From positions 1-33,224 of the forward strand of contig WNDP01000036.1 in assembly GCA_009912575.1 (NCBI GenBank): a stretch of 33,224 bases of DNA, written 5' to 3'. Source of the stretch: Acinetobacter bereziniae (GTDB taxonomy: Bacteria > Pseudomonadota > Gammaproteobacteria > Pseudomonadales > Moraxellaceae). This document shows, piece by piece, positions 1 through 33,224 of the stretch. The stretch's first letter is position 1; each line of letters opens with the position of its first letter. The notes beneath the pieces were generated by a model, which searched no databases, was not told the origin of the DNA, and saw nothing but the letters and a program-made list of their open reading frames with translations. The translations under genes were made by a program, and so were the position numbers.

Positions 1-102
1 GACACCCATGACTTTACAAGCTCTGGATACATTCTGAAGTTCTTCAGCTAAATTGAGTAAGCCTACTTTGTGTTTAATGATTTGATTGTTAGTATGCAAC
101 AT
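1..102 (-). CDS. IS481-family-like transposase, N-terminal fragment
   Basis: The first 34 codons of a transposase run off the left edge of the window. The start reads MLHTNNQIIKHKVGLLNLAE and continues with SRACKVMGV, the helix-turn-helix opening typical of IS481-type DDE transposases found in Acinetobacter (recognised from memory, not by search). The ATG is at 100-102 on the minus strand. A TTTGTTACC-type purine-rich stretch just upstream (AAAGGTAAC in the mRNA sense) could serve as ribosome binding site. The catalytic DDE core lies outside the window, so intactness cannot be judged. Confidence 0.75.
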   Translation of the reverse strand, partial: MLHTNNQIIKHKVGLLNLAEELQNVSRACKVMGV

Positions 103-103
103 A

Positions 104-161
104 AGAAAGTTACCTTTGTTTGATTAAGATTCGACACCTTTATCAAAACGGGTAACTTTCT
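104..161. repeat. 11-bp inverted repeat upstream of the IS transposase
   Basis: AGAAAGTTACC at 104-114 is perfectly matched by GGTAACTTTCT at 151-161, with a 36-nt spacer. It lies directly before the transposase start codon. It could be a transposase binding site or an mRNA structure that hides the start site; either role is inference. Confidence 0.6.
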
Positions 162-469
162 CTTTTTCAAGATCAATGTCTGATCAGATCTGAACTAATA
201 CAAATAAAGATAGGGAGGAAAATTGAGCAACTGTACATTATACAGCATGCCATTGATTCAATTATTCGAATAAAAAATGATTTATTCCAATCAAAAAAAG
301 ACTTCTTCCATTTAAATAAAACTTCACTTTTCCACTTATTTTTATACTTAATTAAATTCCAACAGAAATTTATTGATCAATCCTGCCATTGACGAAAACA
401 AGCACTTTAACCTTTTTAACTTACAGGCTAAATTCCAAAGTTTGTTGATGAATTTACAACGCACAGTGA
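162..469. other. AT-rich intergenic stretch, nothing coding seen
   Basis: Between the IS end and the secreted protein gene I see no ORF with a ribosome binding site, no convincing terminator and no repeat array. The text is AT-rich with scattered A and T tracts. Confidence 0.5.
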
Positions 470-1414
470 TTATTGATCTGATTCTGTATTTTTACATTCG
501 TTAAGGTCAATATGTTGATCAAAAATAATTCTGACATGATGGTCTGGTTCAACTTTTCCATAGACAGTATATTCGCCATTTTGATTTTTATTATTATCAT
601 TTTCCCATTTCACGACAGCATCAATTTCTTCTCCAATAGGAATATGTTGTGTTTGAATCAATAAGCCAACGGGTTCACAAGGAAATGCATCTGTTATTTC
701 TTGAGTAAAAACTGCTGTCATCCATTTCACATCCAGAATCGTATCCAATTCCTCTTGCTGTTTTTGTCCTGCTGCTTTCTCTTCCTCTGTTTTTCCTGCT
801 TGTTTTATTTTTTCATTTGTCCAATTTTCTTCATTTTCCAATAGGTTGTTTGACTTTAGTTGATTGAGCTGGGCTTTCTTGAATTGATGAGGCTTTAATT
901 GATCGGGTTTTAAAGAAAAAGGAAGCTGTATTTTATTTTTTGAAGCAAGTTTACTATTAACAGTTTTAGACGGCATCAACTTCTCATTTGGCATTGACAT
1001 AAAATCATGAAATGCTCCTGGTTCACACATATCAAAAACCACTCTTGCAATACCATCTGCATTAACTGTACCTCTTAACTTATATTCAACTCCATGGTCA
1101 TTTTCGGGGTCATATAATGTCAGTGGAATCGTTGAGCCTGCGACAATATCTTTTGTGATCACTTGAATACCTAAAGGCTGACAAGTGACAGCCACGCTGT
1201 CTTTTAGTTCTGTAGAAAAATCTTCAGTCATCCATTGAACAGAGACAAGTCGATCTCCAAGATCAGCTTGATTTTGATAATCCATAGGTGCACTTGAATG
1301 AAGTTTCGGTAGTAATGATGCCAGATCCAACAAAGCAGTTTGAGCAAAACCGAGGTTTGAATTGCTTAGGCCGAATAACAGTAGAACAAGTTTTATTGAA
1401 TTTATTATTTTCAT
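470..1414 (-). CDS. Secreted protein of unknown function with duplicated domain
   Basis: A 314-residue protein I cannot name. Residues 1-24 form a signal peptide (basic start MKIIN, hydrophobic LVLLLFGL, Ala-Gln at the likely cleavage site), so it should be exported. Residues 58-130 and 228-308 look like two copies of one domain. Both begin with a V-x-WMT-x-x-F pattern, contain C-(Q/E)-P-(L/V)-G, then a DI or HIPIG turn, and end with Y-x-x-x-G-x-V followed by R-(V/I)-(V/I)-F-D. They are joined by a charged, Lys/Gln/Glu-rich linker (about 145-225) that is probably flexible. Each copy has a cysteine in the C-x-P motif and another near its end, so a disulfide in each domain is possible. The start is supported by TTAGGT upstream of the ATG. 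No linked partner gene is visible. Confidence 0.7.
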   Translation of the reverse strand: MKIINSIKLVLLLFGLSNSNLGFAQTALLDLASLLPKLHSSAPMDYQNQADLGDRLVSVQWMTEDFSTELKDSVAVTCQPLGIQVITKDIVAGSTIPLTLYDPENDHGVEYKLRGTVNADGIARVVFDMCEPGAFHDFMSMPNEKLMPSKTVNSKLASKNKIQLPFSLKPDQLKPHQFKKAQLNQLKSNNLLENEENWTNEKIKQAGKTEEEKAAGQKQQEELDTILDVKWMTAVFTQEITDAFPCEPVGLLIQTQHIPIGEEIDAVVKWENDNNKNQNGEYTVYGKVEPDHHVRIIFDQHIDLNECKNTESDQ

Positions 1415-1572
1415 TTTTACCTAACTTTTTTCTTAATATCATCTTAATTATTCATGAATCTCATCACAATTCCAATATAAATCAGAAAACCTTACAACAT
1501 TTCATCCAAACTAAGCTTTGCTTTTGGATACGTTTATCCTTATAATAATGCGCTTGAAATTCAATATTTCAA

Positions 1573-1601
1573 TTGCGACTCTAACTCTTTTCAGATAGAA
1601 T
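1573..1601 (+). promoter_or_regulatory. Sigma70-type promoter of rplM-rpsI
   Basis: TTGCGA at 1573-1578 and TAGAAT at 1596-1601 are separated by exactly 17 nt. Transcription would start near 1608, giving a leader of about 57 nt before rplM. Confidence 0.65.
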
Positions 1602-1615
1602 TCGCACTCCTTTTT

Positions 1616-1641
1616 GTTTGGACAGATTCCATAGTCCAAAC
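1616..1641 (+). promoter_or_regulatory. Leader hairpin of rplM, candidate L13 autoregulatory site
   Basis: GTTTGGAC (1616-1623) pairs perfectly with GTCCAAAC (1634-1641) around a 10-nt loop. It occupies most of the short leader between the predicted transcription start and the AGGTAG ribosome binding site. Autogenous control by L13 through the rplM leader is known in Escherichia coli; that this hairpin does the same here is inference. Confidence 0.5.
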
Positions 1642-1664
1642 CAACTATAATAGGTAGTGGTTTA

Positions 1665-2093
1665 ATGAAAACTCTCAGCGCTAAGCCAGCTGAAGTTCAA
1701 CACGACTGGTATGTTGTTGATGCTTCTGGCAAAACTTTAGGTCGCCTTGCGACTGAAATCGCTCGTCGTTTACGCGGTAAACACAAAACTTCTTATACTC
1801 CTCACGTTGACACTGGTGACTACATCGTTGTGATCAATGCTGAGCAAGTTCAAGTGACTGGTAAAAAATCACTTGATAAGAAATACTATCGCCACACTGG
1901 TTTCCCTGGTGGTATTCGTGAAACTAATTTCGAAAAATTAGTTGCTCACAAACCAGAAGAAATCTTCGAACGTGCTGTAAAAGGCATGTTGCCAAAAGGT
2001 CCTCTTGGTTATGCAATGATCAAGAAAATGAAAGTGTACGCTGGTACTGAGCATCCTCATACTGCTCAACAGCCACAAGTTTTGGACATCTAA
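1665..2093 (+). CDS. rplM: 50S ribosomal protein L13
   Basis: A 142-residue protein, the usual bacterial L13 length. It opens with MKTLSAKP and has the family hallmarks [12 protein letters not shown] near residues 20-31, RLRGKHK at 35-41, HVDTGDY around 47-53, and [13 protein letters not shown] near 108-120. L13 is an early-assembly 23S rRNA binding protein of the large subunit. The start ATG follows AGGTAGTGG at a suitable distance. It is 13 nt upstream of rpsI and shares its promoter and terminator, as in most bacteria. Confidence 0.98.
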
Positions 2094-2106
2094 GGGGATA
2101 CAGCAC

Positions 2107-2493
2107 ATGGCTACTAACTATGGTACAGGTCGCCGTAAGACCGCAACTGCACGTGTTTTCCTATCAGCTGGTACTGGTAAACTCGTAATCAATAACCGTA
2201 CTCTTGAACAGTACTTCGGTCGTGAAACTGCTCGTATGGTTGTTCGTCAACCGCTTGAGCTTTTAGACGTAACTGAAAAGTATGACCTTTACATCACTGT
2301 TGCTGGTGGTGGTATTGGTGGTCAAGCAGGCGCTATCCGTCACGGTATTACTCGTGCATTGATTGCTTCTGACGAAACTTTAAAACCTGCTCTTCGTCAA
2401 GCTGGTTTCGTTACTCGTGATGCTCGTGAAGTTGAACGTAAGAAACTTGGTTTACGTAAAGCTCGTAAACGTCCTCAATTCTCTAAACGTTAA
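2107..2493 (+). CDS. rpsI: 30S ribosomal protein S9
   Basis: A 128-residue S9. It begins [17 protein letters not shown] and contains the [15 protein letters not shown] core near 66-80. It ends in the universal basic tail finishing with SKR, which reaches the P-site tRNA in the ribosome. AAGGGGATACAGCAC before the ATG supplies a good ribosome binding site. It is the second gene of the rplM operon and is followed by a strong terminator 20 nt after the stop. Confidence 0.98.
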
Positions 2494-2512
2494 TTCGTTT
2501 ACCGAATCGGAC

Positions 2513-2542
2513 AAAAAACCTCGGCATTTGCCGAGGTTTTTT
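2513..2542 (+). terminator. Rho-independent terminator of rplM-rpsI
   Basis: AAAAAACCTCGGC, a 4-nt loop ATTT, and GCCGAGGTTTTTT form a GC-rich stem with flanking A and T runs. The symmetry also allows it to stop transcription from the opposite strand, where the 2564 gene ends. Confidence 0.93.
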
Positions 2543-2563
2543 ATGGGTTAAAACTATTCGAAG

Positions 2564-3034
2564 TTATTTTGTTTTATCTCGTTTAGAACAGTCCATGACA
2601 GCGTCAGTAATCCCATCGGCAGCTTTTGACTCGGTAATCGTACAGCCATTTTCCTGATAAGTTCGAGTTTCTTTAGAAAACTTATGATCGGAATTGGTGC
2701 ATTACATGGCTTATTCGTCTTCACATTGACCATTTTACAGGTCCATCATTATAGATCGTAACCTTACAGCCTTTAACGATATATTCCTGTTCAATACCTC
2801 CGTACCTTTTTCATCATCAGAAACATCAGATGCAACATCACAAGCATCATCAGCACGACATGCAGCTTCAGTATCACTCGCAGGTACAGCTTCAGCTTCG
2901 GCAGCTTCCATTGCTTCAGCAGCAGCTTCTTGTACTTGAGTATCTACTACCTGCGACTTCGCATATGTGTTTGAGAAATTCACCATAAGAAAAAGTGCAA
3001 AAAAGAACTTGATAATGTTATTTGATAAACTCAT
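2564..3034 (-). pseudogene. Frameshifted Ala/Glu-rich secreted protein with Cys-rich C-terminus
   Basis: The ATG at 3034 follows GGATAATTC and starts a signal peptide (MSLSNNIIKFFFALFLMVNF, then cleavage after NTYA). An Ala/Glu-rich segment follows, then CRADDACD. The open frame stops at 2735, but the coding sense continues in other frames. Near 2797-2801 it shifts to a frame reading EQEYIVKGCKVTIYNDG. Near 2739-2743 it shifts to CKMVNVKTNKPCNAPIP. Near 2689-2692 it shifts to FSKETRTYQENGCTITES, ending SKRDKTK at 2564. All three sites need one added base, giving a restored length of 157 residues. The GCKVTIY and GCTITES parts look like two related Cys-containing repeats. Function unknown. Three losses in the same direction within 110 bp could be true decay or missing bases in the assembly. 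Confidence 0.7.
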
Positions 3035-3155
3035 GAATTATCCAGACCTTATATTGATTTAAATTCAGTACATACCGTAAGCTTATTAAAGTTAAGGTGA
3101 TTTTATTGCCTATTTTTAGTATCCTAGTTTATTCATTTTTTCTAGTTTTTGGAAT

Positions 3156-3809
3156 ATGTCAGTCGAAAATGCACCTCAACAAGGGATTACGTTGTATAGC
3201 CACGAGGATGACTTTCGTTCACATTGGATTAGATTTCTGCTGGCAGAAAAGCAGATTAAACACACTTTAATTATAGTTGAAGAAGATGATGAGGATTTAG
3301 CAAGTTTAAATCCATACAATCAACTTCCGATGTTGATTGAAAACGATTTAAAATTGTTTAAAACCCATATCATTTCTGAATATCTAGATGACCGTTATCG
3401 ACAAAATAAACTTTATGCCGATGCACCTGCTCCCCGTGCAGAACAAAGGCAGTATATTTGGCGATTTGAACAGGATTGGTTTAAGCTCGCAGATATCATG
3501 CTGCGTCATCCAGATACCCTCAATGCTACGGAAAAGAAAAAAGCTCAACAGCAACTTAAGGATACATTGGTGTCTTTAACTCCACTTTTTCAGCACTATC
3601 CGTATTTTATGTCTGAAAACTTTACAATTTTAGATTGTATGTTAGCTCCAATTTTCGTACGGTTAAAACATATGGGAATTGAATTGCCTAAACAGCAATG
3701 TCGTCCAATTTTACTGTATTGCCAACGGATATTTAGCCGTCCAGCTTTTGTAAAGTCGATGACTTTTCAAGAAAAAAGCCGATATAGTGAATTTTTGGCA
3801 AAACCCTAG
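3156..3809 (+). CDS. sspA: Stringent starvation protein A
   Basis: A 217-residue GST-fold protein. The N-terminal thioredoxin-like half starts ITLYSHEDDFRSHWIRFLL and has the cis-proline region LNPYNQLPML near 53-62, followed by a helical GST C-terminal domain. SspA binds RNA polymerase and is linked to stationary-phase, acid and starvation responses and to phage P1 late transcription in E. coli. It lacks a clear catalytic thiol at the usual GST position, as SspA proteins do. It is followed 26 nt later by sspB, the standard arrangement downstream of rplM-rpsI. TTTTTGGAAT before the ATG gives a modest ribosome binding site. Confidence 0.93.
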   Translation: MSVENAPQQGITLYSHEDDFRSHWIRFLLAEKQIKHTLIIVEEDDEDLASLNPYNQLPMLIENDLKLFKTHIISEYLDDRYRQNKLYADAPAPRAEQRQYIWRFEQDWFKLADIMLRHPDTLNATEKKKAQQQLKDTLVSLTPLFQHYPYFMSENFTILDCMLAPIFVRLKHMGIELPKQQCRPILLYCQRIFSRPAFVKSMTFQEKSRYSEFLAKP

Positions 3810-3835
3810 ATCGCAAATCAATAGAGTATTTTCTG

Positions 3836-4276
3836 ATGTCTGAACAAGAATTGAACTTAACCCCAACTCGACCATACCTTGCTCGTGCAATATATGAATG
3901 GATTTGCGATAACAATCTCACACCCTATTTACTTGTGGATGCGACTCAACCCCATACCGATGTACCGCAACAATTTGTGCAAGATGGACAAATCGTTCTT
4001 AATTTGGCACCACATTCAGTGCACATGTTAAATATGAGTAATGAAGCAATCACTTTCTCTGCGCGTTTTAGCGGAGCGTCTAAAGATCTTTATATTCCAA
4101 TCAATGCTGTTTTAGGGCTTTATGCACGTGAAAATGGACAAGGTTTATTCTTTGACCCTGACGAATATGCCAATGTGCAAATCGAAGAAGATGCTTTAAA
4201 ATCAAACAAAAGCGATGAAACAGAAACCACGACTGATGCGCCAAAGAAAAAATCTAGCTTACGCATTTTAGAATAG
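3836..4276 (+). CDS. sspB: ClpXP protease specificity-enhancing factor SspB
   Basis: A 146-residue SspB. The folded domain carries RPYLARAIYEWICDN near residues 12-26, the GQIVLNLAP strand, the FSARFSG segment and the IPINAVLGLYARENG region. A disordered acidic linker leads to the end KKKSSLRILE, which fits the short C-terminal ClpX-binding module of SspB. The protein delivers ssrA-tagged substrates from stalled ribosomes to ClpXP. It is in an operon with sspA, and the next gene starts 15 nt after its stop. Confidence 0.94.
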   Translation: MSEQELNLTPTRPYLARAIYEWICDNNLTPYLLVDATQPHTDVPQQFVQDGQIVLNLAPHSVHMLNMSNEAITFSARFSGASKDLYIPINAVLGLYARENGQGLFFDPDEYANVQIEEDALKSNKSDETETTTDAPKKKSSLRILE

Positions 4277-4291
4277 AACAAGGAGAACTGA

Positions 4292-4951
4292 ATGGCTTTT
4301 GATCTCGTACAATACTTTGCTGAGCAGATAAAGATTCAAAAGCCTCAGCTATTAGCACAATTCGAACCGGCTGAACGTTGCGCTCATATTGAAGAAATCA
4401 ACGCCCTAACCCTAGGCAAAATTATTACCTTGTGGCGTAAAGATGATGATGCGTTATATCAGGAAATTCATTCACAGGACCGTCTATACATCCAAGAGAT
4501 TGCCAGACATTTAACAACCTCTGTACAGAATAAATCCAGTTTAGATCAAGTTGTACTTGAATCTGCAACAACTGAAATTCTTAAGCTACAATTTGCTGAA
4601 TTAAAGCAATTAGATACTGCAGGTAGTCTAGGTAAAAGAGGTTTGAGAGAGCTGGTAATTGGACAAATTGAACATTTATCTGGTCAAGCAAAAGATTGGG
4701 TTTGGTCAACAAACGAACTAACTGAACTAATTGGCTCTCAACCTACGGTACAAGAAGAGATATCATTAGATGAAACGATGAAGGAGTTTAATCAAATGGT
4801 GAATGTTCAAAAGACTGATGCACATGTAGAGCATCCAGAAGTAACGGTATCAGAAACAGTTCAACCGAGTTGGGCAAAAGTGGCTGAGCCTGTTGTAGCG
4901 CTTGTCGTCTTATATATTCTTTATGAAGCAGTCAGCAAAGTGTTTGCTTAA
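4292..4951 (+). CDS. Hypothetical protein with C-terminal membrane anchor
   Basis: A 219-residue protein without a name I can support. The first 150 residues are soluble and mainly helical by composition. An acidic, low-complexity stretch covers about 150-190. A hydrophobic segment near 198-213 (VAEPVVALVVLYILYEAV) is followed by SKVFA, which gives a tail-anchored topology with the bulk in the cytoplasm. AACAAGGAGAACTG before the ATG is a strong ribosome binding site. The 15-nt gap to sspB and the terminator right after it suggest it is the last gene of the sspA-sspB unit. Confidence 0.75.
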   Translation: MAFDLVQYFAEQIKIQKPQLLAQFEPAERCAHIEEINALTLGKIITLWRKDDDALYQEIHSQDRLYIQEIARHLTTSVQNKSSLDQVVLESATTEILKLQFAELKQLDTAGSLGKRGLRELVIGQIEHLSGQAKDWVWSTNELTELIGSQPTVQEEISLDETMKEFNQMVNVQKTDAHVEHPEVTVSETVQPSWAKVAEPVVALVVLYILYEAVSKVFA

Positions 4952-4977
4952 AAGCTTACTGATAATCAAAAATTATT

Positions 4978-5005
4978 AAAAGCGATCTTAATGATCGCTT
5001 TTTTT
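4978..5005 (+). terminator. Rho-independent terminator after the ssp unit
   Basis: AAAAGCGATC, loop TTAAT, GATCGCTTTT and further T residues. It closes the sspA-sspB-4292 transcript. Confidence 0.92.
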
Positions 5006-5257
5006 CATATAAAAAATATTTAAGTTTATTTAATCATTATGCGTGATAAATATCACAATTATAAATTTATAAATGATTAAGCATACATAATAATAATCAA
5101 TATTAAAAATACTTTTAAGTTTATCTGCTGTAAATAAAAGTAGTTCAATAATTAATATATAAATAGGATAGATTTTCAATAATAACTAATGTTAAGTTAA
5201 AGCTATAGATTTCTCTAAACCTTAAACAAAATTAACAGTTTACAAAGGAGGGTCATA

Positions 5258-5314
5258 ATGCAGCAAACAAACCGATTAAATGCTACACATTTGAACATTA
5301 AAAAAATGATTTAA
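5258..5314 (+). CDS. 18-codon leader ORF ahead of the GTPase module
   Basis: In the 400-nt AT-rich gap before the GTPase module there is one short ORF with a near-perfect Shine-Dalgarno (AAAGGAGGG, 8 nt before ATG). It encodes MQQTNRLNATHLNIKKMI. No other gene in the window has such a strong site, and the next real gene starts 95 nt later with a weak one. No terminator hairpin is seen between them. It could be a small protein, a translated leader that controls the operon, or chance. The rest of 5006-5409 holds only AT-rich sequence likely to contain the operon promoter. Confidence 0.45.
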   Translation: MQQTNRLNATHLNIKKMI

Positions 5315-5409
5315 CTGGAAAAAGAATAAATCTAGCGTTAATTTAAACTAACCATGAACATTTAAACCCAACAAACACTTTAATCTTTTAATATTAGATA
5401 AGTGATATT

Positions 5410-6378
5410 ATGAACAATCAGTGTATCAATATCGCAATTTCAGGCTTAGGTTTAACCACCTCGGATGATCTTAAAATTAGACTTCGGAAAATTTTGCCAA
5501 ATAATATTGGCATAAATTGGACAAGTGTTTCTGACCAAAATATCCATTGTATTTTGATCAATGAGCAGTTTTTTGAAAATGACAACATCCAGAATATTAT
5601 TCAAAATAAAAAAATTCCCTATCTAAAAATTTCAAAACACAGTGAACATACAGAAAGTGCTGAAGATAATTTACTTTGCATCCCTATTTATGATGAATCC
5701 ACGCTGAAAAATTGGGTCAATATCAAGCTGCTTCAACAAACGGATCAATCATCACAGACAGGGGAAGTCCCTGCCGATGAGCCGGAAAATGATTTGGAGA
5801 TTAAAGAAATTGATTTCTTTTCTGACCTCTATATCCAAGACAGTCGCAAAATAATCCTCAGCGATCATTTGGGAACCATTGCGATTATAGACCATCACGC
5901 CCACTTAGCTTGGTTAGAGGCAACACGTGATGAGTACCAGACTGATCGCTCAATACACTATACAGCTGCACTGACAGCAGATTTTATTAAGGTGTCACGC
6001 AAACGCCAATTTAATTTGGAAAACTGGTTGTTTAATTTGATCTGGAAAAACCCAGAGTTAGTCACTTTACCAGCGGCTGACAAATATTATCGTTTGAAAT
6101 TTTGGGTTCAACCTAATCAACTCGATAAGAAATTGTTATTACAACTCACAGCTTGCTTTATCTATGGTGCAGAAATTCAACATGTCTCAGATAAGCTCAA
6201 TATTCCTGTTGCAACTGTTCAACATTTTATAGCAGCCAATCTAGCCATTCGTAATGCAGAGATTATTTCAGCAAAAGATAGCCAGTTCGATAAAACTCAG
6301 AGCGATGAACAACAGACTGAAAATAAAGGAATCTTAAAAAGCTTTTTTAACAAGTTAAAAAGCAAATTTAAGTTTTAA
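5410..6378 (+). CDS. Unknown protein, first gene of the GTPase/Roadblock module
   Basis: A 322-residue cytoplasmic protein I cannot assign to a named family. Residues 1-105 look like an alpha/beta domain (NIAISGLGLTTSDDLKIRLR opening, receiver- or sensor-like). An acidic linker near 110-135 follows, then a middle domain. Residues 240-285 resemble a winged or tri-helical DNA-binding segment (LLLQLTACFIYGAEIQHVSD and IPVATVQHFIAANLAIRNAE, like a helix-turn-helix). The tail is very basic (KSFFNKLKSKFKF) and could touch membrane or nucleic acid. The stop is 14 nt before the GTPase gene, so the two are co-transcribed. In Streptomyces conservons a DUF742 winged-helix protein sits beside Roadblock and GTPase genes; this protein may fill an equivalent place, which is inference. 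Confidence 0.75.
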   Translation: MNNQCINIAISGLGLTTSDDLKIRLRKILPNNIGINWTSVSDQNIHCILINEQFFENDNIQNIIQNKKIPYLKISKHSEHTESAEDNLLCIPIYDESTLKNWVNIKLLQQTDQSSQTGEVPADEPENDLEIKEIDFFSDLYIQDSRKIILSDHLGTIAIIDHHAHLAWLEATRDEYQTDRSIHYTAALTADFIKVSRKRQFNLENWLFNLIWKNPELVTLPAADKYYRLKFWVQPNQLDKKLLLQLTACFIYGAEIQHVSDKLNIPVATVQHFIAANLAIRNAEIISAKDSQFDKTQSDEQQTENKGILKSFFNKLKSKFKF

Positions 6379-6392
6379 GGGAAAGGTACGCG

Positions 6393-6926
6393 ATGATTAT
6401 TCAAAAATACAAAATTGTTTTTGCAGGTTCAATGGGGGCAGGAAAAACCGAAGCGATTAAATCGCTCTCAGAAGTTCCTGTATTGGCGACAGAAGCTTTT
6501 AATACAGATGAACATAGTCATAAAAAGCTCAACACCACTGTGGGTATCGACTATGGAGAAGTCACACTTGATGATGGTAATAAAGTTGGACTGTATGGAA
6601 CGCCAGGTCAAGGACGTTTCGATTTTATGTGGGGAGTCATCTGTAAAGGCGCTATCGGCACAATCGTATTGATTGACCATAGTTTACAAGCCCCTTTAGA
6701 AGAGTTGGACTACTACATCAATACGTTTAAACAATATGGAGACAATATTGTGATTGGCATAACGCATATAGATGACGATATGAGTAAACCAACTCACCAA
6801 TATCGACAATGGCTCCTTGATCGTCAATTAAACTTTCCAGTTTTCTTTATTGATGCACGAAAAAAGGCAGATGTACTTTTACTCTTAGAAACTCTAATTA
6901 CAGCCTTAGAAGTTAAATACTTATAA
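6393..6926 (+). CDS. Small Ras-like GTPase, MglA/CvnD type
   Basis: A 177-residue P-loop GTPase. Walker A is GSMGAGKT at 12-19. A switch-I threonine pair is at 48-49 (TTVGIDYG). The G3 box is GTPGQ at 69-73, with Gly in place of the usual Asp, as often seen in this bacterial group. The G4 box is THID at 124-127. It belongs to the bacterial gliding/conservon GTPases that pair with Roadblock/LC7 proteins acting as GTPase activators or scaffolds. The Roadblock gene follows directly. No lipidation site or membrane segment is visible. AAGGGAAAGGTACGCG provides the ribosome binding site. Target and output in this organism are unknown. Confidence 0.88.
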   Translation: MIIQKYKIVFAGSMGAGKTEAIKSLSEVPVLATEAFNTDEHSHKKLNTTVGIDYGEVTLDDGNKVGLYGTPGQGRFDFMWGVICKGAIGTIVLIDHSLQAPLEELDYYINTFKQYGDNIVIGITHIDDDMSKPTHQYRQWLLDRQLNFPVFFIDARKKADVLLLLETLITALEVKYL

Positions 6927-6943
6927 TCCATCATGAGGTGAGT

Positions 6944-7357
6944 ATGAATTTACCAGAGCAACGAGCAGCACCTGAAGCATTGATTGTATTCGCCAAAAAA
7001 CAAATTCAAGAAGTGCTTCATCATGTCAATCATATTGAGTTTATTATGATTTGTTCGAGTGATGGATTCGAGCTTGCCTCAGTGTCTAAACGCCACCAAT
7101 TCCACTCCAGTAAATTGGCGGCGGTGAGTAGCTCAATTTTGGCAATGGTCAGTGCTTTTTTATCTGAAATTAATCTCATTGGCTGTCAAAGCATTACTTT
7201 AGATGCTGAAAACGGCAAAGCCGTATTAACTGCTGTCCCGTGTACAAAACATCCGATGCTCATCGTTACATTAAGCAGTAAAGAGGTCTTACTCGGGCAA
7301 TTGCTTTATCACTTAAAAGAAGCCAGTCAAGCCATTATCCAACAAGACCAACAATAG
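6944..7357 (+). CDS. Roadblock/LC7 domain protein
   Basis: A 137-residue single-domain protein of the Roadblock/LC7 (MglB-like) family. It shows an N-terminal helix, a beta strand with CSSDGFELAS near 38-47, and a long helix SSKLAAVSSSILAMVSAFLS that usually forms the dimer face. The ATG at 6944 is preferred to the GTG at 6938 because GAGG at 6935-6938 sits 5 nt before it. Homologues act as GTPase-activating or scaffold dimers for the MglA-like protein encoded immediately upstream (17-nt gap). No terminator is obvious downstream, where the oppositely oriented cyclase gene ends at 7400. Confidence 0.85.
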   Translation: MNLPEQRAAPEALIVFAKKQIQEVLHHVNHIEFIMICSSDGFELASVSKRHQFHSSKLAAVSSSILAMVSAFLSEINLIGCQSITLDAENGKAVLTAVPCTKHPMLIVTLSSKEVLLGQLLYHLKEASQAIIQQDQQ

Positions 7358-7399
7358 AACAATTTGCCCAAGCTTTACTCAAGCCAACCCAAGATCATC

Positions 7400-8248
7400 T
7401 TAAGGTCTTGCATATATTGTAGTTTGAGATTTACCGTGCAATTTAGACTGATACATTAAGATATCTGCTTGATGGGTGGCTTCGTCAATATTTTCAGGTA
7501 ATTCATTATAAGTTCGAATCCCCATACTAAAATCTATACCGAACTGTTGTTTTAATCCACTTAACAAAAAACTTTTTCACAAACGTTGTTCGTAGTCTTC
7601 AATCGCTTTTAGATCAATGTCTTGTAAGATGACAACAAACTCATCACCGCCCATACGGGCAACTACATCTGAATGTCGCGTAGAGGATTTCAAAACTTGG
7701 GCAAATTCAACCAATACATCATCCCCTTTACTGTGGCCATAGGTATCATTCACAGCTTTAAAACCATCTAAATCAATCAGGCCCACAGCAAATGTTTGTT
7801 CAGTTTTGCTGTGTCTCTTTTTCAATGCCTTATAAGCTAAATTAAATGCTCGCGTATTATTCAATGAGGTCAATGGATCTTTCATCGCCATGAGGGTCAT
7901 TTCATTTAAGTTCGTTTTTATTCTACGTAATAAAATAGCCACAACACTAAAAAAACTCAGCCTTACACAAGCATTCCAAAAGGGAATAATTGAATTGGTA
8001 TACTCATGACCTGCGCTATAATCTGCATACAACCACGTTAAACCAGATAAAATAATGGTAATAATGGCTATATTTTTTTGGTCATACCATGCAGCGATCG
8101 AAACTGGAATTAAATAGAAAACAGCAAAAGAATATTCATAACCTGTTGCTAGATCAATCATACCCAAAATAATAATCATCAAAAGTAAAGTGGCACGCCG
8201 AACAACAATCGAACTCATAAATAAATACGTTTCCAACTGTTTAATCAT
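7400..8248 (-). pseudogene. Membrane diguanylate cyclase interrupted by an in-frame TGA
   Basis: The frame from 8248 encodes about four membrane helices (residues 1-105), then a GGDEF domain with DPLTSLNNTRAF, DLDGFKAVNDTYGH, and RHSD followed five residues later by the intact GGDEF signature. The RxxD spacing matches an inhibitory I-site. A TGA at 7577-7579 stops it after DYEQRL (223 residues). The same frame continues without shift to 7400 with FGIDFSMGIRTYNELPEN and ADILMYQSKLHGKS, the normal end of a GGDEF domain. A full protein would have 282 residues. The truncated product lacks the final strand and helix and is likely inactive. It lies convergent to the GTPase module. Confidence 0.85.
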
Positions 8249-8492
8249 TTGATCACAATCCTTTGCTTTATCGCATTGTTATTGAACAAATTAAATTACT
8301 GAAAAAATTAAGTAGAAAATCTAATAAAACCAAATCATCAAAATAACATTAAACATATGTTTTAAAATAAATTTAACAATAAAATCAAAACATAAAACTG
8401 AATGTTATATAGTTAGTTATAGTTAAAATATTTAATAAAGTAAAGTGATAAGTCAGAAGATCTATGCATCATTAAAAATTTTTCCGGGTGTT
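8249..8492. other. AT-rich intergenic region
   Basis: Upstream region of the cyclase gene and left flank of repeat copy A. It is strongly AT-rich, with no ORF or hairpin of note. Promoter-like text exists in both directions, but none stands out. Confidence 0.4.
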
Positions 8493-8750
8493 CGGGAAAA
8501 CAATTACTGGTTTACTTCAACGCATCAAAACTGGGTAAGTTTTAATCCTATTGCCTACAAACTTTTGGTTTATAGCGTCCTAAGCCGAATCGAGACCTTT
8601 TGGGTAAGTACTACACACACGTAGTACGTCACTGGTAGCAATCTGCTCTTTTCGATCCCTAATCACCCTTGCAAACCATATTAACCAAAGCGATTCAGGA
8701 TTATTTCCCTAAGATGATGACTTTTTAGCAGAATTCAAAAAAATTTCCCG
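8493..8750. repeat. Intergenic structured element, copy A
   Basis: This non-coding block is repeated as copy B at 9762-10046 in the same orientation. It is bounded by CGGGAAA (8493-8499) and TTTCCCG (8744-8750), an inverted pair. The core at 8511-8660 is highly similar to 9779-9927, with one identical 29-nt block (8571-8599) and one identical 30-nt block (8631-8660). Inside it are hairpins: AAAACT/AGTTTT near 8527-8543, and GTACTAC/GTAGTAC around 8607-8626. ATCGA before and TCGAT after this hairpin could close a longer stem. Conserved unpaired blocks plus conserved stems suggest a structured RNA or a protein-binding repeat. Strand and expression are unknown. Confidence 0.75.
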
Positions 8751-8868
8751 CGAAAGTTATAATTTGAAGAATTTTTATATGACCTTGTATTTAAATCTTG
8801 ATTTTCTTCGAGAAAAACCCGTTTAAAAAGAAAGATTTTCTTATCAGCTTTGGCATAAATAACTCAAA

Positions 8869-9570
8869 TTATTTTTTCTTGTTCATTTCTGACAACAAAT
8901 CCAATTGTATTTCCTGAATTTTTGCCAATTTATCCCATTGATGCATCAGTAAATGATCTATTTTTTCATGTAAATGTCGAATTTCGAGTTCAGCTTTTAA
9001 ATTGACCTGATAATCATTTTGCGAACGTAGACGATCTTTAGCTTCTTGACGGTTTTGACTCATCATAATAATTGGCGCTTGTACTGCTGCAAGACAAGAC
9101 AGTATAAGGTTCAACAAAATAAATGGATAAGGATCTGCTGGCTGTTTCACCATCACCACAGTATTGACTAAAATCCAGATTGCTAAGAACAGCATAAAGC
9201 AAATTAAAAAAGCCCAACTACCACCAAAAGTTGCAATCTTGTCTGCTAAGCGCTCTCCCAATGTCCAACTTTCTTCAAGTTTGCTATCTGTATTCTTAGT
9301 GATTAATTCATGCTGTTGCATACTATTAAGTACTTCGTACTCTAGACTTGATACTTCACCTTGCTCTGATTGCAATAAAGATTGCACATATTGCATACGG
9401 TATTTGGTTAAATCTGCTCTACAAATATAATCCTGTGCAGACCAGTCTGGAAAATCCTCTGCGATTTCTTCAGTAATCACTTTACGAATTGCACCCATCG
9501 GTACCACATCGCGATGAGAAAAAGTCTGTTTGCAGACTAAACAAATATGATTTTCAAGTTTTTCATTCAT
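8869..9570 (-). CDS. DUF1003 family membrane protein
   Basis: A 233-residue protein of the DUF1003 family. The N-terminus has CLVC at 10-13 with a further Cys at 50, which may be a small metal site. Two membrane helices follow: SWAFLICFMLFLAIWILVN and, after a short loop with PADPYPF, ILLNLILSCLAAVQAPIIMM. The segment SQNRQEAKDR right after the second helix is the family signature. A coiled-coil-like cytoplasmic tail of about 55 residues ends in KKK. The biochemical role of the family is not established. The gene stands alone between repeat copies A and B. The ATG follows AAGAGTTGTGCT. Confidence 0.9.
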   Translation of the reverse strand: MNEKLENHICLVCKQTFSHRDVVPMGAIRKVITEEIAEDFPDWSAQDYICRADLTKYRMQYVQSLLQSEQGEVSSLEYEVLNSMQQHELITKNTDSKLEESWTLGERLADKIATFGGSWAFLICFMLFLAIWILVNTVVMVKQPADPYPFILLNLILSCLAAVQAPIIMMSQNRQEAKDRLRSQNDYQVNLKAELEIRHLHEKIDHLLMHQWDKLAKIQEIQLDLLSEMNKKK

Positions 9571-9761
9571 AGCACAACTCTTATTATGATTCTTTAAAAT
9601 CTATCATGATTAGGATTAAGCATAGAATATATTTGAGTGGCTTTGTGTATGGAGAATATCTTACTTAGATGTTTTTTTCTGATACAAAGAACAAGCTTCG
9701 ATAGATTTATTTGATGAGATGCTTTTAAGCAAATATTATTTGATTGAATTTTTTGGATGAG

Positions 9762-10046
9762 CGGGAAAACAACTGTGGTTTACTTCAACTATTAAAACTT
9801 TGTAAGTTTTAACCCTATTGCCTATAAACTTTTGATCTATAGCGTCCTAAGCCGAATCGAGACCTTGTGGGTAAGTACTACACGCACGTTGTACGCAACT
9901 GGTAGCAATCTGCTCTTTTCGATCCCTTACATCCTTGAAAACTATATTAATCAAATCAGTTCGGGATTATTTTCCTAAGATAGATTGATTTTTAGCATTT
10001 TCAGGAAAATTTTTCTCTATAACCTACGAAACAAAAAAATTTTCCC
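9762..10046. repeat. Intergenic structured element, copy B
   Basis: Second copy of the element at 8493-8750. It starts CGGGAAAA (9762-9769) and ends TTTTCCC (10040-10046). The identical blocks are 9838-9866 and 9898-9927. The first hairpin is kept and lengthened (AAAACTT/AAGTTTT near 9794-9810). The second keeps most pairs but has one T-T mismatch (GTACTAC/GTTGTAC). Copies A and B are direct repeats that bracket the DUF1003 gene. Confidence 0.75.
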
Positions 10047-10088
10047 AATGTGACTAATTAAATGATTTTTTATTGCATATATCAGAAA

Positions 10089-10122
10089 AATAATGCAAAT
10101 TTATTTATAAATTTGCATTATT
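10089..10122 (-). terminator. 16-bp perfect palindrome, likely terminator
   Basis: Sixteen bases from 10089 to 10104 pair perfectly with 10107-10122 around a 2-nt centre. The mRNA sense of the minus strand then continues into a short T run. It lies 53 bp past the end of the 10176 gene. The stem is AT-rich apart from two GC pairs, so termination is plausible but not certain. It could also be a protein-binding palindrome. Confidence 0.55.
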
Positions 10123-10175
10123 AAATATACACGATTTCTGTGCCAATCAGTTGAGCATATAAAAAACCTTCCAAC

Positions 10176-10628
10176 TCAATGATTATCTTTTGATGAGTTT
10201 GCTTTACTTTGGCGGATAATATTTTCTAATTCTGCTCTATCCTGATTTAAAAAAGCTGCTAAGCTCGCTTTAACCTGATCAAGTGTGCTGTGTTTGATGC
10301 TAAAGATTTCTTTATTTTTCCGTGTCATTAAGCCAAATAATTCACGTTGTTGAATAACAAACATCATATTACTTTCAAGCTTAAACTCGAAATCTTCGGT
10401 TTTTGCATAAGCATTTAGCGTCATCATTAAAAATTCTTTAGATGTTTGGTGAATTACTTTAAACATCGTACTTATGCCATCCAATTGCAATTGTAAAACG
10501 CGTTGGCGTCGCCAACTGATGCTTTCAAATTTTGTCAGTACTTCTGCAATCTCAAGATTGCTGATACATTCCATATCATGCTCACTGGTGTGATTTGGAT
10601 ACTGAATGTGAATTTCAAAATTACTCAT
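10176..10628 (-). CDS. Unknown protein, paralogue of the 10891 gene
   Basis: A 150-residue soluble protein from the internal ATG that reads MSNFEIHIQYP. An upstream in-frame start at 10682 would add 18 residues that have no counterpart in the paralogue. It aligns over its whole length with the neighbouring gene: F-E-(I/V)-x-I at the start, SWRR versus HWRR near 45, F-x-(L/I)-(E/D)-SN near 93, and (L/F)-(F/L)-G-(L/F)-(M/L)-TRK near 105-112. No membrane segment, signal peptide or known catalytic motif is visible. Function unknown. AGAG before the start is a weak ribosome binding site. Confidence 0.65.
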   Translation of the reverse strand: MSNFEIHIQYPNHTSEHDMECISNLEIAEVLTKFESISWRRQRVLQLQLDGISTMFKVIHQTSKEFLMMTLNAYAKTEDFEFKLESNMMFVIQQRELFGLMTRKNKEIFSIKHSTLDQVKASLAAFLNQDRAELENIIRQSKANSSKDNH

Positions 10629-10833
10629 TACTCTAAAACGCATACACTTAAAATCTTTTTGTAGTGTAACAATACTCTTCAAAAAACATAGAGAACCAGA
10701 TCATACTTTTAAAACTAAGTTATTTATTTTTAAATGCAAATTGTGAAAATATTCACTTTATTTTATTTTTGTATGTACTATTTATATTTTACCCATTGGT
10801 CAAATTTTTAAGCTCTCAACTTATCTTTTTTAT

Positions 10834-10860
10834 AAAAAAAGGAAGTATTCACTTCCATTT
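10834..10860 (-). terminator. Terminator of the 10891 gene
   Basis: ACTTCC/GGAAGT with a 4-nt loop (10841-10856), followed on the minus strand by seven T residues. It separates the two paralogues transcriptionally. Confidence 0.8.
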
Positions 10861-10890
10861 TTAACTACAAATATTAGGCTTTTTCCTAAG

Positions 10891-11340
10891 CTAAGCCAAA
10901 CGATGCTCTTGCAGCATCTTTTTATGCATCAATTGTCTATACTGTTCTGTCATTTCATCAATCTGCCCCTTTAAAAATAAACTCAGTTGTTCTGAAACTT
11001 GCGTTTGATTTAAATTCTTATACACCACATCGTATTTCTTTTTACGAGTTAAGAATCCTAAAAACTCCTTACTTTCTACAGTCAATTGAATATTACTGTC
11101 AATTTGGAAGACAGGTTCAACTTTACTGGATTGTGTATTGAGCTGGATATGCAAATAAAATTCTGTATCAGTATCCTGAACTGCGAATGAGATATCAGAA
11201 TTGGCAGCTTGAAGTTGAGTCAGAAATAAGCGTCTCCAGTGAATCGCATAAAATTTTGCCTGAACGTGCTCTATGTCTTCTGTTTCAAATGATTCGACTG
11301 CTTGAGCAGGCAAACTGATTTCGACTTCGAACTTTCTCAT
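10891..11340 (-). CDS. Unknown protein, paralogue of the 10176 gene
   Basis: A 149-residue protein. The ATG at 11340 (MRKFEVEISLP) follows AGGTGA closely and is preferred to the GTG at 11349. Shared features with the downstream paralogue are the HWRR motif, the FQIDSNIQLTV strand and FLGFLTRKKK. The C-terminal 40 residues are helical and charged. It carries its own terminator. I know no function for this pair. The similar lengths (149 and 150 residues) support the chosen starts. Confidence 0.72.
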   Translation of the reverse strand: MRKFEVEISLPAQAVESFETEDIEHVQAKFYAIHWRRLFLTQLQAANSDISFAVQDTDTEFYLHIQLNTQSSKVEPVFQIDSNIQLTVESKEFLGFLTRKKKYDVVYKNLNQTQVSEQLSLFLKGQIDEMTEQYRQLMHKKMLQEHRLA

Positions 11341-11702
11341 TGTTCTCACCTATCCATGTGATGTTGATATTATGATTAATTAATAGCATGTATATCATTG
11401 TTTTAAAACAGCTATTATCATTATTTTTCAAATTGATTATTTTCAATACAACATGGATCACAACTATCTATCTAAAATTTGAAGCAGTCCATAAAATGCT
11501 GATCAATCTAAAAATTACACGTCTAGCACTTCAATATCCCGAATAGTTTTATGATAATAAATTTTAAGCAAATCGATATTTTGAAGGTCTTTTCTTCTTG
11601 CATCACTATTTAAGATGATAAATCTACCCCGTATTTGTAGAACAATATCCCCTATGCTCCACCCAGTAAGAATGGATCAAGGTATACTGTTGATTTTTAA
11701 CT
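11341..11702. other. Intergenic region with a possible minus-strand ORF remnant
   Basis: Between 11515 and about 11676 the minus strand has an open stretch without a start codon, containing GDIVLQIRGRFIILNSDARR and ending IRDIEVLDV. It has no ribosome binding site and may be the tail of a decayed gene or chance. The rest is AT-rich and without visible structure. Confidence 0.3.
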
Positions 11703-11915
11703 CTAGACATCTGGACAACAAGACATACAAGCTTTAATTTTTTCTCTTGGCCAATTCATCTTTGCCCGTTTTAACGCTAAATCACTGGTCGCAAAAAAAC
11801 CTAAGAGATTTTGCTGCGCTACACTCGGCAAATAGATACAACATTGAGTAGCATTATGTACTTCATACACCCCATTGGCTTGCGGATTTTGATTGATAAT
11901 AAATTTGTCCATCAT
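11703..11915 (-). CDS. Small Cys-rich conserved-type protein
   Basis: A 70-residue protein. It has the pattern N-P-Q-A-N-G-x-x-E-V-H-N near 9-20, a Cys pair with LP (CCIYLP), LGFF, an A-x-x-x-AK helix, and the end CMSCCPDV. This resembles a widespread small family of unknown function that normally reads G-D-H-E-V-H, C-x-x-LP, LG-x-F-x-x-C, AK, and CC-x-x-CH(T/S). Here the middle Cys is replaced by Ser and the final CH(T/S) is missing, so it may be a divergent or C-terminally shortened member. AGGGGGAAACTTT before the start is a strong ribosome binding site. The ATG codon pair leaves a one-residue uncertainty. Confidence 0.7.
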   Translation of the reverse strand: MMDKFIINQNPQANGVYEVHNATQCCIYLPSVAQQNLLGFFATSDLALKRAKMNWPREKIKACMSCCPDV

Positions 11916-12087
11916 AAAGTTTCCCCCTATTTATTCGTAAAATAAACGAATAAACCCATAATTAAATTATGCCTTTATTAATTCCATAATAAAAATATGC
12001 CTTTATTGTATAAAAATCAATCTTTTTATTTTTTGTTCTTATTGACTTTCCACAATGAATCTAAGTATTTAATTATCATGTTTATCT

Positions 12088-12669
12088 TTAGACGGCTGAA
12101 TGATTTGTACTTTCTTGTCTTTTTCTTTTAATCCAACGGATGACAAAAATCACCGCGATAATTCCCACAATCACCACCAAAACAGGAACAATGAACGATA
12201 ATACTGAAACGACTATTGCTCCAATCCATTCGCCTGTAGAAACGACAGGATTTGCGATACCACCTGTGGTTGCAGTCGATAAGCCACGAACTGCAACTGT
12301 TCCCATTTGTACTGCTGTTGCTGTTCCTCCTCCTACAATAATTGCAGATGCCCAACTGGCAAACTGTGACATTTCACCACTACTCACCGCCATGGTGGTT
12401 AGTGTTCCTGCTACCATTGCCGCAGGTGTGGCAATGGTATCTAATGCATTGTCTACCCAAGGGATATAATACGCTCCGATCTCACAGACAGTTGCAACAG
12501 CTAAGCCTATGCACACAGAGGGAATTGCTAACCACTCAAAACCTTTCATAGGTTCAAACCATCCCATCAATGATGCAATGCTCATCACTAAAAGTGGAAC
12601 AAACACACGAAAACCGCAGGCTGCGCTTAAACCAATCCCTATACATAAGCTAAGAAGTGTTTCGATCAT
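12088..12669 (-). CDS. DUF4126 family membrane protein
   Basis: A 193-residue very hydrophobic protein matching DUF4126. Signatures are GLSAACGFRVFVPLLVMS near 13-30, ALDTIATPAAMVAGTL near 75-90, a Gly/Ala-rich GGGTATAVQ segment near 113-121 and a final helix pair ending in the basic IRWIKRKRQES. Five or six membrane helices are likely. The function of the family is not established; the Gly/Ala-rich packing suggests a small channel or transporter, which is speculation. It is 119 nt downstream of the zinc-ribbon gene, on the same strand but separated by a terminator. Confidence 0.85.
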   Translation of the reverse strand: MIETLLSLCIGIGLSAACGFRVFVPLLVMSIASLMGWFEPMKGFEWLAIPSVCIGLAVATVCEIGAYYIPWVDNALDTIATPAAMVAGTLTTMAVSSGEMSQFASWASAIIVGGGTATAVQMGTVAVRGLSTATTGGIANPVVSTGEWIGAIVVSVLSFIVPVLVVIVGIIAVIFVIRWIKRKRQESTNHSAV

Positions 12670-12722
12670 GATATTTCTGCCTGTATTTTCATTATATTTT
12701 TAAACTTTTTATTAAATTAACA

Positions 12723-12752
12723 AAAAAGCCCTATTGGATGATAGGGCTTTTT
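12723..12752 (-). terminator. Terminator between zinc-ribbon and DUF4126 genes
   Basis: A perfect 12-bp stem (AAAAAGCCCTAT with ATAGGGCTTTTT) with a 6-nt loop. It starts about 36 nt after the zinc-ribbon stop. It can act on both strands. Confidence 0.9.
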
Positions 12753-12787
12753 CTTAAAACTGCGAGTAGCTGTTTTGTTGGTGCTGC

Positions 12788-12931
12788 TTAGGCATTCTTG
12801 TTGTTGAATTGATTGCCAAGACATTTGGTACACGGAGGTAAACGATCTGTACCAATTTCTAAGTAAACGCGATGTCCACATTGGACACAAAAATAGAAGC
12901 CTGTTCCAGGTTTTTGACCAGCAGTAACCAT
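12788..12931 (-). CDS. 47-residue zinc-ribbon protein
   Basis: A short ORF with a good ribosome binding site (GGAGAACAAAA before ATG). It contains two CxxC knuckles, C15-V-Q-C18 and C34-T-K-C37, spaced as in rubredoxin-like zinc ribbons. The core reads GFYFCVQCGHRVYLEIG and RLPPCTKC. It is probably a small zinc-binding cytoplasmic protein; the partner is unknown. It has its own terminator. Confidence 0.85.
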   Translation of the reverse strand: MVTAGQKPGTGFYFCVQCGHRVYLEIGTDRLPPCTKCLGNQFNNKNA

Positions 12932-13101
12932 TTTTGTTCTCCATAGGTTTTAGAAATGGTGAATAAAGTATAGCCAAATTTTGCTGTATGTCTACTGTCT
13001 ATTTTAAAAAATGATGGTGTCATTTTTGCAAGAAATGATTTCAAAAAGTAATACGATTTTTCTTGTTAACGACTTTCCATAAATTAAAATCCACAAGTTA
13101 A

Positions 13102-13221
13102 TTAAATTGCTTCTCTTTCTTGAGGTGGTTCATCAGTTCTATCTTCCTCGTAAAAATCATCTGGCATTTGTGATAACACATTTAAAAGGCGTTCAGCTGT
13201 TATTGGTTCTTCCATCGTCAT
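13102..13221 (-). CDS. 39-residue protein resembling the C-terminal tail of VapB antitoxins
   Basis: A short ORF with a strong ribosome binding site (GAGGAGAGGATTTT before ATG). After MTMEEPITAERLLNVLSQMP it ends DDFYEEDRTDEPPQEREAI. The pattern D-F-x-x-x-x-R-x-x-x-x-x-QERE-x-(hydrophobic) matches the toxin-binding end of VapB/MvpA antitoxins, whose enterobacterial form ends with DFM, then NREQ and QERESF. The AbrB/MazE-type DNA-binding half is absent and no PIN-domain toxin gene follows. It may be an antitoxin remnant with a new start or a solo small protein. It begins 96 nt after the nuclease-like gene on the same strand, so co-transcription is possible. Confidence 0.6.
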   Translation of the reverse strand: MTMEEPITAERLLNVLSQMPDDFYEEDRTDEPPQEREAI

Positions 13222-13317
13222 AAAATCCTCTCCTCAAATATTTAATTTCATAAGTAAAATCTTTAAAGCTGTTTAACAAAGCAAATCAGTATTTGATGTG
13301 AAGACTAGAGCTATTGT

Positions 13318-14256
13318 CTAAGTAATTATAGGAACTTCAATAGTATTTACAGTAAATAAATTTAGAATATCTTCTCTATCCATAAAAATTATTTGGCTTC
13401 TTTTATTAGCATCTAACTTATTTCCTAGCCAATTGCGTGCAGCTTTCGTAATTTCTCCACCTGCCACAATATAAGCATGATCAACTAAGAGCCTTTTATT
13501 AGTTTCAGGGTCGAATATCTCATGTCCAAGCATCATTGTTGTCTGATTATAAATTTCAGCAATATTATGATTACCTATTTTTGTCATACCAGATGAATCT
13601 AATTTTCCTTTTTTTACTTGAATACCAAAATAAATTATATGTTGTGTTGGTAACAGAAATTTCATCCAAATATCTTTACCATATTCCAATGCTTTATTTT
13701 TATGACCAGCTACTGTAATCCTTTGAAATCCCAATATTCTAAATAAAGGTAATAAAATTTTTTCAATTAGGTCATCCTCGGAACCTTTATCTAAAAAATC
13801 TATAAGGAACTTTCGCTTTTTTAATTCTTCTTCTGAAAATGGCCTATGCGGATTTTCATTGGGTTTAATGAAATTATTAGTTTTAAGATTTCTTATATAT
13901 AAATTATTATCGCTACCATAAAAGGCTTCGAATCCTTCTCTACTTAATGGCTTATTGAGTTGACTCAATGCATTTACTCTATAAGGATCATGTTCTGTTG
14001 CATCAGATTTATGCATTAAAACTCTTAGAACATGTACAAATTTATCAGGCAATGAATTCGTTGGGCATGGCACCTCTAATAATTCTTGTAATCGTTCAGA
14101 AGTCCATGACCATCGAGTAGTACCATTATGTTTAAAGGGTAAATCACACTCTTCAAAAAACTCAGTAATATAACTACTACTACGATATGGGAAATGTTCC
14201 TTATCACCTATAATACACTCTGCAATTTCTTTTAAATTTCTTGATTTAAATTTCAT
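13318..14256 (-). CDS. Predicted defence nuclease: AbiJ-N-terminal-like domain plus Mrr-like endonuclease domain
   Basis: A 312-residue protein from ATG 14256; a TTG at 14268 would add four residues. Numbering here follows the TTG. The N-terminus (FPYRSSSYITEFFEECDLPF then HNGTTRWSWTSERLQELL, residues 26-64) resembles the small domain at the front of AbiJ-type abortive infection proteins. The C-terminal half looks like a PD-(D/E)xK restriction fold of the Mrr type: acidic residues in EDDLIEKILLPLF (164-176), GF/AGHK (180-190), D199 in YGKDIW and Q217-V-K219 in FGIQVKKGK. A linker with FSEEELKKRK lies between. It probably cleaves DNA or RNA in response to phage or stress, which is inference from fold. 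It has no methylase partner nearby. The gene looks more AT-rich than the adjacent acnD, which suggests transfer. Confidence 0.68.
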   Translation of the reverse strand: MKFKSRNLKEIAECIIGDKEHFPYRSSSYITEFFEECDLPFKHNGTTRWSWTSERLQELLEVPCPTNSLPDKFVHVLRVLMHKSDATEHDPYRVNALSQLNKPLSREGFEAFYGSDNNLYIRNLKTNNFIKPNENPHRPFSEEELKKRKFLIDFLDKGSEDDLIEKILLPLFRILGFQRITVAGHKNKALEYGKDIWMKFLLPTQHIIYFGIQVKKGKLDSSGMTKIGNHNIAEIYNQTTMMLGHEIFDPETNKRLLVDHAYIVAGGEITKAARNWLGNKLDANKRSQIIFMDREDILNLFTVNTIEVPIIT

Positions 14257-14274
14257 TTTTTCACTCAAAATAAA

Positions 14275-14294
14275 ACCCCACTTAACAGTAGGGT
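14275..14294. terminator. Hairpin in front of the nuclease gene
   Basis: ACCCCAC (14275-14281) pairs with GTAGGGT (14288-14294), with one G-T pair and a 6-nt loop. T-rich sequence follows on both strands. It could be a second terminator that shields the nuclease gene from acnD read-through, or one that blocks antisense transcription. Confidence 0.5.
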
Positions 14295-14313
14295 CTTTTT
14301 ACAACAATATCAA
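14285..14313 (-). promoter_or_regulatory. Candidate promoter of the nuclease gene
   Basis: On the minus strand TTGATA (14313-14308) and TACTGT (14290-14285) are 17 nt apart. The predicted start near 14278 gives a leader of about 20 nt to the ATG. The -10 overlaps the hairpin, so both cannot be used in the same way. Confidence 0.45.
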
Positions 14314-14353
14314 TTGCTTTTAATAATCCTTCATTAATCTTCTTTTAAAAGAG

Positions 14354-14383
14354 AAAAACTCCCTCCTTTTTCAAAGAAGAGTT
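14354..14383 (-). terminator. Terminator of acnD
   Basis: On the minus strand AACTCTT pairs with GGGAGTT (two G-T pairs) and is followed by a T-rich tail. It lies 26 nt after the acnD stop. Confidence 0.65.
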
Positions 14384-14408
14384 GGGGAGGATTAAAAATT
14401 AGACTAAA

Positions 14409-17015
14409 TCAAGCTACATTACCTTCCAAGAAATCCTGTGCAAAGCGTTGTAAAACACCACCTGCTTCATACACATGTACTTCTTCTTCAGTATCCAGAC
14501 GACAAGTCACAGGAACTTCAATGACTTCACTCTTACCGTCAGCCGTGGCACGCTCAATGACCAAAGTTAAATCTGTGCGTGGTGCAATATTACCGATCAC
14601 ACTATAAAGCTCAGTACCATCAAGCTTTAAGGTTTTACGATCTGTTCCCGCTTTAAACTCAAGTGGTAAAACTCCCATACCCACAAGATTGGTACGATGA
14701 ATACGCTCAAAACCTTCAGCAACAATCGCTTCAACCCCAGCAAGACGAACACCTTTTGCAGCCCAATCACGGCTTGAGCCTTGACCATAATCTTTACCTG
14801 CAATGATGATCAGTGGTTGCTTACGATTCATATAAGTCTCAATCGCTTCCCACATACGCATCACTTCGCCTTCAGGTTCAACACGTGCTTTAGAACCCTG
14901 CTTAATCGTACCGTCAGAACGAACCACCATTTCATTAAACAATTTTGGATTGGCAAATGTTGCACGTTGTGCAGTCAAATGATCACCACGATGCGTTGCA
15001 TAAGAGTTAAAATCTTCTTCAGGAAGCCCCATTTTATGCAGGTACTCACCCGCAGCAGAATCCATCATGATGGCATTCGATGGCGATAAATGATCCGTGG
15101 TAATGTTGTCAGGTAAAATTGCCAGTGGGCGCATATTCGATAGTGTTCGTGGCGCAGCAAACGCACCTTCCCAGTACGGTGGGCGACGAATATAAGTACT
15201 TTGTGGACGCCAATCATATAACGGGCTTTCAGACTTTTCAGCCACACCCAAATCAAACATCGGGATATAGACTTTACGGAACTGTTCTGGTTTAACTGAT
15301 TCTTTCACCAAAGCATCAATTTCAGCATCCGATGGCCAAATGTCTTTTAAATAAATCGAATTACCGTCTTTATCATTCCCTAATGCATCCGTTTCGATAT
15401 CAAAACGAATTGTCCCTGCAATTGCATAAGCCACAACCAATGGTGGTGAAGCCAAGAATGCTTGTTTAGCATAAGGGTGAATACGACCATCAAAGTTACG
15501 GTTACCAGAAAGTACCGCAGTCGCATACAAATCACGATCAATAATTTCTTGCTGAATCTTTGGGTCTAAAGCTCCAGACATACCATTACAGGTTGTACAT
15601 GCATATGCTACGATCCCAAAACCTAATTTTTCTAAATCATCCATCACACCTGCTTCTTCAAGGTATAAAGCTGCTGCTTTAGAGCCTGGTGCAAATGATG
15701 ATTTCACCCAAGGTTTACGTGTTAAACCCAATTCATTTGCTTTACGTGCCAATAAACCTGCGGCAACTGTATTACGTGGATTAGAAGTATTGGTACAAGA
15801 GGTAATTGCAGCAATAATGATTGCCCCATCTGGCATTAAGCCATCAGTACGGTTTTCAACAACACCTGCAATCCCTTTTTCTTTGAGGTCTGCTGTAGAT
15901 ACACGGGCATGTGGGTTCGATGGACCTGCAATATTACGTGTTACAGTAGAAAGATCAAAACGCAGTACACGTGGATACTCAGCTTGTTTCATCTCCGATG
16001 CCCAAAGACCGATTTCTTTGGCATATGCTTCAACTAATTTGATTTGATCCGCTTCACGACCTGTCAGCGTTAAATAATCAATGGTGTTCTGGTCAATGTA
16101 GAACATTGCTGCAGTTGCACCATACTCAGGTGTCATGTTTGAAATCGTTGCACGATCTCCAACAGACATGCTGTCCGCACCTTCACCAAAAAATTCTAAA
16201 TAAGCACCAACTACACGCTCTTTACGCAAAAACTCGGTTAACGCTAAAACGATATCTGTTGCCGTAATGCCTGCTTTGCGTTGCCCAACCAGCTCTACAC
16301 CGATAATGTCAGGTAAACGCATCCAAGATGCGCGCCCAAGCATGACATTTTCGGCTTCCAAACCACCGACACCTACAGAAATTACGCCGAGTGCATCGGT
16401 ATGCGGTGTATGTGAATCGGTTCCGACACAGGTGTCAGGGAAAGCAAGACCTTCCTGACTTTGAATCACTGGAGACATTTTCTCCAAGTTGATTTGATGC
16501 ATGATGCCATTACCTGCTGGGATGACATCGACATTTTCAAACGCAGTTTTGGTCCACTCGATAAAGTGAAAACGGTCTTCGTTACGACGGTCTTCTACAG
16601 CACGGTTTTTCTCAAAAGCATCTGGGTCAAAACCGCCGTATTCCACTGCCAAAGAGTGGTCAACAATCAACTGGGTTGGAACAACAGGATTCACTTTTGC
16701 TGGATCACCACCTTGATCTGCAATCGCATCACGTAAACCGGCAAGATCTACCAATGCTGTTTGTCCAAGAATGTCATGGCACACCACTCGTGCTGGATAC
16801 CATGGGAAATCGTGATCTTGCTTACGATGGATTAATTCTTTGAGTGACTGTTCGAGAATGGCAGGATCACAACGGCGTACCAATTGCTCCGCCAATACTT
16901 TTGATGTGTATGGAAGTTTTGCATATGCGCCTTGTTGGATGTCTTCTACGGCTTGACGCACATCGAAGTATTCGAGCTGGGTACCTTGCAGGGGTTTACG
17001 ATAATTTTTATTCAT
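14409..17015 (-). CDS. acnD: Fe/S-dependent 2-methylisocitrate dehydratase (AcnD)
   Basis: An aconitase-family enzyme of 868 residues when started at MNKNYRKPLQG, the usual AcnD length and N-terminus; the longer frame to 17087 adds 24 unrelated residues. It dehydrates 2-methylcitrate in propionate catabolism, normally together with the isomerase PrpF. The 4Fe-4S ligands are C407 (ITSCTNTSNPRNT) and C473/C476 (ACTTCNGMSG). Other signatures are ARVVCHDILGQTALVDLA near 75-92, GTDSHTPHTDALGV near 198-211 and, in the swivel domain, GKDYGQGSSRDWAAKG. Distinguishing it from AcnA rests on the N-terminus and length. AAAGGCA precedes the ATG. prpB, prpC and prpF are not in the window, so the gene stands alone, with a terminator behind it. 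Confidence 0.88.
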   Translation of the reverse strand: MNKNYRKPLQGTQLEYFDVRQAVEDIQQGAYAKLPYTSKVLAEQLVRRCDPAILEQSLKELIHRKQDHDFPWYPARVVCHDILGQTALVDLAGLRDAIADQGGDPAKVNPVVPTQLIVDHSLAVEYGGFDPDAFEKNRAVEDRRNEDRFHFIEWTKTAFENVDVIPAGNGIMHQINLEKMSPVIQSQEGLAFPDTCVGTDSHTPHTDALGVISVGVGGLEAENVMLGRASWMRLPDIIGVELVGQRKAGITATDIVLALTEFLRKERVVGAYLEFFGEGADSMSVGDRATISNMTPEYGATAAMFYIDQNTIDYLTLTGREADQIKLVEAYAKEIGLWASEMKQAEYPRVLRFDLSTVTRNIAGPSNPHARVSTADLKEKGIAGVVENRTDGLMPDGAIIIAAITSCTNTSNPRNTVAAGLLARKANELGLTRKPWVKSSFAPGSKAAALYLEEAGVMDDLEKLGFGIVAYACTTCNGMSGALDPKIQQEIIDRDLYATAVLSGNRNFDGRIHPYAKQAFLASPPLVVAYAIAGTIRFDIETDALGNDKDGNSIYLKDIWPSDAEIDALVKESVKPEQFRKVYIPMFDLGVAEKSESPLYDWRPQSTYIRRPPYWEGAFAAPRTLSNMRPLAILPDNITTDHLSPSNAIMMDSAAGEYLHKMGLPEEDFNSYATHRGDHLTAQRATFANPKLFNEMVVRSDGTIKQGSKARVEPEGEVMRMWEAIETYMNRKQPLIIIAGKDYGQGSSRDWAAKGVRLAGVEAIVAEGFERIHRTNLVGMGVLPLEFKAGTDRKTLKLDGTELYSVIGNIAPRTDLTLVIERATADGKSEVIEVPVTCRLDTEEEVHVYEAGGVLQRFAQDFLEGNVA

Positions 17016-17254
17016 TGCCTTTGTGCCTCTTGCATCGTTTTGTACTGCGTGTCTAATGTTTGGCATAGTACACTGTCGAAAACCCATTTCCCAAATCGTT
17101 TATATTTCATGAGCTTAGGTATAAAAACAGGGGGGTTTTGAAGTATTTAGTAACAACCTCATTAAAATATTTGCGCTAAAACTGCTTTTTTTTGAAAAAT
17201 AGCGGAAAATAAGATTAATTCTTTAGTATTAGATTTAAGACAAGCGAGCAATTC

Positions 17255-17977
17255 ATGAGCGATCTAGCTTTCTCCTCTTTTACCTTAATCGGTGTTGATG
17301 CGGTCAAATTCTTACAAGGTCAAGTTACTGTAAATGTTGAAAATTTGGTTGAAAATATTAACCAATATACGGCTATCTGTGATTTGAAAGGTCGTATTCA
17401 TTTTGGTTTATGGCTAAAAAAGATTAATCCTGAACATCTAGAAATTGTAACCACACAAGATCAAGCTGAAGAATTTGCTCAGCACATCAAAAAATATGGT
17501 GCTTTTTCTAAAATGAAACTTGAGTTGGTCGGGCAAGTTTTTCCAATACTCAAGGGTTCTACAACTGACTTTTCTGCCACTGAAACGGATATTGCAGCGT
17601 GGGAAATTTCCGCCATCCAAAATGGTCAAGCCTATATCAGTAAAGTGACTGACGGTTTGTTTCAACCTCAGGAATTACGCCTGCATCAACGTGAAGGTAT
17701 CAATTATGACAAAGGCTGTTATCTTGGTCAGGAAGTAATTGCACGTCTTTGGTTTAAAGCAAAACCTAAGGCTTGGTTACATGCTATTCAAGCTACAGGT
17801 ACTGTCCCTGCTCTTGCTGAACAATTAAATAAGGGCGTTCAAGTCGTGAACAGTGCAGCATTTGAAAATGGCTATATTGCACTGGTAGTTGCTCGTCCTG
17901 ATGCTTTAGCAGAGTTGGATGTGAACATTTTAGCGCTACCTGAGCATTTGAGTGGTGATGTCGCTAGACCACAGTAA
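17255..17977 (+). CDS. ygfZ: YgfZ/GcvT-domain folate-binding protein
   Basis: A 240-residue protein of the YgfZ family. It has the N-terminal GcvT-like fold (GVDAVKFLQGQVTVNVENL near 12-30, CDLKGRIHFGLWL near 43-55). The family signature is KGCYLGQEVIAR, with the Cys conserved in place of a glycine-cleavage active site. YgfZ binds tetrahydrofolate and supports iron-sulfur cluster assembly or repair, for example of the tRNA thiomethylase MiaB. It is divergent from acnD, itself a 4Fe-4S enzyme, with about 240 nt between their start codons, which fits a functional link but does not prove one. It is shorter than the E. coli protein (about 326), as in many Acinetobacter-type members. Confidence 0.9.
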   Translation: MSDLAFSSFTLIGVDAVKFLQGQVTVNVENLVENINQYTAICDLKGRIHFGLWLKKINPEHLEIVTTQDQAEEFAQHIKKYGAFSKMKLELVGQVFPILKGSTTDFSATETDIAAWEISAIQNGQAYISKVTDGLFQPQELRLHQREGINYDKGCYLGQEVIARLWFKAKPKAWLHAIQATGTVPALAEQLNKGVQVVNSAAFENGYIALVVARPDALAELDVNILALPEHLSGDVARPQ

Positions 17978-17986
17978 GACTTTTTA

Positions 17987-18019
17987 TATAAAGATAGCGT
18001 TGATAACGTTATCTTTATA
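17987..18019 (+). terminator. 15-bp inverted repeat after ygfZ
   Basis: TATAAAGATAGCGTT pairs with AACGTTATCTTTATA (one G-T pair) around a 3-nt loop. No T run follows, so it may be a terminator aided by Rho, an mRNA 3' stabiliser, or a protein-binding site. Confidence 0.6.
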
Positions 18020-18106
18020 CTATTCCATTAAAATCACACTTAAAAAATCTTTTAATTTATTATAAAATGATAAAAATCATTATATTAATTTATCTTTTTT
18101 ATAACT

Positions 18107-18592
18107 ATGAATCAGAGTTTCCAAGACTCCAAACATAAATTCATTGCCTTTTATTATGATGGATTTTCAGTTTTTGCGATATGCATATTAATTTATCTCA
18201 TTGATTTTAATAACATCAACTTATTCTCCAAACTGATTTATGGATTGATGTTGATTCAACTGATCATTACACTCTACGCTGCTTATCAATATTGGCAATT
18301 GAACATTACAGGACTAAAAATATTAAAGTGGATCAGTTTTAGTTTAATTTTCTTATTAAGCACACCGTTATTTTTATATATCCCCAATATTGCCATTATA
18401 TTTGGTTTTTTCGTTGAATGGACGGATACATCATTTTTTTCTACCTTAAAACTACACGCAGGGTACAACACGACCATTACCTTGAATGGTGATAATCCTT
18501 GGGGGTTTGGTCTTAATTTTATTGAAATTTTTATGTTTTATCGATTTAGAAAAATATTAAATAACACACAAATTCCATTAAAGGAAAAATAA
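18107..18592 (+). CDS. Hypothetical integral membrane protein, first of a tandem pair
   Basis: A 161-residue protein with about four membrane helices (near 20-36, 43-64, 77-100 and 105-115) and a final hydrophobic stretch near 135-150. It is a paralogue of the next gene. Shared features are K-(H/Y)-K-(F/L)-IA-(F/L)-YY near the start, QYW then TGLKIL-x-WIS-x-SLI in the middle, YIP, and GxN-(F/L)-IE-(I/F)-F-x-F-x-RF at the end. Function unknown. The stop is 2 nt before the next start, so the pair is translated from one mRNA. Confidence 0.7.
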   Translation: MNQSFQDSKHKFIAFYYDGFSVFAICILIYLIDFNNINLFSKLIYGLMLIQLIITLYAAYQYWQLNITGLKILKWISFSLIFLLSTPLFLYIPNIAIIFGFFVEWTDTSFFSTLKLHAGYNTTITLNGDNPWGFGLNFIEIFMFYRFRKILNNTQIPLKEK

Positions 18593-18594
18593 AA

Positions 18595-19089
18595 ATGAAT
18601 AATTTAGAATTTAACGATCCTAAATACAAACTTATCGCCTTATATTATGGTGTTTCTGCCATCATTGGATTGGTCTTAATTACCTATCAACTCTTAACCA
18701 ATCCCTTTCATATTTTTGTATTCATTTTATATGTCTTAATTTACATTCAACTGGTTTTTATGTTGTTTGGTGCACTTCAATATTGGGATAAAAGACAAAC
18801 AGGTTTAAAAATCTTGTTTTGGATTTCTTTAAGTTTAATTCCAGCATTTTATACACCTTTAATTGCCTATATTCCCAAAATTACCTCAGGTTTGTTTATT
18901 TATTTCGAAACTGGATTTGGTACAAGTAGAGCTGGATTTGATATATTCGTCTTCTACAATACAACATTAAGAATTTTTAACGAACAATTTTGGCGTATTG
19001 GTATTAATTTAATTGAATTTTTTATTTTCTTACGTTTTTTAAATTTAGCCAAAGCACAAAATATTTCATTGTCACCTTTTAGACGTTAG
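18595..19089 (+). CDS. Hypothetical integral membrane protein, second of a tandem pair
   Basis: A 164-residue paralogue of the preceding gene with the same layout: charged N-terminus (FNDPKYKLIALYY), four hydrophobic segments, LQYWDKRQTGLKILFWISLS in the centre and GINLIEFFIFLRFL near the end. The start follows AAAGGAAAAATAAA, which overlaps the end of the first gene. No catalytic or transport motif is recognised. The TPM-domain gene follows after 114 nt, on the same strand. Confidence 0.7.
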   Translation: MNNLEFNDPKYKLIALYYGVSAIIGLVLITYQLLTNPFHIFVFILYVLIYIQLVFMLFGALQYWDKRQTGLKILFWISLSLIPAFYTPLIAYIPKITSGLFIYFETGFGTSRAGFDIFVFYNTTLRIFNEQFWRIGINLIEFFIFLRFLNLAKAQNISLSPFRR

Positions 19090-19173
19090 ATATGCATCCA
19101 TAGGAAAATTTTAGCTTAAACAATTTCCCCCTACTTCAATCATCGAAATATATTGATCATTGAATAAACTGAA

Positions 19174-19187
19174 TGAGATTAATCTCA
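19174..19187. promoter_or_regulatory. 14-bp perfect palindrome upstream of the TPM gene
   Basis: TGAGATTAATCTCA lies 17-30 nt before the start codon of the 19204 gene. Its position and symmetry suit a repressor operator, but no regulator gene is nearby. Confidence 0.4.
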
Positions 19188-19203
19188 ATTTTAATACAAC
19201 AAA

Positions 19204-20466
19204 ATGAATAGATACCGTCAAACCATGATACCTCAAAAAATCATCGTATTACTTCTAATAAGTTTCTTAAGTATCTGTAGTTATGCACTGACACCGCAAC
19301 AGTTACAGCAACTCAAACAAGAGCATATCGTGGATACAACTTCTACCCTATCCAGTGATCAGATCGAAGCTTTAAAAAATCAAAATAGACAGCTTTATCA
19401 ACAGAAAAATATTGATTTGAAAATATTAATGATCTCTACGATTGGAGACAGATCAATAGAACAATATGCTGAACAAGTCTTTAATCAAATTAAAATAGGC
19501 AATTCAGAGCTTGATAATGGTTTATTGCTTGTAGTGGCTAAAGATGACCGAAAAATGCGCTTTGAGGTTGGCTATGGACTGGAAGGTGATTTGACAGATG
19601 TGCAAATGGGGCGAATGATTCGAAATACCCTTGCACCAAATTTTAAAAATAATGATTATTATCAAGGTCTCTTTCAAACCCAGAAAACGATTTTCAATCA
19701 AAATATTTCATTGAGAGAGATCACCACAAAACATCCAGAAATTGTTTTCAATCTCACCTTTTATGGTTACCTGTTTCTTTCCATTTTGCTTTGTATTCCA
19801 ATGTATTGGGTCTATACCAAATTGGTTGTCAAACTCGGTACTGGAGGCGGATTAGCAGCCTTTGTCGCCTTTTTTATGTTAGAGATATTTATTCATCTAT
19901 TGATTTTTTCTTATTTAAATCTTGCTAATTTAGGCTTCTTTTTGAGTGTAATTATTCCACTGTATGCGCCTTTTTTTATTACTGTATTTATACCTAATAA
20001 TCAAACCCATAAAGCGCTAAAGACCATTCTATATAGCTTACCGCTTCAAATTTTTTCAATCTTTGGATTAGGTATTTTCTATCTAGTTGATTTCATCCCT
20101 GCAACTGCAGTTTTTCTATTGAAATGTTTAGTTATCTGCTTAATTTTAATCTTTTTACGTTATCTACAATTTTTATATCGCTTTAAGCATCACACTGAAA
20201 ATCAGTATTTAACAACTTACTACAATCAATATCTGAGAGAAAAAGAGCGACAACAGGCACGAGAGGAGGCTTTTGAACGAGTTCAAGCGTTACGGAAAAA
20301 TTCAAATCCAGACAATAATTACTCATCAAATCATCCTTCGTCCTTTGATAGTCATCAAGATTCATCTTCAAATAACAGTTCCTCATCCAGCAGTAGCTCA
20401 TCCTCCAATGATGATCGAGATTCGGGAGGGAGTTCAGGTGGTGGTGGTGCATCAGGTTCATGGTAA
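19204..20466 (+). CDS. TPM-domain membrane protein (YgcG-like), copy 1
   Basis: A 420-residue protein. A signal peptide (IIVLLLISFLSICSYA) is followed by a TPM domain at about 30-160: VDTTSTLSSDQIEALKN, the ILMIST strand, the DNGLLLVVAKDDRKMRFEVG stretch, GYGLEGDLTD, and the end NDYYQG. Several membrane helices cover about 178-320. A charged helix precedes a Ser-rich tail ending SGGGGASGSW. TPM domains lie in the periplasm; family members were first described as phosphatase-like in plant thylakoids and as membrane-linked in bacteria. The tail is typical of YgcG-type proteins. Start uncertain: the ATG at 19225 (MIPQKII) is an alternative, and neither has a good ribosome binding site. It is a paralogue of the 21863 gene. 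Confidence 0.82.
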   Translation: MNRYRQTMIPQKIIVLLLISFLSICSYALTPQQLQQLKQEHIVDTTSTLSSDQIEALKNQNRQLYQQKNIDLKILMISTIGDRSIEQYAEQVFNQIKIGNSELDNGLLLVVAKDDRKMRFEVGYGLEGDLTDVQMGRMIRNTLAPNFKNNDYYQGLFQTQKTIFNQNISLREITTKHPEIVFNLTFYGYLFLSILLCIPMYWVYTKLVVKLGTGGGLAAFVAFFMLEIFIHLLIFSYLNLANLGFFLSVIIPLYAPFFITVFIPNNQTHKALKTILYSLPLQIFSIFGLGIFYLVDFIPATAVFLLKCLVICLILIFLRYLQFLYRFKHHTENQYLTTYYNQYLREKERQQAREEAFERVQALRKNSNPDNNYSSNHPSSFDSHQDSSSNNSSSSSSSSSSNDDRDSGGSSGGGGASGSW

Positions 20467-20499
20467 GCGTCCGTGTGCTTAAAACTTAATGGAGGAAGA

Positions 20500-21675
20500 T
20501 TATTTCTTCCTCACATAATAAATAACACCACCTTTATCATCCGAGAAATAAAAAGAATTTTCATCTACTCGATAAATATCAGCAGGTCGACCATAGACAT
20601 TTTTCCCCACTATAAAACCATCCATGAAAGTCTGAAGCTTTTGACCTTTACGCATAATCACAATTTTGTAACCATGCCCAATCGAGGCATCCGTAGAACC
20701 ATGCAAAGCGACCAAAAAAGAATTTTTAATACTTTCATCTGCATCTGGATGATCAAAATAATCAAAGCCTAGCGCGGACGCATGCGCTGGAAAATAAGCA
20801 TATGGTGTTAATACATTTTTACAGCCTGATGAACGTTTGAATTTTGCATCGGCAAAAATTTTACCATTCGACGAATAGCATGAAGGCCAACCATAGTCAG
20901 CATCACGTTTGAGGGCATAAAAAGTTTCGTCCGGTTTATTTTTACCTAAATGGTCTGCCCCCTGGTTGGTGGCAAATAGCACTTTACCTATCCATTTTAA
21001 ACCCACTGCATTACGTAAGCCTTGGGCAAAAATCTTTTGTTCAGTACCATCAGGGTTCATTTCTAAAACTGTTGCTCGAACTTTTTCTTTTTCAACACAT
21101 GCATTGCAACTAGAGCCAACTGAAACATAAATTTTTCCGTTACCCCCTACAGCAATTGTTCGTGTTAAATGCCATCCACCATATTTATAGCTTAAGCCAT
21201 AGTCGGGAAATGTTGCTAAAACTTCTGTTTCTCCCGTTGGTTTGGTTTCACCTTGGGTAAATTTACGTCGAGTGAGTTGGTCAGTTTCAGCTAAATATAA
21301 CCAATCTTGCCCTGTAGCATCCGTATAAAATTGCACTGAATTTGGATTTTTCAAACCTGTCATATAAGGAATTATTTTACCGAAACGACCTGTTTCAGCA
21401 TTCCATTGATCTAAAATATAGATGATGCCTTTTTTATTGTCCGATAAATCATGCATATCTGTGACAAACATTCTGCCATCAGGGGCTTTAGTAAAAAAGC
21501 GAACTCGTTTTAGACCCTCAGCAGCAGGAGTAATTTCAAAATTTGCAGGTAAATTTAAAGAAAAGCGCTTTCCATTTTTTAAATTGATTTGATGAGGTAC
21601 AAGCTCTGGCTGTTGGGCAAAAACAACCATTGGACAAACTAAATAGAGCAATAAGATTGAGAATATTTTCATCAT
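20500..21675 (-). CDS. Sorbosone-dehydrogenase-like PQQ beta-propeller protein, periplasmic
   Basis: A 391-residue protein with a signal peptide (MMKIFSILLLYLVCPMVVFA, then QQPE). The rest fits a six-bladed quinoprotein glucose/sorbosone dehydrogenase fold: APDGRMFVTDMHDLSDNKKG near 65-84, YKYGGWHLTRTIAVGGNGKIYVSVG near 165-190, GLRNAVGLKW near 221-230, NQGADHLGKNKPDE near 238-251, and DADYGWPSCYS near 258-268. Members bind PQQ and oxidise sugars or aldoses in the periplasm, though many have no tested activity. Four Cys (two in CNAC, others in CYSSNGK and GCKN) may form disulfides. It lies in reverse orientation between the two TPM paralogues. Confidence 0.82.
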   Translation of the reverse strand: MMKIFSILLLYLVCPMVVFAQQPELVPHQINLKNGKRFSLNLPANFEITPAAEGLKRVRFFTKAPDGRMFVTDMHDLSDNKKGIIYILDQWNAETGRFGKIIPYMTGLKNPNSVQFYTDATGQDWLYLAETDQLTRRKFTQGETKPTGETEVLATFPDYGLSYKYGGWHLTRTIAVGGNGKIYVSVGSSCNACVEKEKVRATVLEMNPDGTEQKIFAQGLRNAVGLKWIGKVLFATNQGADHLGKNKPDETFYALKRDADYGWPSCYSSNGKIFADAKFKRSSGCKNVLTPYAYFPAHASALGFDYFDHPDADESIKNSFLVALHGSTDASIGHGYKIVIMRKGQKLQTFMDGFIVGKNVYGRPADIYRVDENSFYFSDDKGGVIYYVRKK

Positions 21676-21862
21676 TTTTTATAGGTCTCGATTAATCTTA
21701 CGAAGAAACAGCTTCTTGTTGATATTATACAACTTAAATGATGAATACATAATCAAATGCTTTTGAGATAATTCATATGGACTCTTCATTTATGTGTAAA
21801 AATTGTTTCACTCTCACTCCTCAGCATTTAGAATGAGTTCAACAACTTAAAAACTATAAAAG

Positions 21863-23135
21863 ATGTATCTATTCAATAAAGCAATTTATCAACAGTTCAT
21901 GCTCTTAACACTGAGTCTATTACTCAGTATTAGCAGTCATGCCCTTTCTCCACAAATTTTAGAAGAATTAAAAAAACACCATATCTTAGATACCACGCAA
22001 ACATTAAATACGGTTGAGCTGGAAAAGCTCAAACAGAACAATGAAGTTATTTTTAAACAAAAAAATATCGACCTTAAAATATTAATGATTTCCACGTTAG
22101 ATGGCGATTCAATCGAGCATGTGGCAAATGATATTTTTAACACCATCAAAATTGGTAATACTCAACAAGATAATGGTGTGTTGTTACTGATCGCCAAAGA
22201 TGATCGAAAAATGCGAATTGAGGTTGGCTATGGTTTAGAGGGGGATATAACAGATATACAATCTGGTCGCATTATTCGAAATACTCTCGCACCCCATTTT
22301 AAAAATGATGAATACTATACAGGTATCGCACTCGCACAGAATGAACTTGGTCAATCACCCAACTTAACCATAGACATTCCCATACTTCACGACGTTGAAC
22401 AAAAATCTACTCCTGATGCGACACCGCAAAGCACATATCATTATTCTACGTCACAACAAGAAAATCCGCATGTCATACACTTAGACCAACCCTCAAAGCA
22501 CTTCATCAACTATTTCATTGTTTTTATTTGGAATATTATGGTGAGTTGTATTTTAGTCATCTATTTTTCGCCAATTTATCAAACACTTAAAAAAACAGCA
22601 AATTAGAATCAAAGGAATTCCTTTATTTTTAATCGTATTTTTACCTATTCACCATCTATTTTGTTGGATTGTTACAGGACTAAATTTCTTTTTGCTTTTT
22701 GGCTTGTACGTTTTCGTTCTATGGCTAGTCGCTAAATTTAATCATTATCAAAATATCTATAAACTGATGAAATTATCGACTTTACCTGAAAAGATCCCAA
22801 AGAAATATGCTGTTTTATTGATCGGTATTCCAACCATATTAGCATTTGTTCTGCCAAACAGTTGGATTCCCGTATTGATGTTTTTTATTTTCTGTCCATT
22901 CATCTTGCTTTTGATTTGGACACTTATTTATTCGATAGCCAAGCCTTATCAACATTATTATCCTGCTGAATATCAAGAATGGTTTAAAGTAATCCCCTCA
23001 AAGTTTACACGATCCTCATCTTATTCGAGTTCTTCTTCTAGTTCATCAAACAGTAGCTCATCCTCCTCAAGCTCCAGTTCATCATCGAGTAGTGGTAGAA
23101 GTTCGGGTGGCGGTGGTGCATCAGGCTCTTGGTAG
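21863..23135 (+). pseudogene. TPM-domain membrane protein (YgcG-like), copy 2, frame broken at an A7 run
   Basis: A paralogue of the 19204 gene. The first part (to the TAG at 22604-22606) gives 247 residues: signal peptide, TPM domain with GYGLEGDITD, a linker and one membrane helix (MVSCILVIYF). If one A is dropped from the A7 run at 22589-22595, the frame reads on without a stop through KGIPLFLIVFLPIHHLFC, further helices, and a poly-Ser tail ending SGGGGASGSW at 23135. The restored protein would have 423 residues against 420 in copy 1. It could be a pseudogene, a phase-variable gene, a site of transcriptional slippage, or an assembly error in a homopolymer. The first part alone could make a secreted and anchored TPM domain. 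Confidence 0.85.
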
Positions 23136-23163
23136 ACATTGAGCCTGAGGGAATTCATTTTAT

Positions 23164-23409
23164 TTAAAAACCATGAAATAGTTTATTCATGTCCTTGCAG
23201 ACATAATCTTTAAAATGAAAAGCACGCGCATGTTTTGCGTCAAATTTTGCAGTTAAACCGTCTTTTTCAAAGCGATAGACACGATCATCTTGACTCACAA
23301 GAAACTCACCACCTAACTTGATCAGTAGCGCATCAATCTTGTCTTCGTCAGCAATATTTTCATCCTGACTAATTTTGTCATAATTACGCTTAATCGCTTT
23401 AATAAACAT
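23164..23409 (-). CDS. Hypothetical 81-residue protein
   Basis: A small soluble protein: helical, charged N-terminus (IKAIKRNYDKISQDENIADE), then a strand-rich part with GGEFLVSQDDRVYRFEKDG and a C-terminal FKDYVCKDMNKLFHGF. No known domain is recognised. ATG is preceded by GAGATAACC, a weak ribosome binding site. It is convergent with the TPM copy 2 gene and its Ser-rich tail. Confidence 0.6.
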   Translation of the reverse strand: MFIKAIKRNYDKISQDENIADEDKIDALLIKLGGEFLVSQDDRVYRFEKDGLTAKFDAKHARAFHFKDYVCKDMNKLFHGF

Positions 23410-23499
23410 GGTTATCTCATCACTTCAATTGAATGACAATTATAACGTTTCAATTCATTTAAGTCTGTTCAAAGTGTAGATAAGCGCCCCCTATAAAAC

Positions 23500-23528
23500 T
23501 TGTCCGATTGAATAAATACTTATAAAAT
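23500..23528 (+). promoter_or_regulatory. Candidate promoter of the 23586-24163 unit
   Basis: TTGTCC (23500-23505) and TAAAAT (23523-23528) are 17 nt apart. A 12-nt palindrome AACTCATGAGTT lies between the predicted start and the first ORF. Confidence 0.45.
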
Positions 23529-23585
23529 AATTCCATCATGTGTTATCGCGGCTGCTGAACCCGATCAACTCATGAGTTTTATCCT

Positions 23586-23846
23586 ATGGACATTACATCA
23601 CAATTATTTGCAAACGCTTTAATAAATAGAAACCGTGCTTGGAGACGTAAAGTCAACTTTTTTCATCGTGGTCGAGATTGTAGACATAACTCTACCCTGT
23701 GGAAACCTGAGAAAGACTGGAAAATGCTTTGGAATAGATCACTTAAAAGATCTCGTTCTAAACAGCTTGGAATTGAATACACACGTGTCTCCTCGGCAAA
23801 AAGGCGAAAACAAGCACAATATGACTTTTGGATGATCGCTGATTGA
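23586..23846 (+). CDS. Hypothetical basic protein coupled to the phosphatase gene
   Basis: An 86-residue Arg/Trp-rich protein (WRRKVNFFHRGRDCRH, then KDWKMLWNRSLKRSRSKQ). It has no recognisable domain and a poor ribosome binding site. The reason to keep it is that its TGA overlaps the TTG start of the next gene by 4 nt, which is a common arrangement for translational coupling, and that a promoter-like sequence precedes it. A competing frame (23635-23835) overlaps it and looks less likely. Confidence 0.45.
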   Translation: MDITSQLFANALINRNRAWRRKVNFFHRGRDCRHNSTLWKPEKDWKMLWNRSLKRSRSKQLGIEYTRVSSAKRRKQAQYDFWMIAD

Positions 23847-24163
23847 ACAGCCTTTTTATATGTAGTCGTAATCAATGGCGTAGTCCCACTGCTGAGCGTA
23901 TCTTTGCAGTGGGCTATGGCATTGCCACTCGTTCTGCTGGAACAAGCAAACATGCCAAACATACGATCTCTCTCAAAGATATCACTTGGGCAGATATAAT
24001 TTTTGTGATGGAGCAAAAGCACAAACAAAACATCAAAGAAAAATTTCCCCAACAACTTCAACGCAAGAAAGTGATTGTTTTGGACATTCCTGATGAATAT
24101 CCCTACATGGATGAAGCATTAATCGCGCTATTGCAAGAGAGTATGTTGCCTTATTTGCCTTAA
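23843..24163 (+). CDS. Short low-molecular-weight phosphotyrosine-phosphatase-like protein
   Basis: A 106-residue protein starting at TTG. The phosphatase loop C7-S-R-N-Q-W-R13-S (CX5RS) is right at the N-terminus, as in low-molecular-weight tyrosine phosphatases. SPTAERIF follows, then ATRSAGTSKHA, WADIIFVMEQKH and the late IPDEYPYMDEAL, where the general-acid Asp is expected. It is shorter than classical members (about 150) and belongs to a compact family common in proteobacteria. Cytoplasmic; the substrate is unknown. Coupled to the upstream small ORF. Confidence 0.85.
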   Translation: MNSLFICSRNQWRSPTAERIFAVGYGIATRSAGTSKHAKHTISLKDITWADIIFVMEQKHKQNIKEKFPQQLQRKKVIVLDIPDEYPYMDEALIALLQESMLPYLP

Positions 24164-24275
24164 ATGAAAATAAAGTGCTACAAGGAGTCTGCACAATTCG
24201 CTACTGAATAGGCAAAAAATAAATTAGAATGATCTTGTCATAAGAACTGATCACAATTTAAAAATAAAGCGAATA

Positions 24276-26012
24276 ATGCAGAATCCACTCAATGTTTTTT
24301 CTATCCTTCGAACCATTACTCTCCTCTTAACAGCTTTGGGGCTTCTGTTGAGCTTGAGCTTTTTATTTAAATGTTCAGGTCCAAATTCAGATACGATACC
24401 TTTCGGTGCAACTAGCGAAAAAATGGGAATATTTGAAAAATATAACAACAAAATTTATGCTTCTGTACCCAGTAATGGTGATTACCTCATTCCCGAAGCA
24501 GATGCGAAAACATTTTATTTGCCAAATGACCATTATCAATATCGACAACTTGGCGCAGATCAAAAAAATGTCTACTGTGGCAACATCGTTTTAAAAGGTT
24601 TACAGCCGCAAAAACTAAAGACTATTGGCAACAGTTATTTCACAGATGGAAAAGAGACTTGGTATTGTTCTCCAATGACTGAGCGCAATGAAAACTTGCC
24701 AGTGATTCAAGAAGTTTTACAACTCATGCTACAAAATTTTGGCATTGGATCAAAACCACAAAACTATCTTTATCCATATTTTAAACTTGAACAGGGTAAT
24801 AAACCTTATCAGGTGAATGCAGAACTTGATACAGCCAGTAATGGAACATTGACCTATTTTGCGGGGAAACTACTCCCTGATGCTCGTTCTCAACAATTGC
24901 GCTTAGTCGCTGGCGAAGAAAATCATATTTTTAGAGCAGATGGTACGAACGTATACTTTAACAACACACAGCTTCGCTTAAAGGACAATGAAAAGCTCTA
25001 TACCCCTGACATAGAGAGTTCAAACCATCTAAACTATTTATTCAATCCGATTGATGGCATGGTTTATGTCAATCAATTTGCCTTTGACCCAAAATTCGCC
25101 CCTTATCATCTGCTCAGCAAATATGCTGAGCACAGTAACCATACCTTGTTTTACAACGACTCTGGCATCTATTATTTTGATGTAAATAAAGAAAGAATGT
25201 TACGTGCTGGGGATAACCCATTTTTAGGACAATCCTTTAAAGAAATTGCGCCTGCAATTTTTTCTGACGGTCAGCAACTGCTCTACTTACAAGCCCGTGA
25301 ATACCGAAGTAGTAAAGGTTCATCTTCCTCCAAAGTAACCCGTATTTTAAAATTAGATGAGCCACTGGTTTCGACTTGGCAACAACTGGGAAATGTGAAT
25401 TACAACAGTGGTAGTGTATGGAAAAATGGTAATGCTTTTTATTATTTTGACCAGCTTGGTGACAGTCAACTGATTCGAGCCACGGTTTATCATATTCGTG
25501 ACCCGCAAACCATTCAAAGCTTACTAAAAACTCAACCACGTACAGATGATATTCGTCAGTGGATTGATGAACAGAAGATGGTTGAAGCCAAACATACAAC
25601 TTTAGTTGAGGCGAAGACAGACAACCGCTCGGACAAATATTGGGCTTTTATTATTCCCCTCATCTTTGTTGTTATTTTCAGTGCTTTGATTTGGTTATTT
25701 AAAAGGTTTAATTTAAATTTTGCCCCATTTTACATTCGAAATCATAAATTGATTGTCAGCAATTTAATGTTGACCGCTTATTCTATAACGCAGATTCAAC
25801 AGGTGGAGTTTAGTATAAACAGAACAACACGTGCAAAAGGCTACATCGGGCATTTCCGAGTTGTACAACACAATGGCAAACGCTCCATGAATTTCAACTT
25901 TAGTTCAAAGTTGAGTTTAAAGGCAGATTCTCAAGCAGAATTAAATCAGTATATTGAACAATTACAAAAGCAATTGGCACAACATGGTATTCAAAGCATT
26001 GTAAAAAACTAA
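24276..26012 (+). CDS. DKNYY-family membrane protein
   Basis: A 578-residue protein. Residues 10-32 form an N-terminal membrane helix with LTALGLLLSLSFLF. A large extracytoplasmic region carries repeated DKNYY-like units, such as DAKTFYLPNDHYQYRQLGAD followed by KNVYC, FRADGTNVYFN, NDSGIYYFD and YYFDQ. A second membrane helix (WAFIIPLIFVVIFSALIWLF, near 459-478) leads to a C-terminal domain of about 95 residues (KLIVSNLMLTAYSITQIQQV) with a PH-like look. DKNYY proteins are surface or periplasmic and have no settled function. It is a single gene, with AATAAAGCGAATA before the ATG and no clear ribosome binding site. Confidence 0.75.
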   Translation: MQNPLNVFSILRTITLLLTALGLLLSLSFLFKCSGPNSDTIPFGATSEKMGIFEKYNNKIYASVPSNGDYLIPEADAKTFYLPNDHYQYRQLGADQKNVYCGNIVLKGLQPQKLKTIGNSYFTDGKETWYCSPMTERNENLPVIQEVLQLMLQNFGIGSKPQNYLYPYFKLEQGNKPYQVNAELDTASNGTLTYFAGKLLPDARSQQLRLVAGEENHIFRADGTNVYFNNTQLRLKDNEKLYTPDIESSNHLNYLFNPIDGMVYVNQFAFDPKFAPYHLLSKYAEHSNHTLFYNDSGIYYFDVNKERMLRAGDNPFLGQSFKEIAPAIFSDGQQLLYLQAREYRSSKGSSSSKVTRILKLDEPLVSTWQQLGNVNYNSGSVWKNGNAFYYFDQLGDSQLIRATVYHIRDPQTIQSLLKTQPRTDDIRQWIDEQKMVEAKHTTLVEAKTDNRSDKYWAFIIPLIFVVIFSALIWLFKRFNLNFAPFYIRNHKLIVSNLMLTAYSITQIQQVEFSINRTTRAKGYIGHFRVVQHNGKRSMNFNFSSKLSLKADSQAELNQYIEQLQKQLAQHGIQSIVKN

Positions 26013-26115
26013 CAGCATGCTTAAGTTCAATATTTTAATCTCAATTACATGATCTCAATATATTTTTGAGCAGTCTTGAGTGCACAATATCAGCATTATT
26101 ATTTTGAGTTTTATC

Positions 26116-26823
26116 ATGAAAATTTGGTTATCTCTTCTCAGTTTGAGTATTTTTAGCTTCACTTCTGCACATGCGGACATCAAAACATTAGAACAAAACT
26201 TAAAAACTAAATATCCTGAAATTGAAGTGAAATCGGTTCAGAACTCGCCTATCAAAGATGTTTATGAAGTTTATATGGGTGGTCGTATTGTATATACCAA
26301 TGAAGAAGCGAAATATTTCTTTGTCGGTAATTTGATTGATTTAAAAGAGCAAAAAAATCTAACTGCTGAACGTGAACAGGTTTTAAAAAGTATTGATGTC
26401 AAAGCATTACCCTTAAAACAAGCCATTAAACATGTCAAAGGGAAAGGCGAACGCACGATTTATCTCTTTAGTGATCCCGATTGCCCATACTGCCAGAATC
26501 TTGAAAAAGAATTAAAGAATATCGACAATGTGACGATTTATTTATTCTTGTACCCAATTACACGGTTACATCCTAATGCTGAAAATGTCTCGCAACAAAT
26601 TTGGTGCTCTAAAAACCCATATCAAGCATGGCAAGATTACACCCTTGATAAAAAGCAACCAAGTTCAACCAAATCTTGCAGTACCCCTGTAGAAAAGAAT
26701 ATTGCTTTGGCTAAAACGCTTAATGTAGATGGTACGCCAACGTTCTTCTTACAAGATGGAACTCGTATTTCAGGTGCGCGTGATGCTGGTGAAATTGAGT
26801 TATTGTTAAAAGCAGTTAAATAA
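26116..26823 (+). CDS. DsbC-like periplasmic thiol:disulfide interchange protein
   Basis: A 235-residue protein from ATG 26116; the in-frame GTG at 26080 would put an odd extension before the signal peptide. Residues 1-20 are a signal peptide (LSLLSLSIFSFTSAHA). The small dimerisation domain covers about 21-95 (EIEVKSVQNSPIKDVYEVYM, then YTNEEAKYFFVGNLIDL). The thioredoxin fold follows with the active site C123-P-Y-C126 in SDPDCPYCQNL and the cis-proline in DGTPTFFLQDG. Another Cys pair (IWCSKN and KSCSTP) fits the structural disulfide of DsbC. It should isomerise disulfides in the periplasm. A terminator follows. Confidence 0.9.
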   Translation: MKIWLSLLSLSIFSFTSAHADIKTLEQNLKTKYPEIEVKSVQNSPIKDVYEVYMGGRIVYTNEEAKYFFVGNLIDLKEQKNLTAEREQVLKSIDVKALPLKQAIKHVKGKGERTIYLFSDPDCPYCQNLEKELKNIDNVTIYLFLYPITRLHPNAENVSQQIWCSKNPYQAWQDYTLDKKQPSSTKSCSTPVEKNIALAKTLNVDGTPTFFLQDGTRISGARDAGEIELLLKAVK

Positions 26824-26834
26824 TTTCTCGAAAA

Positions 26835-26864
26835 GCAGAAGGAATGATTTTTCATTTCTTCTGC
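26835..26864 (+). terminator. Terminator of the dsbC-like gene
   Basis: GCAGAAGGAATGA, loop TTTT, TCATTTCTTCTGC, a 13-bp stem with one G-T pair. The following bases are A-rich on this strand, so efficiency is uncertain. Confidence 0.65.
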
Positions 26865-27049
26865 AAGAAAAACTTTAAAATATGCTTAATTTATGCTTAT
26901 CTATAAAAAATCTAAAACATAAATGCACCAACGAATACAATTGGTATGTTTACATTATTAATTTTCAAATTATGATTAAAAATGTCATCAATCCATTCTG
27001 ACACCATAAATGGAATTATGTTGAAATTAAAATCAGGTATAGTTTTAAA

Positions 27050-27862
27050 ATGAAAAAAACACTTATTGCAGCACTTTTGAGTTTATCTAGTATTTCAGCA
27101 TTTGCTGCTGATGCGCCTAAAAGTAATGTTGATCCTGCTTTTGCGAAGGCACAAGAACTCATTCAAGCAAAAAATTACCCAGCAGCCTATCAAGAATTAG
27201 ACCGCCTCGCTAAAACAGGCAATGCGCAAGCTTTATATAACTTAGGCTATTTGACCCAAACTGGGCAAGGCACAGCCAAAGACGATAAAAAAGCGTTGAA
27301 ATATTATCAGGATGCTTCTGCAAAAGGCTATTCAGTCGCAAGCTATGTTTTGGCTCAAAGCTATGCTGTAGGACAGTTAGGTTTAAGCAAAGATGACAAG
27401 AAAGTTCGTGAATATTTAGAGAAATCATCTTCTCAAGGTTTCGATGATGCGACTGTAGAATTGGCTGTTTTATTATTTGCTGAAGGCACACCTGCATCAG
27501 ATAAATTGGGTCTACAAAAACTTGATCCTTTAGTGAAAAAAGATTTTGCACCTGCAATTCATGCTAAAGCCCTCTATGACATTACAGATGGTTTAAAAAA
27601 GAAAAATGCTACAACGGTCAATCAAGGCCTCAATGAAATTCAAAACTTAGCCAAGAAAGGCTATATTCCTGCATTAATGGCTGTAGGAAATATGCTGACC
27701 AACGGCAATATCATTGATCAAAACTTACCTGAAGCACAAAAGATTTTCGCTGAGTTAGCCAAAAATAATGTGCCAAAAGCTAAAGAATCATTGGATGTGG
27801 TTAATAAACTCATTGCAGAGAAAGCTAAAGCGCCAGCAAAAGCCGCACCTGCGAAAAAATAA
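27050..27862 (+). CDS. Periplasmic Sel1/TPR-repeat protein
   Basis: A 270-residue protein with a signal peptide (MKKTLIAALLSLSSISAFAA). Sel1-like repeats follow: KTGNAQALYNLGYLTQTGQG near 61-80, KALKYYQDASAKGYSVASYV near 85-104, and a third with YLEKSSSQGFDDATVELAVL. A later unit is NLAKKGYIPALMAVGNMLTN. The tail is Ala/Lys/Pro-rich (AKAPAKAAPAKK). Such solenoids act as protein-protein adaptors in the envelope; the partner is unknown. It is transcribed convergently with the AEC transporter gene. Confidence 0.85.
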   Translation: MKKTLIAALLSLSSISAFAADAPKSNVDPAFAKAQELIQAKNYPAAYQELDRLAKTGNAQALYNLGYLTQTGQGTAKDDKKALKYYQDASAKGYSVASYVLAQSYAVGQLGLSKDDKKVREYLEKSSSQGFDDATVELAVLLFAEGTPASDKLGLQKLDPLVKKDFAPAIHAKALYDITDGLKKKNATTVNQGLNEIQNLAKKGYIPALMAVGNMLTNGNIIDQNLPEAQKIFAELAKNNVPKAKESLDVVNKLIAEKAKAPAKAAPAKK

Positions 27863-27872
27863 TCTGTCAAAG

Positions 27873-27902
27873 GGTAAAGCACGCACTTATGTGTGCTTTA
27901 CC
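27873..27902. terminator. Bidirectional terminator between convergent genes
   Basis: GGTAAAGCAC (27873-27882) pairs with GTGCTTTACC (27893-27902), and three more pairs extend the stem into the loop. It overlaps the last codons of the 27898 gene on the minus strand. Confidence 0.7.
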
Positions 27903-28821
27903 ACCATATACCGATCAAAACACTCACAACAATAAAACTTAAAAAAGTACTGATCATCAACGGCGTCAGTGCTTTCTCATTCAAACCATAGATCTGTCCA
28001 AAAATTCCAAAGATCGAAGGCATCGGCAAAGCTGCAATTAATGTACCTGCATAAATCATTTTTTGATCTAAGTCTGTAAAATGTGTAAAACCCAAATAGA
28101 CCAAAATCGGCATACAAATATTTTTTGAGACCACCAGATAAATAGTTTGCATATTAAATGATTGAATGGTCAGTCCCACCATTCCACCGCCAATAATAAA
28201 GAGTGCCAGTGGAGAAGCTGTTTGCCCAAGCATGGCAAAAACGGAATCCAACAGATGTGGAATCTGTATATTGAAGATTGCGCAACTCATGCCAATCATT
28301 ACTGATAGAAATAACGGATTTTTTAATAAGGTAATAAACGTTATTTTTAAGATGGAGGCTAAATTGGCTTTTCGTTGGCGTCCAATTTCAGCCAAAGTTA
28401 ACATTAACGGCACAAGAAAAACACTTTCGATGATGACCACCAAAGAGATGTAAATCATGGCTTCACTGCCCATGAGCAAAGTTAAAATTGCAGCACCCAA
28501 TAGTCCTGTATTGGACATGGAAGCCCCCAATGAAAATACTGAGGCATGGGTAAAATGATTTTTAAAAACTTTCTGTCCAACCATGAAGGCCAGAATAAAT
28601 AAAGCAAAAGTGACACTTGCATAAACGAAAAAATATGCTGGATACCAAATCTCGTGTAGATCTTTTGAAGCTAAGGCATGAAGGAGCAAAGCAGGCAAAG
28701 CGATTTTGATCACAAAAGCGCTCAACGCAATGATCTGCGCTTTACTAATTAATTGGATTTTAACAGATATAAAACCCAGAAATAACAAGAAAAATACTGG
28801 AAAAATTACCGAAAAAATCAT
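27898..28821 (-). CDS. AEC-family transporter
   Basis: A 307-residue membrane protein with about ten helices in the AEC (auxin efflux carrier) arrangement. Signs are the N-terminal pair with FLLFLGFISVK, FVIKIALPALLLHALA near 36-51, SMSNTGLLGAAIL near 101-113 (the conserved N in helix 4), KNPLFLSVMIGMSCA near 166-180, and a C-terminal repeat with GGGMVGL and ALPMPSIFGIFG. Bacterial members export or import organic acids and related anions; the substrate here is unknown. It is on the same strand as the OYE gene and separated from it by a palindromic region. Confidence 0.88.
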   Translation of the reverse strand: MIFSVIFPVFFLLFLGFISVKIQLISKAQIIALSAFVIKIALPALLLHALASKDLHEIWYPAYFFVYASVTFALFILAFMVGQKVFKNHFTHASVFSLGASMSNTGLLGAAILTLLMGSEAMIYISLVVIIESVFLVPLMLTLAEIGRQRKANLASILKITFITLLKNPLFLSVMIGMSCAIFNIQIPHLLDSVFAMLGQTASPLALFIIGGGMVGLTIQSFNMQTIYLVVSKNICMPILVYLGFTHFTDLDQKMIYAGTLIAALPMPSIFGIFGQIYGLNEKALTPLMISTFLSFIVVSVLIGIWW

Positions 28822-28852
28822 TTAAACCGTTCCTTTTCCAGAACTCATAAAT

Positions 28853-28878
28853 AAAGATATATCCTAGAATATATCTTT
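28853..28878. promoter_or_regulatory. Palindrome between the OYE and AEC genes
   Basis: AAAGATATAT (28853-28862) and ATATATCTTT (28869-28878) form a perfect 10-bp inverted repeat with a 6-nt centre, 32 nt upstream of the AEC start. It may be an operator or a weak terminator for the upstream gene on the minus strand. Confidence 0.45.
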
Positions 28879-28931
28879 GATAAATTTAAATACTTTAAAA
28901 GAATAACAGATGAAGCAAAGCTTTTATGCCA

Positions 28932-30050
28932 TCAGTATGCTGAAAACAAATCCTTTATTCCATGAGGCTGACAACGTAAATACTGGGGTGCAATCGAAAT
29001 GTGGGCGCCCAGTTTTGCTGCTGCATGCCAAGGCCAGCGTGGGTCATACAAGATTGCTCTTGCCAATGCAATTGCATCTGCCTCACCCTGCTGAAGAATC
29101 TGTTCAGCATGTTCAGCCTCCGTAATCAATCCCACTGCAATTACTGGAATATTCACTTGTTTTTTAATTGCATTAGCAAATGGCACTTGATAGTTTGCAC
29201 CAATCTTAATGTTTTGTTGGGCATGTAAGCCACCTGAGGAAACATGAATATAAACCGCCCCCAATTGTGCCAAAGCTTTAGATAAACCAATACTCGACTC
29301 AATGTTCCAACCATTCTCAGCATCCATCCAGTCCGTTGCTGAAAGGCGTACACCAATAGGATAGTTGTCAGGCACAACATTTCGAATGGCTTGAAAAACC
29401 TCTAAAGTTAAGCGAATACGATTTTCAAAACTACCACCATATTGATCCGTACGATAATTCGACAATGGTGACATAAATTGATGTAGCAAATAGCCATGCG
29501 CTGCATGAATTTCTATCAACGAAAAACCTGCCTCAACAGCACGAATTGCAGCCTGAGCAAAATCATCAATGATGGCTTGTATTTCATCAAGCGTTAATGC
29601 ATGTGGTGCAACATCTTCAACGTTGAATGCGATATCACTGGCAGAAACCGTTTGCCAACCATGCGCATGATCTGCGGCAATTTGCCCTTTCCCCAACCAT
29701 GGTTTATCCGTTGAGGCTTTACGACCTGCATGTGCAAGTTGTACCGCAAAAGGCGTTGGTGCTATCGTTTTTACTTTATTCAACAAAGCCTTTATTTGAT
29801 CTCGTTGTGTATCATTCCACAAACCAAGGTCTGCATAGCTGATACGTCCTTCTGCTTGAACCGCAGTCGCTTCTACAATACACAAGCTTGCACCTGACAA
29901 AGCATAATTTGCCCATTGCTGTTCATGCCAATACGTGATTTCACCTTGATCATTTGCAGAATATTGACACATTGGTGCAATAATTATTTTATTGCTTAGT
30001 GAGAGCGAGCCAAATTGAATGGATTCAAATAACTTCGGTTGAGCAGACAT
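28932..30050 (-). CDS. NADH:flavin oxidoreductase, YqjM-type old yellow enzyme
   Basis: A 372-residue TIM-barrel FMN enzyme. It carries the YqjM/thermophilic-like OYE signature IIAPMCQYSA, with C28 and Y30 near the flavin. The substrate-binding motif LAHAGRKAS is near 104-112, and HAAHGYLLHQFMSPLSNYRT with DQYGGSFENR lies near 182-212. FMN phosphate is bound by VIAVGLI and AIALARAILYDP near the end. It reduces activated C=C bonds with NAD(P)H; the physiological substrate is unknown. It starts 19 nt after the pqqU-like gene, so it is likely in the same transcript. Confidence 0.92.
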   Translation of the reverse strand: MSAQPKLFESIQFGSLSLSNKIIIAPMCQYSANDQGEITYWHEQQWANYALSGASLCIVEATAVQAEGRISYADLGLWNDTQRDQIKALLNKVKTIAPTPFAVQLAHAGRKASTDKPWLGKGQIAADHAHGWQTVSASDIAFNVEDVAPHALTLDEIQAIIDDFAQAAIRAVEAGFSLIEIHAAHGYLLHQFMSPLSNYRTDQYGGSFENRIRLTLEVFQAIRNVVPDNYPIGVRLSATDWMDAENGWNIESSIGLSKALAQLGAVYIHVSSGGLHAQQNIKIGANYQVPFANAIKKQVNIPVIAVGLITEAEHAEQILQQGEADAIALARAILYDPRWPWHAAAKLGAHISIAPQYLRCQPHGIKDLFSAY

Positions 30051-30069
30051 AAATTATTTTCCCAGCGAA

Positions 30070-32193
30070 TTAAAATTGTTTGGTGACACTTAAACCTGCA
30101 CTCCAGTTAATACCATCTGCAGGTTCAAAGAATCGCCCATTACCATCATTTACAATGACTGAACCCACATAGTTTTTATCAAATAAATTATCGACTCGAG
30201 CAAAACTACGAACTTTCCAATCTTTGTTTTTCCAGATATAACCGACATTTAGGCTGGTGACTGTATAACTTGGTGCAGTATCTGTATTGAGATCGTCAAC
30301 ATAGATTTTATCCATATAACGAACATCGACCCCAGCATTTAAACCACTTTCTGGAAGCCAACCAAGTCCAATAAAGGCTTGATTTTTAGCAATACCGGGA
30401 ATGTAGTTTCCACTTTGGATGACTTTTTTCGGATCTGTGTTTGGAATATCTGCATCAAATGTTGCATCTAGGAAGCTATAACTGGCTTGTGCAGTAATAT
30501 CTTTCCATAATTTTTTATTCCAAGACAATTCAACGCCTTGACGCAATGTCTTGTCAGCATTTTGATAGGTCGCTCGACCATCCACAGATCCAGCAGAAAC
30601 AATATCATCTTGGGTATTGCTTTGGAAAACTGCAGCCGTGAAATTCCCTAATTGATTTTGAGCTTTTATGCCCAGTTCATAATTATCACTGGTCGAAGGT
30701 TTCAGTGCAAAGTTAATCCCTGAAGTTCCACTGGTTGGATAAGCCATTTCAGTAAAAGTCGGTGTTTCAAAACCTTTGGCATAGCTAATATAACTGCTGA
30801 TCTCAGGTGTAATTTCCCATGTCAAAGCAGCTGATGGAAGTACTTTGTTATAATCTGTTTGCCCACTATCGTTGCCATTAGAGCTTGTGATGTAATGATC
30901 TTTAGATTCATAATGTACATTGCTATAACGCAATCCTGTATCTAGGCGTACAGTTGGCAAAAATTGCCAAGACGCCTGAAGATAAGGGTCTAAATTCCAT
31001 AAAGTATTTCGTTCATCACGACGTAACGTGCCTTTTACCCCGTATTGACCACTGGCATCAAAATTCTCATATCCTTGGCGATCTTCATTCATAGCATCAT
31101 AAGCAAGCCCTAAACTGATACGCGTGTTCGGCAAAAGCTCTTTACCAGTCCAACGTAAATCTGCACCATAAAAATCTCTAGAGAAATCAATGACACCACC
31201 TGCATGGCGAGGATTCTTTTGGGCTGTATTCGGAATAGATTGATATTGTGTGACCTCTCGATGACCTAAATAAGCCATTGAATAAATTTCATTTTGGTCG
31301 TTGATGGGTTTGGTCCAATTAACACCTGTTTGTGTCTGATTAATATCTTTGCGCACATTATAGATATTCTTACTGTCATTCACTTGTTTAGGGTTTTGCT
31401 TCCATTGATCCCGACTGAGACCTTGTGGATCATCTGCATAAATATTTACGTAATTGGTGATCCAATTAATTTTTGAGCCGTCATCCAAATCCCAAGTGAG
31501 TTTAGCATTACTCAAAGTTTTTCTTGCTGCACTATGATCACGATAGCCATCAGTATCAAAATACGAAGAACTAATCACATAACTTGGCTCATTGGCTTTA
31601 TCCGCACCACCTTGTAAAACAATATCAGCACGCCCTTTATTGTTACTTCCGCCTGAGTATCCTAACTCAACCGAATCGCGCCCTGCTCCCTCTTTGGTCG
31701 TGGTTAGAATCGTTCCCCCTGATGAATTTCCATATAGTGATGAAAAAGGGCCACCCAACACTTCGATATGATCCAAACTGCTTAAGTCAATATTTGAAGT
31801 TTGACCTTGCCCATCTGGCATGGTTGCAGGAATGCCATCCACATACAAACGGATACCACGGACACCAAAGGTTGAACGAGCACCGAAGCCTCGCACGGAC
31901 AGTTGTAAATCTTGCGCATAATTTTCACGGTTATTGAGCTGTAAGCCCGGAATACCTTTGAGAGTTTCAGTGAGGTTCACTCCCATATTATTTTGATTTT
32001 GTTGTTGGTCTATACGATAAACAGATGCAGGCGTATTGAGTATGCTCGTATCTGAGCGTGTTGCCTCAACTTTAATCGTGGGGAGTTGCTGAGTGGAATC
32101 CTGAGATTCCGATTCAGCATAGATGTTCTGGGAAATACAGACTGTTAAACAAAGTAGTGTGGTATTAATTTTTAAATGTTTCACTCTTTGCAT
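30070..32193 (-). CDS. pqqU: TonB-dependent receptor, PqqU (YncD) type
   Basis: A 707-residue outer membrane receptor. A signal peptide (LLCLTVCISQNIYA) is followed by the plug domain with NTPASVYRID and LTETLKGIPGLQLNNRENYA, then RGFGARSTFGVRGIRLYVDG, IPATMPDGQGQTSNIDLSSL and GPFSSLYGNSSGG. The 22-strand barrel ends in KQF, with a terminal Phe. The plug and many barrel segments (GYRDHSAARK, TQYQSIPN, DERNTLWNLDPYLQ, RVDNLFDKNYVGSVIVN) closely match what I recall of E. coli YncD/PqqU, the receptor for pyrroloquinoline quinone. GAGGAAACCTAG before the ATG is a strong ribosome binding site. The start overlaps the end of the broken porin by 13 nt; the OYE gene follows. Confidence 0.85.
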   Translation of the reverse strand: MQRVKHLKINTTLLCLTVCISQNIYAESESQDSTQQLPTIKVEATRSDTSILNTPASVYRIDQQQNQNNMGVNLTETLKGIPGLQLNNRENYAQDLQLSVRGFGARSTFGVRGIRLYVDGIPATMPDGQGQTSNIDLSSLDHIEVLGGPFSSLYGNSSGGTILTTTKEGAGRDSVELGYSGGSNNKGRADIVLQGGADKANEPSYVISSSYFDTDGYRDHSAARKTLSNAKLTWDLDDGSKINWITNYVNIYADDPQGLSRDQWKQNPKQVNDSKNIYNVRKDINQTQTGVNWTKPINDQNEIYSMAYLGHREVTQYQSIPNTAQKNPRHAGGVIDFSRDFYGADLRWTGKELLPNTRISLGLAYDAMNEDRQGYENFDASGQYGVKGTLRRDERNTLWNLDPYLQASWQFLPTVRLDTGLRYSNVHYESKDHYITSSNGNDSGQTDYNKVLPSAALTWEITPEISSYISYAKGFETPTFTEMAYPTSGTSGINFALKPSTSDNYELGIKAQNQLGNFTAAVFQSNTQDDIVSAGSVDGRATYQNADKTLRQGVELSWNKKLWKDITAQASYSFLDATFDADIPNTDPKKVIQSGNYIPGIAKNQAFIGLGWLPESGLNAGVDVRYMDKIYVDDLNTDTAPSYTVTSLNVGYIWKNKDWKVRSFARVDNLFDKNYVGSVIVNDGNGRFFEPADGINWSAGLSVTKQF

Positions 32194-33012
32194 CTAGGTT
32201 TCCTCGGATGATTGCAGAAAATAATTTTAGACTCCAAGCCAATGACCAATGCATTGTCAACCTGATTGGTTGCACCAGGATGCACCACATACTGCACTAA
32301 AGGACGAAGCATGAACCATTTGGCAGGGTAATATGAGTAATTTAACTCAACATTATACTCTGCATCCTCATTCAGCTGTCTTAAATTTGTGCCTAAGCGA
32401 CTATTATTCACATAATCCGTATAACGATCGTTCAAATGTACTCTATTGACGGCCAAACCTAAAATATCATTAGGCTGGCTTTCAAATAGTCCATAATACT
32501 TTAAACCCAGTTGTTGTGAATCACTGACGGCTGTTGTCGTTCGATCATGTACAGTAAAATTACCAAAGCTATGTAAACCTCGTTTGCCCTCGCCTACTGA
32601 AGTCAGTTGCTGTTCAAAGGCAATCCATCCTCCATATGTACGATCTTCAGCCTGGGTTCCTGCTTTATAAGCCACATCGTACTGATTTTTAGCCTCATCA
32701 GCAGTATTGTAAAGCGTACCAAAGCGATAACTCTGCCTGGTAAATCATTGAAACCCTGCTTTGGTGACCACACCACTTCAGAAACAATATTTACTCCATC
32801 AGCATGTTTGGTATCCAAGTTCCAGCCTTGACGCTCCAAAGCATTGTCTGGGTTGTATTCAAAAACACCAACTTGTACGAATAATTCAGGATTGATTTGA
32901 TACTTCAAGCGTCCACCCCATTGTGAAACGGGTGTGTTATACCAAAGCTTACCTTGCCATTTCCCCATTTGCGCAGCACAAAATGCATTGCCTTGGAAAT
33001 CACAAGCCATGG
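32181..33012 (-). pseudogene. OprB-family carbohydrate porin, cut by IS3 and frameshifted
   Basis: The remaining C-terminal part of an OprB-like sugar porin. From the IS end it reads CDFQGNAFCAAQMGKWQGK, then WYNTPVSQWGGRLKYQINPE and VFEYNPDNALERQGWNLDTK, up to GFNDLPG. At 32731-32736 the frame changes: an extra AG (AGAG) or a missing base moves the reading to SYRFGTLYNTADEAKNQYDV, which continues to the end. The last strand finishes GLESKIIF, where OprB porins normally stop; here a Cys codon replaces the stop and nine extra residues overlap the receptor gene. The N-terminal half is missing or lies beyond the IS. OprB porins admit glucose and other sugars. Confidence 0.82.
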
Positions 33013-33224
33013 TTGAACCGTACCGGGTTTTTCGGAGAGATTTTTATTTAAGTTAGGCCACCTGACCTAACGGGCTCATCTTATCATAGTACATTGCTTC
33101 AAATTCAAATGGTGATACATAACCTAGAGCACTATGTACACGCTTTTTATTGAACCAATCCACCCAGTTTAATGTCGCAAGTTGTACATCTACCAAACCT
33201 TGCCAATCTGCTTTTAGATATTCA
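33013..33224 (-). mobile_element. IS3-family element inserted in the porin gene (partial)
   Basis: The terminal sequence TGAACCGTACCGGGTTTTTC begins at 33013 and matches the usual inverted-repeat style of the IS51 group of IS3 elements. The element extends beyond the right edge. Its other end and the target duplication are not visible. Confidence 0.85.
33053..33224 (-). CDS. IS3-family transposase OrfB, C-terminal part
   Basis: The last 56 codons of an IS3 transposase. The text WVDWFNKKRVHSALGYVSPF followed by EFEAMYYDK is the conserved end of the rve integrase core with the H-S-A-L-G-Y-x-S-P-x-E-F motif. The last catalytic Glu lies just before or outside the window. The TAA at 33053-33055 is 40 bp from the IS end. 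Confidence 0.92.
   Translation of the reverse strand, partial: EYLKADWQGLVDVQLATLNWVDWFNKKRVHSALGYVSPFEFEAMYYDKMSPLGQVA

Follow-up and report, generated by a model that had tools for sequence, protein, structure and literature searches.

A candidate anti-phage nuclease and an orphan VapB tail in a variable cargo slot behind acnD of Acinetobacter

Results

Organization of the acnD locus

The window, by which we mean the whole 33,224-nucleotide stretch of Acinetobacter bereziniae DNA analyzed here, belongs to a draft genome of 335 contigs (G000). On its minus strand, acnD is followed by the gene of a nuclease, a 39-aa ORF, and the genes of a 47-aa Zn-ribbon protein and a DUF4126 protein (Table 1), and the same gene order is found in Acinetobacter halotolerans, modestus, venetianus, and nosocomialis relatives. 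The nuclease ORF runs from an ATG at 14256 to a stop at 13318 and encodes 312 residues, or 316 if begun at an upstream TTG. Both ORFs proposed in a first-pass annotation of this DNA hold up: the larger has full-length relatives, and the smaller, on the same strand 96 nt behind it, has matches in 27 of 176 genus genomes (E ≤ 0.05, window included), which places both beyond chance.

The terminators described earlier between acnD and the nuclease correspond to two terminator-like hairpins (14381–14361 and 14297–14272), the second ending 15 nt from the nuclease ATG. A nuclease promoter had also been proposed; our scan for sigma-70-like sites upstream of the nuclease on the minus strand found none. 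A terminator scan detected no terminator-like site between the nuclease and the 39-aa ORF, so co-transcription of the two is possible. Elsewhere in the window (32181–33010), two overlapping minus-strand frames look by eye like a single porin-like gene interrupted by a frame change.

Table 1 Features of the acnD locus in the window
Feature	Position	Strand	Basis
312-aa nuclease: AbiJ-type N-terminal domain and PD-(D/E)xK domain	13318..14256	-	ORF, 79-member alignment, AF2 model
Nuclease N-terminal domain, residues 1–138, motif H43-N/D-G-x-T-R48-x-x-W51	13843..14256	-	
Nuclease C-terminal PD-(D/E)xK domain, residues 144–312	13321..13827	-	
D195 codon, proposed metal ligand	13672..13674	-	D in 79/79
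Q213-V-K215 codons, proposed remainder of the active site	13612..13620	-	Q in 78/79, K in 79/79
39-aa ORF, predicted VapC-binding tail of VapB without AbrB domain	13102..13221	-	
AGGAGAGGA, possible ribosome-binding site of the 39-aa ORF	13226..13234	-	Read from sequence
Terminator-like hairpin immediately 5' of the nuclease start; matching text pattern in 51/90 slots	14272..14297	-	
Terminator-like hairpin 3' of acnD	14361..14381	-	
acnD, left border of the cargo slot	14409..17087	-	Gene name from the first-pass annotation
47-aa Zn-ribbon protein, right border of the slot	12788..12931	-	Pfam DUF1451, E 5.6e-7
DUF4126 protein, conserved flank	12088..12669	-	E 1.8e-49

The nuclease belongs to a widespread family with a predicted PD-(D/E)xK nuclease domain

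The window nuclease has no match among Pfam, NCBIfam, PADLOC, or PHROGs models. Its relatives in the best 80 of 109 genome_contigs stretches are mostly full-length, with 54–81% identity over the best segment, and come from Pseudomonadota, Actinomycetota, Bacteroidota, Acidobacteria, Planctomycetes, and other groups; the family is widespread, strongly conserved, and uncharacterized. Within the genus, 12 of 176 genomes contain a match, window included. Seven copies, again counting the window, are near-full-length, and the other five comprise a broken copy (G117), a fragment (G152), and three proteins that have only the N-terminal domain in common. The broken G117 gene (L109:2229–2375) immediately adjoins the beginning of an ORF that is found again in L168, there as a 341-aa transposase-like ORF. 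The N-terminal piece of this nuclease lies on a separate contig. Matches also occur in 46 of 72,556 plasmid records, 24 of these 46 being typed as conjugative; the phage records searched contained none.

We aligned the window nuclease with its counterparts from 78 of the 80 loci, leaving out one incomplete (L092) and one short (L047) sequence. The alignment reveals a conserved D…(E/Q)xK arrangement (Table 1). The residues are those named earlier as D199, Q217, and K219, a numbering that fits the 316-aa TTG version; in the 312-aa protein they are D195, Q213, and K215. In an AF2 model (pLDDT 81.3, pTM 0.56), the C-terminus has a predicted PD-(D/E)xK core fold, with AspBHI and MspJI as the two best fold matches and FokI as a further one, in keeping with the nuclease-like C-terminus originally suggested. 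AspBHI and MspJI are modification-dependent restriction endonucleases, and both have a D…QxK motif. The window protein shares their cleavage-domain fold and D…QxK arrangement, whereas its N-terminal part matches neither enzyme among the listed fold matches. Mrr_cat (PF04471) matches 8 of the 79 members weakly when these are scanned singly (best E 0.01), but a Pfam scan of the window nuclease itself gave no match to it. As modeled, the protein is probably a DNA-cutting enzyme.

We surveyed up to five ORFs of at least 60 aa on each side of the nuclease at the 79 loci. No neighbor family recurs in more than four of them, and hence there is no conserved methyltransferase partner; the clusters common to four loci all come from four Acinetobacter or from four Pseudomonas. 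Leaving aside the four Acinetobacter loci, 114 ORFs of 100 aa or more lie directly next to the nuclease; five of them match Shedu SduA_C and the other families are varied (best 25 of 109 families). By homology, the SduA_C neighbors belong to four Pseudomonas loci and to one Beijerinckia locus, on the gene's opposite side.

An AbiJ-NTD-like module precedes different C-termini

The AbiJ-type N-terminal domain proposed at first pass is supported if the term is taken broadly, but direct comparison with two AbiJ_NTD3 proteins is weak (hhalign 10.8% over 48 columns). Matches to AbiJ_NTD3 (PF18860) occur in 9 of the 79 members scanned singly, all weak (best E 0.012), and in 9 members of a 62-member subset (best relative E 0.0065). 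The window nuclease has no match to this model and lies outside its Pfam cut-off, and a PF18860 search of its genome at E ≤ 0.01 found nothing. The C-terminus is modeled as a nuclease fold and not as the C-terminal HEPN domain of the AbiJ family. Because the direct comparison is weak, we call the N-terminal domain AbiJ-NTD-like in architecture, and not a tested PF18860 member. It is confidently modeled and has no clear PDB match.

The same N-terminal domain precedes a different C-terminus in three 278–281-aa proteins (L009–L011, from G108, G162, and G084), with HMM E-values of 3e-27, 3e-26, and 7e-21 in a three-sequence search and 99.3% by hhalign. Pfam weakly matches one of these C-termini to DUF4145 (E 0.045) and another to nothing; C-termini of this type carry an RNLIHP motif that we take to be HEPN-like. 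Yet another C-terminus follows the domain in G652 (L234:904–1758), where the gene overlaps an ORF resembling a methyltransferase by eye. In a class-wide profile search of 369 genomes, the domain turned up in only two, one of them that of the window.

In the part of a 2013 analysis that treats such architectures (PMC3710099), AbiJ-NTD1–5 precede HEPN, REase, TIR, and kinase domains, with NTD3 paired with DUF2726 and NTD1/NTD2 paired with Mrr. By these architectures, the combination of an Abi-type N-terminal domain with an REase is of a kind already known. The window nuclease is like the fusions described there in that an Abi-type domain, of a sort that also precedes HEPN, comes before an REase-fold domain; it differs in being only weakly NTD3-like and in its MspJI/Mrr-like partner.

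The nuclease occupies a slot with interchangeable cargo

Using the DUF4126 gene, present in 100 of 176 genus genomes, as an anchor, we compared 95 regions with the window (96 in total; G165, G129, G163, and G169 were dropped at contig ends). acnD lies within reach in 90 of these 96 Acinetobacter-type regions. Between acnD and the Zn-ribbon gene (12931–14409 in the window; L121–L215 elsewhere) lie 254–4400 bp of varied cargo. Of the 159 cargo ORFs that reach 80 aa, 134 share the strand of acnD. A hairpin-like text pattern is present in 51 of 90 slots, its first match 36–131 nt behind the acnD stop. We scanned 96 of the 97 cargo clusters, leaving out that of the window nuclease. Among the best 25 of 309 and of 51 families are AAA/OLD-type ATPases and the AbiLi, AriA, PtuA, GajA, and HEC-01 models, the latter five with at most 6 of 96 proteins per model and largely overlapping the ATPase models, together with SIR2, GmrSD, reverse transcriptase, kinase, transposases, and metabolic genes. 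All seven near-full-length genus nucleases, that of G079 among them, lie in this slot; the nuclease sits in a slot with interchangeable cargo across Acinetobacter species. In L144, L170, L193, and L212, a second, partial acnD 3' end lies inside the slot, as if cassettes bring their own acnD end.

The 39-aa ORF resembles the tail of a slot VapB

The NCBIfam VapB model NF047862 matches only residues 10–39 of the 39-aa ORF (E 4.5e-4; 20.2 bits, the cut-off of the model being 100). In most of the 27 genomes with a match, the matching tail ends a VapB with an AbrB/MazE-type N-terminus, and the ORF keeps 18 of the 22 positions that do not vary among 13 full-length slot VapBs, as expected by sequence for a VapC-binding tail. 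Pfam detects no domain of any kind in it, and so no AbrB/MazE DNA-binding domain, the DNA upstream has no detectable likeness to two vapB genes, and the 39-aa sequence alone found nothing in the PDB. Searches of the whole draft genome gave no VapC relative (best E 0.35), and PF01850 found no PIN domain at E ≤ 0.001; there is hence no adjacent PIN toxin of the VapBC kind. This supports the initial description of the ORF as a VapB tail that has no DNA-binding domain and no PIN toxin. The G117 VapB matches those of PDB 3zvk and 6nkl, from R. felis and H. influenzae (E 2.6e-13 and 3.7e-9); the 39-aa ORF is the counterpart of the C-terminal half of such a VapB, but has neither the AbrB/MazE domain nor VapC.

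VapB followed by VapC occupies 13 of the 96 slots (in two pieces in L193), in relatives both with and without the nuclease. G117 has the order nuclease remnant, vapB, vapC, and Zn-ribbon gene (PIN match E 8.3e-20). Given this order and the VapB homology, the window looks like a G117 arrangement from which vapC and the first part of vapB have disappeared. We found no copy of the tail next to the six other near-full-length Acinetobacter nucleases or at 76 further loci (the 80 genome_contigs loci minus four that are the same Acinetobacter copies), some of which end soon after the nuclease, and no VapB or VapC relatives were found at the 80 genome_contigs loci. The small ORF is thus not kept next to nuclease homologs, against the earlier idea of a nuclease–antitoxin pair. 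It is the surviving tail of an antitoxin from a different slot tenant and probably not a partner of the nuclease.

One result runs counter to this: on plasmids, vapB–vapC lies directly upstream of the nuclease, ~140–160 bp away, in 9 of 12 regions viewed out of the 46 matching records. The nine plasmids (L217–L224, L228) come from Escherichia, Klebsiella, Enterobacter, and Kosakonia, several being IncF, IncI, or IncHI, and we infer that these Enterobacteriaceae cases form one lineage. In six of the nine, a gene annotated as AAA or ATP-binding protein comes next on the opposite strand. The viewed Agrobacterium, Ensifer, and Rhodococcus plasmids contain the nuclease without adjoining vapB–vapC, and the plasmid VapBs belong by eye to a different subfamily from the Acinetobacter VapB. 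We read the plasmid arrangement as a single traveling block of plasmid-maintenance and defense genes; a functional VapBC–nuclease link is possible.

Orphan tails recur in the slot

A related tail occupies the G031 slot with neither nuclease nor vapC. Window and G031 are 83% identical across a 295-bp alignment that extends from the tail into the leader of the Zn-ribbon gene; within it, ~60 bp immediately behind the tail match poorly. Ten synonymous and six non-synonymous changes separate the two tails (dS 0.73, dN 0.07; P 2.4e-4 under neutrality by a simple binomial for this one genome pair), and dS for the same pair is 0.64 in acnD, 1.40 in DUF4126, and 0.26 in the Zn-ribbon gene. G059, the nearest by acnD among five genomes compared (dS 0.40), has a full vapBC whose tail stands at dS 1.21 to that of the window; this excess over acnD suggests that the slot is exchanged between genomes.

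L123 and L174 (G113 and G064) encode 53–54-aa proteins, M-(T/P)-I-E-K…LP.IE…, that end in a VapB tail without an AbrB domain, and a 277-aa protein of G081 (L175:935–1765, the same gene as L112:1495–2328), with no Pfam match under E 0.4, also ends in one. Pairwise selection tests among the G113, G064, and G081 tails are not significant (P 0.16–0.31). All five orphan tails, including those of the window and G031, keep L.......P..FY...R.D...Q.RE. The 39-aa tail does not look to be simply decaying, and its conservation fits a free-standing antitoxin, although it could partly reflect selection before the loss of vapC.

Discussion

We lean towards reading the nuclease as a solitary two-domain defense effector in the acnD cargo slot, and the 39-aa ORF as what remains of a vapBC tail and not as the nuclease's antitoxin. 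Behind this stand the domain make-up seen in sequence and model, the conserved D-Q-K residues, the lack of a recurrent neighbor, and a variable slot with defense-type genes; we infer sensing, DNA cleavage, and defense itself. A sensing module that AbiJ-like proteins couple to HEPN RNases would here be joined to an MspJI/AspBHI/Mrr-type PD-(D/E)xK DNase. That one module precedes a DNase in some proteins and a HEPN-like partner in others suggests sensing of an infection cue rather than reading of the target DNA, so that the N-terminal module would read the cue and release the effector. The gene follows the acnD terminator, and the cargo of its slot varies from one Acinetobacter species to another; vapBC sits on the zinc-ribbon side in relatives, and in the window vapC would have been lost and the toxin-binding tail left.

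A type IV, modification-dependent restriction enzyme, whose N-terminal domain reads modified bases while the MspJI-like domain cuts, would account for AspBHI and MspJI being the two best fold matches and for the absence of a conserved methyltransferase partner; we nevertheless regard it as somewhat unlikely. A role in DNA repair or housekeeping is very unlikely for a gene that is near-full-length in only 7 of 176 genus genomes, lies among varied cargo, and is found on plasmids of which 24 of 46 are typed conjugative. Hardly credible is a new toxin-antitoxin or defense pair of nuclease and 39-aa peptide: the two share a strand, 96 nt apart with no terminator-like site between, and vapBC also adjoins the G117 remnant and, in 9 of the 12 plasmid regions that we viewed, the nuclease, but the tail was not found beside the other nucleases surveyed, tails occur at the G031, G064, G081, and G113 slots in genomes without a nuclease match, and the nuclease persists without any recurrent neighbor.

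For the tail itself, it is quite possible that the 39-aa ORF is a non-functional remnant and has kept its reading frame by chance. The genome has no PF01850 PIN match, 9 of 22 VapB-bearing slots have a VapB tail or vapB without vapC, some degenerate or with stops, and the tests among three other orphan tails are not significant. Against decay speak the low dN relative to dS between window and G031 (6 of 16 changes non-synonymous), part of which divergence may predate the loss of vapC, the motif kept in five orphan tails, and the SD-like sequence before the ATG. Orphan antitoxins acting as free-standing or anti-addiction antitoxins are a known idea, as set out in part of PMC7354431. The likeness lies in a toxin-less antitoxin able to neutralize an incoming or departing toxin; the difference from what is described there is that here the toxin-binding tail stands alone and recurs in one chromosomal slot. 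We offer as a conjecture, and an unlikely one, that the acnD-slot VapB tails are such antitoxins, by which a cassette whose tail stands alone, forms a 53–54-aa protein, or is fused to a larger protein as in G081 could replace, by recombination, a resident vapBC allele at the same chromosomal site without post-segregational killing, the tail being a passport for cargo such as the nuclease. If the tails work, this would show displacement of a toxin-antitoxin system from a fixed chromosomal site.

Returning to the solitary effector that we favor, the nuclease is a likely candidate for a single-gene anti-phage gene, a variant of the AbiJ-NTD/REase kind, and the mini-VapB, from a different and here mostly lost toxin-antitoxin tenant, may have a free antitoxin role. 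The acnD slot is a ready collection of untried Acinetobacter cargo genes, and the N-terminal domain common to DNase-type and HEPN-like proteins provides a test case for one sensor driving different killers.
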